Source: Streptomyces davaonensis JCM 4913
GTDB lineage: Bacteria > Actinomycetota > Actinomycetes > Streptomycetales > Streptomycetaceae
Reading direction: 5' to 3'
Length of the DNA: 64,000 nt
NCBI RefSeq assembly: GCF_000349325.1
Contig: NC_020504.1
Coordinates: 7,358,326-7,422,325 of the forward strand
The notes under the pieces are model-generated. The model saw only the letters and a program-made list of their open reading frames with translations. It did not search any database and was not told the DNA's origin. Position numbers and translations under genes: made by a program. Shown piece after piece: positions 1-64,000 of this stretch (the first letter of the stretch is position 1; every line of letters starts with the position of its first letter).

Positions 1-23
1 CTAGCTAGCTAGGGGGGACCCCA

Positions 24-184
24 CCGTCCCCTGGGGGCTGCCGCCCCCAGACCCCCGCCTCGGCCCTGAAGGGGCCTCGTCCTCAAACGCCGGACGGGCT
101 AAAGACAGTCCCTCCGGCGTTTGAGGAGCGGGGGTCCAGGGGGCAAGCCCCCTGGGATGGGACGGGTAGGGGCGGCGGGGGGCG
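24..184. repeat. Intergenic palindromic element, family A, copy 1
   Basis: A GC-rich non-coding element just downstream of pgl. An inner inverted repeat CCTCAAACGCCGGA (81-94) / TCCGGCGTTTGAGG (113-126) is flanked by a right outer arm (GGATGGGACGGGTAGGGGCG, from 155). The left outer arm is reduced to a few bases (CCGTCCC, 24-30). The same inner and outer arms recur at 28018-28198 and 47209-47547. No gene is seen in 1-207. The window itself opens with (CTAG)3. Confidence 0.8.
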
Positions 185-207
185 AATCAACCCCCGGCGC
201 CCCCGAC

Positions 208-990
208 TCACGGCGACGCCGGCGGGTACAGCGACCGCGGCAGCTGGGAAGCCGCCGCCGCGTCCAACAGCCACAGGGTGCGCTGGCGGCCCTGTGCACC
301 TGCTGCCGGGGCTTGGATCTCGCCCGCGCCCGAGAGGGCGATTGCCGCCGCCTGGGCCTTGTCCGCGCCCGCCGCGAGCAGCCAGACCTCACGGGCCGAC
401 CGGATGGCCGGGAGAGTGAGGGTGACCCGGGTGGGCGGTGGCTTCGGTGCGCCGTGGACGCCCACCACCGTCCGCTCGGTCTCGCGGACCGCGGGGAGTT
501 CCGGGAACAGCGACGCCACATGCGTGTCCGGACCGACGCCCAGCATCAGGACGTCGAACACGGGCACGGCGCCGTGGTTCTCGGGGCCCGCCGCATGGGC
601 CAGTTCATCCGCGTAGGCAGCCGCCGCGGCGTCCGCGTCCGCGCCGTACGGGCCGTCCGACGCGGGCATGGCGTGCACCCGCTTCGGATCCAGGGGCACC
701 GCGTCCAGCAGGGCCTCGCGGGCCTGCGTGACATTGCGCTCCGGGTCCCCCTCGGGGAGGAACCGCTCATCGCCCCACCACAGGTCCAGCCGCGACCAGT
801 CGATCGCGTCCCGGGCCGGGGCGGCGGCCAGCGCGGCCAGCAGGCCGTTGCCGTTGCGGCCGCCGGTGAGGACCACGGACGCATGGCCCCGGGAGGCCTG
901 TGCGTCCACGATCTTCGTGATCAGCCGGGCCGCCGCGGCCTGCGCCATCAGCTCCTTGTCGCGGTGCACGACCAGCTGCGGAGTGCTCAC
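208..990 (-). CDS. pgl: 6-phosphogluconolactonase
   Basis: Hydrolyses 6-phosphoglucono-delta-lactone to 6-phosphogluconate, the second oxidative pentose phosphate step, in the cytosol. The 260-residue protein has the family length and the N-terminal phosphosugar-isomerase-like motif LTGGRNGNGLLAAL near residue 40, with LWWGDERFLP further on. The reading frame is open far upstream, but the GTG at 990 overlaps the opcA stop (GTGA) and gives the expected N-terminus. It is the last gene of the tkt-tal-zwf-opcA-pgl operon and ends next to a palindromic repeat that could act as terminator. Product call is firm; the start is inferred from the overlap. Confidence 0.93.
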   Translation of the reverse strand: MSTPQLVVHRDKELMAQAAAARLITKIVDAQASRGHASVVLTGGRNGNGLLAALAAAPARDAIDWSRLDLWWGDERFLPEGDPERNVTQAREALLDAVPLDPKRVHAMPASDGPYGADADAAAAAYADELAHAAGPENHGAVPVFDVLMLGVGPDTHVASLFPELPAVRETERTVVGVHGAPKPPPTRVTLTLPAIRSAREVWLLAAGADKAQAAAIALSGAGEIQAPAAGAQGRQRTLWLLDAAAASQLPRSLYPPASP

Positions 991-2045
991 TTCGCCGCCG
1001 CCCTCTTGGCCGGAGCCTTCTTCGCGGGCTTCTTGGCAGGCGCCGCCTGCACGGCCTCCGCCACGGCGACCGGTTCGTCGACAGCGACCGGCTCGTCCAC
1101 GACGACCGGCTCCTCGACGCCCGTGTTCAGCCGCTCCACCCCGAACCGCAGCGCCGAGGCGTAGGTGTCGTCCGGGTCCAGGCGGCGCAGTTCCTCCGCC
1201 ATCAGCTCGGCCGTCTCCCGCCGCTTGAGCGCCACGGCGCGGTCCGGCTGGCCCTGGATGGACAGGGTCGCCAGGGAGCCGTCCGCCCGGTCCAGGACGA
1301 TCGGGCCGCAGTCGGTGGACATGCGGACCGCCGTCAGACCGGGGCCCGACGACAGCGACCGCTTCACGGGAACGTCCAGCCGGTCCGCGAGCCACATCGC
1401 CAGCAGCTCACAGCTCGGGTTGAACTCCTCGCCCTCCACCTCGACGCCCCTGACCTCGCACACGACCTGGTCCAGAGCCGCGGCCAGCATCGAACGCCAG
1501 GGCGTGATGCGGGTCCACGACAGGTCCGTGTCGCCGGGGGTGTAGCTGCCGGCGCGGGCCTCCAGCTCCCGTACCGGCTGCTCGCAGGCGTAGGTGTCGG
1601 TCACCCGGCGCTGGGCCAGCGCGCCCAGCGGGTCGCTGGCCGGGTCCAGCGGCGCGTTCACCGGCCACCAGACGACGACCGGCGCGTCCGGCAGCAGCAG
1701 CGGCAGCACGACCGACTGGGCGTGCTCCACCACCTCGCCGTACAGGCGCAGCACGATCGTCTCGCCGGTGCCCGCGTCCGCGCCCACCCGCACCTCGGCG
1801 TCCAGGCGGGACTGCGTGCGGTCGCGGGGCGAGCGCGAGACGCGCTTGATGACCACGAGCGTGCGCGAGGGGTGCTCGCGCGAGGCGTCGTTCGCGGCCT
1901 TGAGCGCGTCGTACGCGTTCTCCTCGTCCGTGACGATGACCAGCGTGAGCACCATGCCGACGGCAGGCGTGCCGATGGCCCGGCGGCCCTGCACCAGGGC
2001 CTTGTTGATCTTGCTGGACGTGGTGTCGGTCAGGTCTATCTTCAT
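987..2045 (-). CDS. opcA: Glucose-6-phosphate dehydrogenase assembly protein OpcA
   Basis: OpcA-family proteins are needed for assembly or redox activation of glucose-6-phosphate dehydrogenase in cyanobacteria and actinomycetes. The 352-residue protein starts with MKIDLTDTTSSKINKAL and keeps the conserved LPLLLPDAPVVVWWPV stretch. Its ATG overlaps the zwf stop and its stop overlaps the pgl start, so translation is probably coupled. The last 40 residues are a low-complexity tail: repeats of the type VDEPVAV, then an alanine-lysine-proline region (AKKPAKKAPAKRAAAK) like a histone H1 tail. The tail is outside the OpcA core and its role is unknown. Confidence 0.93.
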   Translation of the reverse strand: MKIDLTDTTSSKINKALVQGRRAIGTPAVGMVLTLVIVTDEENAYDALKAANDASREHPSRTLVVIKRVSRSPRDRTQSRLDAEVRVGADAGTGETIVLRLYGEVVEHAQSVVLPLLLPDAPVVVWWPVNAPLDPASDPLGALAQRRVTDTYACEQPVRELEARAGSYTPGDTDLSWTRITPWRSMLAAALDQVVCEVRGVEVEGEEFNPSCELLAMWLADRLDVPVKRSLSSGPGLTAVRMSTDCGPIVLDRADGSLATLSIQGQPDRAVALKRRETAELMAEELRRLDPDDTYASALRFGVERLNTGVEEPVVVDEPVAVDEPVAVAEAVQAAPAKKPAKKAPAKRAAAK

Positions 2046-3565
2046 GGGCGGCGCCAGCTCCGTCCGTCTCGCTCCAGCATGTCGTCCGCCTCGACGGGAC
2101 CCCAGGTACCGGCCGGGTACTGGGCCGGTGTGCCGTGCTTGTCCCAGTACTGCTCGATCGGGTCGAGGATCTTCCAGGACAGCTCGACCTCCTCGGTGCG
2201 CGGGAAGAGGTTCGAGTCGCCGAGCAGGACGTCCAGGATGAGCCGCTCGTACGCCTCGGGGCTGGACTCGGTGAAGGACTCGCCGTAGGCGAAGTCCATG
2301 GACACGTCCCGGATCTCCATCGAGGTGCCGGGCACCTTGGAGCCGAAGCGGACCGTGACGCCCTCGTCCGGCTGGACGCGGATCACGATCGCGTTCTTGC
2401 CGAGCTCCTCCGTCGCCGTGTGGTCGAAGGGGGAGTGCGGCGCCCGCTGGAGGACCACCGCGATCTCGGTGACCCGGCGGCCGAGCCGCTTTCCGGTGCG
2501 CAGATAGAAGGGGACGCCCGCCCAGCGGCGGTTGTCCACCGACAGTTTGATCGCGGCGTAGGTGTCGGTCTTCGACGCGGGGTCGATGCCCTCCTCCTGG
2601 AGGTAGCCGACCGCCTTCTCGCCGCCCTGCCAGCCGGCCGCGTACTGCGCGAACACGGTGTCCCGGCCCAGGTCCTTCGGCAGCCGTACGGCACCGAGCA
2701 CCTTGGTCTTCTCCGCGGCCAGCGCGTCCGCGTCGAAGGAGGCGGGCTCCTCCATGGCGGTCAGGGCCATCAGCTGGAGCAGGTGGTTCTGGATGACGTC
2801 ACGGGCGGCGCCGATGCCGTCGTAGTAGCCCGCCCGGCCGCCGATGCCGATGTCCTCGGCCATCGTGATCTGGACATGGTCCACGAAGGACCGGTTCCAG
2901 ATCGGCTCGAACATCGTGTTGGCGAAGCGCAGCGCCAGGATGTTCTGGACGGTCTCCTTGCCCAGGTAGTGGTCGATCCGGAAGACCTGGTCCGGGGCGA
3001 AGACCTCGTGGACGACCTTGTTGAGCTCCTCGGCCGAGGCCAGGTCGTGCCCGAACGGCTTCTCGATGACCGCGCGCCGCCAGGAGCCGCTCGACTGGTC
3101 GGCGAGGCCGTGCTTCTTCAGCTGCTGGATGACCACCGGGAAGGAGCGCGGCGGCACGGACAGGTAGAAGGCGAAGTTGCCGCCCGTGCCCTGTGCCTTG
3201 TCCAGCTCCTCGATGGTGTCCCGCAGCCGCTCGAAGGCGTCGTCGTCGTCGAAGGTGCCCTGGACGAACCGCATGCCCTGGATCAGCTGGTGCCAGACCT
3301 CCTCGCGGAAGGGGGTCCGGGAGTGCTCCTTGACCGCGTCGTGGACCTCCTGGGCGAAGTCCTCGTTCTGCCATTCCCGCCGGGCGAAGCCGACCAGCGA
3401 GAAACCCGGCGGCAGCAGACCCCGGTTCGCGAGGTCGTACACGGCGGGCATGAGCTTCTTTCGTGACAAATCGCCCGTGACGCCGAAGATGACCAGGCCC
3501 GACGGCCCCGCGATACGCGGGAGCCGTCGGTCGGCGGGGTCACGCAGCGGGTTGCTGCTCGACAA
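2042..3565 (-). CDS. zwf: Glucose-6-phosphate 1-dehydrogenase
   Basis: Oxidises glucose 6-phosphate to 6-phosphogluconolactone with NADP, the entry step of the pentose phosphate pathway. The 507-residue protein shows the N-terminal nucleotide-binding motif GVTGDLSRKKL and the active-site motif RIDHYLGKE, both family hallmarks. The start is a TTG at 3565, three bases after the tal stop, with GGAGGG about 7 bases upstream inside the end of tal. No ATG lies nearby in frame. The stop overlaps the opcA ATG. It sits third in the operon and so is likely co-expressed with the other pathway enzymes. Confidence 0.96.
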   Translation of the reverse strand: MSSSNPLRDPADRRLPRIAGPSGLVIFGVTGDLSRKKLMPAVYDLANRGLLPPGFSLVGFARREWQNEDFAQEVHDAVKEHSRTPFREEVWHQLIQGMRFVQGTFDDDDAFERLRDTIEELDKAQGTGGNFAFYLSVPPRSFPVVIQQLKKHGLADQSSGSWRRAVIEKPFGHDLASAEELNKVVHEVFAPDQVFRIDHYLGKETVQNILALRFANTMFEPIWNRSFVDHVQITMAEDIGIGGRAGYYDGIGAARDVIQNHLLQLMALTAMEEPASFDADALAAEKTKVLGAVRLPKDLGRDTVFAQYAAGWQGGEKAVGYLQEEGIDPASKTDTYAAIKLSVDNRRWAGVPFYLRTGKRLGRRVTEIAVVLQRAPHSPFDHTATEELGKNAIVIRVQPDEGVTVRFGSKVPGTSMEIRDVSMDFAYGESFTESSPEAYERLILDVLLGDSNLFPRTEEVELSWKILDPIEQYWDKHGTPAQYPAGTWGPVEADDMLERDGRSWRRP

Positions 3566-3568
3566 GGT

Positions 3569-4687
3569 TTAGCCCTCCGAGGGTGCGAGGCGCTCCAGCT
3601 CCGCCTCGGTCGACTTGAGCAGGTCGTTCCAGGACGCCTCGAACTTCTCGACGCCCTCGTCCTCCAGCAGCTGCACCACGTCGTCGTACGAGATCCCGAG
3701 CTTCTCGACGGCGTCGAGCTCGGCGCGGGACTGCTCGTAGGTGCCGGCGACGGCGTTGCCGCGGATCTGGCCGCCTTCCTCGGTGGCCTGGAGCGTGGCC
3801 TCAGGCATGGTGTTCACCGTGTTCGGCGCGACCAGTTCGTCGACGTACAGGGTCGGCTTGTAGGCCGGGTCCTTCACGCCGGTGGAGGCCCACAGCGGAC
3901 GCTGCTTGTTGGCGCCCGCCTTCTCCAGAGCGCTCCAGCGGTCGGTGGAGAACACCTCCTCGTACGCCTGGTAGGCAAGACGCGCGTTGGCGACGCCGGC
4001 CTTGCCGCGGGCGGCCTTGGCCTCGTCGGTGCCGAGCGCGTCGATCCGCTTGTCGATCTCGGTGTCCACGCGGGACACGAAGAAGGAGGCGACCGAGTGG
4101 ATCAGAGAGAGGTCGAGCCCCTTCTCCTTGGCCTTCTCCAGGCCCGCCTGGTAGGCGTCCATGACCTCGCGGTAGCGCTCCAGCGAGAAGATCAGCGTGA
4201 CGTTGACGCTGATGCCGTTGCCGATCACCTCGGTGATGGCCGGCAGGCCCGCCTTGGTGGCCGGGATCTTGATCAGCGTGTTGGGGCGGTCCACCAGCCA
4301 GGCCAGCTGCTTGGCCTCGGCGACCGTCGCCTTGGTGTTGTGCGCGAGCCGCGGGTCGACCTCGATCGACACCCGGCCGTCCTGGCCACCGGTCGCCTCG
4401 AAGACCGGGTGCAGGATGTCGGCGGCGTCCCGGACGTCCGCCGTGGTGATCATGCGGACCGCCTCGTCGACGGTGACCTTGCGGGCGGCGAGGTCGGTGA
4501 GCTGCTGCTCGTAACCGTCGCCCGACGAGATCGCCTTCTGGAAGATGGTCGGGTTGGTGGTGACGCCCACGACGTGCTGCTGGTCGATCAGCTCGGCGAG
4601 GTTGCCGGACGTGATCCGCTTGCGCGACAGGTCGTCCAGCCAGATCGCGACGCCTTCCTCGGAGAGGCGCTTGAGTGCGTCTGTCAT
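3569..4687 (-). CDS. tal: Transaldolase
   Basis: Transfers a dihydroxyacetone unit between sedoheptulose 7-phosphate and glyceraldehyde 3-phosphate in the non-oxidative pentose phosphate branch. The 372-residue length fits the long actinobacterial type. The Schiff-base lysine lies in [14 protein letters not shown] and the N-terminal signature [15 protein letters not shown] is present. It follows tkt by 33 bases and precedes zwf by 3, so it is part of one transcription unit. No unusual features were seen. Confidence 0.96.
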
Positions 4688-4720
4688 GGAATTACATCTC
4701 CTACGTGTCGTATGTGAGCG

Positions 4721-6808
4721 TCAGCGCTGGGCGGCGGCCACGGATTCCCGCGCCTTCGCGGCCACGTTCTCCGCAGTGAAGCCGTACTCCTGGAAAAGGA
4801 CCTTGCCGTCGGCGGAAGCACCGAAGTGCTCCAGGGAAACGATGCGGCCGGCGTCCCCGACGTACTTGTGCCAGGTGAGCCCGATACCGGCCTCCACCGC
4901 GACCCGCGCCTTGACCGAGGGCGGCAGAACGCTGTCCCGGTACCCCTGGCCCTGCTCCTCGAACCACTCCACGGACGGCATCGACACGACCCGCGTCGGC
5001 ACCCCGTCGGCCTCCAGCTGCTCGCGCGCGGCGACCGCGACGTGCACCTCGGAACCGGTGGCGATGAGGATCACCTCGGGCGTGCCCGTGGACGCCTCGA
5101 ACAGGACGTAGCCACCCTTGGCGGCGTCCTCGTTGGGCTCGTACGTCGGCACTCCCTGGCGGGTCAGCGCCAGACCGTGCGGCTGGCCCTTGCCGAAGAC
5201 CTTCGTCCAGCGCTTGAGGATCTCGCGCCAGGCGATCGCGGTCTCGTTGGCGTCGGCCGGGCGGACCACGTTCAGGCCCGGGATCGCGCGCAGCGTGGCG
5301 AGGTGCTCGACCGGCTGGTGGGTCGGGCCGTCCTCACCGAGACCGATGGAGTCGTGCGTCCACACGTACGTCACCGGCAGGTGCATCAGGGCCGACAGGC
5401 GCACGGCGTTGCGCATGTAGTCGGAGAAGACCAGGAACGTACCGCCGTAGACGCGGGTGTTGCCGTGCAGCGTGATGCCGTTCATCTCCGCGGCCATGGA
5501 GTGCTCGCGGATACCGAAGTGGATCGTGCGGCCGTACGGGTCCGCCTCCGGCAGCGGGTTGTCCGCCGGGAGGAACGACGACGTCTTGTCGATCGTCGTG
5601 TTGTTGGAGCCGGCCAGGTCGGCCGAGCCGCCCCACAGCTCCGGGATGACCGGGCCGAGGGCCTGGAGCACCTTGCCGGACGCGGCGCGGGTGGCGACAC
5701 CCTTGCCGGGCTCGAAGACCGGAATCGCCGACTCCCAGTCCTTGGGCAGCTCGCCGGCGCTGATGCGGTCGAACTCGGCGGCACGCTCCGCGTTGTTGTT
5801 GCGCCACTCCTGGAAGGACTTCTCCCACTCCGCCTTGGCCTGACGGCCGCGCTCCAGCGCCTGGCGGGTGTGGTTGATGACCTCGTCGGTCACCTCGAAG
5901 GACTGCTCCGGGTCGAAGCCGAGGACGCGCTTGGTGGCCGCGACCTCGTCGTCGCCGAGCGCTGAGCCGTGCGCGGCCTCGGTGTTCTGGGCGTTCGGGG
6001 CCGGCCAGGCGATGATCGAGCGCATCGCGATGAAGGACGGCCGGTCCGTCACCTGCTTCGCCGCCTCGATCGCGTTGTAGATCGCGTGCGGGTCCAGGTC
6101 GCCGTCGGGCTTCGGGGCGATGCGCTGCACGTGCCAGCCGTACGCCTCGTACCGCTTGGTGACTTCCTCGGAGACGGCCGTCTCGGTGTCGCCCTCGATC
6201 GAGATGTGGTTGTCGTCCCACAGCAGGATCAGGTTGCCGAGCTTCTGGTGACCGGCGAGCGAGGAGGCCTCGGCGGAGATGCCCTCCTGGAGGCAGCCGT
6301 CACCGGCGATGCAGTAGACGAAGTGGTCGAACGGCGACTCACCGACGGGAGCCTCCGGGTCGAACAGACCGCGCTCGTAGCGGGCGGCCATCGCCATACC
6401 CACCGCGTTGGCGACACCCTGGCCGAGCGGGCCCGTGGTGGTCTCCACGCCCGTGGTGTGGCCGTACTCCGGGTGACCCGGGGTCTTCGAGCCCCAGGTG
6501 CGGAACGACTTGAGGTCGTCCAGCTCCAGGCCGAAGCCGGCCAGGTACAGCTGGGTGTAGAGGGTCAGGGACGAGTGGCCCGCGGACAGCACGAAGCGGT
6601 CCCGGGCGACCCAGTCGGCATCCGCCGGGTCGTGCCGCATCACCTTCTGGAAGAGGGTGTACGCGGCGGGCGCGAGGCTCATCGCCGTGCCGGGATGGCC
6701 GTTGCCAACCTTCTGTACGGCGTCGGCGGCCAGGACGCGGGCGGTGTCCACGGCCCGCTGGTCGAGCTCGGTCCAGTCGAGGTCTGTGGTGGTCGGCTTG
6801 GTGCTCAC
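4721..6808 (-). CDS. tkt: Transketolase
   Basis: Thiamine-diphosphate enzyme moving two-carbon ketol units in the non-oxidative pentose phosphate branch. The 695-residue protein has the thiamine-binding motif GDGCLQEG followed by [17 protein letters not shown], the pyrimidine-domain segment [13 protein letters not shown] and the C-terminal domain ending in [13 protein letters not shown] start at 6808, with GGAGAGGAG about 12 bases upstream. It is the first gene of the five-gene operon, divergent from ctaB across 341 bases that must hold promoters for both. Confidence 0.96.
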
Positions 6809-7149
6809 CCTGGGTCAGGGCTCCTCTCCACATGTCACGCATGTCGAATTGCCGGTGCACGGAGAGCCCCGGCCGTTGTCGAGCCTACCCCCGTATGTAC
6901 GTGCGTTTTTTCGAGTCATTCCAGACTGCCGGGAGTCGTCGGCATCCGCCTCCCGACTGGCCCGATCCGTGTTCGGCAAGTGAATACGAGAGCGCTCGAA
7001 CGAGTGCTCAATCGAGTGCTGATCGGCTCTTCCAGCGGAGCTCAACAACACGAGGCCACCCCCGCGAATGTCCGGGTCTGGGCAACGTCTACAGTGGCGT
7101 GGTACGCGCGAGCCTTTACCGGGACTTCACACGGGGAGGGCTTGCTGGG
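6809..7149. other. Divergent intergenic region between tkt and ctaB
   Basis: 341 bases with no credible gene. A possible ctaB -10 box TACAGT is at 7090-7095, about 55 bases before the chosen ctaB start, but no good -35 was seen. A cluster of similar short elements, GAGCGCTC (a perfect palindrome) and then CGAGTGCT twice, lies around 6985-7020. These could be regulator half-sites, but nothing identifies the regulator. Confidence 0.4.
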
Positions 7150-8118
7150 ATGTCTCTGTCAGGGGTGTGCGTGACGGCCGTTGAATCCCGTCCAGCGGGG
7201 ATTGTCGGGACGAGCCAGAGCCCGAGTCGGCGGCCGATCGGGGCCCGGGTCATGGCGTTCGTCGCGCTGACCAAGCCGCGGATCATCGAACTGCTGCTGA
7301 TCACCACCGTTCCGGTGATGTTCCTGGCGCAGCAGGGCGTGCCCGACCTCGGCCTGGTGCTGCTCACCTGCCTCGGCGGCTACCTCTCCGCGGGCGGCGC
7401 CAACGCGCTGAACATGTACATCGACCGGGACATCGACGCGCTGATGGACCGCACCGCGCAGCGTCCGCTGGTCACCGGCATGGTCAGCCCGCGCGAGTGC
7501 CTCGCCTTCGGCATCTCCCTGGCGGTCGTCTCCACCCTGCTGTTCGGCCTGACCGTCAACTGGCTCTCGGCCTGGCTGGCCCTCGGCGCGCTCCTCTTCT
7601 ACGTCGTCGTCTACACGATGATCCTCAAGCGCCGTACCTCCCAGAACATCGTGTGGGGCGGGATCGCGGGCTGTATGCCGGTGCTGATCGGCTGGTCCTC
7701 GGTCACGAACTCGCTGTCGTGGGCGCCGGTCGTCCTCTTCCTCGTCATGTTCTTCTGGACGCCGCCGCACTACTGGCCGCTGTCGATGAAGGTCCGCGAG
7801 GACTACGCGCGCGTGGGCGTGCCGATGCTCCCGGTCGTCGCCTCCAACAAGACCGTCGCCAAACAGATCGTGCTCTACAGCTGGGTCATGGTCGGCGTCT
7901 CGCTGCTGCTGACCCCACTCGGCTACACGGGCTGGTTCTACACGCTGGTCGCGCTGGTCGCGGGCGGCTGGTGGCTGTGGGAGGCACATGCCCTCCAGAA
8001 CCGGGCGAAGGCCGAGGTCACGGGCGCGAAGCTGAAGGAGATGCGGCTGTTCCACTGGTCCATCACCTATGTCTCGCTGCTGTTCGTGGCCGTCGCGGTC
8101 GACCCCTTCCTGCGCTAG
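7150..8118 (+). CDS. ctaB: Protoheme IX farnesyltransferase (heme O synthase)
   Basis: Attaches a farnesyl group to heme B to make heme O, the precursor of heme A for cytochrome aa3 oxidase, in the cytoplasmic membrane. The polyprenyltransferase motif [15 protein letters not shown] carries the conserved N-x3-D-x3-D pattern, and there are about eight hydrophobic segments. The ATG at 7150 is preceded by GGGGAGGG at a 9-base spacing. A GTG at 7165 gives the N-terminus [12 protein letters not shown] usual in relatives and is the main alternative (322 against 317 residues). The partner heme A synthase, ctaA, lies 2.3 kb away on the opposite strand. Confidence 0.94.
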
Positions 8119-8191
8119 CCGGCCCTTCTGAGGCACGGGTCACGCACCCCACCCGTCGCCCTTTGATCTACCCGTCGGTAGCATCCTGGCC

Positions 8192-8524
8192 ATGGCAGAC
8201 ACGCAAGAGGTTGACGCGAAGGCCGAGCGCCGGGCGGCCAAGCTGGCCAAGCAGATCAGCGCCTTCTCCAAGGCACACGGCGGCGCCGAGGCACAGGTGG
8301 CCTACATCGGCGAGCGCGGAGCCCGGATCGCCCTCGTCGGCGAGGACGGCAACTGGGGCAACCTGGTGGCCCCGACCCTCCAGGTCGCCGAACAGGCGGT
8401 GCAGAAGGCGGGCATCACTGTTCACGAAGAGTTCGACGGCGAGTTCGCGTCGAAGGTGAAGACCGGGCCGTACGAGTGGTCCCGGATGGCCGGAATCCAG
8501 GTCGGCGGACCGAAGAACGGCTGA
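8192..8524 (+). CDS. Conserved hypothetical protein
   Basis: A 110-residue soluble protein with an acidic and lysine-rich N-terminal helix (QEVDAKAERRAAKLAKQISA) and a compact remainder containing GEDGNWGNLVAPTLQVAEQAV. I recognise no functional motif. It looks like a small conserved actinobacterial protein, and its codon bias supports it as real. It stands between ctaB and a metal-dependent hydrolase with its own upstream gap of 73 bases. Nothing in the sequence suggests a role in heme synthesis. Confidence 0.8.
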   Translation: MADTQEVDAKAERRAAKLAKQISAFSKAHGGAEAQVAYIGERGARIALVGEDGNWGNLVAPTLQVAEQAVQKAGITVHEEFDGEFASKVKTGPYEWSRMAGIQVGGPKNG

Positions 8525-8595
8525 CCCTTCCCGCCCGCACCCCCAACCCCGGTTCACCCGTTAAGCCCCGTAAAGGCGAGCACGGGGAGAACCGG

Positions 8596-9702
8596 ATGAT
8601 CGAAACGCCGTCCCTCGTGGACCAGTACTGCCACGGAGTGCTGCGTACGGAGCTGGGCCTCGGCACCTTCGAGGCCCGGCTCGCCCGTACCGAGGGCCCG
8701 CCCGCCCCGGGCACCACCCTCTTCGACACCCAGACCGGCTTCGCGGTACGGCGCTGGTGCCCCCCGCTGCTCGGTCTGGAACCGCACTCCCCACCCGCCC
8801 GCTATCTCGCCCGGCGTCGTGAACTCGGCGTACTGGAAGCGGGCCGGCGGCTGTTGCGCGGCAGTGGCATCACGACGTACCTGGTCGACACCGGGCTGCC
8901 CGGCGACCTCACCGGACCCGAGGAACTGGCCTGCACCGGCGCCGCGCAGGCGCATGAGATCGTCCGCCTGGAACTCCTCGCCGAACAGGTCGCCGACACC
9001 TCCGGCACCGTCGAGTCCTTCCTCGCCAACCTCGCCGAGTCCGTCCACGGCGCCGCCGCCCACGCGGTCGCCTTCACCTCGGTCGCGGGCGTACGGCACG
9101 GACTCGCGCTGGCACCGGAACCGCCGGGCCCCGGCGAGGTGCGCGGCGCGGCCGGGCGCTGGCTGGCCGACCGCCGGGTCGGCGGCGAGCTGACCGACCC
9201 GGTGCTGTTACGGCATCTGCTGTGGAGCGCGGTCGCCTCGGGGCTGCCGCTGCAACTGCACGCGGGCCTGGGCGAACCGGGAGTGCGCATCGACCGTACG
9301 GATCCCGTGCTGCTCACGGACTTCGTCCGCGCCACGGCGGGCCTCGGCACCGACCTGGTCCTGCTGCACAGCTACCCGTACCACCGCCACGCCGCCCACC
9401 TGGCGGGCGTCTTCCCGCATGTCTACGCCGACTCCGGCGCCGCCCTCGTCCGCACCGGCGCCCGCGCCGCGACGGTGCTGGCGGAGATCCTTGAGCTCGC
9501 CCCCTTCGGCAAGATCCTCTTCTCCAGCGGCGGCCAGGAACTCCCTGAGCTGCATGTCGTCGGCGCCCGCCTTTTCCGCGAGGCCCTCGGCCGGGTGCTC
9601 GGCACGTGGGTCGCGGAGGGCGCCTGGTCCCTGTCGGACGCGCAACGCGTGGCGGGATTGATCGCGGCGGGGAACGCCCGGCGGGTGTACGGGCTGGCGT
9701 GA
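8596..9702 (+). CDS. Amidohydrolase-family protein with a TTA codon
   Basis: A 368-residue protein of the amidohydrolase TIM-barrel type. It has an N-terminal LVDQYCHGVL (where metal-binding HxH would be expected, only one His is seen), LQLHAGLGE in the middle, LLHSYPYHRHAAHLAGVFPHVYADSG, and ILFSSGGQELPELHVVGAR near the end, similar to amidohydrolase 2 or glutamine-synthetase-linked hydrolases. Start ATG at 8596 follows GGGGAGA. Leucine codon 205 (9208-9210) is TTA, read by the developmentally controlled bldA tRNA in Streptomyces, so full translation is probably late. Substrate unknown. Confidence 0.8.
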   Translation: MIETPSLVDQYCHGVLRTELGLGTFEARLARTEGPPAPGTTLFDTQTGFAVRRWCPPLLGLEPHSPPARYLARRRELGVLEAGRRLLRGSGITTYLVDTGLPGDLTGPEELACTGAAQAHEIVRLELLAEQVADTSGTVESFLANLAESVHGAAAHAVAFTSVAGVRHGLALAPEPPGPGEVRGAAGRWLADRRVGGELTDPVLLRHLLWSAVASGLPLQLHAGLGEPGVRIDRTDPVLLTDFVRATAGLGTDLVLLHSYPYHRHAAHLAGVFPHVYADSGAALVRTGARAATVLAEILELAPFGKILFSSGGQELPELHVVGARLFREALGRVLGTWVAEGAWSLSDAQRVAGLIAAGNARRVYGLA

Positions 9703-9720
9703 GCTGTACAGACTGGGCGG

Positions 9721-10455
9721 ATGAAGACCGAGAAGTTACTCGACCGCTTCGTCCGCGCACTGACGGCTGTGGATCCGGTGGCCGTCTGGGCGCACGGCTC
9801 GCTCGCCGGCGGCGACTACCAGGAGGGCCGCAGCGACCTGGACCTGATCGCGATGTTGCCGGGGCGCGTCACGCCGGGCGTCGTGTGGAAGCTCGCCGTG
9901 CTGCACGCCCGGCTCCGCGTCGAACCCCTCGCGGCGAAGCTGCACTGCACCTATCTCACGCCGGACACGGCGGACGAGGCCGGGCGCAGCCATCTGACCT
10001 GGGCGCACCAGGAGCTCTACAAACGACCGGTCACCCCCGTGACCCGACGCGAGCTGCATGACTTCGGGCGGGTCCTGCACGGACGCGGGCCCACCGGGCT
10101 GCTGCCGACGGTGCCGGACCGGGAACTGCGCGCCTTCGTCGTACGCGATCAGCGGGAGTACTGGCGGCCGACCCTCGACAACGCCCGGCTGTGGACGCAG
10201 GACGTCTGGGTCGACCTGGGGATGATCACCTTCGCCCGCGCCACCGTCACCGCGCGCGAGGGGCGGCTGATCTCCAAGCGGGAAGCCCTGGACCTGCTGC
10301 CCGGCCTCGGCGCACCCGTCGAGGTCGTCGACGACATCCGCAGCCGCCGCTACGACGATCCCGCGCCGCCCACCGAGGAGTGGACGGTGCGTCGGGCCTC
10401 GTTGACCCGGGACTACCTGGGGCCCGCCATCGACGCGCTCATCGCGTCGGCCTGA
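9721..10455 (+). CDS. Nucleotidyltransferase-fold protein with an early TTA codon
   Basis: A 244-residue protein whose N-terminus has the polymerase-beta/aminoglycoside nucleotidyltransferase motif WAHGSLAGGDYQEGRSDLDLI, that is GS followed by DxD. The family transfers nucleotides to small molecules such as aminoglycosides; the substrate here is unknown. Codon 6 (9736-9738) is TTA, an early position that would make translation depend on bldA. It follows the TTA-containing amidohydrolase gene by 18 bases. Its last 43 bases overlap the end of convergent ctaA. Confidence 0.82.
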   Translation: MKTEKLLDRFVRALTAVDPVAVWAHGSLAGGDYQEGRSDLDLIAMLPGRVTPGVVWKLAVLHARLRVEPLAAKLHCTYLTPDTADEAGRSHLTWAHQELYKRPVTPVTRRELHDFGRVLHGRGPTGLLPTVPDRELRAFVVRDQREYWRPTLDNARLWTQDVWVDLGMITFARATVTAREGRLISKREALDLLPGLGAPVEVVDDIRSRRYDDPAPPTEEWTVRRASLTRDYLGPAIDALIASA

Positions 10456-11423
10456 GCGGGGACCTCGGGGAGCTGGGTCTCCGGCCGTTCCCGCAGTGCC
10501 AGCAGCACCCGCAGCGTCGCGATCCACACCAGGCAGGAGCCGAACATGTGGGCGCCGACCAGGACCTCGGGGAGGTCGGTGAAGTACTGGACGTAGCCGA
10601 TGAGGCCCTGCGCGAGGAGGACCAGGAAGAGGTCGCGGGTGCGGGAGAGGGGGCCGCGGGGGGCGTCGACCGCCTTGAGGACGAACCACAGGGCGAAGGT
10701 GAGCGTGACCACGATCCAGGCCAGGACCGCGTGGAGCTTGGTCACGTTCTCCCAGTCCAGCGGCATCCGCTCGACCTCGCTGGAGTCACCCGCGTGCGGA
10801 CCGGCGCCGGTGACCACGGTGCCGACCGCGATCAGCAGCACCGTGACCCCGGTCAGCACCCAGACCAGCTGCTGCACCGACTTGCCGACCAGCGGGCGGG
10901 GCGCGTCGTCGCCCTCCCGGGTGCGCTGCCACATCACCGTGGCGACCGCGATCAGCGCAGAGGAGAGCAGGAAGTGCGCGGCGACCGTGTACGGGTTCAG
11001 GCCGACGAGCACGACGATGCCACCGAGGATCGCGTTGCCCATCACCACCCAGAACTGCGCCCAGCCGAGCCGGGTCAGGCTGCGCCGGTACGGCTTCTCG
11101 GAGCGGGCGGCGATGATCGCCCAGCCGACGGCGGCGCACAGCACGTACGTCAGCATGCGGTTGCCGAACTCGATGTAGCCGTGCAGGCCCATCTCGCTGG
11201 TGGTGGTCAGCGAGTCGTCGGTGCACTTGGGCCAGGTCGGGCAGCCGAGCCCGGAGCCGGTCAGCCGCACCGCTCCGCCGGTGACCACGATGACCACCGA
11301 CATGACGAGCGCGGCGAGGGCCGCCCGCTGAACCGTCTTCGGATCCGGGGTCCAGCGTGCGGCGATGAAGGCGAGCGGGTTGCGCACGGCCGCTACGGCG
11401 TCGGCGCGGGTCAGGTTTGGCAC
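10413..11423 (-). CDS. ctaA: Heme A synthase (COX15/CtaA family)
   Basis: Oxidises the C8 methyl of heme O to make heme A for aa3-type oxidase; an integral membrane enzyme. The 336-residue protein has about eight membrane segments, the conserved GSGLGCPTWPKC segment, and histidines in EMGLHGYIEFGNR, KLHAVLAW and VGAHMFGSCLVW positioned for heme binding. GTG at 11423 gives the N-terminus VPNLTRADAVAAV; an upstream in-frame start at 11453 is less likely. The 3' end overlaps the convergent nucleotidyltransferase by 43 bases. Confidence 0.93.
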   Translation of the reverse strand: MPNLTRADAVAAVRNPLAFIAARWTPDPKTVQRAALAALVMSVVIVVTGGAVRLTGSGLGCPTWPKCTDDSLTTTSEMGLHGYIEFGNRMLTYVLCAAVGWAIIAARSEKPYRRSLTRLGWAQFWVVMGNAILGGIVVLVGLNPYTVAAHFLLSSALIAVATVMWQRTREGDDAPRPLVGKSVQQLVWVLTGVTVLLIAVGTVVTGAGPHAGDSSEVERMPLDWENVTKLHAVLAWIVVTLTFALWFVLKAVDAPRGPLSRTRDLFLVLLAQGLIGYVQYFTDLPEVLVGAHMFGSCLVWIATLRVLLALRERPETQLPEVPAQADAMSASMAGPR

Positions 11424-11478
11424 GCGCCCTATCGTAGGCCCGTGCTTGTGCACGCTTTCACGAGGGTCCCGGACCGGG

Positions 11479-12249
11479 TCATTCCCAGCGGAAGAACTTT
11501 CCGGCGGCGGCGAGTCCGGCGACCGCCCACACCGCGAGAATCCCCAGGTCGCCCCACGGCATCCCGGCCCCGTGCTGGAGCACGTCCCGCAGCCCGTCGG
11601 ACAGTGCCGAGATGGGCAGCAGGGCGAGCACGTCCTGGGCCGCGTCCGGGAACTTGTCCAGCGGCACGATGACCCCGCCGCCCATGAGCAGCAGCAGGAA
11701 GACCAGGTTGGCGGCGGCGAGGGTGGCCTCGGCCTTCAGGGTGCCCGCCATCAGCAGGCCGAGGCCCGAGAAGGCGGCCGTGCCGAGGACCAGGAGCAGG
11801 ATCACGGCGAGCGGGTTGCCCTGCGGGTCCCAGCCGAGCGCGAAGGCGATCACCGTCACCAGCAGCACCTGGAGGACCTCGGTGACCAGGACCGACAGGG
11901 TCTTCGCGGTCATCAGGCCCCAGCGCGGGAGCGGCGCGGAGGCGAGGCGCTTCAGGACGCCGTAGCGGCGCTCGAAGCCGGTGGCGATGGCCTGGCCGGT
12001 GAACGCCGTGGACATCACCGCGAGCGCGAGGATACCGGGGGCGAGGAAGTCGACGGCCTCGCCCTCGCCGGTGTCGACGATGTCGACGGTGCTGAACAGG
12101 ACCAGCAGCAGGGTCGGGATGATCACGGTGAGCAGCAGCTGCTCGCCGTTGCGCAGGAGCATCTTCGTCTCCAGCGCCGCCTGCGCCATGACCATGCGGG
12201 GGAGCGGTGCGGCCCCGGGCTTCGGGGCGTAGGTACCCGTCGTACTCAC
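11479..12249 (-). CDS. ABC-2 type transporter permease
   Basis: A 256-residue membrane protein with about six hydrophobic segments and the ABC-2 layout. The N-terminal segment QAALETKMLLRNGEQLL precedes the first membrane helix, and the middle reads AIATGFERRYGVLKRLASAPLPRWGLMTAKT, a typical cytoplasmic loop. It overlaps the ATPase gene upstream by four bases (GTGA), so the two form one exporter. Substrate unknown; related systems export drugs or lipids. The pair lies directly upstream of ctaA, 55 bases away. Confidence 0.9.
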   Translation of the reverse strand: MSTTGTYAPKPGAAPLPRMVMAQAALETKMLLRNGEQLLLTVIIPTLLLVLFSTVDIVDTGEGEAVDFLAPGILALAVMSTAFTGQAIATGFERRYGVLKRLASAPLPRWGLMTAKTLSVLVTEVLQVLLVTVIAFALGWDPQGNPLAVILLLVLGTAAFSGLGLLMAGTLKAEATLAAANLVFLLLLMGGGVIVPLDKFPDAAQDVLALLPISALSDGLRDVLQHGAGMPWGDLGILAVWAVAGLAAAGKFFRWE

Positions 12250-13169
12250 GAGCGCAGCTCCTTGCCGGTCAGCTCAAGAAAGACGTCTTCCAAGGTGTGC
12301 CGCTCCACCGAGATCTTCTCCGGCATCACCCCGTGCTGCGCGCACCAGGACGTGACCGTCGCGAGCAGCTGCGGGTCGACCTTGCCGCCCACCCGGTACG
12401 AACCCGGGGTCAGCTCCGCGGCCGTGCAGTCGGCGGGCAGCGCCTTGAGCAGGGAGCTGACGTCGAGGCCGGGGCGGCCGATGAAGCGGAGGGTGTTCTC
12501 GGCGCCGCCGCGGCACAGCTCCTCGGGGGAGCCCTGGGCGATGACCCGGCCCGCGTCGATGATCGCCACGTCGTCGGCGAGCTGCTCGGCCTCGTCCATG
12601 TAGTGGGTGGTGAGGATCACCGAGACCCCGTCGGTGCGCAGATCGCGGACCAGGTCCCAGGTCGCGCGGCGGGCCTGCGGGTCGAGGCCCGCGGTCGGCT
12701 CGTCCAGGAACACCAGCTCGGGGCGGCCCACGACGGCCATCGCGAGCGCGAGGCGCTGCTGCTGGCCGCCGGACAGCCGACGGTAGGAGGTACGGCCGCA
12801 ACTGCCGAGGCCGAGGCGCTCGATCAGGGCGTCCACGTCGAGGGGGTGGGCGTGCAGCTTGGCCACATGGCGCAGCATCTCGTCGGCGCGGGCGCCCGAG
12901 TACACACCGCCGGACTGGAGCATGACGCCGACCCGGGGACGCAGTTCGCGGGACTGTCTCACCGGGTCGAGGCCCAGGACGCGCACTGTGCCGGAGTCCG
13001 GTTTCCGGTACCCCTCGCAGGTCTCGACCGTGGTCGTCTTGCCGGCGCCGTTGGGTCCGAGTACGGCGGTCACCCCGGCCCGGGCCACCAGGTCGAGGCC
13101 GTCCACCGCGGTCTTCGTGCCGTACCGCTTCACCAGGGCCTGGACCTGGACCACGGGGTCAGTTCGCAT
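12246..13169 (-). CDS. ABC transporter ATP-binding protein
   Basis: A 307-residue ATPase with Walker A GPNGAGKTT, signature LSGGQQQRLAL, Walker B LVFLDEPTAGLD and the switch histidine in VILTTHYMDEAEQLADD. The C-terminal 90 residues resemble the extension of drug-exporter ATPases of the DrrA/CcmA type. It is co-translated with the permease at 11479-12249. No regulator is adjacent, and the divergent promoter region is only 45 bases from the end of the aac gene. Confidence 0.92.
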   Translation of the reverse strand: MRTDPVVQVQALVKRYGTKTAVDGLDLVARAGVTAVLGPNGAGKTTTVETCEGYRKPDSGTVRVLGLDPVRQSRELRPRVGVMLQSGGVYSGARADEMLRHVAKLHAHPLDVDALIERLGLGSCGRTSYRRLSGGQQQRLALAMAVVGRPELVFLDEPTAGLDPQARRATWDLVRDLRTDGVSVILTTHYMDEAEQLADDVAIIDAGRVIAQGSPEELCRGGAENTLRFIGRPGLDVSSLLKALPADCTAAELTPGSYRVGGKVDPQLLATVTSWCAQHGVMPEKISVERHTLEDVFLELTGKELRS

Positions 13170-13214
13170 GGCTCAAGAGTCTAGGTAGCCGCAGGGGCGC
13201 CCGGACCGCCGGGT

Positions 13215-14012
13215 TCAGATCTCCTCCACAGACGGGCGATGAATCTCCAGCCACCGGCGCGCGTAGGCCACCGCGTCCGCCACCGGGAACAGCCGGGCGT
13301 CGGCGGCGCCCACCTTGCCGCGTACGACGGGACGGTCCCGTTCGAAGTCGTGGCCCAGCTCGTCGAAGCGGTCGGAGCTGATGGACACCTCGGTGACGGT
13401 CTCCCAGCCCGCGGGTCCGGGGCGGCCCACCTTCACGAGGGGAGCCGGTATGCGGTACTCGGCCAGATGGAAGCTGGTGCAGGCGTCGTAGCCGGCCCCG
13501 AGCAGCAGCACACGCGCGTGCAGGGCCTCCAGCCGCGCCAGCGGGCTGTGCTCGCCGAGCCGGCAGTCGGTGGCGTGCCCGTCGAGCAGCTCAGCCGCGC
13601 GCGGGCCGACGGCGGCGAACGAGGTCTGCGGGTGCGCGCTGCGCAGGGCGCCCGGCCAGGTCCGTACGGTCTCCGGGATCACTCCGACCCCGCGCGTGGG
13701 GGTGACGCGGGGGTCGTAGGCGGGCATCGTGGCGCGGATCGGCTCCCACCACTCCTCGGGCACCGGGGGATTGCCCCACACCGCCGGGTCGGACAGGTCC
13801 GCGGACTGGGCGGGCACCACGAGCGTGCCCTCGGGGCCGAGCGCGTCCAGCAGTCCCTGGACGACCGCGACCGCGGCTCCGCAGACCCAGCCGAGTGAGC
13901 TGAGCGAGGAGTGCACCAGGAGTGTTTCGCCGGGTTTGACACCCAGCTCGGCGAGGCCGTCGGCGATGGTCGTCCGGGAGACAAGTGGGCCGGTCGGAGG
14001 GGGTGTCGGCAT
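13215..14012 (-). CDS. Aminoglycoside N(3)-acetyltransferase family protein
   Basis: The family transfers acetyl from acetyl-CoA to the 3-amino group of deoxystreptamine antibiotics. The 265-residue protein starts at an ATG (14012) and has the conserved [45 protein letters not shown] and [20 protein letters not shown] blocks. Base composition matches the neighbours and no mobile element is near, so it looks like a resident gene. A resistance phenotype cannot be inferred; several chromosomal members act on other substrates. Two palindromes lie in the region upstream. Confidence 0.87.
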
Positions 14013-14065
14013 GGGTCGGGAGTCTTCCGGACGGGTCCTGGCGGCGCCACTGAATTGTACGTGCG

Positions 14066-14079
14066 TTTGATCGATCAAA
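14066..14079. promoter_or_regulatory. Perfect 14-bp palindrome TTTGATCGATCAAA
   Basis: A perfect palindrome 54 bases upstream of the aac start and 107 upstream of sufR. It has the size and AT-rich arms of a dimeric regulator site. The regulator is unknown. Confidence 0.5.
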
Positions 14080-14099
14080 GATCGTTTTCGCAGGTCAGA

Positions 14100-14113
14100 T
14101 TAGGTAAACCTAA
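14100..14113. promoter_or_regulatory. Palindrome TTAGGTAAACCTAA
   Basis: Perfect TTAGGT / ACCTAA arms separated by AA. The arms equal the half-sites of DtxR/IdeR/DmdR iron boxes, but the spacing is 2 bases instead of 7, so it is not a canonical iron box. It lies 72 bases upstream of sufR, where an iron-linked control would make sense. Confidence 0.5.
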
Positions 14114-14172
14114 GTGACGCAGGGCACCGTCCACGGGTTCGATCGCCGCTTGCCCGAGTCTGAGGAATTACG

Positions 14173-14186
14173 CAACAATGGCGTTG
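14173..14186 (+). promoter_or_regulatory. Likely SufR operator CAAC-N6-GTTG
   Basis: The sequence CAACAATGGCGTTG matches the CAAC-N6-GTTG operator described for SufR of cyanobacteria and of a Streptomyces species. It ends on the first base of the proposed sufR GTG start (14186-14188). A -35 like TTGCCC (14150-14155) and a weak -10 like AACAAT (14174-14179) would put transcription start near the GTG, meaning a leaderless message and an operator covering the promoter. Confidence 0.75.
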
Positions 14187-14896
14187 TGAAAAACGTCGGC
14201 GAGGCTCATGAGGAGCTCGCGACCGGTGAGCGGTCCACCCGCAACCGGGTCGCGCGGTCCATCCTGGACCACGGCCCGTCGACCGTCGCCGAGCTGGCCG
14301 GACGGCTGGGCCTGACCCAGGCCGCCGTACGACGGCATCTGGACGCGCTGGTCGCCGACGATGTCGTGGAGCCGCGTGAGCAGCGCGTGTACGGCGCCCG
14401 GACCCGGGGCCGCCCCGCCAAGGTCTTCGCGCTCACCGACTGCGGACGCGACGCCTTCGACCAGTCCTACGACAAGCTCGCCGCCGATGCCCTGCGCTGG
14501 ATCCAGGAGCGGTTCGGCGGGGACGAGGCCGTCGTCGCCTTCGCCCGCGCGAGGATCGCCGAGCAGGCGACCGCGTACCGCGAGGCCGTCCAGGCGGCCG
14601 CCCCCGAGGACCGCACCGAAGCCCTGGCCAGGGCCTTGAGTGCGGACGGGTACGCTGCTACGGCGCGCAGCGCACCGGTCGGCGAGCAGCTCTGCCAGCA
14701 CCACTGCCCGGTGGCTCATGTCGCGGAAAAGTTCCCGCAGCTCTGCGAGGCGGAGACCGAGATCTTCTCCCAGCTGCTCGGCACCCACGTCCAGCGACTG
14801 GCGACCATCGCGCACGGCGACGGCGTCTGCACGACGTTCATCCCCAAGATTTCCCACAACGCATCCGCAAGCACGGCCGGGAGGAACCCCGCATGA
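14186..14896 (+). CDS. sufR: Iron-sulfur cluster transcriptional repressor SufR
   Basis: A 236-residue regulator. The N-terminal winged HTH reads [27 protein letters not shown], and the C-terminal part holds the cluster-binding cysteines in [20 protein letters not shown] plus DGVCTTF, the pattern known from SufR proteins that bind a 4Fe-4S cluster and repress the suf operon when clusters are plentiful. GTG at 14186 is chosen because a CAAC-N6-GTTG operator ends on it; the frame is open upstream to 14114 but that would bury the operator in coding sequence. Its stop overlaps the sufB ATG, so it is autoregulated with the operon by inference. Confidence 0.93.
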
Positions 14897-16314
14897 CTCT
14901 CCCCACGGAGACCGCCCACCCTGAGCTGGAAGGCCTGGGCAAGTACGAATACGGCTGGGCCGACTCCGACGAAGCCGGCGCCTCTGCGAAGCGCGGTCTG
15001 AGCGAGGATGTCGTCAAGGACATCTCCGCGAAGAAGGCCGAGCCGGAGTGGATGACCAAGCTTCGTCTCAAGGGTCTGCGCCTGTTCGACAAGAAGCCCA
15101 TGCCGAACTGGGGCTCGGACCTCTCCGGCATCGACTTCGACAACATCAAGTACTTCGTACGCTCCACGGAGAAGCAGGCGGAGTCCTGGGAGGACCTGCC
15201 CGAGGACATCAAGAACACCTACGACAAGCTCGGCATCCCGGAGGCGGAGAAGCAGCGCCTGGTCGCCGGTGTGGCCGCGCAGTACGAGTCGGAGGTCGTC
15301 TACCACCAGATCCGCGAGGACCTGGAGGAGCAGGGCGTCATCTTCCTGGACACCGACACCGCGCTGAAGGAGCACCCGGAGCTCTTCAAGGAGTACTTCG
15401 GCACCGTCATCCCCGTCGGTGACAACAAGTTCGCCTCCCTGAACACCGCCGTGTGGTCCGGTGGGTCGTTCATCTATGTGCCGCCGGGCGTGCACGTGGA
15501 GATCCCGCTCCAGGCCTACTTCCGGATCAACACCGAGAACATGGGCCAGTTCGAGCGGACCCTGATCATCGTCGACGAGGGTGCCTACGTGCACTACGTC
15601 GAGGGCTGCACGGCCCCGATCTACAAGTCGGACTCGCTGCACTCCGCGGTCGTCGAGATCATCGTCAAGAAGAACGCCCGCTGCCGCTACACGACCATCC
15701 AGAACTGGTCGAACAACGTCTACAACCTGGTCACCAAGCGCGCCGTGGCGTACGAGGGCGCGACCATGGAGTGGATCGACGGCAACATCGGCTCCAAGGT
15801 GACGATGAAGTACCCGGCCGTCTACCTGATGGGCGAGCACGCCAAGGGCGAGACCCTCTCCATCGCCTTCGCGGGCGAGGGCCAGCACCAGGACGCCGGT
15901 TCCAAGATGGTCCACATGGCGCCGAACACCTCCTCCAACATCGTCTCCAAGTCGGTGGCGCGCGGTGGCGGCCGTACGTCCTACCGCGGTCTCGTGGAGA
16001 TCGGTGAGGGCGCGGCCGGCTCCAAGTCCAACGTGCTGTGCGACGCGCTGCTCGTCGACACCATCTCCCGCTCCGACACGTACCCCTACGTGGACGTCCG
16101 CGAGGACGACGTGTCCATGGGCCACGAGGCGACCGTCTCCAAGGTCTCCGAGGACCAGCTCTTCTACCTGATGAGCCGCGGTCTGAGCGAGTTCGAGGCG
16201 ATGGCGATGATCGTGCGAGGCTTCGTCGAGCCCATCGCCAAGGAGCTGCCCATGGAGTACGCCCTTGAGCTCAACCGGCTGATCGAGCTGCAGATGGAAG
16301 GCGCCGTCGGTTAA
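14893..16314 (+). CDS. sufB: Fe-S cluster assembly scaffold protein SufB
   Basis: Scaffold subunit of the SufBCD complex that builds Fe-S clusters in the cytosol. The 473-residue protein has the family length and the conserved blocks [34 protein letters not shown] and the C-terminal [17 protein letters not shown]. The ATG overlaps the sufR stop. The next gene, sufD, begins 61 bases after the stop. Confidence 0.97.
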
Positions 16315-16375
16315 GACCGTCGCCCGCACGAGCAGCTAGCGAAATCTGACGTAGGAAGAGAGCAGACCGACAGCC

Positions 16376-17563
16376 ATGGCTGAGGCTCAGAACACCCCGG
16401 TGGGCAGCAGCACCACCGCAGGCGCCATCGCGGTGGCCGCCGAGTCCACCGTCGCCACGCGCATGAGCGCGCCCCCGTCCTTCGACGTGGCCGACTTCCC
16501 GGTCCCGCACGGACGCGAGGAGGAGTGGCGCTTCACTCCGCTGGAGCGCCTGCGCGGGCTGCACGACGGTACCGCCGTCGCCACCGGCGACGGCGTGAAG
16601 GTCACCGTCGAGGCGCCCGAGGGTGTCGTCGTCGAGACCGTCGGCCGGGACGACGCGCGGCTCGGCAAGGCGGGCACCCCGGTGGACCGCATCGCGGCCC
16701 AGGCGTACTCCGCCTTCGAGAAGGCCTCGGTCGTCACCGTGCCGAAGGAGACCGTGCTCACCGAGCCGATCCGCATCGCGGTGCACGGTGAGGGCGGCAC
16801 CGCCTTCGGCCACCAGGTCGTCGAGCTGGGCGCGTTCGCCGAGGCCGTCGTGGTCATCGACCACACCGGTGACGCGGTGCTCGCCGCCAACGTCGACTAC
16901 CTCCTCGGCGACGGCGCCAAGCTGACCGTCGTCTCCGTCCAGGACTGGGACGACAAGGCCGTGCACGTCGGCCAGCACAACGCCCTGGTCGGCCGGGACG
17001 CCAGCTTCAAGTCGGTCGTGGTGACCTTCGGCGGCGACGTCGTACGCCTGCACCCGCGCGTCAACTACGCGGGCACCGGCGGCGAGGCCGAGCTGTTCGG
17101 CCTGTACTTCACCGACGCGGGCCAGCACCAGGAGCACCGCCTCCTGGTCGACCACGGCACCCCGCACTGCAAGTCCAACGTCGTCTACAAGGGCGCGCTC
17201 CAGGGCGAGCAGGCGCACGCGGTGTGGATCGGTGACGTGCTCATCGAGGCCAAGGCCGAGGGCACCGACACCTACGAGATGAACCGCAACCTGGTCCTCA
17301 CCGACGGCGCCCGCGTCGACTCGGTGCCGAACCTGGAGATCGAGACCGGCGAGATCGTCGGCGCCGGTCACGCCTCCGCGACCGGCCGCTTCGACGACGA
17401 GCAGCTCTTCTACCTGATGGCCCGCGGCATCCCGCAGCACGAGGCCCGCCGCCTCGTCGTCCGCGGCTTCTTCGCCGAGCTGGTCCAGCAGATCGGTGTC
17501 GCCGACATCGAGGAGCGGCTCATCGCGAAGATCGAGGAGGAGCTGGAGGCGTCCGTCGCATGA
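16376..17563 (+). CDS. sufD: Fe-S cluster assembly protein SufD
   Basis: Partner of SufB in the SufBC2D complex, involved in iron acquisition and cluster assembly. The 395-residue protein contains GREEEWRFTPLERLRGL near the N-terminus and the SufB/D core motifs QHQEHRLLVDHGTPHCKSNVVYKG (split here as QHQEHRLLVDHG and CKSNVVYKG) and ARGIPQHEARRLVVRGF. Its stop overlaps the start of the ferredoxin gene by four bases (ATGA). Confidence 0.97.
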   Translation: MAEAQNTPVGSSTTAGAIAVAAESTVATRMSAPPSFDVADFPVPHGREEEWRFTPLERLRGLHDGTAVATGDGVKVTVEAPEGVVVETVGRDDARLGKAGTPVDRIAAQAYSAFEKASVVTVPKETVLTEPIRIAVHGEGGTAFGHQVVELGAFAEAVVVIDHTGDAVLAANVDYLLGDGAKLTVVSVQDWDDKAVHVGQHNALVGRDASFKSVVVTFGGDVVRLHPRVNYAGTGGEAELFGLYFTDAGQHQEHRLLVDHGTPHCKSNVVYKGALQGEQAHAVWIGDVLIEAKAEGTDTYEMNRNLVLTDGARVDSVPNLEIETGEIVGAGHASATGRFDDEQLFYLMARGIPQHEARRLVVRGFFAELVQQIGVADIEERLIAKIEEELEASVA

Positions 17564-17877
17564 CGTACGTACGCGCCTGTGGGCTGAGCGAGCTGGAGGA
17601 GGACACCCCGAAGCGGGTGGAACTCGACGGCACGCCGGTCTCGGTCGTCCGCACCGAGGGTGAGGTGTTCGCGATCCACGACATCTGCTCCCACGCGAAC
17701 GTCTCGCTCTCCGAGGGCGAGGTGGAGGACTGCCAGATCGAGTGCTGGCTGCACGGCTCCGCGTTCGACCTCCGCACCGGCAAGCCGTCCGGCCTACCCG
17801 CGACGCGCCCCGTCCCCGTATACCCCGTAAAGATCGAAGGGGACGACGTGCTCGTCTCCCTCACCCAGGAGTCCTGA
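17560..17877 (+). CDS. Rieske-type non-heme iron ferredoxin
   Basis: A 105-residue [2Fe-2S] Rieske ferredoxin. The cluster ligands are in CSHANVSLSEGEVEDC (CxH) and CWLHGSAFDL (CxxH), 18 residues apart. Such small Rieske proteins, often annotated as dioxygenase ferredoxin subunits, are regular members of actinobacterial suf operons, where they are thought to serve electron transfer or cluster handling. No oxygenase gene is near, so a dioxygenase role is unlikely. It sits between sufD and sufC with 4-base overlap upstream. Confidence 0.94.
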   Translation: MTYVRACGLSELEEDTPKRVELDGTPVSVVRTEGEVFAIHDICSHANVSLSEGEVEDCQIECWLHGSAFDLRTGKPSGLPATRPVPVYPVKIEGDDVLVSLTQES

Positions 17878-17884
17878 GGCACCC

Positions 17885-18649
17885 ATGGCTACGCTTGAAA
17901 TCCGAGACCTGCACGTCACCGTCGAGGCCGACAACGCCACGAAGGAGATCCTCAAGGGCGTCGACCTCACCGTGAAGCAGGGCGAGACGCACGCCATCAT
18001 GGGCCCCAACGGCTCCGGCAAGTCGACCCTCGCCTACTCCCTGGCCGGTCACCCGAAGTACACGATCACCGGCGGCACCGTCACCCTCGACGGCGAGGAC
18101 GTCCTGGAGATGTCCGTCGACGAGCGCGCCCGCGCCGGCCTGTTCCTCGCGATGCAGTACCCGGTCGAGGTCCCCGGCGTCTCGGTCTCCAACTTCCTGC
18201 GCACCTCCGCCACCGCCGTCCGCGGCGAGGCCCCCAAGCTGCGCACCTGGGTGAAGGAGGTCAAGGAGGCCATGGAGCGCCTCAACATGGATCCCGCCTT
18301 CGCCGAGCGCAACGTCAACGAGGGCTTCTCCGGCGGTGAGAAGAAGCGCCACGAGATCCTCCAGCTGGAGCTGCTCAAGCCGAGCATCGCGATCCTCGAC
18401 GAGACCGACTCCGGCCTCGACGTCGACGCCCTGCGCATCGTCTCCGAGGGCGTCAACCGGGTCCGTGAGACCGGCGAGGTCGGCACCCTGCTGATCACGC
18501 ACTACACGCGCATCCTGCGCTACATCAAGCCCGACCACGTCCACGTGTTCGCGGGCGGCAGGATCGTCGAGTCCGGTGGCCCCGAGCTCGCCGACAAGCT
18601 CGAGGCCGAGGGCTACGAGGCTTACACGAAGGGTGGCGTATCCGCGTGA
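17885..18649 (+). CDS. sufC: Fe-S cluster assembly ATPase SufC
   Basis: Soluble ABC-type ATPase that drives SufBD. The 254-residue protein has Walker A GPNGSGKST, the SufC-type signature FSGGEKKRHEI, Walker B IAILDETDSGLD and the switch TLLITHYTRIL. Its stop overlaps the sufS start by four bases (GTGA). Confidence 0.97.
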   Translation: MATLEIRDLHVTVEADNATKEILKGVDLTVKQGETHAIMGPNGSGKSTLAYSLAGHPKYTITGGTVTLDGEDVLEMSVDERARAGLFLAMQYPVEVPGVSVSNFLRTSATAVRGEAPKLRTWVKEVKEAMERLNMDPAFAERNVNEGFSGGEKKRHEILQLELLKPSIAILDETDSGLDVDALRIVSEGVNRVRETGEVGTLLITHYTRILRYIKPDHVHVFAGGRIVESGGPELADKLEAEGYEAYTKGGVSA

Positions 18650-19902
18650 CACAGCTGCCGGGCCTCCTCGACACAGAGGCGCTCCGCAAGGACTTCCCGA
18701 TCCTGGACCGGGTGCTCCACGACGGCAAGAAGCTCGTGTACCTGGACAACGCGGCGACCTCGCAGACGCCGCGCCAGGTGCTCGACGTGCTCTCCGAGTA
18801 CTACGAGCAGCACAACGCCAACGTCCACCGTGGCGTGCATGTCCTCGCCGAGGAGGCCACGGCGCTCTACGAGGGCGCGCGGGACAAGGTCGCGGAGTTC
18901 ATCAACGCGCCCAGCCGCGACGAGGTGATCTTCACCAAGAACGCCTCGGAGTCCCTCAACCTCGTGGCGAACATGCTGGGCTGGGCCGATGAGCCCTACC
19001 GCGTGGACGCCGAGACCGAGATCGTCATCACGGAGATGGAGCACCACTCCAACATCGTGCCGTGGCAGCTGCTCGCGCAGCGCACGGGCGCGAAGCTGAA
19101 GTGGTTCGGTCTCACCGACGACGGCCGTCTCGACCTGTCCAACATCGACGAGATCATCACCGAGAAGACGAAGATCGTCTCCTTCGTGCTGGTGTCCAAC
19201 ATCCTGGGCACGGTCAACCCGGTCGAGGCGATAGTGCGCCGGGCGCAGGAGGTCGGTGCGCTGGTCTGCATCGACGCCTCGCAGGCCGCCCCGCACATGC
19301 CGCTGGACGTGCAGGCGCTCCAGGCCGACTTCGTGGCCTTCACCGGCCACAAGATGTGCGGCCCGACCGGCATCGGCGTCCTGTGGGGCCGCCAGGAGCT
19401 GCTGGAGGACCTGCCTCCGTTCCTGGGCGGCGGCGAGATGATCGAGACCGTGTCGATGCACTCGTCGACCTACGCTCCCGCCCCGCACAAGTTCGAGGCG
19501 GGCACCCCGCCGATCTCGCAGGCCATCGGCCTGGGCGCGGCGATCGACTACCTCAACTCCATCGGCATGGACAACATCCTCGCCCACGAGCACGCGCTCA
19601 CGGAGTACGCGGTACGGCGCCTCCAGGAGGTGCCCGGCCTCAGGATCATCGGCCCGACCACGGCCGAGGACCGGGGCGCGGCGATCTCCTTCACGCTGGG
19701 CGACATCCACCCCCACGACGTGGGCCAGGTGCTGGACGAGCAGGGCATCGCGGTCCGGGTCGGCCACCACTGCGCCCGACCCGTCTGCCTGCGGTACGGA
19801 ATTCCTGCGACCACGCGAGCGTCGTTCTATCTGTACTCCACGCCCGCCGAGATCGACGCTCTGGTGGACGGCCTGGAGCACGTCCGGAACTTCTTCGGCT
19901 GA
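18646..19902 (+). CDS. sufS: Cysteine desulfurase SufS
   Basis: PLP enzyme that takes sulfur from cysteine for Fe-S cluster assembly, group II type. In the 418-residue protein the PLP lysine lies in FTGHKMCGPTGIG and the persulfide cysteine in HHCARPVCLRYG. GTG start at 18646 overlaps the sufC stop. The dedicated sulfur acceptor SufU follows within 20 bases. Confidence 0.97.
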   Translation: MTQLPGLLDTEALRKDFPILDRVLHDGKKLVYLDNAATSQTPRQVLDVLSEYYEQHNANVHRGVHVLAEEATALYEGARDKVAEFINAPSRDEVIFTKNASESLNLVANMLGWADEPYRVDAETEIVITEMEHHSNIVPWQLLAQRTGAKLKWFGLTDDGRLDLSNIDEIITEKTKIVSFVLVSNILGTVNPVEAIVRRAQEVGALVCIDASQAAPHMPLDVQALQADFVAFTGHKMCGPTGIGVLWGRQELLEDLPPFLGGGEMIETVSMHSSTYAPAPHKFEAGTPPISQAIGLGAAIDYLNSIGMDNILAHEHALTEYAVRRLQEVPGLRIIGPTTAEDRGAAISFTLGDIHPHDVGQVLDEQGIAVRVGHHCARPVCLRYGIPATTRASFYLYSTPAEIDALVDGLEHVRNFFG

Positions 19903-19921
19903 GGGGTTGGCGAGCGATCGC

Positions 19922-20389
19922 ATGAAGCTGGACTCGATGTACCAGGAAGTCATCCTGGACCACTACAAGAACCCGCACGGGCGGGGCTTGCGGGATGGCG
20001 ACGCCGAGGTGCACCACGTCAACCCGACGTGCGGTGACGAGATCACCCTGCGCGTGAAGTACGACGGCTCGACGATCGAGGACGTCTCGTACGAGGGCCA
20101 GGGCTGCTCGATCAGCCAGGCCTCGGCGTCCGTGCTGAACGAGCTGCTGGTCGGCAAGGAGCTGGCCGACGCCCAGCGGATCCAGGAGACCTTCCTGGAG
20201 CTGATGCAGTCCAAGGGGAAGATCGAGCCCGACGACGCGATGGAGGAGGTCCTGGAGGACGCGGTCGCGTTCGCCGGGGTCTCCAAGTACCCGGCGCGGG
20301 TGAAGTGCGCTCTCCTGAGCTGGATGGCGTGGAAGGACGCGACGGCCCAGGCCCTGGGCGGAGCCGACGCCGAAAGGAAGACGGCATGA
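19922..20389 (+). CDS. sufU: Zinc-dependent sulfur acceptor SufU
   Basis: Accepts persulfide sulfur from SufS. The 155-residue protein has the three zinc-binding and acceptor cysteines in NPTCGDEITL, EGQGCSISQASASV and VKCALLSW, spaced as in SufU rather than scaffold IscU. ATG at 19922 gives the N-terminus MKLDSMYQEVILDHYKNP; a TTG at 19907 is in frame but lies right against a GAGGGG that is better placed for 19922. The stop overlaps the next ATG. Confidence 0.95.
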   Translation: MKLDSMYQEVILDHYKNPHGRGLRDGDAEVHHVNPTCGDEITLRVKYDGSTIEDVSYEGQGCSISQASASVLNELLVGKELADAQRIQETFLELMQSKGKIEPDDAMEEVLEDAVAFAGVSKYPARVKCALLSWMAWKDATAQALGGADAERKTA

Positions 20390-20718
20390 CTGAGACCGTT
20401 GAGATGAAGCCGGCCTCGGAGGAGGAGATCCGCGAGGCGCTGTACGACGTCGTCGACCCCGAGCTGGGCATCGACGTGGTCAACCTCGGCCTGATCTACG
20501 GCATCCACATCGACGAAGCGAACATCGCGACGATCGACATGACCCTGACCTCGGCGGCCTGTCCGCTGACCGATGTCATCGAGGACCAGGCCAAGTCCGC
20601 CACGGACGGCCTCGTCAACGAGCTGCGCATCAACTGGGTCTGGATGCCGCCGTGGGGCCCGGACAAGATCACGGACGACGGCCGCGAGCAGCTTCGGGCG
20701 CTCGGGTTCAACGTCTGA
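20386..20718 (+). CDS. sufT: Metal-sulfur cluster biosynthesis factor (DUF59/SufT type)
   Basis: A 110-residue MIP18/DUF59-family protein that helps Fe-S cluster maturation or transfer. Conserved blocks VDPELGIDVVNLGLIYGI and LTSAACPLTDVIEDQ are present, the latter with the conserved cysteine. ATG at 20386 overlaps the sufU stop and is preceded by GAAAGGAAG, so it is the last gene of the operon. A strong hairpin follows. Confidence 0.92.
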   Translation: MTETVEMKPASEEEIREALYDVVDPELGIDVVNLGLIYGIHIDEANIATIDMTLTSAACPLTDVIEDQAKSATDGLVNELRINWVWMPPWGPDKITDDGREQLRALGFNV

Positions 20719-20740
20719 GACCCGCTGGTCCTCCGGTACT

Positions 20741-20778
20741 CGGAAGCGGCGATGCCCTGGTGGGCGTCGCCGCTTCCG
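20741..20778. terminator. Hairpin terminator after the suf operon
   Basis: A 17-base stem, CGGAAGCGGCGATGCCC (20741-20757) and GGGCGTCGCCGCTTCCG (20762-20778), with a 4-base loop and one G-U type mismatch. It lies between the convergent sufT and AbfB-domain genes and could stop transcription both ways. There is no T-tract, as is usual in Streptomyces. Confidence 0.8.
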
Positions 20779-20783
20779 TGTGT

Positions 20784-21563
20784 TCAGCCCGTCAACCGGA
20801 ACGCCGAGTCCGCGAGGTACAGCTCGCTCGACTGGTGGGGATCCAGCCGGAGTTGGAAGTTGCGGTGGCGTAGATAGCGGCCCGGGAAGTTCACCGACTC
20901 CAGCATGATCGCGCCGGAGTGGGACGAGGCGCGTGGGCAGAAGGTGGCGTCCTGGGCGAAGAGCGCGGAGCCGTCGTCGGGCTCGGCGCGCAGCAGGAAC
21001 TCACGGTGGCGCAGATAGCTGCCGTCCGCCGTGGCGAAGGAGTAACAGGACGGCTCGGCCAGGCCCTTGAGCAGCTTGAAGGTGTCGGCGGACGTGGTGA
21101 GCCGGACCAGGCCGTCGCTCACCTGCCAGGAGCGGTCGGGGTAGTTGACCGAGCGCACCGAGCGCCAGGCGGTGGCCGGCTCCGGGGCGGAACTGGCCGA
21201 CGGTTCGGCGTGGCCGCGGGAGGGGGTGGGCGTCGGAGTGGGACGCGGTGCCCGGGTCTTCGAGTGCGCGGACGGGCGGCTGTCCGGCTCCGCCGACGGG
21301 GCCGGGGAGGCCGTACTCGCCGACGGGGTCGCGAAGGAGATCAGGCCGGGTGGGTAGGCGCTCGTCGACGGGAACGCCGACTGTGACGGACCGTCAGTGG
21401 GCTTGTGGGTCACGGCGATTGCCGTCACGCACGCGCCGATCGTGGCCAGCGCCAGGGCCCCGGCCAGCCAGAGGCGGCGCGTGCCCGGCGTCCGGGAGGT
21501 TTCCGGCGCCCAGCCGCTCTCCCAGGGACGGGCCTGAGGGGGCCGGGACTTGTTGTTTGGCAT
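20784..21563 (-). CDS. Membrane-anchored AbfB-domain protein
   Basis: A 259-residue protein with one N-terminal membrane segment (about residues 31-52, LWLAGALALATIGACV), a serine- and proline-rich stalk of about 70 residues, and a C-terminal domain with repeats such as SYLRHREFLLR and RYLRHRNFQLRL, the signature of the alpha-L-arabinofuranosidase B sugar-binding fold. No catalytic domain is present. Start ATG at 21563 follows GAAGGAAAG; the open frame upstream is non-coding. Inferred role: binding arabinose-containing polymers at the cell surface. Confidence 0.85.
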   Translation of the reverse strand: MPNNKSRPPQARPWESGWAPETSRTPGTRRLWLAGALALATIGACVTAIAVTHKPTDGPSQSAFPSTSAYPPGLISFATPSASTASPAPSAEPDSRPSAHSKTRAPRPTPTPTPSRGHAEPSASSAPEPATAWRSVRSVNYPDRSWQVSDGLVRLTTSADTFKLLKGLAEPSCYSFATADGSYLRHREFLLRAEPDDGSALFAQDATFCPRASSHSGAIMLESVNFPGRYLRHRNFQLRLDPHQSSELYLADSAFRLTG

Positions 21564-21700
21564 GCGCTTTCCTTCAGCGGCATATGTGAATGGTGAAACA
21601 GTAGTGGAGGGTTGGACGCTTCGAGCGGGCGTTTGGGGAAATTGAAGCGAGCGCTTTCCACATCGCGTGGATGGGTGTGTGAACCGGAGTTCCCTCGCAT

Positions 21701-21738
21701 GTGTACGCCCGTACATATAGCTGTGTACGCTTGTACGC
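21701..21738 (+). promoter_or_regulatory. Probable TetR operator and promoter of the SMR gene
   Basis: A perfect palindrome TGTACG-CC-CGTACA (21702-21715) overlaps a direct repeat of GTGTACGC at 21701-21708 and 21723-21730, spaced 22 bases or two helical turns. CATATA (21714-21719) may be the -10. The ATG follows at 21739 without a clear ribosome site. The likely ligand is the TetR regulator encoded downstream. Confidence 0.6.
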
Positions 21739-22059
21739 ATGGGATACCTGACGCTCGCCGGCGCCATCGCCGCCGAGGTGGCCGCCACCACCGCCATGAA
21801 GTACAGCGACGGTTTCAGCAGGCTCTGGCCGTCGCTGCTGACGGCGCTCGGCTACGTCGTCTCCTTCGCGCTGCTCGCCCAGACCCTGAAGACCGTCGGC
21901 ATCGGCGCCGCCTACGCGATCTGGGCCGGTGTCGGCACCGCGAGCATCGCCGTCATCGGCCTCGTGGCGTTCGGTGAGGCACTGACCTTCACCAAGATCT
22001 CCGGGATCCTGCTGATAGTCGCGGGGGTCGTGGTCCTGAACCTGGGCGGCGCGCACTGA
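21739..22059 (+). CDS. Small multidrug resistance (SMR) family transporter
   Basis: A 106-residue, four-helix proton antiporter of the EmrE/QacE/SugE family. The first helix has the essential glutamate in AGAIAAEVAATTAMKYSDGF, and the third has the family motif GIGAAYAIWAGVGTA. Members export quaternary ammonium compounds or guanidinium. Its stop overlaps the start of the tetR gene (TGATG), and the upstream DNA carries palindromes, so it is probably induced by a compound sensed by that regulator. Confidence 0.93.
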   Translation: MGYLTLAGAIAAEVAATTAMKYSDGFSRLWPSLLTALGYVVSFALLAQTLKTVGIGAAYAIWAGVGTASIAVIGLVAFGEALTFTKISGILLIVAGVVVLNLGGAH

Positions 22060-22613
22060 TGGCCCGGCGCTACGACCCGGAGCGACGCCAGCGGATCATC
22101 GACGCCGCGATCCGGGTCGTGGGACAGAAGGGCCTCGCGGGTCTGACCCACCGCTCGGTCGCGGCCGAGGCCGACGTCCCGCTCGGCTCGACGACGTACC
22201 ACTTCGCCACCCTCGACGAGTTGATGGTCGCGGCGCTGCGGCAGGCCAACGAGGGTTTCGCCAAGGTGATCGCCGCGCGCGGCGCGCTGACCGACCCGAC
22301 GGCGGACCTCGCGCAGGAGCTGGCCGGGTGGATCGGCGAGTGGCTCGCGGGCGACCGCACGGGTGTGGAACTGGAGTGCGAGCTGTATCTCGCCGCCCTG
22401 CGCCGCCCCGCCCTGCGCCCCGTCGCCGCCGAGTGGGCGACGGACCTTGCGGAACTGCTCGCCCGCCGCACGGACCCGGTCACCGCGCGGGCGCTGGTCG
22501 CGCTGATGGACGGGATCTGTCTTCAGGTGCTGCTCACGGGGGTGCCGTACGACGAGGAGTACGCGCGGGAGATCCTCGGGCGGGTCATCGTCGCGCCGGC
22601 GCCCGGCACGTGA
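22059..22613 (+). CDS. TetR-family transcriptional regulator
   Basis: A 184-residue regulator with the TetR HTH in the first 60 residues (RIIDAAIRVVGQKGLAGLTHRSVAAEADVPLGSTTYHF) and a helical ligand-binding part. The ATG shares bases with the stop of the SMR gene, which makes it a co-transcribed local repressor by inference. The palindromes at 21701-21730 are the likely target. Confidence 0.92.
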   Translation: MARRYDPERRQRIIDAAIRVVGQKGLAGLTHRSVAAEADVPLGSTTYHFATLDELMVAALRQANEGFAKVIAARGALTDPTADLAQELAGWIGEWLAGDRTGVELECELYLAALRRPALRPVAAEWATDLAELLARRTDPVTARALVALMDGICLQVLLTGVPYDEEYAREILGRVIVAPAPGT

Positions 22614-22667
22614 GATGCGGGGTGCACCGGTTCGCCCCGGCGGCCCCCGCCAAGTTAGGTTGCCCTC

Positions 22668-23657
22668 ATGACCGACACGACTGCACCTCGCACCACCGGC
22701 GCCGTTGCCGCCGGGCTCGCCACGATCGCCGCCGACGGCACCGTCCTCGACACCTGGTTCCCCGCGCCCGAGCTCGCCGTCGAGCCCGGCCCCTCCGGCA
22801 CGGAGCGGCTGTCCGCCGAGCGTGCCGTGGAGCTGCTCGGCGAGGGCGCGGCGAAGGCGCTCGGCCCGGACGCCCGCCGGGGCGTGGAGGTCGTCGCGGT
22901 GCGCACGGTCGTCTCGTCCCTCGACGCGAAGCCCATCGACGCCCACGACGTCTACCTGCGGCTGCACCTCCTCTCCCACCGCCTGGTCAAGCCGCACGGC
23001 CAGAGCCTGGACGGCATGTTCGGCTTCCTCGCCAACGTCGCCTGGACCTCGCTCGGCCCGGTCGCGGTGGACGACATCGAGAAGGTGCGGCTGAACGCCC
23101 GCGCCGAGGGGCTGCACCTTCAGGTGACGTCCATCGACAAGTTCCCGCGCATGACGGACTACGTGGCACCGAAGGGCGTGCGCATCGCCGACGCCGACCG
23201 CGTTCGCCTGGGCGCGCATCTCGCCGAGGGCACGACGGTCATGCACGAGGGCTTCGTCAACTTCAACGCGGGCACGCTCGGTACGTCGATGGTCGAGGGC
23301 CGGATCTCCGCGGGCGTCGTCGTCGGGGACGGGTCGGACATCGGCGGCGGTGCGTCGACGATGGGAACGCTGTCGGGTGGCGGCAATGTGATCATCGCTA
23401 TCGGTGAGCGGTGCCTGATCGGTGCGGAGGCGGGTGTCGGTATCGCGCTGGGCGATGAGTGCGTTGTCGAGGCCGGCCTGTACGTCACCGCGGGGACTCG
23501 GGTGACCATGCCGGACGGGGAGATCGTCAAGGCCCGTGAGCTGTCCGGCGCGTCGAACATTCTGTTCCGTCGTAACTCGGTGACGGGGACGGTGGAGGCT
23601 CGGCCGAACAATGCGGTGTGGGGCGGGTTGAACGAGATTCTTCACAGTCACAACTAG
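22668..23657 (+). CDS. dapD: 2,3,4,5-tetrahydropyridine-2,6-dicarboxylate N-succinyltransferase
   Basis: Succinylates tetrahydrodipicolinate in the lysine and diaminopimelate pathway. The 329-residue protein is the actinobacterial DapD type: a distinct N-terminal domain and a left-handed beta-helix of hexapeptide repeats ([56 protein letters not shown]). It is an isolated gene with a 55-base gap after tetR; dapA lies 2.5 kb away on the other strand. Confidence 0.95.
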
Positions 23658-23705
23658 CTCCGCAGAGGGGGCGGTTGGGTAGTGGGGGAGCTGCGGGCCG
23701 GTGGG

Positions 23706-23733
23706 GGCTGGTCGCGCAGTTCCCCGCGCCCCT
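23706..23733 (+). repeat. Dispersed repeat family B, copy 1
   Basis: A 28-base sequence beginning GGCTGGTCGCGCAGTTCC and ending CGCGCCCCT, identical at 37474-37501 and 52696-52723, all in the same orientation and each preceded by a GCTGCGGG-type segment. This copy runs into the stop codon of the minus-strand HAD-like gene (23732-23734). Confidence 0.9.
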
Positions 23734-24229
23734 AAAGCACTTCCCTGAATTTCCGCAGTGCTGCGAAGTCCGGCTCCCGTAGGCCGATTCTTGGGTTCAC
23801 GTGGTGCAGCAGTGCCGGTCCCACATGGTTCTGCGCCACATACGCCTCGTCCGCCTCGCTCTGTTCGTCGTCCACCCACGCGAAGGGGCGGCCCTGCGCG
23901 TACTTCACGATCGTCGCCGTCTTCCAGTGGACGCCGTCCGGGCGTTCCGCGAACAGGTTGTCGCCGAAGTCGACGTACGGGAGTTCGGGGAGGCCGATGA
24001 CCGGGGCGATCCAGCGGTTGGCGGCGTTCATCCAGGTCGTGGCCCAGCAGAGGTCGTAGTCGAGGGCCAGCAGGGACGGGCCGTGGGACGGGTTGAGCCA
24101 GACGCGCAGGGGGCGGCCGGGGCGGAGGGAGACCCGGATCGTGGTGTAGCCCTCGGGGCGGCGCTCGGGCTGGGCGGCCCAGGGGTTCAGGGGGCCGTCG
24201 ACGTCCAGGAACAGCAAGGGGCGGCTCAC
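23732..24229 (-). CDS. HAD-like hydrolase-fold protein
   Basis: A 165-residue protein starting at a GTG (24229) with MSRPLLFLDVDGPLNPW, the DxDG motif I of the haloacid dehalogenase fold, and a later FAWVDDE that fits motif IV. It resembles short actinobacterial HAD-domain proteins of unknown substrate. The stop codon overlaps a family B repeat. The gene is divergent from the sigma factor gene, with a 131-base gap. Confidence 0.8.
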   Translation of the reverse strand: MSRPLLFLDVDGPLNPWAAQPERRPEGYTTIRVSLRPGRPLRVWLNPSHGPSLLALDYDLCWATTWMNAANRWIAPVIGLPELPYVDFGDNLFAERPDGVHWKTATIVKYAQGRPFAWVDDEQSEADEAYVAQNHVGPALLHHVNPRIGLREPDFAALRKFREVL

Positions 24230-24360
24230 GTGGTCACCGTACGGGAGCGATGCCCCCGACGAGGTGGGATTTTCTTTACGCCAGTGGCATAGCGGGGCGC
24301 GGTGGGACGCGTCATCCCCGGTGGAGGGGGCGGGCAACGAGCCCGCCCGGGGAAGCGAAG

Positions 24361-24912
24361 GTGACGATGGATGGCCAGGCGCAGGACAGGTTCCGGGAGT
24401 TCGTGGAGAACCGGTCGGCCGCGCTGTTGCGGACTGCCGTGCTGCTGAGTGGCGGGGATCGGCATGCCGCTGAGGATCTGCTTCAGAACGCGCTGATCAA
24501 GGCGGCCGGGCGGTGGCATCGGATCGACGAGCCCGAGGCGTATGTGCGCCAGATTCTGTATCGGCAGCAGATCAGCCGTTGGCGGCTGAAGTGGCGGCGG
24601 CGCGAGTTGAGTGTCGCCGAGCCGCCCGACACCGGCGCCTCCGCGGACGACTCCGGCGCCGCCGAGCTGCGGCTCGTCATACGCGGCGCCCTTGCCCGGC
24701 TCACCGCGCGGCAGCGGACCGTGCTGGTACTGCGCTACTTCGAGGACCTGCCCGAGGCCGAGGTGGCCCGGATCCTCGGCTGTTCCGTCGGGACCGTCCG
24801 GTCCACCACCCATCGCTCCCTCGCCCGGCTGCGCACCCTCGCGCCCGAGCTGGCCGGCCTCACGACGGTGGAGCGACTGCCCGACTTCTCTCCCGTGGAG
24901 GTACGTCCGTGA
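24361..24912 (+). CDS. SigE-family RNA polymerase sigma factor
   Basis: An ECF-type sigma factor of 183 residues. Region 2 includes AAEDLLQNALIKAAGRWHRI, and region 4 reads LTARQRTVLVLRYFEDLPEAEVARILGCSVGTVRSTTHRSLARL. GTG 24361 and ATG 24367 are both possible starts; GGGGAAG is placed for either. The next gene overlaps the stop (GTGA) and encodes a membrane protein with a short cytoplasmic N-terminus, likely its anti-sigma or sensory partner. Confidence 0.9.
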   Translation: MTMDGQAQDRFREFVENRSAALLRTAVLLSGGDRHAAEDLLQNALIKAAGRWHRIDEPEAYVRQILYRQQISRWRLKWRRRELSVAEPPDTGASADDSGAAELRLVIRGALARLTARQRTVLVLRYFEDLPEAEVARILGCSVGTVRSTTHRSLARLRTLAPELAGLTTVERLPDFSPVEVRP

Positions 24913-26135
24913 ACGTCGAGGAACTCGTGCGTGAGACGTTGCGGGAGACCGCCGAGGCGCAGGGACCGGTCGCGCCCGGCCTCGCCGACCGGGTGCTTGC
25001 CGTGCGGCGGCGCCGCCGCGCCCGCAGGATCGCCGCCGCAGCCGCGGGCACCGTGGCCGTCCTCGCCCTCGCGGTGGGCGTGCCGCAACTGGACTCCGGG
25101 AAGGGCGATGTCCGGCCCGCCGGCCTCCTGGACGGCGGCAGCGAGACGTATGCGCGTCCGGATCAGTCGCCGCCCCGCGAGCTGATCGCCGCGGGACAGG
25201 TGGCGTTGGCCGCCTACTACACGACGGAGACGCAGGCGGAGGGCGACGATCACGGTCGCCTCGTCCGCACCTACTGGCTGCTCGACGCGGCGACCGGACG
25301 GTACGAGAAGGACACCCGGTGGTCCTACGTCGCCGTCGCCCCTGGGATGCGGACAGCCGCCGTACTGGAGCGGACCCTGCCGGCCCAGCGGATCGGGCTG
25401 CTCGACCTCGCGACGGGGGAGGTCGAGCGGTGGATCCCGGTCGGGCATGGAGTGGGCGGGCTGGCGTACTCCTACGACGGCACGCGGCTCCTTGCGACGA
25501 CGTACGAGCAGGACCCCGATCTGATGCCCGAACGGGGTGTCGACGAAGAGGGTGAGCCGGTCTATTTCGCTGACCCCGAGGGGTCCACCCGGACCGGCTT
25601 CATCGTCCTGGACCCGGCGGATCAGAACGAGAACGGGAACGCCTGGAGCAGCGCACCGGACGAACAGCGCTTCAACGCCCGTTCCGACTTCGCGTTCAGC
25701 CGCGACGGGCGGTCGGTGTACGCGCAGCTCGTCGGTGAGCGGGACGGGATGCAGCAGTTCTACGACCTCGCGGGCAACGAGGTGGCCGCGCCCGCGAACG
25801 AACGGCACCTGCGGTGGGACGTCGGCGCCCGGCTCTCCCCGGACGGCACGTTGGCCGCGCTCGGGCTGACGAAGGAGGTGCCGGACAAGTCGTACTCCTC
25901 GATCCGTGATCCCCGTACCGGCAAGGAGATCACCAAGGTGCGCGGCGGCGAGCTGATCGCCTGGGTGGACGACCGGCGGCTCATCGCCTGGGAGCGATCG
26001 GCGGGTGAGGAGCTGTACCGCCCGCGGCTCGCGCTGGTCACGATCGGCAGCGACGAGGTGACGTGGCTGAGCGGGGCGCGGGAGCAGCGGGCGGATACGC
26101 GGTGGAACTGGGAGCCGGTGTTCGCGCGGTGGTGA
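24909..26135 (+). CDS. Membrane-anchored WD40/beta-propeller-like protein, sigma-factor partner
   Basis: A 408-residue protein: about 38 cytoplasmic residues (NVEELVRETLRETAEAQGP), a basic stretch RRRRRARR, one membrane helix (residues 40-58) and a large outer domain with repeated beta-propeller-like motifs (YSYDGTRLLATTY, FSRDGRSVYAQL, LSPDGTLAALGL). This layout is common in Streptomyces next to SigE-family sigma genes. The N-terminal part lacks a zinc motif, so an anti-sigma role is inferred only. Its stop is directly adjacent to the stop of convergent dapA with no spacer. Confidence 0.83.
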   Translation: MNVEELVRETLRETAEAQGPVAPGLADRVLAVRRRRRARRIAAAAAGTVAVLALAVGVPQLDSGKGDVRPAGLLDGGSETYARPDQSPPRELIAAGQVALAAYYTTETQAEGDDHGRLVRTYWLLDAATGRYEKDTRWSYVAVAPGMRTAAVLERTLPAQRIGLLDLATGEVERWIPVGHGVGGLAYSYDGTRLLATTYEQDPDLMPERGVDEEGEPVYFADPEGSTRTGFIVLDPADQNENGNAWSSAPDEQRFNARSDFAFSRDGRSVYAQLVGERDGMQQFYDLAGNEVAAPANERHLRWDVGARLSPDGTLAALGLTKEVPDKSYSSIRDPRTGKEITKVRGGELIAWVDDRRLIAWERSAGEELYRPRLALVTIGSDEVTWLSGAREQRADTRWNWEPVFARW

Positions 26136-27032
26136 TCACTCGGCCGCGGTGAGCGTTCGGTACGCGTTCAGCAGCCCGTCGGTCGTCTCGCGGTCGGCGG
26201 GCCTCAGCGGGGGGCGGACCGGGCCTGCGGGAAGGCCGAGTTCGCCGAGGAGGGCCTTCGCGGTGACGGTGCCGGGCAGGCCCGACGACATCATCAACTC
26301 GATGAGGTGGGTGGCCTGTTGCTGTCGGACGGCGGCTTCCGCGGTCCGTCCGGCGTCGAACGCGTCCAGTACGGCCCGGAGTTGGGCCGGGGCCGCGTTT
26401 GCCACCGTGCTGATGTAGCCCGCGCCGCCCACCGCGTACAGTGCGAGGATGTGCTCGTCGCAGCCCGCGTAGTACGCCAACTCCGTGCGGGAGATGACCT
26501 TTTGGGCGGCGAGGAAGTCGTAGGAGCAGTCCTTCACCGCCACGATTCTCGGGTGCTCGGCGAGGCGGAGCAGGGTGTCCGGCTCGATGCGGACGCCGGT
26601 GCGGCCCGGGATGTCGTACACCGTGAGCGGGAGGCCGGACGCGTCGGCGATCTCCCGGAAGTGGGCCTCCAGGGCGTCCTGCGGGGGCCTGCTGTAGTAC
26701 GGCGCCACGATCAACAGGCCGTCCGCGCCCGCCTTCTCGGCGGCCAGGGCCAGCTCGACGGTGTGCCGGGTGTCGGAGGTTCCGACCCCCGCGACGACGG
26801 AAACCCGCTCGCCGACGGCCTCCCGTACGGCGCGTACGAGCCGGGTCTTCTCCTCGTCCGTCGTGGTCGGGGACTCGCCCGTGGTGCCGGACGGCACCAG
26901 GCCGTCACACCCCTGCGACACCAGCCGCTCGGCGAGCCGTTGCGCTCCGGGGAGGTCGAGCGCGCCCTCGTCGGTGAAGGGCGTGATCATGGCGCAGAGG
27001 GCGCGGCCGAAGGGGGTGTCGGTGGTTGTCAT
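26136..27032 (-). CDS. dapA: 4-hydroxy-tetrahydrodipicolinate synthase
   Basis: Condenses pyruvate with aspartate semialdehyde, the first committed step to lysine. The 298-residue TIM barrel has GTTGESPTTTDEEK, the catalytic tyrosine in LPLTVYDIPGRTGV and the Schiff-base lysine in RIVAVKDCSYD. ATG 27032 gives the family N-terminus; a GTG at 27068 adds 12 residues. Other DHDPS-fold enzymes occur at 53812 and 58577, but those have sugar-acid contexts. Upstream, 27061-27100 is unusually AT-rich. Confidence 0.88.
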   Translation of the reverse strand: MTTTDTPFGRALCAMITPFTDEGALDLPGAQRLAERLVSQGCDGLVPSGTTGESPTTTDEEKTRLVRAVREAVGERVSVVAGVGTSDTRHTVELALAAEKAGADGLLIVAPYYSRPPQDALEAHFREIADASGLPLTVYDIPGRTGVRIEPDTLLRLAEHPRIVAVKDCSYDFLAAQKVISRTELAYYAGCDEHILALYAVGGAGYISTVANAAPAQLRAVLDAFDAGRTAEAAVRQQQATHLIELMMSSGLPGTVTAKALLGELGLPAGPVRPPLRPADRETTDGLLNAYRTLTAAE

Positions 27033-27203
27033 GGTTGTAGTCTCGGCAGCGGGATAGTGAAGCTCCACTTAAATTTTCTACTAGGTAATGATAAGTGTTG
27101 CTGTGAGGTTGGGCTGGGTGCGGTGGGCGGCCCTATGTCCAAACTGGGGCGTCGTGGGTCACTATGGGCCGGACGGTCAACGACCACTGGTCCTGGAGGC
27201 GTC

Positions 27204-27341
27204 ATGAAGCTCGGCAAGGCACTCGCCACCGGAGTCGCTGAAGAGCGGCCGCTGATCCATGAGAAGGCGCCGGAACTCCCCGAGAGTGTGACGGAGATCG
27301 AGGAGCTGCCGGCCCCTGAAGAGGTACCGGTCGCGCGATGA
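27204..27341 (+). CDS. Conserved small protein, 45 residues
   Basis: A short gene with a strong GGAGG eight bases upstream of its ATG. The product begins MKLGKALATGVAEERP and continues as an acidic, proline-rich tail (EIEELPAPEEVPVAR). The stop overlaps the ATG of the next gene (ATGA), so the two are co-translated. No function is known to me; the ribosome site and overlap support it being real. Confidence 0.7.
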   Translation: MKLGKALATGVAEERPLIHEKAPELPESVTEIEELPAPEEVPVAR

Positions 27342-28009
27342 GGCTGCGGCTTCCGGAGGAACGCCCTGCGGAGCCGCCGACCGGATACAAGATCGCCCAC
27401 CCGGTGCTGTCCCATGACGGTGCGCGGGCCGGGTTCACCGGTGTGTCGCTCGGCGGCGCGCTGCCGTACGGAGTCCTGGCCGACGCGTCGTGTGTGTACG
27501 GCTTGCGGCATCGGGCGCCGCATCGGCGGTGTGACTGCGGCTTCCACTGCGTGCATGAACGGGCGGCGGCGGAGGCGTTGTTGTGCACGGCGGAGCATCG
27601 GGCGGCGGTGCTGCTGGAGGTGACGGTGCTCGGGCGCTACCTCCGCTTCGAGCTCGGGTTCCGGTATGCGCGTCAGCGGGTGCGTACAGCGACTGTCGGG
27701 CCGTGTGCGTGTGGCGCGGGGGCGGTTGTGCTGGCGGATGCGGGGTGGGGCCGGCCGGGGTGGCGGGGCCTGGCACCGTCCTGCGCGAGCTGTCTGCGCG
27801 GCCGTACGTCGGTCTCCCTCGCGTCGTTCGCCCGGCTGGCGGGGGAGGGGCTGCGGGTGGTGGCGGGCGGCGCGGCGGTGTCCGTCCCGGCCGAGGAGCT
27901 GGGCGTACGCGAACTCGCGGCGGAGGCCGCACTGTTGCAGGCTCGCTTGGACTGGTTCCAGACCCAGCTGGCAGCCCTGGGGGAACGGGGCGACGACTCC
28001 CGCCCGTAG
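27338..28009 (+). CDS. Hypothetical protein with Cys/His clusters
   Basis: A 223-residue protein I do not recognise. Two Cys/His groups stand out: HRRCDCGFHCVHER around residue 65-78 and a later CACGAGAVVLADAGWG and CASCLRG pair, a spacing that could bind zinc. The C-terminus is helical (ELAAEAALLQARLDWFQTQ). It is co-translated with the 45-residue peptide gene and ends at a family A palindromic element. Function unknown. Confidence 0.75.
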   Translation: MRLRLPEERPAEPPTGYKIAHPVLSHDGARAGFTGVSLGGALPYGVLADASCVYGLRHRAPHRRCDCGFHCVHERAAAEALLCTAEHRAAVLLEVTVLGRYLRFELGFRYARQRVRTATVGPCACGAGAVVLADAGWGRPGWRGLAPSCASCLRGRTSVSLASFARLAGEGLRVVAGGAAVSVPAEELGVRELAAEAALLQARLDWFQTQLAALGERGDDSRP

Positions 28010-28017
28010 TCCTTTTT

Positions 28018-28198
28018 CGCCCCCGCCGCCCCTACCCGTCCCATCCCTGGGGGCTGCCGCCCCCAGACCCCCGATCGGCCCTGAAGGGGCCGCGTCCTCA
28101 AACGCCGGACGGGCTGAAACAGCCCCTCCGGCGTTTGAGGAGCGGGGTCGAAGGGGCGGAGCCCCTTCAGGATGGGACGGGTAGGGGCGGCGGGGGCG
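28018..28198. repeat. Intergenic palindromic element, family A, copy 2
   Basis: Complete copy. Perfect 29-base outer arms (28018-28046 and 28170-28198) enclose smaller hairpins, including CCTCAAACGCCGGA (28096-28109) / TCCGGCGTTTGAGG (28127-28140). It fills the space between two convergent genes and could form a bidirectional terminator. Confidence 0.9.
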
Positions 28199-28214
28199 AG
28201 GATCTGGGCGTTGG

Positions 28215-28946
28215 TTACGCGTCCCTGTCCGGGGGTTCCGGTTTCGTCGAGAGGATGGCTCTTGCCTGGTCTGCCGCTCGCGTGATGCTTTCCGTGACGA
28301 AGTCCAGGAAGCGGGCGATGTTTTCGAGGCGGACGGCGGCCGGGGTGTCGGGGCCGAGGATGCCGACGCCCTGCCGCGCCGTCTCCACTATCTGCGCCGT
28401 CCCTCGGGCGCTGGCGATCATCGACTGGTACCAGACGTCATCGTCGACGACATACCGCTCCCGCCGCCGCTCGTCCCGCTCTCGCCGCACCAGCCCCTGA
28501 CTCTCCAGAAACGTCACCGCCTTGGAGATCGACGCCGGACTCACCTGAAGCCGCTGGACGAGTTCCGACGCGGTCATGCTGCCTGAGTCACTGATGCACA
28601 GGGCGGCCATCACCCGCGCCATCATCTTGGGCGTGCCCGACTGCATGAAGACGGTCGTCAACGTCTCCTCGTACTCGCGCACGGCATCCGCGTCCCGCCC
28701 GTACGCCTGCGGTGCCGCTTCCCCACCCCGGGCCGGAGTCGGCTTGCGGCGATGTGCGCGCTGCTCCGTCGCGCGGTGAGCCAGATCCGCGCGGTACCCG
28801 GCGGGACCGCCGTTGCGCATCACCTCACGCGTGATCGTCGAGGTCGGCCGCTCCAGCCGCCTGGCGATCTCGGCGTAGGCCAGACCATCGGCCAGCCCCA
28901 GCGCGATCTGCTGACGTTCCGCCTGGGTGAGTCGGCCTCCCGGCAT
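28215..28946 (-). CDS. Two-domain regulator: IS30-like HTH fused to a MarR/GbsR domain
   Basis: A 243-residue regulator. Residues 5-45 (LTQAERQQIALGLADGLAYAEIARRLERPTSTITREV) match the N-terminal HTH of IS30-type transposases; residues 80-190 form a second winged HTH (MTASELVQRLQVSPASISKAVTFLESQGLVRRERD) of the GbsR/MarR type. There is no transposase catalytic domain. It is divergent from the DUF4097-ABC exporter operon, whose intergenic region carries a repeated motif, so it probably controls that operon. Confidence 0.87.
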   Translation of the reverse strand: MPGGRLTQAERQQIALGLADGLAYAEIARRLERPTSTITREVMRNGGPAGYRADLAHRATEQRAHRRKPTPARGGEAAPQAYGRDADAVREYEETLTTVFMQSGTPKMMARVMAALCISDSGSMTASELVQRLQVSPASISKAVTFLESQGLVRRERDERRRERYVVDDDVWYQSMIASARGTAQIVETARQGVGILGPDTPAAVRLENIARFLDFVTESITRAADQARAILSTKPEPPDRDA

Positions 28947-28993
28947 CGCGGTCCCGTCCTGTTCTTCCGTCGTCCGTTCCGGCGTGCAGCATA

Positions 28994-29134
28994 GCGTTCA
29001 TTTTCCATCCATTGCAACGAGCGGCGTGGCGATGTTGCGTTCAATCGCATTCCCATTGCAATGATTTCCTGCAATCTACCTGCTGTTATTGGGATTTCGT
29101 GCAACGAAGACGTTGCCGAACCCATGAACGCAAC
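28994..29134. promoter_or_regulatory. Operator-like repeat cluster between regulator and DUF4097 gene
   Basis: GCGTTCA followed 9-10 bases later by CATTGCAA occurs twice in direct orientation (28994-29019 and 29037-29063, the second containing the perfect palindrome CATTGCAATG at 29054-29063). GTTGCGTTCA (29034-29043) recurs inverted as TGAACGCAAC (29125-29134). More GCAAT/GCAAC motifs lie between. The most likely ligand is the adjacent divergent regulator. Confidence 0.6.
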
Positions 29135-29188
29135 GTAGCTTTTCCTTCATCGGAAACAGCGACCATAACGCAACCGCAGGAGCTCACG

Positions 29189-29857
29189 ATGCAGAAGTTC
29201 GACACCCCCTCCGCCATCTCCACCGTCCTGAACATCCCCGCCGGCCGTATCCAGCTCATCGCCGCCGACCGCACCGACACCACCGTCGAGATCCGCCCGG
29301 CCGACCCGGCCAAGAACCGTGACGTCAAGGCGGCCGAGTTGGTCGAGGTCGGCTTCAGCGAGGGTGTGCTGAGGGTCGAGATCCCGGAGAGCGAGCACCG
29401 GCTCCTCGGGCCGAGCGGGTCCGTCGAGGTCACCGTTCAACTGCCCACCGGCTCCGGTGTCCGGGGCAAGACCGCCGCCGTCGAACTTCGGGGCGTGGGG
29501 CGGCTGGGTGACGTGACCTACGACAGCTCCCAGGGGCCGGTCAAGCTCGACGAGGTCGCCACCGCCCAACTCACCCTCGCCGACGGTGACATCAGCGTCG
29601 GCCGGCTCAACGGGCCCGCCGAACTCCGCACCCAGCGCGGCAACCTCCGTATCGCCGAGGCCGCCACCGGCACCGTCACCCTCCGTACCGAACAGGGCGA
29701 CATCACCGTCAGCGCCGCGCACGGCGTCTCCGCCTCGCTCGACGCCGGGACCGGATACGGCCGTATCAACAACTCGCTGAAGAACAGCGGCGACGAAACG
29801 GGTCTCACCATCCACGCCACCACCAGCTACGGCGACATCACCGCCACCAGCCTCTGA
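29189..29857 (+). CDS. DUF4097-family beta-repeat protein
   Basis: A 222-residue protein of repeating short beta-strand motifs (GDISVGRLNGPAELRTQRGN, GTVTLRTEQGDITVSAAHG), the DUF4097 adhesin-like pattern. No signal peptide or membrane segment is seen, so it is probably cytosolic. ATG 29189 follows GCAGGAG. It heads an operon with a DrrAB-like exporter; this gene trio with a divergent regulator is frequent in actinomycetes but its role is unknown. Confidence 0.88.
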   Translation: MQKFDTPSAISTVLNIPAGRIQLIAADRTDTTVEIRPADPAKNRDVKAAELVEVGFSEGVLRVEIPESEHRLLGPSGSVEVTVQLPTGSGVRGKTAAVELRGVGRLGDVTYDSSQGPVKLDEVATAQLTLADGDISVGRLNGPAELRTQRGNLRIAEAATGTVTLRTEQGDITVSAAHGVSASLDAGTGYGRINNSLKNSGDETGLTIHATTSYGDITATSL

Positions 29858-29905
29858 GCACGATCGATCGAGCCGATCAACCCAACCCGACAGGAGCCAT
29901 CTCTC

Positions 29906-30877
29906 ATGACCGAACCGGCCATCGCGGCCAACGGGCTGCGCAAGTCCTACGGCGACAAGACCGTCCTCGACGGCATCGACCTCGCCGTCCCGGAAGGCAC
30001 GATCTTCTCCGTGCTCGGTCCGAACGGCGCCGGCAAGACCACCGCCGTGAAGATTCTCTCCACGCTCATCTCCGCCGACCGGGACGGCGGTCAGGTCCGG
30101 GTCGGCGGGCACGATCTCGCCGCCGAGGCGCAGGCGATCCGCGCGGCGATCGGGGTCACGGGGCAGTTCTCCGCCGTGGACGGGCTGATCACGGGTGAGG
30201 AGAACATGCTCCTCATGGCCGACCTGCACCACCTCGGCAAGCATGAAGGGCGGGCGGTGGCCGCCGAGTTGCTGGAGCGGTTCGATCTCACCGAGGCCGC
30301 GCAGAAGCCCGCCTCCACCTACTCGGGCGGGATGAAGCGGCGGCTCGACATCGCCATGACCCTGGTCGGCAGCCCGCGGATCATCTTCCTCGACGAGCCC
30401 ACCACCGGCCTCGACCCGCGCTCCCGGCACACCATGTGGCAGATCATCCGGGAGCTGGTCACGGGCGGTGTCACCGTCTTCCTCACCACCCAGTACCTGG
30501 AGGAGGCCGACCAACTCGCCGACCGCATCGCCGTCCTCAACAACGGCCTGATCGCCGCCGAAGGCACCGCCGAGGAGCTCAAGCGGCTCATCCCGGGCGG
30601 GCACGTCCGCCTCCGCTTCACCGACCCCGGCGCCTACCAGACGGCCGCCACCGCGCTCCGCGAGGCGTCCCGGGACGACGAGGCGCTCTCCCTCCAGATC
30701 CCCAGCGACGGCAGCCAGCGCGAACTGCGCTCCCTGCTCGACTGGTTGGACGCCACCGGCGTCGAGGCCGACGAACTGAGCGTGCACACCCCCGACCTCG
30801 ACGACGTCTTCTTCGCCCTCACCGACACCACCAACGCAGCGGGTATCCCCGACCAGTCCAAGGAGACTGCCCGATGA
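29906..30877 (+). CDS. DrrA-type ABC exporter ATP-binding protein
   Basis: A 323-residue ATPase of the daunorubicin-resistance type with Walker A GPNGAGKTTAVK, signature YSGGMKRRLDIA, Walker B IIFLDEPTTGLD and a C-terminal extension ending near SVHTPDLDDVFFALTD, as in DrrA. It pairs with the permease that begins in its stop codon. Substrate unknown; drug or lipid export is the family role. Confidence 0.93.
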   Translation: MTEPAIAANGLRKSYGDKTVLDGIDLAVPEGTIFSVLGPNGAGKTTAVKILSTLISADRDGGQVRVGGHDLAAEAQAIRAAIGVTGQFSAVDGLITGEENMLLMADLHHLGKHEGRAVAAELLERFDLTEAAQKPASTYSGGMKRRLDIAMTLVGSPRIIFLDEPTTGLDPRSRHTMWQIIRELVTGGVTVFLTTQYLEEADQLADRIAVLNNGLIAAEGTAEELKRLIPGGHVRLRFTDPGAYQTAATALREASRDDEALSLQIPSDGSQRELRSLLDWLDATGVEADELSVHTPDLDDVFFALTDTTNAAGIPDQSKETAR

Positions 30878-31665
30878 GCACCTTCTCCCTCGCCGTGCGC
30901 GACTCCTCCACCATGCTGCGGCGCAACCTGCTGCACGCCCGGCGCTACCCCTCCCTGACGCTGAACCTGCTGCTCACACCGATCATGCTGTTGCTGCTCT
31001 TCGTCTACGTCTTCGGCGACACCATGAGCGCGGGCATCACCGGCGGCGGTCCGGACCGCTCCGAGTACATCGCCTACCTCGTCCCGGGACTGCTGCTGAT
31101 GACCATCGGCAGCACCACGATCGGTACCGCGGTCTCGGTCTCCAACGACATGACCGAGGGCATCATCGCCCGCTTCCGGACCATGGCCATCCACCGGCCC
31201 TCGGTGCTCATCGGACACGTCGTCGGCAGCGTGCTCCAGTGCGTGCTGAGCGTCGTCCTCGTCGGGGCCGTTGCGACCGCCATCGGATTCCGCTCCACCG
31301 ACGCCAACCTCATCGAGTGGATCGCGGCCTTCGGACTGCTCGTGCTCTTCGCGACGGCGCTCACCTGGATCGCCGTCGGCATGGGGCTGATCAGCCCGAA
31401 CGCCGAGGCCGCCAGCAACAACGCGGTGCCTCTGATCCTGCTGCCGCTGCTGTCCAGCGCCTTCGTCCCGCTCAGCGCGATGCCGGGCTGGTTCCAGCCC
31501 GTCGCCGAGTACCAGCCCTTCACCCCGGCCATCGAGACCCTGCGCGGACTCCTGCTCGGCACGGAGATCGGCCACGACGGCTGGCTCGCCGTCGCCTGGT
31601 GCCTGGGGCTCACCGTCCTCGGCTACTTCTGGTCGACCTCGAAGTTCAACGACGACCCGAAGTGA
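30874..31665 (+). CDS. DrrB-type ABC exporter permease
   Basis: A 263-residue membrane protein with six predicted helices. It has the N-terminal RDSSTMLRRNLLHARRYP segment and the central loop DMTEGIIARFRTMAIHRPSVLIGHVVG characteristic of DrrB/ABC-2 permeases. ATG 30874 overlaps the ATPase stop. It is the last gene of the operon; a long palindrome follows within 25 bases. Confidence 0.93.
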   Translation: MSTFSLAVRDSSTMLRRNLLHARRYPSLTLNLLLTPIMLLLLFVYVFGDTMSAGITGGGPDRSEYIAYLVPGLLLMTIGSTTIGTAVSVSNDMTEGIIARFRTMAIHRPSVLIGHVVGSVLQCVLSVVLVGAVATAIGFRSTDANLIEWIAAFGLLVLFATALTWIAVGMGLISPNAEAASNNAVPLILLPLLSSAFVPLSAMPGWFQPVAEYQPFTPAIETLRGLLLGTEIGHDGWLAVAWCLGLTVLGYFWSTSKFNDDPK

Positions 31666-31686
31666 CGGCCGGAGCAACCTCCAACC

Positions 31687-31753
31687 GGGCCCGTACACCG
31701 ATCACTTGACCTCAACCGAGCTTGAGGTCGGAGGGTGATCGGCGTACGGGCCC
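31687..31753 (+). promoter_or_regulatory. SoxR-like box inside a long inverted repeat
   Basis: An inner site GACCTCAA-CCGAGC-TTGAGGTC (31708-31729) matches the SoxR/MerR-type box. It lies inside a 19-base outer inverted repeat (31687-31705 and 31735-31753, one mismatch). TTGACC (31706-31711) could be the -35, with the -10 about 19 bases on, the stretched spacing typical of MerR-type promoters. The outer arms may terminate the exporter operon. The monooxygenase start is 25 bases after. Confidence 0.78.
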
Positions 31754-31777
31754 GTCACTTACGCACAGGAGGCCGCC

Positions 31778-32458
31778 ATGACCCGCCGTACCCACGCCCA
31801 CCCCGACCTCACCCGCCCCGAGAACGGCGCCCCCTTCTTCAGTACCTGGCGGGTGGGCACCCCCGAGCGGCAGGCGGCGGCCGTCGAGGCCATCGCCCGG
31901 ACCTGGGAGCGCCGGCCCTGGGGCAGCGCCGATGTGCTCACGTACCACGTCTACGCCGGTCATGACGGCACCACCTTGATGCACTACTCGCAGTGGCGGT
32001 CCGAGCAGGGCTACGAGGCATACTTCAAGACCCTCCGGCAGGAGCGCAACGACGAGATCGACACCGCCGTACCGGGGATCGAGCGGGTGCGCCTTGATCG
32101 GTACCGGCTCTACCGCAGCCGCGCCCGCGCCGCCGGCGACACCCGGGTGCCGGGGCTCATCGTGACCGTGCGGATCGACTTCGAGGCGGATGCCGCCGAG
32201 CGGCGGAAAGAGTGGGTGGACACCGTTCTCGCCTCGCTGGGCGGGCCGGTCGGCGACCCGGGGCTCATCTCTGCCCACTTCCATCTGAGCACCGACGGCG
32301 GTCATGTCCTCAACTACGCCGAGTGGGAGAGCGATTCGGCCTACGACGCCGTCATCGACGCCCCCGAGACACCTGAGTGGGAGCGGGTGCGGACGTACCC
32401 GGGCGTCAAGGGGTTCACCGGCAGCCGGTACCGCCACAGCCTCGGGCTGGTGCCGTAG
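31778..32458 (+). CDS. Antibiotic biosynthesis monooxygenase (ABM) domain protein
   Basis: A 226-residue protein of two tandem ABM-like ferredoxin-fold halves: FFSTWRVGTPERQAAAVEAI ... HYSQWRSEQGYEAYF and VRIDFEADAAERRKEWVDTV ... NYAEWESDSAYDAVI. Such cofactor-free monooxygenases oxidise quinol-like aromatics. In Streptomyces coelicolor a monooxygenase gene (SCO1909) is a known SoxR target induced by redox-active pigments; the box upstream suggests this is its counterpart. No soxR gene is in the window. Confidence 0.87.
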   Translation: MTRRTHAHPDLTRPENGAPFFSTWRVGTPERQAAAVEAIARTWERRPWGSADVLTYHVYAGHDGTTLMHYSQWRSEQGYEAYFKTLRQERNDEIDTAVPGIERVRLDRYRLYRSRARAAGDTRVPGLIVTVRIDFEADAAERRKEWVDTVLASLGGPVGDPGLISAHFHLSTDGGHVLNYAEWESDSAYDAVIDAPETPEWERVRTYPGVKGFTGSRYRHSLGLVP

Positions 32459-32525
32459 GGGTCACCCACTCGCCGACAATTCCATCCTCCTGGACAAAAA
32501 AAGTTTTCGGTGAGACGGTGGATCC

Positions 32526-33122
32526 ATGTTGGACGTGACCGTGATCGAGGACCCCGAGGCGGCGGCCGTCTCCCTGGACCCCATACGGGCCCGGCTGCTC
32601 GCCGAGCTCGCCGCCGGACCCGCGTCGGCCGCCATGCTGGCCGGAAAGGTCGGGCTGCCCCGGCAGAAGGTGAACTACCACCTGAAGGCACTGGAGCGGC
32701 ACGGCCTGGTCGAGCTGGCCGGGGAGCGCCGCAAGGGCAATGTCACCGAGCGGCTGATGCGGGCGACCGCCGCGTCGTACGTCATCTCGCCGCTCGCCCT
32801 GGCCGCCGTACAGCCCGACCCGGAGCGCTTCCGGGATCAGCTGTCGGCGCGCTGGCTGCTGGCGGTCGGCGCCCGGTTGGTGCGCGACGTCGGGTCGTTG
32901 ATCACCGGTGCCACGAAGGCGCGGCAGCGGCTGGCGACGTACGCCCTGGACGGCGAGGTGCGCTTCGCCTCGGCGGCCGAACGAGCCGCGTTCATCCAGG
33001 AGTTGACGGCCGGGGTCACCGCCCTGATCCAGAAGTACGACGCTCCGGACGCCGAAGGCGGCCGTGATCACCGGATCGTCGTCGCCGTCCATCCCACGTT
33101 GAAGAAAACCGAGTCGGAATAG
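32526..33122 (+). CDS. ArsR-type HTH regulator
   Basis: A 198-residue regulator with a winged HTH at about residues 15-85 (IRARLLAELAAGPASAAMLAGKVGLPRQKVNYHLKALERHGLVELA) and a helical C-terminal part. No metal-binding cysteines are present. It is followed 14 bases later by an AHSA1-type gene; ArsR-AHSA1 pairs are common and probably form a ligand-sensing unit. The 67-base upstream gap holds an A-rich run near 32495. Confidence 0.87.
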   Translation: MLDVTVIEDPEAAAVSLDPIRARLLAELAAGPASAAMLAGKVGLPRQKVNYHLKALERHGLVELAGERRKGNVTERLMRATAASYVISPLALAAVQPDPERFRDQLSARWLLAVGARLVRDVGSLITGATKARQRLATYALDGEVRFASAAERAAFIQELTAGVTALIQKYDAPDAEGGRDHRIVVAVHPTLKKTESE

Positions 33123-33136
33123 TTCAGGAGCGCATC

Positions 33137-33871
33137 ATGCCCAAGGAATTCGAGATCGCCCGGGAGTTCGAGGTCGACGCCACTCCGGAGCAGGTCTTCG
33201 AGGCGGTCACCGCCGGGACCGGGGGGTATCTGTGGCCCATGGAGCCGCCGGAGCCCCGCGTCGGAGGCAAGGGGCCCTTCGGGTCCGAGGTCATCGCCTG
33301 GGATCCCCCGCACCGCTACAGCAACCTCGTGGAGAACGTCGAGGGCATCTCCGAGCAGACCCGTAACCAGCTCGACTACACCATCGAGCCGCGCGACGAG
33401 GGCAAGCGGGCCTGGGTGCGGTACGTGCACAGCGGGATCTTCGTCGACGACTGGGACAACCAGTACGACGGCGCCGCCAAGCACACCGACTTCTATCTGC
33501 ACACCCTGCGCGAGTACCTCACCCACTTCGCGCCCCGCCCGGCGGCCTTCGCCACCTTCGACGGGCCCGAGGCGTCCAAGTCCGCCGACGCCCTCGAAGT
33601 CGTGGCGCGGGCCCTGGGAGTCGGAGCCGAGGCCGGCTCGCAGGTACGGGTGCACGGGCCCGACGAGTTCGACGCCGTCGTCGACTTCCGCAACCCCTAC
33701 TTCATCGGGCTGCGCACCGACCGGGGCCTCACCCGGATCTTCGGGCGCAACCACTGGGGCTACAAGGTGGGCATCTCCCTGCACGACTTCGCGCCGGACG
33801 CCGAGAGCAGCATCGCGGAGTGCGAGGCCGAATGGCAGGGCTGGCTGAACAAGGTGTTCAGCCAGCCCTGA
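33137..33871 (+). CDS. SRPBCC/AHSA1-domain protein
   Basis: A 244-residue START-like (Aha1-type) protein with EIAREFEVDATPEQVFEAVT at the N-terminus and a helix ending HTDFYLHTLREYLTHFAPRP, the usual end of the fold, followed by about 95 additional residues that resemble a second degenerate copy. It probably binds a hydrophobic ligand. Co-transcribed with the ArsR-type regulator upstream. Confidence 0.85.
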   Translation: MPKEFEIAREFEVDATPEQVFEAVTAGTGGYLWPMEPPEPRVGGKGPFGSEVIAWDPPHRYSNLVENVEGISEQTRNQLDYTIEPRDEGKRAWVRYVHSGIFVDDWDNQYDGAAKHTDFYLHTLREYLTHFAPRPAAFATFDGPEASKSADALEVVARALGVGAEAGSQVRVHGPDEFDAVVDFRNPYFIGLRTDRGLTRIFGRNHWGYKVGISLHDFAPDAESSIAECEAEWQGWLNKVFSQP

Positions 33872-33873
33872 GC

Positions 33874-33887
33874 GAGCCGTGATCACG
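33874..33887. terminator. Perfect palindrome between convergent genes
   Basis: GCCGTGATCACGGC, a 14-base perfect palindrome in the 27-base gap between the AHSA1 gene and the nuclease gene. It could form a short terminator stem, but with no loop this is weak. Confidence 0.4.
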
Positions 33888-33898
33888 GCCGTGCGGTG

Positions 33899-35728
33899 TT
33901 ACGGCCTGAAGCGCAGCACCTGCGGGTCGTGGTCGCTGATCTGGTCGTTGAACTCGGCGTTGACGTGCACGCTGTCGAACTCCAGGTCACAGGCGCGCCG
34001 GATCGACGGGCTGACCAGGATCTGGTCCAGGACCTGGGCGTTGCCCTGGTAGACGTACGAGTAACGCTCGCTCTTCGGCAGCGACTTGACCGCCGACCAC
34101 AGGGCGCCGTCGCTCTCCAGGATCTTGGTGGTCTCGGAGAACTCGAAGTCGTTGATGTCGCCGAGCGTGATGACGCGCGCGTTCTTCTGGGTGTCGAGGA
34201 TGTCCTTGACGAAGGAGTTCACCAGGGTCGCCTGCTGGTGCCGCTGGGTCTCCGAGCTGCGCGCCACCGGCTGGTACTGCGAGGTCAGTCCCTGGTCGCC
34301 ACCCTTGGAGTTGAAGTGGTTGGCGATCACGAAGACCGTGCGGCCCCGGAAGACGAACTCGCCGGCCAGCGGCTTGCGGCTGCTGGCGAACGCGGCGTTC
34401 GCCGGGTCGATACGGCCGGGGGAGACCGTCAGCGCGGCCTTGTCGTCGATCTCGGTGACGCCGACGGCCGTGGTGGCGTCGCCGCCCGCGCGGTCCGTGA
34501 AGGAGACCCGCTCCGGGTTGAACAGGAAGACCTGGCGGATGTTGCCGCCCGGCTCGCCGCCATCGGTGTTGTTCGCCGGGTCGACGGAGCGCCAGTCGTA
34601 CGTCGGACCGCCCGCGGCCGCGATCGCGTCGATCAGCTTCTGCACCGTCTGGTCGGCGGCGACCACACCGTCGTTCTTCGCGCCCGTGTTGTCCTGGATC
34701 TCCTCCAGGGACACGATGTCGGGCGACTGGAGGTTGTTCACGATCGCGGCGGCGTGCGCGTCGAACGTGGCGTCGGACGGGTCGAGGTTCTCGACGTTGT
34801 ACGTCGCGACCGCCAGCTCGCCGTTCCGCTGCTTCTCCGTGGTCTCCCGCTTCAGCTCGGCGCTCTCCAGCGTGCCGAGCTTGCTCGCGACCAGGGTGTA
34901 GCCGCCGAACTGGTTGTAGTCCAGCGGGCCCGCGGTGGTGCCGGCGAGGGTGTCACCGACGTTCGCCTTCGGGAAGTCGGCGGTCGCGCCCAGCGACTGG
35001 ATCTGGAGCCGGCCGGTGTTCTGCGACTCGTAGGAGCCGTAGACCGTGCCGCCGCGGCGGTTGCGGTTCTCCCACGGCTTCACCGTGACCCACAGCTCGG
35101 TGTACGGGTCGGTGGCGCCGATCACCCGGGTGTCGGAGACCTGGACGTTCATGCCCTCCAGGGACTCGTACAGGTCCAGGGCGTACTGCGACGGCTGGAG
35201 CGGCAGGCCGTTGATGGAGTTGCCCGCGGTGCTGTCACCCGCCGGGACATAGGCGCTCGGCACCGACTTGGCGTCGATGACCGTCGCGGCCGGAACGGCG
35301 TTGCCGCTGGAGACGACGGTGATCACCGGCTTGGTGATCTCGGTCAGCGCCTGGTTGCCGGAGGAGGTGCCGCCGGGCACGTACTCCGAGACCGTGCCGG
35401 AGACCGAGACCAGGTCGCCCACCGCCACGCCCTTCGGCGTGGAGCTGGTGAAGACGAAGACGCCCTCGCTGGTGGCCGGGTCGGCGTCCGCGTTCGGGTC
35501 CTGGATCCAGAAGCCGCGGGACGAACCGTAGGTGCGCAGGCCGGTGACGATGCCGGTCACATCGGTGACCTGCTTTCCGGCGTACGGGGAGATGCGGGTG
35601 CTGCCCTGGATGTCATGGATGCGCAGCGAGTCGGCGTGCGCGGGAGTGGTCAGGGCGATGGCGGACGCCGCGGAACAGACAGCGGCGACGGTGAGCGCGG
35701 CGAGGCGCGCGGACGACTTGCTCGGCAA
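33899..35728 (-). CDS. Secreted endonuclease/exonuclease/phosphatase family nuclease
   Basis: A 609-residue exported protein. The signal peptide ends about TTPAHA-DS (residue 32). An OB-like region follows (ISPYAGKQVTDVTGIVTGLRTYG), then the EEP nuclease core with ATYNVENLDPSD, DIVSLEEIQDN, VIANHFNSKGGD and the terminal DHDP motif ISDHDPQVLRFRP. This is the ExeM/NucH-like extracellular nuclease layout. Likely role: DNA or phosphate scavenging outside the cell. An inverted repeat lies upstream at 35813-35862. Confidence 0.92.
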   Translation of the reverse strand: MPSKSSARLAALTVAAVCSAASAIALTTPAHADSLRIHDIQGSTRISPYAGKQVTDVTGIVTGLRTYGSSRGFWIQDPNADADPATSEGVFVFTSSTPKGVAVGDLVSVSGTVSEYVPGGTSSGNQALTEITKPVITVVSSGNAVPAATVIDAKSVPSAYVPAGDSTAGNSINGLPLQPSQYALDLYESLEGMNVQVSDTRVIGATDPYTELWVTVKPWENRNRRGGTVYGSYESQNTGRLQIQSLGATADFPKANVGDTLAGTTAGPLDYNQFGGYTLVASKLGTLESAELKRETTEKQRNGELAVATYNVENLDPSDATFDAHAAAIVNNLQSPDIVSLEEIQDNTGAKNDGVVAADQTVQKLIDAIAAAGGPTYDWRSVDPANNTDGGEPGGNIRQVFLFNPERVSFTDRAGGDATTAVGVTEIDDKAALTVSPGRIDPANAAFASSRKPLAGEFVFRGRTVFVIANHFNSKGGDQGLTSQYQPVARSSETQRHQQATLVNSFVKDILDTQKNARVITLGDINDFEFSETTKILESDGALWSAVKSLPKSERYSYVYQGNAQVLDQILVSPSIRRACDLEFDSVHVNAEFNDQISDHDPQVLRFRP

Positions 35729-35812
35729 CGGGATCCCTCCGGGGACATACGTGGGTGCCGGGACGAGGGTGAAGCGTGGAATGTGGGAGCCGCAACCGGT
35801 GGGGCGGCTGTG

Positions 35813-35862
35813 ACGCGCGTAGAGATTCGGTGAACAGGTGTCCTATAAATTTCTACGCGCGT
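35813..35862. promoter_or_regulatory. Inverted repeat upstream of the nuclease gene
   Basis: Perfect 11-base arms ACGCGCGTAGA (35813-35823) and TCTACGCGCGT (35852-35862) with a 28-base spacer containing an AT-rich TATAAAT. On the minus strand the spacer also holds one GTTCACC (35829-35835), a PHO-box-like half. Lies 85-134 bases upstream of the nuclease start and 141 before the next plus-strand gene. Confidence 0.5.
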
Positions 35863-36002
35863 AATCTCCTGCCTGGTCAGGCCACTTGTCAAGGTTTCGG
35901 CCATGTACACCGGTCAACGGGTAGATGAACCGGGCGGCATGGGGCCAAAGCGGTCTAGGCTGAGCGGCCGAGTGGTACGACGCGCCCGAGGAGAACCAGC
36001 CG

Positions 36003-37430
36003 ATGTCAGACAGCTCCCCCCTGCCGCCGGTACGGCTGCACCCCGAAGCGGAGCTGGCGCGGGACGCGCTGTCCACGCCGTTGCTCGCCCGGGCCGCCCG
36101 GCTCGCCCGCTGGGCCGGTCCCGACACCCGGGTCGACGCCGGCGGCGGACTCGCCGAGGAGCAGCTCCCCGCGGCCGCCGAACTCCTCGGCCTGACCGGC
36201 GACGACGCCGCGGCCGACGCCTCCGAGGCATGGCGGGTCGCGGTCGACTCCGGGCTCGTCGAGATCACCGACGAGGACGAGGGCACCGTCGCCGCGGGCG
36301 AGGACCTCGCCCTGCTCACCGGCGGCTCCCCGCACGACGTGCTCGCGGTCTGGCTGTCCGCGCTGGAGACGGTGCTCGCGGACGCCTCGGTGCCGGACCT
36401 CGACGACCTCGTCGGCGCCGTGAACCTCGAGGACGGCGGCGAGATCGACTTCTCCCAGCTGGACTGGGACCCCGAGGCCGAGGCGGAGTTCCTCGACGAG
36501 GTGCTCGGCAACCTCTACCTCCTCACCGTCAGCGAGGACGGCCCCGGCGAGGCCCCGGTGCCGCTGCCCGCGCTGGCCGCGTCGGTCATCGTGCCCAGCG
36601 ACATGGGGGAGCCCACCAACGACGTGCTGGAGCAGGTCTCCGACGCGATGATGCGCCTCGACGACCAGTTCCGGATGCTGGAGCCGGTCGGTCTGGTGGC
36701 GTACCAGCCGGTCGACGAGGCGCTGATGGCGGACGCCGACGAGGAGCCGGCCGCGCCGGTCGACGACACCGATGTCTCCCGGTACGGCATGGTCCGGCTG
36801 ACCCCGCTCGGGCTGTACGGCCTGCGGGCGCGGCTGTTGGAGGCCGGGTTCTCGGCGCCGGCCGTCGGGGACCTCGCCGACAAGGGTGCCGATGCGCTGC
36901 TCGACGGTACGGCCGTGTTCCCGCCCGGTGCCGCGCAGGCGGAGACCGAGCAGTGGCTCACCCGGCGTGAAGTGCTGCCCGCGGCACGGGAGTTGCTGGC
37001 GGCTGCCCGGGGGGCGGACTCCGGGGCGCCACTGCGACGGCTGCGATGCCAGCAGGCGCTGTCTCTGGTCGGCGTCGAGGCGGAGCCCGCGCTGCGGGAG
37101 GTGCTGGACGATCCTGAGCTGGGTGGGCTTGCCCGGGTCTGGCTGACCGAGCGGGGGGCCGCGGATGTGCCGGTGCCCAGTGAGGCGATGGTGTTCTGGC
37201 TGACGATCGACACGGTTGCCGCGCAGTTGGCGGCGGAGGGGAACTCCGAGGAGCTCCGGGCCCTTGTCGAGGGGCTCGCTCAGCAGCACAGTGGGTTCTT
37301 CGCGGCGGTGTGGCGGGTGGATCATCCCGCTACCGCGGAGGTGTTGGAGGCGATGGGGCGGTTGCATCCGGACAAGCGGATCGCGAAGGAAGCGCGGAAG
37401 GCTGCGTTCAAGGCTCGGTCGCAGGCCTAA
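36003..37430 (+). CDS. Conserved hypothetical protein
   Basis: A 475-residue acidic, alanine- and glutamate-rich helical protein without signal peptide or membrane segment. I recognise no catalytic motif. The centre has an acidic low-complexity stretch (ISDEDEG-like and MADADEEPAAPVDDTD) and the C-terminus ends in basic KRIAKEARKAAFKARSQA. It appears to be a conserved Streptomyces protein of unknown function. The last third uses less biased codons than the first part. Confidence 0.8.
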   Translation: MSDSSPLPPVRLHPEAELARDALSTPLLARAARLARWAGPDTRVDAGGGLAEEQLPAAAELLGLTGDDAAADASEAWRVAVDSGLVEITDEDEGTVAAGEDLALLTGGSPHDVLAVWLSALETVLADASVPDLDDLVGAVNLEDGGEIDFSQLDWDPEAEAEFLDEVLGNLYLLTVSEDGPGEAPVPLPALAASVIVPSDMGEPTNDVLEQVSDAMMRLDDQFRMLEPVGLVAYQPVDEALMADADEEPAAPVDDTDVSRYGMVRLTPLGLYGLRARLLEAGFSAPAVGDLADKGADALLDGTAVFPPGAAQAETEQWLTRREVLPAARELLAAARGADSGAPLRRLRCQQALSLVGVEAEPALREVLDDPELGGLARVWLTERGAADVPVPSEAMVFWLTIDTVAAQLAAEGNSEELRALVEGLAQQHSGFFAAVWRVDHPATAEVLEAMGRLHPDKRIAKEARKAAFKARSQA

Positions 37431-37473
37431 GAGGGTGGGGTGTGGGGAGCGTCGGCGGCTGCGGGTTCGCTGT

Positions 37474-37501
37474 GGCTGGTCGCGCAGTTCCCCGCGCCCC
37501 T
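37474..37501 (+). repeat. Dispersed repeat family B, copy 2
   Basis: Same 28-base unit as at 23706 and 52696. It ends three bases before the GGGGAG that serves as ribosome binding site of the Crp-like gene, so it forms most of that gene's leader. Confidence 0.9.
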
Positions 37502-37514
37502 TTGGGGAGTTGGG

Positions 37515-38186
37515 GTGCGTGTTCGTAGTTTCCTCGGGGAGTTGAGTCCTGGGGCTCGGGGTGCGCTTGCTCGGTATGGGACGCGATTCTCCTTCCCTCG
37601 TGGCTCCTTTCTCATCTCCGAAGGCGCTCTCGATTCCGATGTCTTCGTGCTGCTCTCCTCTTATGTGAAGGTCACCGCCTCGCTGACCGACGGGGGGTGG
37701 ACCCTTGTTGCCGTTCGTATGTCCGGGGACCTCGTCGGGGAACTGGCAGGGATGAGCGGGGCTCCTCGTAGTGCTTCCGTCATTGCCTGCGGGTGTGAGC
37801 CCGTCACCGCGCTTCGGTTGTCGTGGGGGGAATTCGAACAGGTCAAGGCCGAACATCCGGAGGTGCTGGCGCGGCTTCAGGAGTCCGTGAGTCGGAAGCT
37901 GGCCGCGGCCACCCGCCGGCGGGTCGACTATCGGCGGCGCAGCCCCACTGTCCGGCTTGCCCGGGTTCTGGTGGAGATGGCCGATGACTTCGGGCAATCG
38001 GTGCGCGGGCGGGAGGTAATCCTTCCGATGGACCTGAAGCACCTGGAGTGGGGCGAGTTGATCGGGGTCTCGGAGAGCACCGCGTACCGCGCTCTGCGGG
38101 AGCTGCGTGATCTCGTGGACGCTCATCACCGGCGTGTCATCGTCATGGATCTGACGGGGCTCCGTGCCGTGGCCGACAGGGAGTAA
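37515..38186 (+). CDS. Crp/Fnr-family regulator with intact cyclic-nucleotide pocket
   Basis: A 223-residue regulator. The N-terminal beta-barrel has the phosphate-binding cassette GDLVGELAGMSGAPRSASVIA, which keeps the G-E-L and R-S-A residues that bind cyclic nucleotides. The C-terminal HTH is LEWGELIGVSESTAYRALRELRD. GTG 37515 is chosen since GGGGAG lies 5 bases before; upstream frame is repeat DNA. It is followed within 80 bases by a cyclase-fold protein gene and then a Pycsar-effector-type gene, so the ligand may be made next door. Confidence 0.9.
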   Translation: MRVRSFLGELSPGARGALARYGTRFSFPRGSFLISEGALDSDVFVLLSSYVKVTASLTDGGWTLVAVRMSGDLVGELAGMSGAPRSASVIACGCEPVTALRLSWGEFEQVKAEHPEVLARLQESVSRKLAAATRRRVDYRRRSPTVRLARVLVEMADDFGQSVRGREVILPMDLKHLEWGELIGVSESTAYRALRELRDLVDAHHRRVIVMDLTGLRAVADRE

Positions 38187-38265
38187 ACACGGGGGGCGTG
38201 CACCGGGCGCGAAGCGGGTGGCGACCCTTCGTTCGGGTGTGATATTCACCTGCTGTCACCACGGC

Positions 38266-39660
38266 ATGGACTTCGTCCTCCTGTCAGGAGAGGTCACACC
38301 CACTTTGCAAGGCAACGCCTCCGACTCCGGTGACGGACTCGGTTCCGATTCAGTCGACAATCTCTTCGAAGCGGTTTTCGTTCGAGCCGATCTGGGCGAC
38401 TACAGCAGTTTCCTCGGCCCCGAGATGGTGGAGGCGCAGGCCGCGCTCTACGGGGCCTACCAAGAGGCGCTCGCACAGATGCCCGAAGTGTTGCGCGGGG
38501 AATGGCGAGGCTTTCAGAAGGACGGTGACGGGTTTCTCGTTCTGTGGCCCAGCAAGCGGATGAGCCTGGTGGTCGCCAAGTTCGTCGCCGCCTTCCAGGA
38601 CACCCTCGCCAAGAAGAACGTCGGCCGGGAACCCGCCAAACTGCTCCGGGTCCGCCTCTCCGTCGTCACCGGCCTCGCCGCGGACAGCGCGCTCGGCACC
38701 GCGGGCGAGGGGGCCGTGGAGGCCAAGCGGCTGGTCGACTGCCAGCAGGCGAAATGGCTCCAGCGGGAGTTCACCGAGCAGCAACTCGTGGTGATCGTCA
38801 GCCAGTACGTGTACGAGCAGACCGTGCGCGGCGGTTGGGCGGCCGGGGTCGATCCGGCGAGCTTCCAGCCGGTTCAGGTGCTCGACAAGCACAAGAAGAA
38901 GCGCGGGGCCTATCTCACCGCCCCCGGCCGCACCGCGGAAGAGGTGCGCAGGACGGTCAACTCCTCGTTGTTCGCCTGGTTGCGGCGCCGGGTCGGAAGA
39001 ACCGTTGCACCCCGGGTCCGCCGTATCGTGCGGGCCGTCAAGTGGACGCCGAAGCTGGTGCTGGCCTCCCTGGCGGCACCGGCCCTGGCGGCGCTGACGG
39101 CGGCGGCGCTGGTCGGCTCGCTGACCTTCAGCTGGTCGCACGGCGGTGCCGGGACCGTCGACGCCTCGGTCTGGGCGGCGGAGACGGCGTCCCCTGCGCC
39201 CGAACGCCCGGGGCCCGCGACCTCACGCTCCGAGGTCGGGCGGCCCTCGCTGAACGTCCCGTCGGCCACCGCGGCGGACGAGCGCGGCGCCGTCGGCAAT
39301 GTGGGCGAGGGCTCGGTCCTCGTCGCCGACGGGACCGGCGTCCGGCTCGTGGACGACCGGGAGGGCGCCGGACGGACCTGGCGGTGGAGCCCGGTGAGTG
39401 GCGGGCGGCTGAGGCTGACGACCGGATCCGCACAGGCGCTGACGCTGGACCCGGGCACGGGCCGGGTCTCGCTCGACGCGTACGCCGCCCTCCCGGCCCA
39501 GCAGTGGTGGGCCGTACCCGTACCCGGTGGCAGGGGCTCCTTCCGCCTGCACAACGGCGCCCGCCCGGACGACTGTCTCACCGCCCGGGATGACGGGCTC
39601 GGACCGCGGATGGAGGGCTGCCGCCCCGGGGACCGCACGCAGGAATGGACGGCGGGCTGA
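38266..39660 (+). CDS. Membrane protein with nucleotide-cyclase-like domain and C-terminal ricin-type domain
   Basis: A 464-residue protein. Residues 35-220 resemble a class III nucleotidyl cyclase homology domain: AVFVRADLGDYSSF and FQKDGDGFLVLWP place Asp42 and Asp88 at the two metal-binding positions, LRVRLSVVTG follows, and GEGAVEAKRL keeps the arginine but not clearly the asparagine. A single helix follows (about 263-289), then an Ala/Pro linker and an outer domain ending CLTARDDGLGPRMEGC ... QEW, ricin-B-like. ATG 38266 lacks a ribosome site; TTG 38305 has AGGAGAGG 11 bases before and is a good alternative. Activity is unproven. Confidence 0.75.
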   Translation: MDFVLLSGEVTPTLQGNASDSGDGLGSDSVDNLFEAVFVRADLGDYSSFLGPEMVEAQAALYGAYQEALAQMPEVLRGEWRGFQKDGDGFLVLWPSKRMSLVVAKFVAAFQDTLAKKNVGREPAKLLRVRLSVVTGLAADSALGTAGEGAVEAKRLVDCQQAKWLQREFTEQQLVVIVSQYVYEQTVRGGWAAGVDPASFQPVQVLDKHKKKRGAYLTAPGRTAEEVRRTVNSSLFAWLRRRVGRTVAPRVRRIVRAVKWTPKLVLASLAAPALAALTAAALVGSLTFSWSHGGAGTVDASVWAAETASPAPERPGPATSRSEVGRPSLNVPSATAADERGAVGNVGEGSVLVADGTGVRLVDDREGAGRTWRWSPVSGGRLRLTTGSAQALTLDPGTGRVSLDAYAALPAQQWWAVPVPGGRGSFRLHNGARPDDCLTARDDGLGPRMEGCRPGDRTQEWTAG

Positions 39661-39792
39661 CATCCGCCCCCGAACGCGCGTACGTGTCCTCCTCCGTGCC
39701 CCGGCGCCACCCCGTCACCTGACGGGCGATGCCCGCTCGCCCGGCCGGGCCACCGCACCCTGGTGGCACGGGAGTCGGGGCAGGGGGCGTCG

Positions 39793-40275
39793 ATGTCGGA
39801 GTACGGGGGAGGCCGGGCGGTGGAGATCGCCGTGGCCGCGGGGCTGGGGGCGCTGTCGGCCTTCCAGGGATACGTCCAGGAGGCCGATGCGAAGATCAAC
39901 AGCATGCTGGTGGTGCACACCGGGGGAGTGGTCGCGGTGGTGACCACGCTCGGCAACGGCGAACGGCAGCGGCACGGTTCGCTCACCGACGTCGCCCTCG
40001 CCCTGTTCGCCGTGGCCTTCCTGGTCTCCGGCTATCACCTCGCGCGGGCCATGCGGCCCCGGCTGCGCGTACCGCTGCCGCTGAGCCCCTTCGGCTTCAT
40101 GGGCCTGGACATACCGCCCTCCGCCGACCCGCGCGAGCTGTGCGCCCAGCTCTGGGACATGGCACGTCTGCTGGGCGTCATCGCGCACGCCAAGAACCGC
40201 CATCTGCTGCGGGCCATGCCCTGGACCGGAGTGATGCTGTGCTGCGGGGTCGCGGTGGCGATGTCAGGAGGGTGA
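39793..40275 (+). CDS. Pycsar-effector-type membrane protein
   Basis: A 160-residue protein with two helices (about 38-54 and 65-84), a cytosolic stretch containing ELCAQLWDMARLLGVIAHAKNRHLLRA, and a third helix (143-158). The start of the first helix, QEADAKINSMLVVHTGG, and the K-rich segment before the last helix fit the Pycsar TM effector family, which responds to cyclic UMP or CMP and damages the membrane in phage defence. It follows the cyclase-fold gene by 132 bases. Family call rests on motif memory and is moderate. Confidence 0.7.
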   Translation: MSEYGGGRAVEIAVAAGLGALSAFQGYVQEADAKINSMLVVHTGGVVAVVTTLGNGERQRHGSLTDVALALFAVAFLVSGYHLARAMRPRLRVPLPLSPFGFMGLDIPPSADPRELCAQLWDMARLLGVIAHAKNRHLLRAMPWTGVMLCCGVAVAMSGG

Positions 40276-40299
40276 GTCATGGCTCCGTGGCCGCCCGGA

Positions 40300-40321
40300 G
40301 TTCAACTCCCGTTCAGCCGCG
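40300..40321 (+). promoter_or_regulatory. PHO box upstream of phoX
   Basis: Two consecutive 11-base units GTTCAACTCCC (40300-40310) and GTTCAGCCGCG (40311-40321) fit the Streptomyces PhoP direct-repeat consensus (GTTCA followed by a variable 6-base tail). It lies 66-87 bases before the phoX start. Confidence 0.82.
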
Positions 40322-40386
40322 GGCGGGACGGTGTCGAACCGAGGTCCGCCACCCTCCACGGCACACCCACCGTCACAGGAGACAGC

Positions 40387-41844
40387 ATGTCGCTCACCCG
40401 CAGGGACTTCGCCAGGAAATCCGCCGTCACCGGAGCCGGTGTGGCGCTGGCGGGCAGTGTCGGCGCCCTCGCCACCGCTCCGAACGCCCTCGCCGCGACC
40501 GAGACCGTGACCGACGGCGCGGACCCGCTGCACGCGTACATCAGCCTCGGGTACGGGCCGCTGCTCCCCGACCCCGACGGCATCCTGGCGCTGCCGGCCG
40601 GATTCTCGTACCGCATCCTGACGCACGTCGGAAAGACCAAGCTGGAGTCCGGCGAGGGCACGCCGTCCAACCACGACGGCACCGCCGCCTTCGACGGCCC
40701 GCGCGGTACCACCCTGCTGGTCAACAACCACGAGATCGGCGGCGCCTACGCCGACGCCGACCACCCCGTCCCGCTCGCCGAGGGCCTGGTCTACGACCCC
40801 GCAGCGGCCGGTGGCTGCACGGTCGTCGAGGTCCGCCCCGGCGGCAAGGTCGCCGAGTGGGTCGGCATCGCCGGCACCTCCACCAACTGTGCGGGCGGCA
40901 CCACGCCTTGGGACACCTGGCTCACCTGCGAGGAGACCGAGGACAAGGCCGGCTCCAAGGGCATGACCAAGGACCACGGCTATGTCTTCGAGGTCGACCC
41001 CGCCGACCGCCGCGCCAACAAGAACCCCAAGCCAATCAAGGCGCTGGGCCGCTACGCCCACGAGGCCGTCGTCATCGACCCCAAGCGCGGCCACGCCTAT
41101 CTGACCGAGGACGCCTCCAACCCCAACGGCCTGCTGTTCCGCTGGACCCCGCCCGAGGGCTACCGGCACGGCCGCGGCAGGTTCCGCACCCTCGCCGACG
41201 ACGCGGGCCGCCTCCAGGCCTCCAAGTGCTTCGACTCCGGCGGCCAGTTCGTCGACGACCTCTCCCGCGCCACGAAGATCGGCACGGTGTACGGCGTGGA
41301 CTGGATCGACGTGCCCGACCGGGACGCGAAGACCACCTCCGTGCGCAAGCAGTTCACCGCCGGCCAGATCACCCGCTGCCGCAAGCTGGAGGGCATGTGG
41401 TGGGGTGACGGCGGCGCGTACATCGTCTCCTCCTACGCCCGCGCGGAGAGCCCCGGTCAGGCGCACGACGGCCAGGTCTGGTTCTACGACCCCAAGCGCC
41501 GCACCCTCACCCTGAAGGTCCTCCTCGGCGTGAACGCCGACCCCGCTGATCCCTCGGCGGTTGGCGCCTTCGACGGCCCCGACAACATCACCGTCTCCCC
41601 CTACGGCGGCCTGATCATCGCCGAGGACGGCGAGGGCATCCAGCACCTGTTCGGCGCCACCGACCGCGGCCGCACCTACCCGATCGCCCGCAACGACCTG
41701 AACATCGGCACCGAGGAGGAGCCGGAGTACAGCGAGTTCACCGGCGTCACCTTCTCGCCCAGCGGCCGCACCCTGTACGCCAACATCCAGGACCCGGGCA
41801 TCATGCTCGCGATCACCGGACCCTGGAAGCGCCAGGGGCGGTAG
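40387..41844 (+). CDS. phoX: PhoX-type phosphatase with Tat signal (DUF839)
   Basis: A 485-residue exported protein. The N-terminus MSLTRRDFARKS is a twin-arginine signal (cleavage about residue 37, ALAAT). The PhoX/DUF839 core includes NNHEIGGAY, TCEETEDKAG, RYAHEAVVID and DNITVSPYGGLIIAEDGEG, with the glutamates that hold calcium and iron. It releases phosphate from organic esters outside the cell. ATG 40387 follows CAGGAGA. The PHO box upstream indicates induction under phosphate starvation by PhoRP. Confidence 0.92.
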   Translation: MSLTRRDFARKSAVTGAGVALAGSVGALATAPNALAATETVTDGADPLHAYISLGYGPLLPDPDGILALPAGFSYRILTHVGKTKLESGEGTPSNHDGTAAFDGPRGTTLLVNNHEIGGAYADADHPVPLAEGLVYDPAAAGGCTVVEVRPGGKVAEWVGIAGTSTNCAGGTTPWDTWLTCEETEDKAGSKGMTKDHGYVFEVDPADRRANKNPKPIKALGRYAHEAVVIDPKRGHAYLTEDASNPNGLLFRWTPPEGYRHGRGRFRTLADDAGRLQASKCFDSGGQFVDDLSRATKIGTVYGVDWIDVPDRDAKTTSVRKQFTAGQITRCRKLEGMWWGDGGAYIVSSYARAESPGQAHDGQVWFYDPKRRTLTLKVLLGVNADPADPSAVGAFDGPDNITVSPYGGLIIAEDGEGIQHLFGATDRGRTYPIARNDLNIGTEEEPEYSEFTGVTFSPSGRTLYANIQDPGIMLAITGPWKRQGR

Positions 41845-41897
41845 TTAATTCGCTCGCCCACCGAATGCTGCGCCTCCTACAGTGAGTTCACGACGTC

Positions 41898-41980
41898 ACG
41901 CACCTCCCGGTGCGATGGCAGCGGCTACTTCTTTCTCCAAGAATCCGACGCCGCAGCCGACTTGAACTCGGGAGGCGCAG
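41898..41980 (+). ncRNA. Y-RNA-like RNA 1 (without tRNA module)
   Basis: The first of two related structured RNAs upstream of the Ro gene. Ends pair as GCACCTCCCG (41900-41909) with CGGGAGGCGC (41969-41978), one mismatch. Its 5' half (CCCGGTGCGATGGCAGCGG then CTACTTC) matches the 5' half of the second RNA, and its 3' half (GCCGACTTGAACTCGGG) resembles that RNA's 3' half, but the tRNA-like part is missing. A TACAGT at 41878-41883 may be its -10. Exact ends are unknown. Confidence 0.7.
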
Positions 41981-41985
41981 CTCAT

Positions 41986-42137
41986 GGTGGGTGCCCGGTG
42001 CGCAGGCAACGGTTACTTCATTGGATCAGAAGGTTGCGGGTTCGAATCCCGTCATCGACTTCGGGTCGGTGTAGCTCAATCGGATAGAGCATCTGACTAG
42101 TCCGTCGCCGACTCCTGATCTCGGGCATCCACCTTTT
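41986..42137 (+). ncRNA. yrlA: YrlA-type Y RNA 2 with circularly permuted tRNA module
   Basis: Terminal stem GGTGGGTGCCCG (41986-41997) / CGGGCATCCACC (42122-42133), followed by TTTT. The internal part is a tRNA in permuted order: anticodon-stem 3' strand TCAGA, 5-base variable loop, T arm GCGGG-TTCGAAT-CCCGT, acceptor strand CATCGAC, a TTCGG loop, acceptor strand GTCGGTG, D arm GCTC...GAGC, and anticodon-stem 5' strand TCTGA. This is the layout known for bacterial YrlA RNAs that bind Ro proteins; the Ro gene starts 56 bases later. Confidence 0.88.
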
Positions 42138-42192
42138 GCGCGCCTTCCTCCGAAGACGATCCGAAACCGCTTTGAATTCGGGGGAATTCAGC

Positions 42193-43785
42193 ATGTCCCG
42201 CTTCAACATCCGGAACATCCGGACCGCCAAGGCCCCGCCGACCTCGCGCGTGACCTCCACCGGCCGCGTCCTGCGTACCTACGAGGGCGGCCGTGGCCGT
42301 GAGCGCGACGCGCGCTCCGAGCTCTTCCTGCTCGCGGTCGCCAACTTCGTCTCCCAGCAGACCTTCTACGAGTCCGGCGACGCCCGCGACGACCGCTTCC
42401 AGAAGCTGGTGCGCGAACTCGCCGTCACCGACCCGGAGTGGACGGCCGGTCTGCTCGGCTGGCTGCGCGGCGAGGGCAACCTCCGTACCGCCGCCGTCGT
42501 GGGCGCCGCCGAGTACGTCAAGGCGCGGCTGGACGCGGGCGTCACCGAGGGCCCGTCGAACCGGCGGGTCGTGGACTCGGTGCTCCAGCGGCCCGACGAG
42601 CCCGGCGAACTGCTGGCGTACTGGACCGCGACGTACGGCCGTAACGTCCCCAAGCCCGTCAAGCGGGGCATCGCCGACGCCGTACGGCGGCTCTACAGCG
42701 GCAAGTCGCTGCTGAAGTACGACACCGCGTCCAAGGGCTACCGCTTCGGCGACATCCTCAACCTGGTGCACGCGGCGCCGGACCCGGCGAAGTCCTGGCA
42801 GGGCGAGCTGTTCCAGTACGCCCTGGACCGGCGGCACAACCCCGACACCGCGGTGCCGCCCGCGTCCAACCGGACGCTGGTCGCCCACCGCGAGCTGATG
42901 GCGCTGCCCGTCGAGGAGCGGCGTGCGGTCGTGACGTCGGACGGCGGGGCCGAGCGGCTGGCCGCGGCCGGGATGACCTGGGAGGCGCTGGCGGGCTGGC
43001 TCCAGGGGCCGATGGACAAGGCGGCCTGGGAGGCCGTCATCCCGTCGATGGGCCCGATGGCGCTGGTGCGGAACCTGCGGAACTTCGACGAGGCGGGTGT
43101 CTCGGACGAGGTCGCCGCGCAGGTCGCCGATCGGATCAGCGACCCGGCGGAGGTCGCGCGCTCGCGGCAGTTCCCGTTCCGGTACCTGGCCGCCTACCAG
43201 CACGCGCCGTCGCTGCGCTGGTCCTACCCGCTGGAGCGGGCGCTCGGCCACTCGCTGGCCAACGTGCCCGCGCTGCCCGGCCGGACGCTGGTGCTCGTCG
43301 ACCGCTCGGGTTCGATGTTCTACTCGCGGCTGTCGGACCGCTCGGAGCTCAACCGGGCCGACGCGGCGGCGATCTTCGGTACGGCGCTCGCGCTGCGGGC
43401 GGCGGACGCGGACCTCGTCGAGTTCGGCACCACGAGCCGGCGGCTGACCTTCGGCAAGGGCGAGTCGGTGCTCAAGGTCCTGGAGCGGTTCGGCGACCTG
43501 GGCGGCACCGACACCACCTCGGCGGTCCGCGCGCACTACCGCGGCCAGGACCGGGTGCTGATCGTCACGGACGAGCAGTACGCGTTCAACCGCCACGGCG
43601 GCCCGACCGAGCAGATCCCGGCGGACATCCCGGTCTACACCTGGAACCTGGCCGGGTACCGGGCGGGCCACGGTCCGTCCGGCGTGCCCAACAGGCACAC
43701 CTTCGGCGGCCTCTCGGACGCCGCGTTCCGGATGGTGCCGCTGCTCGAGAGCGCCCGGGACGCCGACTGGCCCTGGGTCGCCTGA
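42193..43785 (+). CDS. rsr: Ro60/TROVE-domain protein (Rsr)
   Basis: A 530-residue Ro ortholog. The N-terminal HEAT-repeat TROVE ring (TYEGGRGRERDARSELFLL, FVSQQTFYESGDARDDRF) binds Y RNA and misfolded RNA; the C-terminal von Willebrand A domain has the MIDAS motif VLVDRSGSMF near residue 370. In Deinococcus and Salmonella, Rsr works with Y RNA and PNPase in RNA processing and decay under stress. ATG 42193 follows GGGGA. Two Y-like RNAs lie directly upstream, and a hairpin follows the stop. Confidence 0.95.
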   Translation: MSRFNIRNIRTAKAPPTSRVTSTGRVLRTYEGGRGRERDARSELFLLAVANFVSQQTFYESGDARDDRFQKLVRELAVTDPEWTAGLLGWLRGEGNLRTAAVVGAAEYVKARLDAGVTEGPSNRRVVDSVLQRPDEPGELLAYWTATYGRNVPKPVKRGIADAVRRLYSGKSLLKYDTASKGYRFGDILNLVHAAPDPAKSWQGELFQYALDRRHNPDTAVPPASNRTLVAHRELMALPVEERRAVVTSDGGAERLAAAGMTWEALAGWLQGPMDKAAWEAVIPSMGPMALVRNLRNFDEAGVSDEVAAQVADRISDPAEVARSRQFPFRYLAAYQHAPSLRWSYPLERALGHSLANVPALPGRTLVLVDRSGSMFYSRLSDRSELNRADAAAIFGTALALRAADADLVEFGTTSRRLTFGKGESVLKVLERFGDLGGTDTTSAVRAHYRGQDRVLIVTDEQYAFNRHGGPTEQIPADIPVYTWNLAGYRAGHGPSGVPNRHTFGGLSDAAFRMVPLLESARDADWPWVA

Positions 43786-43794
43786 GCCCTGATC

Positions 43795-43825
43795 GTGGCC
43801 CGCACTTCACGGGGGTGCGGGCCAC
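43795..43825 (+). terminator. Hairpin after rsr
   Basis: GTGGCCCGCAC (43795-43805) pairs with GTGCGGGCCAC (43815-43825), a perfect 11-base stem with a 9-base loop, 10 bases after the rsr stop. Confidence 0.8.
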
Positions 43826-43829
43826 ACCC

Positions 43830-43867
43830 TTGTCCGGCGCCCGGATTGACATCTAACATTTCAGTTC
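43830..43867 (+). promoter_or_regulatory. Leaderless promoter of the GntR gene
   Basis: TTGTCC (43830-43835), an 18-base spacer and TAACAT (43854-43859) put transcription start about 8 bases on, at the ATG of the GntR gene (43868). No ribosome binding site precedes the ATG, which agrees with a leaderless message. Confidence 0.55.
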
Positions 43868-44512
43868 ATGGAGGCCATCCGACCGGTGAGCCGCACCCTG
43901 CTCAGGGACCGTGCCTACGCAGCCATCAGGGACGCCATCGTGGCCGGGGAGATCGAGCCCGGCGCGGTGGTGCGGGACGCCGAGCTGGCCGAGCGTCTCG
44001 GCCTGTCCCGGGCCCCGGTGCGCGAGGCCTTCTCGCGGCTCGTGGACGAGGGGCTGCTGGAGAGCAAGCCGCAGAGCTATACGCGCGTGACGCCGGTCGT
44101 CGCCGCCGATGTACGGGACGCCGCCGCGGTCGTCGGGGCGATGCACGAGCTGGTCACGAGGGTGGCCGTGGACAGGCTGCGGGCCTCGGACATCGAGACG
44201 ATGCGGGAGGCCAACGAGAGGTTCGCCGACGCGGTCGGGACCGGTGACGTCGATTCCGCCCTGCGCGCCGACGACGAGCTGCACGAAGTGCTGATCCGGG
44301 CGAGCCGCAACCGCGCGGCCGCCGCGACCGTTGCCCGCTACACCCCCCTCATCCGCCGCCTGGAGCGACGGCGCTTCGGCGAGGGCGGCGCCTGTCGTTC
44401 GCCCGGACTGCACGAGCGGCTGATCGAGGCGTGCGCGGCGGGCGACACGGAGGCGGCGGTGCGGGTCACGGCGGAGATCTGGCGGGGGCTGGAGGAGCTG
44501 GCCGCCGACTGA
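43868..44512 (+). CDS. GntR-family (FCD) regulator, likely of acdS
   Basis: A 214-residue regulator. The GntR winged HTH is at residues 10-75 (AYAAIRDAIVAGEIEPGAVVRDAELAERLGLSRAPVREAFSRL) and a helical FCD ligand domain follows with histidines in ADDELHEVLI and LHERLIEAC for metal or acid binding. It is 69 bases upstream of acdS on the same strand; a six-unit tandem repeat occupies that gap, a likely target. The ATG probably has no leader. Confidence 0.9.
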   Translation: MEAIRPVSRTLLRDRAYAAIRDAIVAGEIEPGAVVRDAELAERLGLSRAPVREAFSRLVDEGLLESKPQSYTRVTPVVAADVRDAAAVVGAMHELVTRVAVDRLRASDIETMREANERFADAVGTGDVDSALRADDELHEVLIRASRNRAAAATVARYTPLIRRLERRRFGEGGACRSPGLHERLIEACAAGDTEAAVRVTAEIWRGLEELAAD

Positions 44513-44570
44513 GCCGAACCGAGTCGTACGGAGTCGATCCGAGTCGTACCGAGTCGAACCGAGTTCATCC
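44511..44570 (+). repeat. Six 10-bp tandem repeats upstream of acdS
   Basis: Six units of exactly 10 bases with core GAG(T/C)CG: GAGCCGAACC, GAGTCGTACG, GAGTCGATCC, GAGTCGTACC, GAGTCGAACC, GAGTTCATCC. The first unit overlaps the GntR stop codon; the array ends 12 bases before the acdS start, just ahead of GGGAGGA. The 10-base period places each unit on one face of the helix. Confidence 0.9.
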
Positions 44571-44581
44571 GGGAGGACCGT

Positions 44582-45598
44582 ATGTCCCTTGCTTCCTTCG
44601 AGCGTTACCCACTGCTCTTCGGCCCGTCGCCGGTGCACCGACTCGAGCGCCTCACCGCACACCTCGGTGGCGCCTCGGTCTGGGCCAAGCGGGAGGACTG
44701 CAACTCCGGGATCGCGTACGGCGGGAACAAGACGCGCAAGCTGGAGTACCTGGTCGCCGACGCGCTCGCGCAGGGGTGCGACACGCTGGTGTCGATCGGC
44801 GGGGTGCAGTCCAACCACACCCGTCAGGTCGCCGCCGTCGCGGCCCGTGCCGGGCTCAAGTGCGTGCTGGTGCAGGAGAGTTGGGTGGACTGGCCGGACG
44901 CGGTCTACGACAAGGTCGGCAACATCCTGGTCAGCCGGCTCGCCGGAGCCGATGTCCGGCTGGTGCGGGCCGGGTTCGGGATCGGGTTCAAGGAGAGCTG
45001 GGAGCAGGCGCTCAGGGAGGTCGAGGAGAGCGACGGCAAGCCGTACGCCATTCCCGCGGGCGCCTCCGACCATCCCCTCGGCGGGCTGGGCTTCGCGGGC
45101 TGGGCCTATGAAGTCGCCAAACAGGAACGGGAATTGGGCGTCTTCTTCGATACGGTCGTCGTCTGCTCGGTGACCGGGTCGACGCAGGCCGGGATGGTCG
45201 CCGGGTTCCGCGCGCTGGAGGAGGCCGGGGGCCGTACGCGGCGCGTCATCGGGGTGGACGCCTCGGCCGCGCCCGCCCGGACCCGGGAGCAGATCGCGCG
45301 GATCGCGCACGGCACCGGGCGGCTGATCGGCGTACGTGCGGAGCTGACCGTGGCGGATGTCGAACTGGACGAGCGGTACCACGCGGGGACGTACGGGATA
45401 CCCGACGAGGCGACGCTGGCGGCGATGCGGCTCGCGGCGCGGACCGAGGGGATGGTCACGGACCCGGTGTACGAGGGGAAGTCGATGGCCGGGCTGATCG
45501 ACATGGTGACGCGCGGGGAGATCGGGCGGGATGCGACGGTGCTGTACGCGCATTTGGGCGGGCAGCCGGCGCTGAACGCGTACAGCGCGCTGTTCTGA
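44582..45598 (+). CDS. acdS: 1-aminocyclopropane-1-carboxylate deaminase
   Basis: PLP enzyme that splits the plant ethylene precursor ACC into 2-oxobutyrate and ammonia. The 338-residue protein keeps the PLP lysine in [11 protein letters not shown] (Lys50), [16 protein letters not shown], and the diagnostic Tyr-Glu pair in [11 protein letters not shown] with AHLGG after it, which separates true ACC deaminases from D-cysteine desulfhydrases. ATG 44582 follows GGGAGGA. It may allow use of ACC as nitrogen source or influence plant hosts. A GntR gene lies upstream. Confidence 0.93.
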
Positions 45599-45619
45599 CC
45601 TCTGGGTGACCGACGGCTC

Positions 45620-45650
45620 GGGCGCCCCCTGATGGGGGTCGGGGGCGCCC
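45620..45650. terminator. Terminator between acdS and the TerD gene
   Basis: GGGCGCCCCC (45620-45629) and GGGGGCGCCC (45641-45650) form a perfect 10-base stem with an 11-base loop between two convergent genes, so it may serve both. Confidence 0.8.
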
Positions 45651-45670
45651 CGGAGCTTCTCGGCTAGTGG

Positions 45671-46882
45671 CTACAGCGCCTGGGCCGCGGGCTTCACCAT
45701 CCCTCGGACCGTGCGGGACTTCACGAAGTCGCCCATGGCCGTCATGTCCCACTCGCCGGAGAACTGGCGGATGAGCTTGGCCATCATCACGCCGGTCTGG
45801 GGTTCGGCGGAGGTCAGGTCGAAGCGGACCAGTTCCTCGCCGGTCAGTCCGTCGATCAGGCGGCAGTAGGCCTTGGCGACCTCGGTGAACTTCTGGCCCG
45901 AGAAGGAGTTCACGGTGAAGACCAGGCCGGTGACCTCCTGGGGGAGCCGGCCGAGATCCACGGTGATGACCTCGTCGTCGCCTCCGCCCTCGCCGGTGAG
46001 GTTGTCGCCGGAGTGGCGGATGGCGCCGTTCACGATCTGGAGCTTGCCGAAATAGCAGCTGTCGATGTGATTGCGCTGCGGGCCGTAGGCGATGACCGAG
46101 GCGTCCAGGTCGATGTCCTTGCCGCGGTACGCGGGCTCCCAGCCGAGGCCCATCTTGACCTGGGAGAGCAGGGGGCGGCCGCCCTTGATGAGGGAGACGG
46201 TCTGGTTCTTCTGGAGGCTGACCCTGCCCTTGTCGAGGTTGATCTTTCCGGCGCCGGGGGCGGCGGCCGGGGCGGGGGGTGCGGCCGGGGGCATCTGGGG
46301 GGCGGGCGGGGTGACGGGGGGTGCCATGGTGGGCTGGGGCGGGGCGACCGGGGCCGGTGTCGGCGTGGGTGCCGGTGTGGGTTCCTCGACCGAGACGCCG
46401 AAGTCGGTGGCGATGCCGGCGAGGCCGTTGGCGTAGCCCTGGCCGACGGCTCGGGCCTTCCAGGCGCCGTTGCGGAGGTAGATCTCCACGATGACCAGGG
46501 CGGTCTCGGTGCCGAGCTGCGGGGGTGTGAAGGTGGCCAGGGCGGAGTTGTCGTCGGCGTTGCGGATGGTGGCCGTCGGTTCGATGCCCTGGAAGGTCTG
46601 GCCGGCGGCGTCCGGGCTGGCGGTGACGACGATCTTCTCGATGCCGGGGGGCACGGCCGTGGTGTCGACCGTGATCGCGTCGGGGGCCGTGCCGCCGCCG
46701 GAGCGGTACGTCACGCCGGGGCCCGTGGGCTGGTTGTAGAAGATGAAGTCGTCGTCCGAGCGCACCTTGCCGTCGGCGGTGAGCAGCAGGCTCGATACGT
46801 CGAGCCGCACCGGGGCGGTGACGTCCACCGTCACGCGGGCGACGGGCAGAGGGATGTTCGAGCCGGGGGTCATAGCTGTCAT
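45671..46882 (-). CDS. Double TerD-domain protein (tellurium-resistance family)
   Basis: A 403-residue protein of two TerD-like halves. Residues 1-165 hold the first (SLLLTADGKVRSDDDFIFYN, VVIVEIYLRNGAWKARAVGQGYANGL) and residues 215-403 the second (VSLIKGGRPLLSQVKMGLGW, DDEVITVDLGRLP). They are joined by a linker of about 50 residues made almost only of proline, alanine, threonine and methionine. TerD domains bind calcium and act in stress and phage-related networks. Other ter genes are absent here, so the role is open. Confidence 0.9.
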   Translation of the reverse strand: MTAMTPGSNIPLPVARVTVDVTAPVRLDVSSLLLTADGKVRSDDDFIFYNQPTGPGVTYRSGGGTAPDAITVDTTAVPPGIEKIVVTASPDAAGQTFQGIEPTATIRNADDNSALATFTPPQLGTETALVIVEIYLRNGAWKARAVGQGYANGLAGIATDFGVSVEEPTPAPTPTPAPVAPPQPTMAPPVTPPAPQMPPAAPPAPAAAPGAGKINLDKGRVSLQKNQTVSLIKGGRPLLSQVKMGLGWEPAYRGKDIDLDASVIAYGPQRNHIDSCYFGKLQIVNGAIRHSGDNLTGEGGGDDEVITVDLGRLPQEVTGLVFTVNSFSGQKFTEVAKAYCRLIDGLTGEELVRFDLTSAEPQTGVMMAKLIRQFSGEWDMTAMGDFVKSRTVRGMVKPAAQAL

Positions 46883-46938
46883 GTCCCTCTGAACGACCGA
46901 GGTCGCTTTACCGTTCCCTTACCAGGGGCCCGATCGGG

Positions 46939-47160
46939 TCAACGGCGGTTGCGAGGGTGGTTCCGGGCGGTGCGCTCGTTGCCGTGCTTGTAGTTCCCGG
47001 TCCACCGAGCCATGACAAGCTGCGCGTCCCCACGGCTGACTTCCTCGACGAACTCCTGAGCCCGGGCCCCGCGCAGCGTCCCCGCGACCCGCCCCGCATG
47101 CGTAATCCGGACGGTCCCGTCCCCCAGCACCATGTACTCAAACCCACTCGGTCTCGACAT
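46939..47160 (-). CDS. Conserved small protein
   Basis: A 73-residue protein, MSRPSGFEYMVLGDGTVRITHAGRVAGTLRGARAQ (given in part) followed by a basic tail. The start ATG is at 47160 by the family-like MSRPSGFEY N-terminus. It resembles short actinobacterial proteins of unknown function. It lies between the TerD gene and a family A repeat. Confidence 0.7.
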   Translation of the reverse strand: MSRPSGFEYMVLGDGTVRITHAGRVAGTLRGARAQEFVEEVSRGDAQLVMARWTGNYKHGNERTARNHPRNRR

Positions 47161-47208
47161 GCCGGCGATCCTACGACCGCCCCTGACCAGCAATCGAACC
47201 CTTTTTCT

Positions 47209-47547
47209 CGCCCCCGCCGCCCCTACCCGTCCCATCCCCTGGGGGCTGCCGCCCCCAGCCCCCCGCTATCGGCCCTGAAGGGGCCTCGTCCTCAAACGCC
47301 GGACGGGCTGAGAGGGGGCGGGCGGGGGATGGGGACAGCTGCGGTCTTGCCCTCACACGCCGGACGGGTTGAGAGGAGCGGGGCTGCGCTGCCTTGGCCC
47401 TGAGTTCCGGGCGGGCTGGAAGTGCCGGGTGCGGCAATTCAGCCCCTCCGGCGTTTGAGGAGCGGGGGTCCAGGGGGCGGAGCCCCCTGGGCGGGGTGAA
47501 GGGGCTGCCGCCCCTTCAGGATGGGACGGGTAGGGGCGGCGGGGGCG
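47209..47547. repeat. Intergenic palindromic element, family A, copy 3 (expanded)
   Basis: The outer arms (47209-47237 and 47519-47547, 29 bases, perfect) and inner arms (47290-47303 and 47447-47460) match copy 2, but about 140 bases are inserted between the inner arms (47304-47446), containing partial repeats such as CACACGCCGGACGGG. The 398-base region 47161-47558 has no other content. It lies at the 3' end of the minus-strand dehydrogenase gene. Confidence 0.88.
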
Positions 47548-47558
47548 AGGAAGGGTTT

Positions 47559-48548
47559 TTACGGGACTACGACTATTTTGCGGCCCACTCCCGACGCGAA
47601 CTGGTTCAGGGCCTCGGGGTAGTGGGCCAGGGGGAGGCGGTCGCTGATGAAGATTTCGGGGTTCAGGGCGCCCGTTGCGAAGAGTTCCGCTGCTCGCTCG
47701 AAGCTGTGCAGGACTGCCATCGAGCCGGTGATGGTGATCTCTTGGTTGTAGATGCGGTAGGGGTCGATCTCGACGCGGGTCGAGTAGTCCGCTACGCCGA
47801 ATTGGAGGAACGTGCCTGCCTTGGAGACACGGTTCAGGCCGTCCTGGATTGCGGACGCGTTGCCCGTTGCGTCCACCACCACGTCCCAGCCCTGGGGACG
47901 GTCCAGTTCGTCCGCGTTCGTCGAGGAACCTGATACGCCCAACTCGCGTGCTGTTTCTAGGCGCGTCGCGTTTACGTCCACCACGTCCACACTTGCCGCA
48001 CCCGTTCGCTTCGCCAGCTCCAGCATCATCAAACCCATCGTTCCCGAGCCGTAGATCAGGACATGGGCGCCGAGGCGGGAGCGCAGGACGTCGTAACCGC
48101 GTACCGCGCAGGACAGGGGTTCCACCAACGCCGCGTCCTGGGTGCGGACGTGGTCCGGCAAACGGACGCAGTTCGCCACCGGGGCCACCGCATACTGCGC
48201 CGCGCCGCCCGCCGTCGTCACGCCGATCGCTGCCCAGCGCTCGCAGAGGTTGTTGTGGCCGGTGCGGCAGTAGCGGCATTCGTAGCAGTAGAGGGAGGGG
48301 TCCACCGCCACTCTGTCGCCGATCGAGAGCTCCGTCACCTCCCGGCCCACTTCCACCACCTCGCCCGCGAACTCGTGCCCCGGCACAATCGGCAGCTTCG
48401 GTGCGAACTCGCCCTGAAGGATGTGCAGATCCGTCCCGCAGAGGCCGCACGCCGCCACCTCCACCACGACCTCCCTCGGCCCCGGCGTCGGGTCGGGGAC
48501 CTCGGTGACCACGGCCCTGCCCACGGACTCGATGACGGCGGCCTTCAT
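47559..48548 (-). CDS. Zinc-dependent alcohol/polyol dehydrogenase
   Basis: A 329-residue MDR-family dehydrogenase. The catalytic zinc cysteine is in CGLCGTDLHI, GHEFAGEVVEVG follows, the structural zinc ligands lie in CYECRYCRTGHNNLC, and the Rossmann motif in LIYGSGTMGLMML. The family includes sorbitol and threonine dehydrogenases. It ends an operon with a sugar ABC transporter, so a sugar alcohol is the likely substrate. ATG 48548 overlaps the upstream permease stop. Confidence 0.92.
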   Translation of the reverse strand: MKAAVIESVGRAVVTEVPDPTPGPREVVVEVAACGLCGTDLHILQGEFAPKLPIVPGHEFAGEVVEVGREVTELSIGDRVAVDPSLYCYECRYCRTGHNNLCERWAAIGVTTAGGAAQYAVAPVANCVRLPDHVRTQDAALVEPLSCAVRGYDVLRSRLGAHVLIYGSGTMGLMMLELAKRTGAASVDVVDVNATRLETARELGVSGSSTNADELDRPQGWDVVVDATGNASAIQDGLNRVSKAGTFLQFGVADYSTRVEIDPYRIYNQEITITGSMAVLHSFERAAELFATGALNPEIFISDRLPLAHYPEALNQFASGVGRKIVVVP

Positions 48549-49369
48549 TTCACTGCTCCCAACGACAGGCCCTGGACCAGCTTGTCCTGGGCGGCGAACC
48601 CCGCGGCGAGCACCGGCAGGGAGATGACGAGCGACGCGGCGCACACCTTCGCCAGGAACAGGCCCTGGCTGGTGATGAAGCCGGTCAGGAAGACGGGGGC
48701 CGTTTCCGCCACGACTCCCGTCAGCACCCTCGCGAACAGCAGCTCGTTCCAGCTGAAGATGAAGCAGATCAGGGCCGTTGCCGCGATTCCGGGGAGGGCT
48801 ATCGGGGCCACCACCCGGGCGAGGATCGTGGGTAGCTTCGCGCCGTCCACCCGCGCCGCCTCGATCACCGCCACCGGCACCTCGGACAGGAACGACTGCA
48901 TCATCCAGACCGCGATCGGCAGGTTCATCGAGGTGTAGAGGATGACCAGCAGCCAGATGTTGTCCAGCATGTCCGTGTTCTTGGCGAAGAGGTAGATCGG
49001 GAGCAGGCCCGCTACCACCGGCAGCATCTTCGTCGACAGGAAGAAGAACAGGACGTCCGTCCACTTCTTCACCGGGCGGATCGAGAGGGCGTAGGCCGCG
49101 GGGAGGGCCAGGAGGAGGACCAGCAGCGTCGATGCCACCGACGCGACCGTCGAGTTGATCAGGGACGGCCACGGGCTCGCCCCGCCGCCGGTGCCGAAGA
49201 ACTCCCGGTAGCCGTCCAGCGTGAGTGCGGCACCGAAGGACGGCGGGTTGGTCGCCGCGTCCTCCTCCGAGTGGAAGGAGGTCAGGGCCATCCAGGCGAT
49301 GGGCAGGAAGAACAGGATTCCGACGAACCAGGCCAGCAGGCCGAGACCGTTGCGGCGTACGGCGTTCAT
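48545..49369 (-). CDS. Carbohydrate ABC transporter permease (MalG type)
   Basis: A 274-residue permease with six helices and the EAA loop VAVIEAARVDGAKLPTILARVV that contacts the ATPase. N-terminal helix LLAWFVGILFFLPIAWMALTSF. ATG 49369 overlaps the stop of the first permease. No ATPase gene is in the cluster; a shared MsiK-type ATPase elsewhere in the genome, usual in Streptomyces, probably powers it. Confidence 0.93.
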   Translation of the reverse strand: MNAVRRNGLGLLAWFVGILFFLPIAWMALTSFHSEEDAATNPPSFGAALTLDGYREFFGTGGGASPWPSLINSTVASVASTLLVLLLALPAAYALSIRPVKKWTDVLFFFLSTKMLPVVAGLLPIYLFAKNTDMLDNIWLLVILYTSMNLPIAVWMMQSFLSEVPVAVIEAARVDGAKLPTILARVVAPIALPGIAATALICFIFSWNELLFARVLTGVVAETAPVFLTGFITSQGLFLAKVCAASLVISLPVLAAGFAAQDKLVQGLSLGAVK

Positions 49370-50307
49370 GCGCGGGACACCTCCTCGCGGAACAGGGACG
49401 AGACGACCCGCAGCGCGAAGGTCGCGATGATGATCGAGCCGATGACGACCAGGACGCCGGCCGCCGAGGCGAGGCCGTTCTCATGGGCCTGGTAGAAGCT
49501 CTGGTAGACGGTGTAGGGGAGGTTCGCCGTGCCCAGTCCGCCCGAGGTGATCGTGAAGACCGCGTCGAAGTTCTGGACGATGTAGATCGAGCCCAGGAGG
49601 GCCCCGAGTTCCAGGTAGCGGCGCAGGTGCGGGAGCGTCAGGTGACGGAAGATCTGCCAGTCGCTCGCGCCGTCCACCCGGGCCGCCTCGATCTGTTGCT
49701 GGTCACGGCTCTGGAGGCCCGCCAGCAGGATCAGCATCATGAAGGGGGTCCACTGCCACACCAGGGCGGCTTCCACCGCGAGCAGCGGGGTGTTGGAGAT
49801 CCAGTCCGGCTGCGGTCCGCCCACGTAGTGCAACAGCCCGTTGAACAGGCCGTATTCGGGGTTGTACAGGACGTGCTTCCAGAGCAGGGCCGCCGCCACC
49901 GGGACCACCAGGAACGGGGCGATCAGCAGGGTGCGGACCACGCCCCGGCCCTTGAACTTCCGGTCCAGCAGCAGCGCCAGGGCCAGGCCCAGGACCAGGC
50001 TGGCCAGCACCACGGCGGCCGTGAGCAGGACCGTCGTCCACACCGAGCGGCGCAGATCGGCGTCGGTGAGGACCTCCGAGTAGTTCGACAGGCCCGTGAA
50101 GCTGCGGGCGTCGGGGTAGAGGGAGTTCCAGTCGAAGAAGGAAATCACCAGCGTGGCCACGAACGGCAGCTGGGTCACCGCGATCATGAAGATCAGGGCG
50201 GGCAGGAGCGGGGCGCGGGTCGCCCAGGCGCGCAGTCGGTCCGAGGGGGGACGCTTCTCCGCGCGTACGGAGGGTGCGGCGATCGGAGCGGTGGTCGTGG
50301 CGGTCAT
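49366..50307 (-). CDS. Carbohydrate ABC transporter permease (MalF type)
   Basis: A 313-residue permease with six helices and the EAA loop QQQIEAARVDGASDWQIFRHLTLPH. ATG 50307 overlaps the stop of the substrate-binding protein gene; the frame is open upstream but only antisense to that gene. It forms the transmembrane channel with the MalG-type permease. Confidence 0.93.
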   Translation of the reverse strand: MTATTTAPIAAPSVRAEKRPPSDRLRAWATRAPLLPALIFMIAVTQLPFVATLVISFFDWNSLYPDARSFTGLSNYSEVLTDADLRRSVWTTVLLTAAVVLASLVLGLALALLLDRKFKGRGVVRTLLIAPFLVVPVAAALLWKHVLYNPEYGLFNGLLHYVGGPQPDWISNTPLLAVEAALVWQWTPFMMLILLAGLQSRDQQQIEAARVDGASDWQIFRHLTLPHLRRYLELGALLGSIYIVQNFDAVFTITSGGLGTANLPYTVYQSFYQAHENGLASAAGVLVVIGSIIIATFALRVVSSLFREEVSRA

Positions 50308-51671
50308 CGTCCCTCGTACTCCTCGGAGATCTTCTCGGCGAGCGACTGCGACTTGCTCAGGGCCGACTCGACGGACTGCCGTCCGGCGATGGCCGCGCTG
50401 ATCTCCTGGGAGACCTTGGTACCGAGATCGGTGAACTCGGGGATGCCGACGAACTGGATGCCGGGCGCCGGACGCGGCTGCACCCCTGGGTCGTTCGGGC
50501 GGGCGCCCTCGATGGCCTCCTTGGTCATCTCCTGGAAGGCGGCGGCCTCCGCGCGGTAGTCGGGGTTGGCGTAAGTGGAGGCACGCTTGCCCGCCGGGAC
50601 GTCGGACCAGCCGACCTCGTCGCCGACCAACTGCTCGTACTGCTTGCTCGACGCCCAGGAGACGAACTGCCAGGCCTTGTCGGGGTTCCGGGAGGCCTCC
50701 TGGATGCCCCAGGCCCAGGTGTAGAGCCAGCCGGAGGACTCGGTCCGCTCGACCGGGGCGGGCGCGTAGCCGACCTTGCCCTTGACCGGGGAGTCGGCGG
50801 ACTCCAGGGAACCGGCGGCGGATGTGGCGTCGTACCACATGGCGACGTTGCCCTGGGTCATGTTGTTCAGGCACTCGGCGAAGCCGGCCTGGGCGGCGCC
50901 GGACTCGCCGTGCTCACGGACCAGGTCGACATAGAACTTCGTCGCCTTTTCCCATTCCGGGGAGTCGAGGCGGGCGTTCCAGTCCTTGTCGAACCAGGTG
51001 CCGCCGAAGGTGTTCACGACGGTGGTGAGCGGTGCCATGACCTCGCCCCAGCCGGGCAGTCCGCGCAGGCAGATGCCCTTCATGTCCGGCTCGGCCCCGT
51101 CGACCCGCGCGGCGAGGTCCGCCACCTGCTGCCAGGTGGGGTGCGCGGGCATCGTCAGGCCCTCCTTCTCGAAGATGTCCTTGCGGTACATCAGGAAGGA
51201 CGACTCGCCGTAGAAGGGCTGGCCGTAGAGCTTGCCGTCGTCGCCGGTCAGGGACTCGCGCATCGGGCCGAGGACGTCCTGCTCGTCGTAGGCCGGATCC
51301 TTCGCGACGTAGGAGTCCATCTCCTTCAGCCAGTCGTTGCGGGCGTAGATCGGTATCTCGTAGTTGGAGAGCGTGGCTACGTCGTACTGGCCGGCCTGGT
51401 TGGCGAAGTCCTGGCTGATCTTGTCGCGGACGTCGTTCTCGGGCAGGACCGTGAAGTTGACCTTGATGCCGGTCTCTTCGGTGAAGTGGGGAGCCAGTTT
51501 CTGGAGCTCCACCATCTGGGGGTTGTTGACCATGAGGACGTTGATCGAGTCGCCGCCCGATCCGGCCCCGCCCGCTCCGACCCAGCAGCCGGAGAGCAGC
51601 GGGGCGAGCAGCGTCCCTGCGGCGGCCGCGGCGAGCGTGGCTCGCGGCCTCCGTCGGCTCTGGGTTCGCAT
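50304..51671 (-). CDS. Sugar/polyol ABC transporter substrate-binding lipoprotein
   Basis: A 455-residue extracellular solute-binding protein. The signal has the lipobox LLSGC, so Cys29 is lipidated. The mature protein has INVLMVNNPQMVELQKL and YGQPFYGESSFLMYRKD, similar to sorbitol and mannitol binding proteins (SmoE-like). It is the first transport gene after the DeoR regulator and gives the cluster its specificity, probably a sugar alcohol given the dehydrogenase. Confidence 0.92.
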   Translation of the reverse strand: MRTQSRRRPRATLAAAAAGTLLAPLLSGCWVGAGGAGSGGDSINVLMVNNPQMVELQKLAPHFTEETGIKVNFTVLPENDVRDKISQDFANQAGQYDVATLSNYEIPIYARNDWLKEMDSYVAKDPAYDEQDVLGPMRESLTGDDGKLYGQPFYGESSFLMYRKDIFEKEGLTMPAHPTWQQVADLAARVDGAEPDMKGICLRGLPGWGEVMAPLTTVVNTFGGTWFDKDWNARLDSPEWEKATKFYVDLVREHGESGAAQAGFAECLNNMTQGNVAMWYDATSAAGSLESADSPVKGKVGYAPAPVERTESSGWLYTWAWGIQEASRNPDKAWQFVSWASSKQYEQLVGDEVGWSDVPAGKRASTYANPDYRAEAAAFQEMTKEAIEGARPNDPGVQPRPAPGIQFVGIPEFTDLGTKVSQEISAAIAGRQSVESALSKSQSLAEKISEEYEGR

Positions 51672-51756
51672 GGATCGCTCCTGGACGTATGGGGAGATAA
51701 GGGGTGCGAGCGGGTGTGGGTGTGCCCCGCGGGGACGTTCTCGTTCGTTTCGGGGG

Positions 51757-52524
51757 TCAGACTCGGATGATCTGCGGGCCCAGTAGGGAGTAGCGGTGCG
51801 CCTCCGCCGCCGGGAGCAACGTGCTCGTCACGATCGCCTCCAGCGCGCCGACCTCCGCGAACCGGCAGAAGCTGACGGCGCCGAACTTGGTGTGCACGCC
51901 CGCGAACACCGTGCGCCGGGAGGCGCGTACGGCCTGGGCCTTGACCTCGCTGACGGCGGGGTCGGGAGTGGTCAGTCCGTGCTCGCGGGAGATGCCGTTG
52001 GCGCCGATGAAGGCGAGGTCGATGACGAAGCCGGCCAGCATCTTCGTCGTCCAGTGGTCGACGGTGGCCAGCGTGCCGGCCCGGACCCGGCCGCCGAGCA
52101 GCAGTACGGAGATGTGTTCCGCCTCCGCCAGGGTGCCCGCGACCGGCAGGGACGCGGTGACGACGGTCAGCGGGCGGTCCCTGGGGAGCGCCTCGGCAAT
52201 GAGCTGGGGAGTGAAGCCTTCGTCCACGAAGACGGTCTCGGCGTCCCCGAGCAGCTCGGCCGCGGCGGCCGCGATCCTGCGCTTCTCGGGTACGTGGCTG
52301 GTGGCGCGGAAGGCCAGCGTGGTTTCGAAACCGGCGCTCTCCACGGGGTAGGCGCCGCCGTGGGTGCGGCGGACCAGGCCGTGGTCCTCCAGGGCGCGGA
52401 GGTCTCGGCGTACGGTCTCCTTGGCCACGCCCAGGTGGTCGGCCAGCGCGTTGACGTCGACGGAGCCGGTGGCGCGGGCCGCGCGGATGATCTCGCGTTG
52501 GCGTTCTTCCGCGGTCTTGTTCAT
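51757..52524 (-). CDS. DeoR/GlpR-family regulator
   Basis: A 255-residue regulator with the DeoR HTH at residues 5-60 (ERQREIIRAARATGSVDVNALADHLGVAKETVRRDLRALEDHGL) and a sugar-phosphate-binding domain with VFVDEGFTPQLIAEAL and LAFIGANGISREHGLTTPD. ATG 52524 has GGAAGGG about 11 bases upstream. It leads the transporter-dehydrogenase operon, and likely represses it until a phosphorylated sugar binds. Confidence 0.9.
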   Translation of the reverse strand: MNKTAEERQREIIRAARATGSVDVNALADHLGVAKETVRRDLRALEDHGLVRRTHGGAYPVESAGFETTLAFRATSHVPEKRRIAAAAAELLGDAETVFVDEGFTPQLIAEALPRDRPLTVVTASLPVAGTLAEAEHISVLLLGGRVRAGTLATVDHWTTKMLAGFVIDLAFIGANGISREHGLTTPDPAVSEVKAQAVRASRRTVFAGVHTKFGAVSFCRFAEVGALEAIVTSTLLPAAEAHRYSLLGPQIIRV

Positions 52525-52841
52525 CTTCGTCACCCGCCCTTCCGCTGCGCTGCCCGTTCGGGCGCTTGAGGGAATTTCTACAGCGGGTGTGTGGCGGTGA
52601 CCAGGTTTGTTACCAGTGTGATGCTGACCGTTGTGTGCCCGTTCGGGCGTCGGGGGTGGGGTGTGGCGGTCGAGTGCCGGCTGCGGGTGCGTCGTGGCTG
52701 GTCGCGCAGTTCCCCGCGCCCCTTGACCGGCGTTCCTGCACCGCTTCCTGGCCTGCTCGGGATGTCCTTGGGGGGTGCCCGAATGGATGGAGTGACGGGC
52801 CCGTTCTCTGCCCGTTCGCCCTCGCGCGCGCTCCTGATCGG
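52525..52841. other. Intergenic region with family B repeat
   Basis: 317 bases with no gene between the DeoR gene start and the uronate dehydrogenase stop. It holds the third family B repeat (52696-52723) and otherwise GC-rich DNA in which I see nothing. Confidence 0.6.
52696..52723 (+). repeat. Dispersed repeat family B, copy 3
   Basis: Same 28-base unit as at 23706 and 37474, preceded by GCTGCGGGTGCGTCGT. It stands alone in intergenic DNA. Confidence 0.9.
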
Positions 52842-53651
52842 TCAGTACGGCCAGATCGGCGGGTCGTTCACGAAGTGGCCGCCCAGGTAGGCATGGGCCT
52901 CGTTCGTGGGGTCCAGGTCGCCCTGTTCGGCGATCAGTTTCTCGGCGTAGGGCTCGGAGTCGTCCTGGGGGGCGTAGCCGAGGGCGCGGGCCGAGGTGAG
53001 GTCCCACCACAGGCGGGTGTTGGCGGAGGAGCCGTGGACGACCGTGTGGCCGACGTCCTCGGCGGTCAGGGCCGCGTGCAGCAGGCGGGCGCCGTCGCCG
53101 GGGCTCATCCAGACCGACAGCATGCGCACGCTGGTCGGCTCCGGGAAGCAGGAGCCGATGCGCACCGACACCGTCTCCAGGCCGTACTTGTCCCAGTAGA
53201 ACTGGGCGAGATCCTCGCCGAAGGATTTGGACAGGCCGTAGAAGGTGTCCGGGCGGCGCGGGGTGTCGACCGGGATCAGCGGGTCGTCGCCCTGGGGGCG
53301 GGGGGTGAAGCCGACCGCGTGGTTGGAGGAGGCGAACACGATGCGCGCGACGCCCTCCTCGCGGGCGGCCTCGTACAGGTTGTAGGTGCCCTCGATGTTC
53401 GCCTTGAGGATCTTCTCGAACGGGGCTTCCAGGGAGATCCCCGCAAGGTGGATGATCGCGTCGACGCCGCGGACGGCCTCGCGCAGGGCCTCCTTGTCGG
53501 CGAGGTCGGCGACGATCGCGTCCGGTTCGCCGTCGATGGGCCGCAGGTCCAGCAGGCGCAGCCGGTAGCCGTACTCCGGGAGCAGGTCCCGCATCAGGGT
53601 GCCGAGGCCGCCGGCGGCGCCGGTGAGCAGAACGGTGCGGGGCGCTGGCAT
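52842..53651 (-). CDS. Uronate dehydrogenase-like NAD-dependent epimerase/dehydratase
   Basis: A 269-residue short-chain (SDR-extended) enzyme with Rossmann motif LLTGAAGGLGT, IVFASSNHAVGF and the catalytic YGLSK, all matching uronate dehydrogenases that oxidise glucuronate or galacturonate to the aldarolactone. ATG 53651 follows AAGGAG at 8 bases. The divergent gene encodes a ketodeoxyglucarate dehydratase, the later step of the same pathway, which strengthens the call. Confidence 0.88.
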   Translation of the reverse strand: MPAPRTVLLTGAAGGLGTLMRDLLPEYGYRLRLLDLRPIDGEPDAIVADLADKEALREAVRGVDAIIHLAGISLEAPFEKILKANIEGTYNLYEAAREEGVARIVFASSNHAVGFTPRPQGDDPLIPVDTPRRPDTFYGLSKSFGEDLAQFYWDKYGLETVSVRIGSCFPEPTSVRMLSVWMSPGDGARLLHAALTAEDVGHTVVHGSSANTRLWWDLTSARALGYAPQDDSEPYAEKLIAEQGDLDPTNEAHAYLGGHFVNDPPIWPY

Positions 53652-53753
53652 CCTCGGGTCTCCTTGAGTAGACGGTTGCATGACTGCGCGCTATTCACAC
53701 TCGTGGACAAGCTATGGATCATCGCCCTGGCCCGTCAAGGGTGGCGAAGCTTG

Positions 53754-53765
53754 TGTTCATAAACA
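53754..53765. promoter_or_regulatory. Operator-like palindrome TGTTCATAAACA
   Basis: A perfect TGTT-N4-AACA site in the AT-rich part of the divergent region between the uronate dehydrogenase and kdgD genes, 47 bases before kdgD. The ACATAAAC after it extends a partial repeat. A regulator is not identified; none is adjacent except the DeoR gene 1.2 kb away. Confidence 0.5.
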
Positions 53766-53811
53766 TAAACTTCGATCAGAGACCTGCACGCACCCGTTCT
53801 AGGGAGAGCCT

Positions 53812-54756
53812 GTGACGCCAGCCGACCTCGCCGCTCGACTCGGCATCCCCAGCGGGCCGCTGTTCTTCCCGGTCACCGCCTACGGCCCCGACGGCGCCGT
53901 CGATCACGACGTCTACCGCGAGCATGTGCGCCGCGGGGTGGACGCCGGGGCCGCCGCGGTCTTCGCCTGCTGCGGCACCGGGGAGTTCCACGCGCTGACG
54001 CCCGAGGAGTACCAGGAGTGCGTCCGGGTGGCCGTTCAGGAGACGGCGGGCCGGGTGCCCGTCGTCGCGGGCGCCGGATACGGCACCGCGCTCGCCGCGC
54101 GCTACGCGCGGCTCGCCGAGGCGGCCGGCGCCGACGGACTGCTCGCCATGCCGCCGTACCTCGTGCTCGCCGGGCAGGAGGGGCTGCTGCGGCACTATCG
54201 CGAGGTCGCCGCGGCCACCGCACTCCCTGTCATCGTCTACCAGCGCGACAACGCCGTGTTCACCCCGCAGACGGTCGTCGAACTGGCCCGTACGGACGGG
54301 ATCGTCGGGTTCAAGGACGGCCTCGGCGACCTGGACCTCATGCAGCGGATCGTCAGCGCCGTACGCACCGAAGTCCCCGGCGATTTCCTGTACTTCAACG
54401 GACTGCCGACCGCCGAGCAGACCCAGCTCGCCTACCGCGCCCTCGGCATCACGCTCTACTCCTCGGCTGTGTTCTGCTTCGCCCCCGAGATCGCCCTCGC
54501 CTTCCACAAGGCGCTGCGCACCGGCGACGACGCCACCGTGCGCCGCCTGCTGGACGGCTTCTACCGGCCGTTCGTCGAACTGCGCGCCCAGGGGCGTGGA
54601 TACGCCGTGGCCCTCGTGAAGGCCGGGGTCCGGCTGCGCGGGCTCGACGTGGGGGAGGTCCGGCCGCCGCTGTCCGAGCCGGCCGAGGACCATGTCAAGC
54701 AGCTCGCGCTGCTGATCGAGCGTGGGTACGCGCTCCTTGAGGAGGACGGCAAGTGA
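53812..54756 (+). CDS. kdgD: 5-dehydro-4-deoxyglucarate dehydratase
   Basis: A DHDPS-fold enzyme of 314 residues that decarboxylates and dehydrates 5-keto-4-deoxyglucarate to 2-oxoglutarate semialdehyde. Conserved ACCGTGEFHALTPEEY, the tyrosine in LPVIVYQRDNAVFTP and the Schiff-base lysine in GIVGFKDGLGD fit the KdgD branch. GTG 53812 follows AGGGAGAG. Divergent from uronate dehydrogenase and overlapping the next gene by four bases. Confidence 0.9.
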   Translation: MTPADLAARLGIPSGPLFFPVTAYGPDGAVDHDVYREHVRRGVDAGAAAVFACCGTGEFHALTPEEYQECVRVAVQETAGRVPVVAGAGYGTALAARYARLAEAAGADGLLAMPPYLVLAGQEGLLRHYREVAAATALPVIVYQRDNAVFTPQTVVELARTDGIVGFKDGLGDLDLMQRIVSAVRTEVPGDFLYFNGLPTAEQTQLAYRALGITLYSSAVFCFAPEIALAFHKALRTGDDATVRRLLDGFYRPFVELRAQGRGYAVALVKAGVRLRGLDVGEVRPPLSEPAEDHVKQLALLIERGYALLEEDGK

Positions 54757-55907
54757 CGGCGTCGGCATTCGTCTACCCCTGGGACGTCAACGGCGACCCG
54801 GAGGCGGCCGGGCGGATCGCCGCCCTCGGTGTGTCGCAGGTGACCCTCGCCTCGGCCTACCACTCCACGCGCGCGTTGACCCCCCGCCACCCGCGCCACC
54901 GCATCGTCACCGCCGAACACGCGGCCGTGCTGTACCCGACGGACGACCGCTGGCAGGGCCGTGAACTGCGCCCCTACGCGGCCGGGGACTGGGCGCCCGG
55001 CGACGCCTACGGCGAGGCGGCCCACGCCCTCGCGGAGGCCGGTCTCGACGTGCACACCTGGGTCGTGCTCGCGCACAACTCCCGCCTGGGCGTCGAGCAT
55101 CCGCACACCTCCGTCGTCAATGCCTACGGGGACCGCTATCCCTGGGCCCCGTGCATCGCACAGCCCGCCACGCGCGCGTACCTGACCGACTTGGCCGCCG
55201 AGGCGGCGGTACGGCCCGGCGCGCGCGGCACCGAGCTGGAGTCCCTCGGCTGGTACGGACTCGCCCATCTGCACGCCCACGACAAGACCGGCGGGGTCGG
55301 CCTCGGCGAGGCCGGGCAGTACCTGATGTCCCTCTGCTTCTGCCCCACCTGCCGCCAGGGCTACGGCGCCCAGGGCCTGGACGCCGACGAGCTGGCGGCG
55401 GTCGTACGGGCCGCGCTGGAGCCGCTGTGGCGGGGCGAGGGCGCCGACGAGGGCTGGGCGGACGTGGAGAAGCTGCTCGGGGAGGCCAACGCGGCCGCCA
55501 CCCGCGCGTGGCGCGACGAGACCGCCCGTACGCTCCAGGAGGCGGCCGTCGCCGCGGTCCGTGCCGCCGCCCCGGCCGGGTTCCAGGTGCTGCTGCACGC
55601 CGACCCGGTGCCGTACCGCTGCGGGGCGAACGCCGGGGTGGATGCCGCGCACATACTCTCTGTCGCCGATGGTGTGGTCGTGCCCTGCACGGGCGGTACA
55701 GGCCTGCTGACGCCGTTCGCCGAGCAAGGTGGTGTTCTCGCCGCCAACTTCACCGTGGTCTCCGGGTTGGGTGGCAGCCCCGGCACCCTCGCCGACGACA
55801 TCGCCCGCGCGCGGGACCTCGGCGCCACGGAACTGCGGCTGTATCACGCGGGGTTGGCGTCCGACGGCGACTTGGAGCTGGTGCGCTCGGCGCTCGCCGG
55901 GGACTGA
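54753..55907 (+). CDS. Hypothetical protein in uronate cluster
   Basis: A 384-residue soluble protein, co-translated with kdgD (GTGA overlap). I do not recognise the family. The sequence suggests a TIM barrel: FVYPWDVNGDPEAAGRIAALGV at the start, VHTWVVLAHNSRLG in the middle, a CFCPTC motif near residue 195, and FQVLLHADPVPYRCG later. The pattern recalls glycoside-hydrolase-like families without known activity. Context points to sugar-acid metabolism. The 3' end overlaps the convergent MFS gene by 64 bases. Confidence 0.8.
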   Translation: MTASAFVYPWDVNGDPEAAGRIAALGVSQVTLASAYHSTRALTPRHPRHRIVTAEHAAVLYPTDDRWQGRELRPYAAGDWAPGDAYGEAAHALAEAGLDVHTWVVLAHNSRLGVEHPHTSVVNAYGDRYPWAPCIAQPATRAYLTDLAAEAAVRPGARGTELESLGWYGLAHLHAHDKTGGVGLGEAGQYLMSLCFCPTCRQGYGAQGLDADELAAVVRAALEPLWRGEGADEGWADVEKLLGEANAAATRAWRDETARTLQEAAVAAVRAAAPAGFQVLLHADPVPYRCGANAGVDAAHILSVADGVVVPCTGGTGLLTPFAEQGGVLAANFTVVSGLGGSPGTLADDIARARDLGATELRLYHAGLASDGDLELVRSALAGD

Positions 55908-57076
55908 AACAGGGCCGCCGCTGTCGCGAGCAGCGTGACTCCGGTGACGGCCAGCAGCAGCCGGTGATCGACCGCCTCGACCAGGGCCGCGCCCGCGGCG
56001 AGGCCGATCACGTTCGGGGTGAACACCAAGGTGTTCGCGGTGGCGGTGACCCGGCCCAGCAGCCGGTCCGGGGTCCGCTGCTGGACCTGGGTGAGCGCGG
56101 CGATCAGTACGGCGGGCAGGCCCGCGCCGATCGCCGCGCTGCACGCCAGCGCCACGGCGTCGGAGGGCACGGCCCGCAGCGCCACCGCCGCCCCGAACAG
56201 GGCGATCCCGCACGCAGCGAACCGCTGGGTGCCGAGGCGGCGCAGGGCGGGCCCGGAGAGCAGGCCCACCGCCACCGATCCGGCGCCCTGGACGGCGTAG
56301 AGCACACCCGCGTAGGCGGGGGAGTGGCCGAGGTCCTCGACGACCGGGTAGATCAGGGCGCCGCTGACCCCGGCGCAGAGCATGGTGGTGCCGCCCGCCA
56401 GGGTCAGGGGGCGCAGCATGGGGTGGGACCACACATAGCGGGCGCCCTCGGCGGTCCGGGTCCGCCAGTGGGCGGTGGGCGGCTCCGGTCGGCGCTCCTG
56501 GACCCGCAGGCGGGCGTAGAGACCGGCGGCCGCGACGAAGGTCAGCGCGTCCAGGAGGGCGACGCTCGCGCCGCCGTGGAGCGTGTAGAGAGCGGCGCCC
56601 GCGGGCGGGGCCAGGATCTTCATGCCCTCGCCCGCCGTCATGCGCAGTCCGTTGAAGTCGCCGAGCAGGGGCCCCGGGACGGCGGAGGCGACGAGGGCGG
56701 ACTCGGCCGCGTCCTGGACGACGCCCGCGGCGCCGTACACGAAGAGGACCGCGAAGAGGAGCCACAGGGCGGTCGGGGAGTCGACCGTGAGCAGGGTCAG
56801 CAGGAGCGCAGCGAGCAGGAGGTTCGTGGCGATCAGCAGGGGTACTCGGCGGGTGCGGTCGGCGAGCGTGCCGAGCAGGGGGCCGGCCAGGGTGGGCGCC
56901 CACATCGCCAGCATGCACAGCGCGGCGAGAGCGTCGGAGCCGGTGAGGTCCTTCACCCACACGCCCGCCACCAGCCACAGCGCCGAGGTCCCGAATCCGG
57001 AGATCACGACCCCGGCCAGATAGCGCCCCGCGGTGCGGTCGCTCAGCACGCGGAGCAAGGTCCATTTCGTTGTCAT
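55844..57076 (-). CDS. MFS transporter
   Basis: A 410-residue permease with about twelve hydrophobic segments and the MFS loop LLGTLADRTRRVPLLIATN. The N-terminal TKWTLLRVLSDRTAGRYLAGV and overall shape fit the enterobactin-exporter-like or drug-efflux type. Its 3' end overlaps the hypothetical protein gene. Substrate unknown. Confidence 0.9.
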   Translation of the reverse strand: MTTKWTLLRVLSDRTAGRYLAGVVISGFGTSALWLVAGVWVKDLTGSDALAALCMLAMWAPTLAGPLLGTLADRTRRVPLLIATNLLLAALLLTLLTVDSPTALWLLFAVLFVYGAAGVVQDAAESALVASAVPGPLLGDFNGLRMTAGEGMKILAPPAGAALYTLHGGASVALLDALTFVAAAGLYARLRVQERRPEPPTAHWRTRTAEGARYVWSHPMLRPLTLAGGTTMLCAGVSGALIYPVVEDLGHSPAYAGVLYAVQGAGSVAVGLLSGPALRRLGTQRFAACGIALFGAAVALRAVPSDAVALACSAAIGAGLPAVLIAALTQVQQRTPDRLLGRVTATANTLVFTPNVIGLAAGAALVEAVDHRLLLAVTGVTLLATAAALFQSPASAERTSSKSPSDANPA

Positions 57077-57209
57077 GCCTGGCCATCGTGGGTCTAAGGA
57101 CGTGGCGCAGGGATCGGGCAGGTGTCCTAGATACGGCTCGGGCGATGAGTTTTCGGTGGCTGGGAGGTCAACCCTTCACGACCATTCCGGGAGTGCGGAG
57201 GAGTAGCCA

Positions 57210-57800
57210 ATGATGGATCCGATCATCGATCTCGGGCCCCAGACCCAGGTCCTGGCCCGTCTCGTCGAGGGCGTGCGCGACGAGCAGCTGATGGACGAGA
57301 CGCCGTGCCCTGACCTGCGTGCCCGCAACCTGCTCGGGCACCTGCTGGGCCTGACCGTCGCCTTCCGGGACGCCGGTCGCAAGAGCCTGGGCGGCACGAC
57401 CGACACCAACCCCTTCGACGCCGTTCCCGACATCGGCCCCGGCTGGCGCGAGGAGTTCCCCAAGGTCTTCGACGAGCTCGCCGAGGTCTGGCGTGACCCG
57501 CGTGCCTGGACCGGGATGACCCGGGCGGGCGGCTTCGACCTGCCCGGCGCGGTCGCCGGTGCCGTGGCCATCGACGAACTGGTCATCCACGGCTGGGACC
57601 TGGCCCGTGCCACGGGGCAGCCGTACAACCCCGACCCGACCGCCCTCCAGGCCACCTACGACTTCCAGCTCGCGTCGAAGGACGACCCGAGCCGCGGCGA
57701 GATCTTCGGCCCGATCGTCCCCGTACCGGACAGCGCGCCCTTGCTGGACCGGACGGTGGGGCTGAGCGGGCGGAATCCGGGGTGGACGCCGGGGGCATGA
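57210..57800 (+). CDS. TIGR03086/DinB-like mycothiol-dependent metal-binding protein
   Basis: A 196-residue DinB-fold protein: DETPCPDLRARNLLGHLLGL places a metal-binding histidine, and ELVIHGWDLARATGQ holds the second, as in the maleylpyruvate isomerase-like actinobacterial family. ATG 57210 follows GGAGGAG. The reaction is unknown; these proteins often act with mycothiol. Confidence 0.87.
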   Translation: MMDPIIDLGPQTQVLARLVEGVRDEQLMDETPCPDLRARNLLGHLLGLTVAFRDAGRKSLGGTTDTNPFDAVPDIGPGWREEFPKVFDELAEVWRDPRAWTGMTRAGGFDLPGAVAGAVAIDELVIHGWDLARATGQPYNPDPTALQATYDFQLASKDDPSRGEIFGPIVPVPDSAPLLDRTVGLSGRNPGWTPGA

Positions 57801-57833
57801 GCACGCACCCCCCAACTTCCTTTGTCAGAAGCA

Positions 57834-57893
57834 TTGACGAAACACAGAGGCGCTCCTACCTTCATCGCGTCGTACTTCGTACGTCATATATGA
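57834..57893 (+). promoter_or_regulatory. Promoter and operator of the GntR sugar-acid operon
   Basis: TTGACG (57834-57839), a 17-base spacer and TACCTT (57857-57862) form a good -35/-10 pair. Just after the expected start lies a perfect palindrome TCATATATGA (57884-57893) with a related GATATGTGAGAT at 57899, suited to binding by the FadR-type regulator encoded next. Confidence 0.68.
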
Positions 57894-57923
57894 GACGCGA
57901 TATGTGAGATCCGAGAGGCGCGC

Positions 57924-58580
57924 ATGACCTCTGTGCCCACGCCGATCCCCTCCCGCACGCAATACGTGCTGGAGGAGATCAAACGCCGTATCCTCACCGG
58001 CCGGCTGACGCCGGGTCAGGCTCTGGTGGAGACCGAGCTCGCCGCGCAGTTCGGGGTGTCCAAGACCCCGGTGCGCGAGGCGCTCAAGACGCTCGCCGGG
58101 ACCGGGCTCGTCGTGATGAACCAGTACAAGGGCGTCACGGTGCGCATGGTGGACGCGGACATGGCGCGCGAGGTCTACGACGTGCGGCTGCTCCTCGAAC
58201 CCGAGGCGCTGAAGCGGGCGGTGCGCCGCGGCGCCTCCCTCGACGACGCACGCGACGCGCTGACCCGCGCCGACCGGGCCACCGACGCCGCCGAACGCTC
58301 CCTGGCCAACAGGGAGTTCCATCGCGCGCTGTACCTGCCCTGCGGCAACCCGCTGCTCGGCCGGATGCTCGACGAGGTCCGCGACCAGGCCGCCCTCGTC
58401 TCCGCCGTCGCCTGGGCCGCCTCGCCCTCCTGGGAGCGGGAGGCCGGTGAGCACCGGGAGATCCTCCGGCTCGCCCTCGGCGGCGACGCGGACGGCGCGG
58501 CCCGCGCCCTGCACGCCCACATCGCGTCGTTCGTCGAGCGGGCGTTCCCCGAGGCCGCGGACCAGGAAGGTCAGGAATGA
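57924..58580 (+). CDS. GntR-family (FadR/FCD) regulator
   Basis: A 218-residue regulator: GntR HTH at residues 10-75 (LEEIKRRILTGRLTPGQALVETELAAQFGVSKTPVREALKTLAG) and an FCD domain with the metal-binding DVRLLLEPEAL, NREFHRALY and EHREILRLAL. ATG 57924 follows GAGAGG. It heads the operon with a DHDPS-fold enzyme, a dehydratase and ABC permeases, and by context senses a sugar acid. Confidence 0.92.
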   Translation: MTSVPTPIPSRTQYVLEEIKRRILTGRLTPGQALVETELAAQFGVSKTPVREALKTLAGTGLVVMNQYKGVTVRMVDADMAREVYDVRLLLEPEALKRAVRRGASLDDARDALTRADRATDAAERSLANREFHRALYLPCGNPLLGRMLDEVRDQAALVSAVAWAASPSWEREAGEHREILRLALGGDADGAARALHAHIASFVERAFPEAADQEGQE

Positions 58581-59488
58581 GCAGCGCGACGTTCGAGACC
58601 CAGCGGGCGGCCCTGGCCGACGTGGTGTCGATCCCGGTGACCCCTTTCGCCGAGGACGGCAGCGTCGACCAGGACACCCACCGGGCCCTGCTGCGTCGAC
58701 TGCTCGACGGGGGGATCCGCACCCTCACCCCCAACGGCAACACCGGCGAGTTCTACGCCCTCAGCCCGCAGGAGCGGCAGCTCGTCACCGAGATCACCCT
58801 CGACGAGGTCGGCGACCGCGGCGTGATCCTCGTCGGCGTCGGCCATGACGTGCCCACCGCCGTCGCCTCCGCCCGGCACGCCCGGGAGCGGGGCGCCGCG
58901 ATGGTGATGGTCCATCAGCCCGTCCACCCGTACGTCTCGCAGGGCGGCTGGGTCGACTACCACCGCGCCATCGCCGAGGCCGTCCCCGAGCTGGGGGTCG
59001 TGCCCTACATCCGCAACGCGCAACTCAGCGGCGCACGGCTCGCCGAGCTCGCCGACTCCTGCCCGAACGTGATCGGCGTGAAGTACGCCGTCCCGGACGC
59101 CGCCAAGTTCGCCGCTTTCTCCCGGGACGCGGGTCTGGACCGGTTCGTCTGGGTCGCCGGGCTCGCCGAGCCCTACGCCCCCTCCTACTTCTCCGCGGGC
59201 GCCACCGGCTTCACCTCGGGGCTCGTGAACGTCGCCCCGGCCGTTTCGCTGAACATGATCGAAGCGCTTCGATCCGGGGACTACCCGGCCGCCATGAAGG
59301 TCTGGGAACAGATCCGCCGCTTCGAGGAACTGCGCGCCGCCAACGGCTCGGCCAACAACGTCACCGTGGTCAAGGAGGCCCTCGCCTCCCTCGGCCTGTG
59401 CCGCCGCGAGGTCCGCCCGCCGAGCAAGCCGCTGCCCGAGAGCGACCGCGCCGAGGTCGCCGCCATCGCCGCCGGATGGTCCATATGA
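58577..59488 (+). CDS. DHDPS/NAL-family enzyme of sugar-acid catabolism
   Basis: A 303-residue TIM-barrel lyase or dehydratase. TPNGNTGEFYALSPQERQ, the tyrosine in VVPYIRNAQ and the Schiff-base lysine in NVIGVKYAVPD are present. Because dapA is elsewhere and this gene overlaps an IlvD/Edd dehydratase, it likely acts on a 2-keto-3-deoxy sugar acid made by that enzyme, either as aldolase or dehydratase. ATG 58577 overlaps the GntR stop. Confidence 0.88.
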   Translation: MSSATFETQRAALADVVSIPVTPFAEDGSVDQDTHRALLRRLLDGGIRTLTPNGNTGEFYALSPQERQLVTEITLDEVGDRGVILVGVGHDVPTAVASARHARERGAAMVMVHQPVHPYVSQGGWVDYHRAIAEAVPELGVVPYIRNAQLSGARLAELADSCPNVIGVKYAVPDAAKFAAFSRDAGLDRFVWVAGLAEPYAPSYFSAGATGFTSGLVNVAPAVSLNMIEALRSGDYPAAMKVWEQIRRFEELRAANGSANNVTVVKEALASLGLCRREVRPPSKPLPESDRAEVAAIAAGWSI

Positions 59489-61215
59489 CCGGCCGCAGAC
59501 GACCCGAGGAACTGAGAAGCCATCAGTGGTACGGCACCGAGGGCCAGTTGCGCACCTGGTCGCACAACGCCCGGATGCGGCAGCTCGGTTACGAGGCGGA
59601 GGAGTACCGGGGCCGCCCGGTGATCGCCGTCCTCAACACCTGGTCCGACATCAACCCCTGCCACGTCCATCTGCGCGAGCGCGCCGAGGCGGTCAAGCGG
59701 GGCGTGTGGCAGGCCGGCGGATTACCGCTGGAGTTCCCGGTCTCCACGCTCTCCGAGACCTACCAGAAGCCGACCCCGATGCTCTACCGCAACCTGCTGT
59801 CGATGGAGACGGAGGAGCTGCTGCGCTCCTACCCCGTCGACGCGGCGGTCCTGCTCGGCGGCTGCGACAAGTCGACGCCCGCGCTGCTGATGGGCGCGGC
59901 CTCGGCCGACGTCCCCTCGCTCTTCGTGCCCGCGGGGCCGATGCTGCCGGGACACTGGCGCGGGGAGACCCTCGGGTCCGGCACCGACATGTGGAAGTAC
60001 TGGGACGAGCACCGCGCGGGCAACCTCACCGACTGCGAACTGCGGGAACTGCAAGGCGGGTTGGCGCGGTCGCCCGGCCACTGCATGACCATGGGCACCG
60101 CGTCCACGATGACCGCGGCGGCGGAGGCCCTCGGGATGACCCTGCCGGGTGCCTCGTCGATCCCCGCTGTTGACTCCGCGCACGAGCGGATGGCCGCCGC
60201 CTCCGGGCGCCGCGCCGTGGAACTCGCCTGGACCGGACCGGCCCCGTCCCGGATCCTCACCCGCGAGGCCTTCGAGGACGCCGTCACCACGGTGCTCGGA
60301 CTCGGTGGCTCCACCAACGCCGTCATCCATCTGATCGCGCTCGCCGGTCGCTGCCAAGTGCCGCTCACCCTCGACGACTTCGACCGCATCGCGCGCACCG
60401 TGCCGGTGCTGGCGAACGTCCGGCCCGGCGGACGGACGTACCTGATGGAGGATTTCTACTTCGCGGGCGGACTGCCCGGGTTCCTCTCCCGCATCCCGGA
60501 CCTGCTCCACCTGGACCGGCCGACCGTCAACGGCACGCTGGGGGAGCAGATCGAGGGTGCCGTCGTCCACGACGACGACGTCATCCGCACCCGCGAGAAC
60601 CCGGTCGCCGCTGAGGGCGGGGTCGCCGTGCTGCGCGGCAACCTCTGCCCGGACGGCGCCGTCATCAAGCACATCTCCGCCGAACCGCAGCTCCTCAAGC
60701 ACACCGGGTCCGCCGTCGTCTTCGACGACTACAAGACCATGCAGCGCACCATCAACGACCCGTCGCTCGGCATCACCGCCGACAGCGTGCTGGTGCTGCG
60801 CGGCTCCGGGCCCAAGGGCGGTCCGGGCATGCCCGAGTACGGCATGCTCCCCATCCCCGACCACCTGCTCAAGCAGGGGGTACGGGACATGGTGCGGATC
60901 TCCGACGCCCGGATGAGCGGCACCAGTTACGGCGCGTGCGTGCTGCACGTCGCGCCGGAGTCGTACATCGGCGGACCGCTCGCCCTGGTCCGCACCGGTG
61001 ACTCCATCACCCTCGACGTCACCGCCCGCACCCTCCATCTCCACGTGGACGACGAGGAGTTGGCGCGGCGCAGGTCCGAGTGGGCACCTCCGCCCGCCCG
61101 TTACGAGCGGGGCTACGGCGCCCTCTACAACGAACAGATCGGCCAGGCCGACACCGGCTGCGACTTCGAATTCCTCGCCCGGCCGGGCCAGGTGCAGGAC
61201 CCTTACGCCGGCTGA
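59485..61215 (+). CDS. IlvD/Edd-family sugar-acid dehydratase with a TTA codon
   Basis: A 576-residue Fe-S dehydratase. The cluster cysteines are in NPCHVHL, GGCDKSTPAL and SPGHCMTMGTAS, and the C-terminal part has GPKGGPGMPEYGML and RMSGTSYG. It is closest to arabinonate, xylonate and gluconate dehydratases. ATG 59485 overlaps the previous stop. Leucine codon 80 (59722-59724) is TTA, so full expression would depend on bldA; the other genes of the operon show none. Confidence 0.9.
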   Translation: MTGRRRPEELRSHQWYGTEGQLRTWSHNARMRQLGYEAEEYRGRPVIAVLNTWSDINPCHVHLRERAEAVKRGVWQAGGLPLEFPVSTLSETYQKPTPMLYRNLLSMETEELLRSYPVDAAVLLGGCDKSTPALLMGAASADVPSLFVPAGPMLPGHWRGETLGSGTDMWKYWDEHRAGNLTDCELRELQGGLARSPGHCMTMGTASTMTAAAEALGMTLPGASSIPAVDSAHERMAAASGRRAVELAWTGPAPSRILTREAFEDAVTTVLGLGGSTNAVIHLIALAGRCQVPLTLDDFDRIARTVPVLANVRPGGRTYLMEDFYFAGGLPGFLSRIPDLLHLDRPTVNGTLGEQIEGAVVHDDDVIRTRENPVAAEGGVAVLRGNLCPDGAVIKHISAEPQLLKHTGSAVVFDDYKTMQRTINDPSLGITADSVLVLRGSGPKGGPGMPEYGMLPIPDHLLKQGVRDMVRISDARMSGTSYGACVLHVAPESYIGGPLALVRTGDSITLDVTARTLHLHVDDEELARRRSEWAPPPARYERGYGALYNEQIGQADTGCDFEFLARPGQVQDPYAG

Positions 61216-61297
61216 ACCACCCCTCGGCCACCGCACTCTTCGGTCGAAACCTCGAACAGTGATCGGAAAGCGCTTCACCGAGAACGGAGAGACAGTC

Positions 61298-62233
61298 ATG
61301 GCCCAAGCCGCTGCCGTGGCGAAGCCGCCCGCGCCACCGAGGCGGCGCCGTGCCTCCGCGACCCCGCGCAGGCTCCCTTACCTGCTGATCGCCCCGGCCG
61401 CCCTGCTCATGCTCGGCTTCATCGCCTACCCGGTCATCAGCGTCTTCTACTACAGCCTCCAGAACTACAACCCCACCAAGCCCTGGCGGAACGGCTACGC
61501 GGGCTTCGACAACTTCGTCCACGCCTTCACCGACGACCCGCTGTTCTGGGACACCCTGACCTTCAGCGCCAAGTGGGTCTTCGTCGAGGTCGGACTCCAG
61601 TTGCTGTTCGGACTCGCGCTGGCCCTCATCGTCAACCAGACCTTCGTCGGGCGGGCCATGGGCCGTGCGCTGGTCTTCTCGCCGTGGGCCGTCTCGGGCG
61701 TGCTGACCTCCGCGATCTGGGTGCTCCTCTACAACTCCCAGACGGGCATCACCCGTTACCTCGCGGACATGGGCATCGGCTCCTACGGCACCAGCTGGCT
61801 GTCGGACACCTCCACCGTCTTCCCGGCGGCGATCGTCGCCGACCTGTGGCGCGGGGTGCCCTTCTTCGCGATCCTCATCCTCGCCGACCTCCAGTCCGTC
61901 TCCAAGGACCTCTACGAGGCCGCCGAGGTCGACGGGGCCAGCCGGTTCAAGCAGTTCTGGCACATCACGCTGCCGCATCTGAAGGACGCCATCATCCTGT
62001 CCACGCTGCTGCGCGCGGTCTGGGAGTTCAACAACGTCGATCTGCTCTACACCCTCACCGGCGGCGGACCCGCGGGCGAGACGACGACCCTCCCGCTGTA
62101 CATCGCCAACACCAGCGTCGACGCCCACAACTTCGGCTACGCATCCGCCCTGACGACGGTCGCGTTCGTGATCCTGCTCTTCTGCTCGATGGTCTATCTG
62201 CGGCTGAGCAAGTTCGGAGGTGAGAGCAAGTGA
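61298..62233 (+). CDS. Sugar ABC transporter permease (MalF type)
   Basis: A 311-residue permease with six helices; EAA loop EAAEVDGASRFKQFWHITLPH. ATG 61298 follows ACGGAGAGA, and the frame upstream overlaps the dehydratase gene in another frame. With the next permease it forms an importer, probably for a sugar acid or pectin oligomer. No substrate-binding protein or ATPase gene is in the window. Confidence 0.92.
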   Translation: MAQAAAVAKPPAPPRRRRASATPRRLPYLLIAPAALLMLGFIAYPVISVFYYSLQNYNPTKPWRNGYAGFDNFVHAFTDDPLFWDTLTFSAKWVFVEVGLQLLFGLALALIVNQTFVGRAMGRALVFSPWAVSGVLTSAIWVLLYNSQTGITRYLADMGIGSYGTSWLSDTSTVFPAAIVADLWRGVPFFAILILADLQSVSKDLYEAAEVDGASRFKQFWHITLPHLKDAIILSTLLRAVWEFNNVDLLYTLTGGGPAGETTTLPLYIANTSVDAHNFGYASALTTVAFVILLFCSMVYLRLSKFGGESK

Positions 62234-63123
62234 GCATCAAGGAAGCCGCCCCGGTCATGGACACCGCCCCCAAGTCCCCGCCGCCGCCCCGCCCTTCGGG
62301 CAAGCACCGCGCCTGGGACGAGGTCCCGCGCTGGCAGATCTACCTCCCGCTCGGCATCTACCTGCTCTTCACCCTGATCCCCTTCTACTGGATCCTGCTC
62401 TTCGCGCTCCGCCCGGCCGGCTCGACCTCCCTGGTGCCCTGGCCGATGACCTTCGACCACTTCGACAAGGTCTGGAACGAGCGCAGCTTCGGCACGTACT
62501 TCCAGAACAGCGTCTACGTCGGTCTCGCCACCCTGGTGATGACGACGGTGGTCGCCCTGGCCGGCGGCTATGCCCTCGCCCGGTTCGACTTCAAGATCAA
62601 GCGGGCGTTCATGCTGGCCCTGCTCTGCTCCCAGTTCGTGCCGGGCGCGCTGCTGCTGGTGCCGCTGTTCGAGATCTTCGCCGAGCTCCAGATGATCAAC
62701 TCGCTGGGCAGCGTCATCCTCGCGGAGACCGTCTTCCAACTGCCGCTGTCGATGTTCCTGATCAGCAACTTCATCAAGAACGTGCCGTACTCCCTGGAGG
62801 AGGCCGCCTGGGTGGACGGCTGCGGCCGGCTACGGGCCTTCCGGGTCGTCGTACTGCCGCTGCTGCGGCCCGGACTGATCGCCGTCGGCTCCTTCGCCTT
62901 CGTGCACTCCTGGAACCACTTCCTGTTCGCCCTGATGTTCCTCAACAACCAGGACAAGCAGACCATCCCGGTCGGCCTCAACACCCTGATGAGCGCGGAC
63001 AGCGTCGACCTCGGCGCGCTCGCCGCGGGCGGCATCGTCGCGGCCGTACCCGTGGTGATCGTGTTCGCCTTCATCCAGAAGTGGCTGATCACCGGCTTCA
63101 GCGCCGGGGCGGTGAAGGGATGA
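62230..63123 (+). CDS. Sugar ABC transporter permease (MalG type)
   Basis: A 297-residue permease with six helices; EAA loop EEAAWVDGCGRLRAFRVVVLP. GTG 62230 overlaps the upstream stop (GTGA), and its own stop overlaps the start of the pectate lyase remnant. Partner of the MalF-type permease. Confidence 0.92.
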   Translation: MSIKEAAPVMDTAPKSPPPPRPSGKHRAWDEVPRWQIYLPLGIYLLFTLIPFYWILLFALRPAGSTSLVPWPMTFDHFDKVWNERSFGTYFQNSVYVGLATLVMTTVVALAGGYALARFDFKIKRAFMLALLCSQFVPGALLLVPLFEIFAELQMINSLGSVILAETVFQLPLSMFLISNFIKNVPYSLEEAAWVDGCGRLRAFRVVVLPLLRPGLIAVGSFAFVHSWNHFLFALMFLNNQDKQTIPVGLNTLMSADSVDLGALAAGGIVAAVPVVIVFAFIQKWLITGFSAGAVKG

Positions 63124-63506
63124 GACGGCACTGGTTCATCGTCCCGCCGGCCCTGCTCGGGGTGTTCGGCTTCCCCGCGCACGCCGAGGGCCGCGACATC
63201 GGCCGCGACACCCTGCCCGCGAACGACGGCTACGCCACCGACGGCTACGACCGGAAGCAGTACCTCACCGCCTACGACCCCCGCACCTGGGGCGCCGCCA
63301 AACCGAGCGTCCTGAAGGGTGCGAGCCTCCAGGTCAGGGATGCCGCCAACGTCATCGTCCGCAACCTCGCCTTCACCACCCCCGGCCATATCGAGGTCGC
63401 CGACCTGGTCAAGGGCTGGACACCTACCCTGCACACAAAGATCGACAGCGCCGCGGCGGCCGACCGAGCGGTGGCCCGTGGCGCGGGCGCAGGGAGGATC
63501 CCATGA
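63120..63506 (+). pseudogene. In-frame compressed pectate lyase remnant
   Basis: A 128-residue open frame that keeps pieces of a polysaccharide lyase family 1 pectate lyase in order: a signal peptide (FIVPPALLGVFGFPAHA), GRDIGRDTLPANDG, then YATDGYDRKQYLTAYDP, then LKGASLQVRDAANVIVRNLAF, and a C-terminus TPTLHTKIDSA...GAGAGRIP. Full enzymes have about 400 residues or more; the catalytic and calcium-binding middle is missing. Several in-frame deletions must have occurred. It lies in a sugar-acid cluster where a pectate lyase fits, and it overlaps both neighbours by four bases. Confidence 0.75.
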
Positions 63507-64000
63507 GCGTAGACATCGTCCTGGCGGGCGCGCGCGGGCACGGCCGCTGGCACCTGGACAACATCCGACGGCTCCAGGACAAGGGCGTCGTCCGGCTCGC
63601 CGGAGTCTGCGAGCTGACGCCGCTGACCGAGGAGGAGATCCCCGAGGGGCTCGGCACGCCCGAGCAGTCCGCCGACTTCGGCTCGCTGCTGGACTCCACC
63701 GGCGCCCGGGTCGCGGTGATCTGCACCCCGATCCCGACCCACACGGACCTGGCGCTCGAAGCGGCCCGGCGCGGCGTGCACCTCCTCCTGGAGAAGCCGC
63801 CCGCCCCGTCCTACGCCGAGTTCCGGCGCATGGCCGACGGGGTCGCCGAAGCCGGGGTCGCCTGCCAGATCGGCTTCCAGTCGCTCGGCTCGCACGCGGT
63901 GCCCGCGATCCGTCGGATGATCGCCGACGGCACCATCGGCGAACTCGTCGGCATCGGTGGCGCCGGCGCCTGGGCCCGCCCCGAGTCCTACTACCGGCGT
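63503..64000 (+). CDS. Gfo/Idh/MocA-family oxidoreductase (partial, runs off the edge)
   Basis: The first 166 residues of an NAD(P)-dependent sugar oxidoreductase. The Rossmann motif is VDIVLAGARGHGRWHLDNI, followed by VAVICTPIPTHTDLALEAA and the EKPPAPS motif with the catalytic lysine. ATG 63503 overlaps the previous stop and follows GGGAGG. The rest lies beyond the window. It continues the sugar catabolic operon. Confidence 0.9.
   Translation, partial: MSVDIVLAGARGHGRWHLDNIRRLQDKGVVRLAGVCELTPLTEEEIPEGLGTPEQSADFGSLLDSTGARVAVICTPIPTHTDLALEAARRGVHLLLEKPPAPSYAEFRRMADGVAEAGVACQIGFQSLGSHAVPAIRRMIADGTIGELVGIGGAGAWARPESYYRR

Follow-up and report, generated by a model that had tools for sequence, protein, structure and literature searches.

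The question raised by this locus is how two RNAs encoded in tandem upstream of a Ro protein gene are related to each other, and whether both serve the protein. The window, which is the whole stretch of DNA analysed, comprises 64,000 nucleotides from Streptomyces davaonensis JCM 4913 (contig NC_020504.1, positions 7,358,326 to 7,422,325). RNA 1 and RNA 2 are found on the same strand as rsr with a gap of 7 nt between them, and the rsr start is 58 nt past the end of RNA 2, so that both lie, like other Y RNAs, beside an rsr/TROVE gene (Table 1). By sequence the rsr product resembles 9l5y and 9kop, two TROVE proteins of solved structure (E 9.4e-29). The ends GGTGCG..TACTTC and GA.CTCGGG are common to the two RNAs. 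They are quite probably paralogous Y RNAs, transcribed together upstream of rsr from a single promoter into a tandem precursor, and both partners of Rsr.

Table 1. Features of the rsr locus, in window coordinates
Feature	Position	Strand	Remark
TACAGT, -10-like box	41878..41883	+	candidate, probably the sole promoter of the array
RNA 1, short Y RNA, type B, without D, T or acceptor arm	41900..41977	+	
RNA 2, YrlA-type Y RNA, type C, with permuted tRNA module	41985..42134	+	
RNA 2 basal Y stem	5' strand 41986..41998, 3' strand 42120-42133	+	
RNA 2 anticodon stem	3' half TCAGA 42026..42030, 5' half TCTGA 42092-42096	+	
RNA 2 T arm	42036..42052	+	
RNA 2 acceptor stem CATCGAC/GTCGGTG, TTCGG closing loop	42053..42071	+	
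RNA 2 D arm	42074..42090	+	
rsr 5' leader hairpin around GGGGG ribosome-binding region	42145..42186	+	predicted fold
rsr, Ro60/TROVE protein, 530 aa	42193..43785	+	PF05731 E 5.5e-13

Folds of RNA 1 and RNA 2

The original prediction of two Y-type RNAs upstream of rsr is borne out by model scores and by folds. RNA 1 scored 92.0 bits against the R1 model and RNA 2 168.5 bits against the R3 model (41985-42135); the alignments behind both models contain the window, so the scores express fit and not independent discovery. Both predicted folds are stable, that of RNA 1 at -33 kcal/mol (z -2.7, with one of 200 shuffles equally stable) and that of RNA 2 at -67.1 kcal/mol (z -3.8, with none of 200).

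In RNA 1 the 5' and 3' ends form the basal stem and internal loop of a Y RNA, as found in both folds and pair counts. The alignment of the 52 elements of its type, type B (alignment A1), has 98.5% of cells paired. Twelve cells in the 16 pairs are doubly changed against 1.8 in shuffles (none of 500 reached this), while only two of the 16 pairs are compensated, which 214 of 500 shuffles reach, and the number of pair types over the 16 pairs of A1 is no higher than in shuffles; the support is weaker than for type C. T-arm and D-arm motifs together were found in none of the 52 type B elements, and RNA 1 lacks the arms of YrlA. It is a short Y RNA and not a YrlA RNA.

The claim that RNA 1 lacks any tRNA part holds for the D, T and acceptor arms. 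The apical hairpin, however, resembles an anticodon arm in 19 of the 52 type B elements, against 0.4 expected in a loop test that required the TACTTC motif (present in 20 of 21 elements from other genera). Loop sizes vary among these hairpins; 23 of the 52 elements have a 7-nt loop in their best hairpin, nine gave no hairpin, and the hairpin of RNA 1 itself has, by its best stem, a 5-nt loop. The type B hairpin as an anticodon arm is a lead.

Folded alone, RNA 2 has as its minimum-energy structure the Y stem, a 5-bp anticodon stem, the T arm, the acceptor stem and the D arm in permuted order, and the cloverleaf with a TTCGG-closed acceptor that had been proposed was recovered in this way. The class I alignment (A3) comprises 39 of 52 type C sequences, with L022, L041, L061 and ten class II rows left out. 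Here 21 of 41 pairs are compensated and 114 cells are doubly changed against 26.7 in shuffles, and none of 500 shuffles reached either value. Among the 39 sequences both sides have changed in 7 of the 13 pairs of the basal Y stem, in all five pairs of the anticodon stem and in five of the seven acceptor pairs. The T arm has 100% of cells paired and four of its five pairs invariant; the D arm is conserved yet without covariation because all four pairs are invariant. Slid versions of the structures had 31-52% of cells paired (class I and class II of type C, and type A), a comparison that favours the tested structures since these were derived from the alignments or from one row of them. Covariation supports the permuted fold of RNA 2, as had been anticipated for the cloverleaf.

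The suggested covariance search for YrlA gave a divided answer. With relaxed thresholds the Rfam model RF02553 matched 42009-42114 over its full length, positions 1-114 of 114 (E 9.1e-9). The 44.8 bits fall short of the gathering score, 69, and a default Rfam scan accordingly gives nothing in the window. RNA 2 is therefore called YrlA-type by structure and synteny and not a member of the Rfam family. None of the 17 loci with related RNAs had a YrlA match at the gathering score in the Rfam scan, and such RNAs would stay unannotated by the default scan; the type C elements of two class II relatives (L026 and L031) had no YrlA match even at E 0.01. Covariation, fold and RF02553 alignment all give RNA 2 the permuted D, T and acceptor arms of YrlA, with which it also shares the linkage to rsr, the basal Y stem and the closed acceptor loop. 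The RF02553 consensus structure has no anticodon hairpin, whereas type A, described below, has one. RNA 2 as a real tRNA gene was rejected, as ARAGORN found no gene in the window.

Neither permuted tRNA mimicry nor a pair of Y RNAs next to rsr is new in itself. Each species is reported by Chen (2014) to have at least one Y RNA with a tRNA-like domain. The rsr-yrlBA-rtcBA operon of Salmonella has two Y RNAs beside rsr, of which YrlA has a tRNA-like domain (PMC7790460, in the sections available). The Y RNAs of the window differ in standing in tandem upstream of rsr, and neither rtcA nor rtcB is present among the five ORFs scanned (rsr and the four around it). The tRNA-like module of Salmonella YrlA, whose crystal structure is 6CU1, has been superposed on tRNAs in circularly permuted order (PMC11472068, partial text).

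Layout and history of the arrays

TROVE matches numbered 75 and were found in 68 of 121 genomes of the genus. Seventy of these loci were fetched and analysed together with the window; the four matches left out are the second in G016, the two in G030 and the one in G032. By position, the 71 rsr loci contain 36 elements of type A, 52 of type B and 54 of type C; two single YrlA-like elements were set apart from the last, giving 52 thereafter. The architecture tree comprises 69 of the 71 loci (L034 and L064, with partial matches, were left out). Thirty-one have the layout A-B-C, 19 B-C, six A-B, two A-C, two A-B-B and two a single element, and seven are without a called element, with one weak B-like match each. 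Three Y RNAs in tandem, A-B-C, are the most frequent arrangement. One locus counted as B-C, L025, is on a contig that starts 5 nt before B, so A may be cut off.

The type B model matched 66 of the 121 genomes, including 65 of the 68 with rsr (65 with both, three with rsr only, one with B only and 52 with neither; Fisher p 2.3e-29). The match was weak in G038 (49.5 bits) and G041 (46.6 bits), and that of G091 is located away from rsr. Given the layout counts and the conservation of B, the RNA 1/RNA 2 pair is ordinary for the genus.

The B-C loci are interspersed with A-B-C loci across the rsr tree. Type A has therefore probably been lost several times, the window lineage included. The smallest well-supported set with the window has eight rows, four A-B-C and four B-C, the uncertain L025 among the latter. 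In the genome of the window the type A model at E 0.001 matched RNA 2 and two tRNAs in tandem, and nothing else.

Layouts in other families were entered by hand for 16 named loci. Short Y RNAs stand beside T-arm-bearing ones in Planomonospora, Planotetraspora, Catellatospora, Nonomuraea and Glycomyces, and the arrays are longer, with five Y RNAs in Planomonospora (both among the matches listed). Two named records of Streptomyces griseus share the B-C arrangement of the window. Since B is present genus-wide and other families have short Y RNAs too, RNA 1 is an old paralogue and not the product of module loss within the genus. The original prediction, that RNA 1 arose here by loss of the tRNA module or RNA 2 by its gain, did not hold up. 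It is very improbable that RNA 1 represents a degenerating copy of its neighbour RNA 2 which lost the module in the window lineage; the common ends would agree with such a copy, but B is kept at the same place throughout the genus with nearly all cells paired, and the short Y RNAs of other families speak against it as well. RNA 1 as a relic was rejected on the conservation of B, the scattered absence of A and these same short Y RNAs. The array would rather descend from a larger actinomycete array, whose third member was probably lost in the window lineage.

Another kind of rsr, preceded by a single short Y-like match (R1 38-53 bits), was observed in L001, L002, L003, L004, L006, L009 and L011. 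Five of these genes are in genomes with another TROVE gene, while those of L002 and L009 are the sole TROVE match there. A type B Y RNA was also found in a genome without a TROVE match (L090:2015-2090, genome G066). The ORF beside it has a start which by eye resembles that of the window ORF 45671-46882 (-), about 2 kb downstream of rsr; rsr has perhaps been deleted in G066. In the Catellatospora array an Rfam tRNA call (36.1 bits) runs across the junction of two Y elements (L209:5131-5276).

tRNA resemblance of the modules

The reference set for RNA 2 was the 60 distinct tRNAs predicted in its own genome, one of unknown type being set aside. The nearest is tRNA-Arg(ACG), with 48.5 against 36.5 for the next and identical runs of 19 and 15 nt. 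The sequences CGGATAGAGCATCTGACTA and GGATCAGAAGGTTGC are common to RNA 2 and this tRNA and contain the entire anticodon stem and both edges of the loop; judged from the sequence, the anticodon is replaced in RNA 2 by the Y stem. Compared with the 6CU1 module, RNA 2 is clearly nearest one isoacceptor, and some relatives mimic a class II tRNA-Leu.

The likeness to tRNA-Arg(ACG), with its long identical runs, would also suit a tRNA decoy, in which the Arg-tRNA-like body of RNA 2 engages tRNA nucleases or modification enzymes and Rsr acts as carrier. YrlA is a substrate of DusA and TruB besides binding PNPase (PMC8394870, in part), and a role as nuclease inhibitor has been suggested for it (PMC7790460, same sections). 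We regard the decoy as improbable, as RNA 2 is without an anticodon and the closest tRNA changes with the species and is unclear in 34 of the 52 type C modules. The best amino acid was ahead by at least 5, a chosen margin without a null model, in 18 of 52 type C and 7 of 36 type A modules. One source tRNA for every module was rejected on these counts. With so few clear leads, we assign a tRNA identity to the window (Arg), to class II (Leu) and, more weakly, to the orphans (Glu), and to no others.

Eleven relatives have a type C element with a D arm of tRNA-Leu type, and Leu was clear in nine class II modules. The class II alignment (A4) comprises ten of the eleven, L061 being left out. Nine of its 43 pairs are compensated, which none of 500 shuffles reached. 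Four of five pairs of the variable arm are compensated in these ten, and the arm is shortened in L048.

Type A (alignment A2, 35 of 36 elements, without L050) has 11 of 38 pairs compensated, a number again reached by none of 500 shuffles. Directly after TACTTC follows a 5-bp hairpin with a 7-nt loop, which RNAalifold recovered unaided and whose loop reads CU-NNU-AA in 31 of 36 elements. A CU-NNU-AA loop would suit t6A modification. The anticodon-loop rule fits 33 of 36 type A elements (0.9 expected) and one of 52 type C elements (1.5 expected). Type A keeps a complete anticodon arm, so that the D arm lies on one side of the Y stem and the anticodon arm on the other.

Orphan Y RNAs of type A were observed away from rsr in L071-L082, including the genomes G062, G063 and G097, whose rsr loci are without A. 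Eight of these 12 are nearest tRNA-Glu and nine have an anticodon-like arm; of 15 orphan modules Glu was best in eight and clear in three. The type A model matched, with its positions 27-105, the junction of tandem tRNA-Asn genes (57.6 bits), which suggests that the permuted modules may have arisen from such a junction. Tandem tRNA-Asn genes with 4-nt spacers are found at L091:589-740 and L092:207-514.

Tentatively, and with somewhat less than even confidence, the rsr arrays of actinomycetes can be read as one Ro-binding stem with varied tRNA imitations (Arg-like or class II Leu-like in type C, a whole anticodon arm in type A) that would form a set of adaptors for Rsr. The unusually varied imitations in the relatives look worth study, and the varied modules permit a direct test of the purpose of the tRNA mimic. 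No paper on Streptomyces Y RNAs was found in the literature searched, outside which key Y RNA papers lie, and such RNAs may already be published. Apparently new are the Y RNAs with a whole anticodon arm, those that imitate tRNA-Leu including its long variable arm, and those linked to metK, all outside the window; the actinomycete Y RNA arrays also look like a new variant on the literature searched.

The metK-linked Y RNAs are a further type, with the hairpin GGTGGAG..GCGGTGAA, that adjoins metK away from rsr in L083-L088 (for example L083:2049-2148 and L088:1813-2079, with a variant at L089:2074-2169). metK was confirmed by Pfam in L083, L087, L088 and L089, and priA is on the opposite side in L083 and L089. 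L085, L086 and L088 have a second, T-arm-bearing Y RNA beside the metK-linked one. The pattern was found in six of the 121 genomes, and the genome of the window had no match. Of 13 named loci without rsr, 8 contain a metK start. A separate pattern scan of named records, for Y RNAs like those of the window, gave at least 119 stretches; 80 of them were listed and used, and among the matches listed the records with this RNA are mostly Streptomyces.

Transcription of the array and possible roles

From 41850 to the start of rsr, TANNNT occurs once, as the TACAGT box 17 nt before the RNA 1 stem. In the related loci this loose motif stands before 55 of 62 first Y elements and before one of 93 inner ones, and most often lies exactly 7 nt ahead of the type A stem. 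The array is therefore probably one transcript. Stem-to-stem gaps are 10-23 nt between A and B and 7-12 nt between B and C. A generic scan of 41700-42300 found no sigma-70 consensus promoter or terminator. On sequence grounds the pattern suggests a single precursor that is cut into Y RNAs and perhaps continues into rsr.

With the tandem precursor as the preferred reading, RNA 1 and RNA 2 would each fold separately and be cut out of the common transcript. By analogy with known Y RNAs, Rsr would bind both through the shared basal region, plausibly giving it the two partners that had been proposed. RNA 1, with its small hairpin only, would mainly occupy, and so gate, the Rsr ring. The tRNA-Arg-like module of RNA 2 may link the Rsr particle to a tRNA-binding partner, comparable to YrlA and PNPase in RYPER. 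The functional model for RNA 2 is Deinococcus radiodurans, in which a Y RNA tethers Rsr to PNPase (PMC3997798 and PMC8394870, each in part); binding of PNPase by RNA 2 would be by analogy. As of 2020 this species was the only one in which the roles of Rsr and Y RNAs in bacteria had been studied (PMC7790460). With one RNA lacking and one having a tRNA module in the same organism, gate and tether functions would be genetically separable.

The Y elements may also act in cis, Rsr binding B and C on its own transcript and thereby lowering rsr expression, helped by the leader hairpin. Their position on the rsr strand, so close before the rsr start, would allow this. No TANNNT was found within 60 nt before rsr in any of the 52 loci with C, and TTCGGGG, over the ribosome-binding region, is present within 75 nt of the rsr start in 52 of 62 loci. 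This autoregulation is nevertheless unlikely, though less so than the decoy, as the shape of the predicted leader hairpin varies between loci, orphan Y RNAs of like kind occur far from rsr, and Y RNAs elsewhere in bacteria work as separate RNAs (PMC8394870, in the part available). The cis and trans roles of the Y elements are mutually compatible. A palindrome, GAATTCGGGGGAATTC (42174-42189), lies over the rsr ribosome-binding region of the window, and a close pattern is found in 41 of 62 loci.
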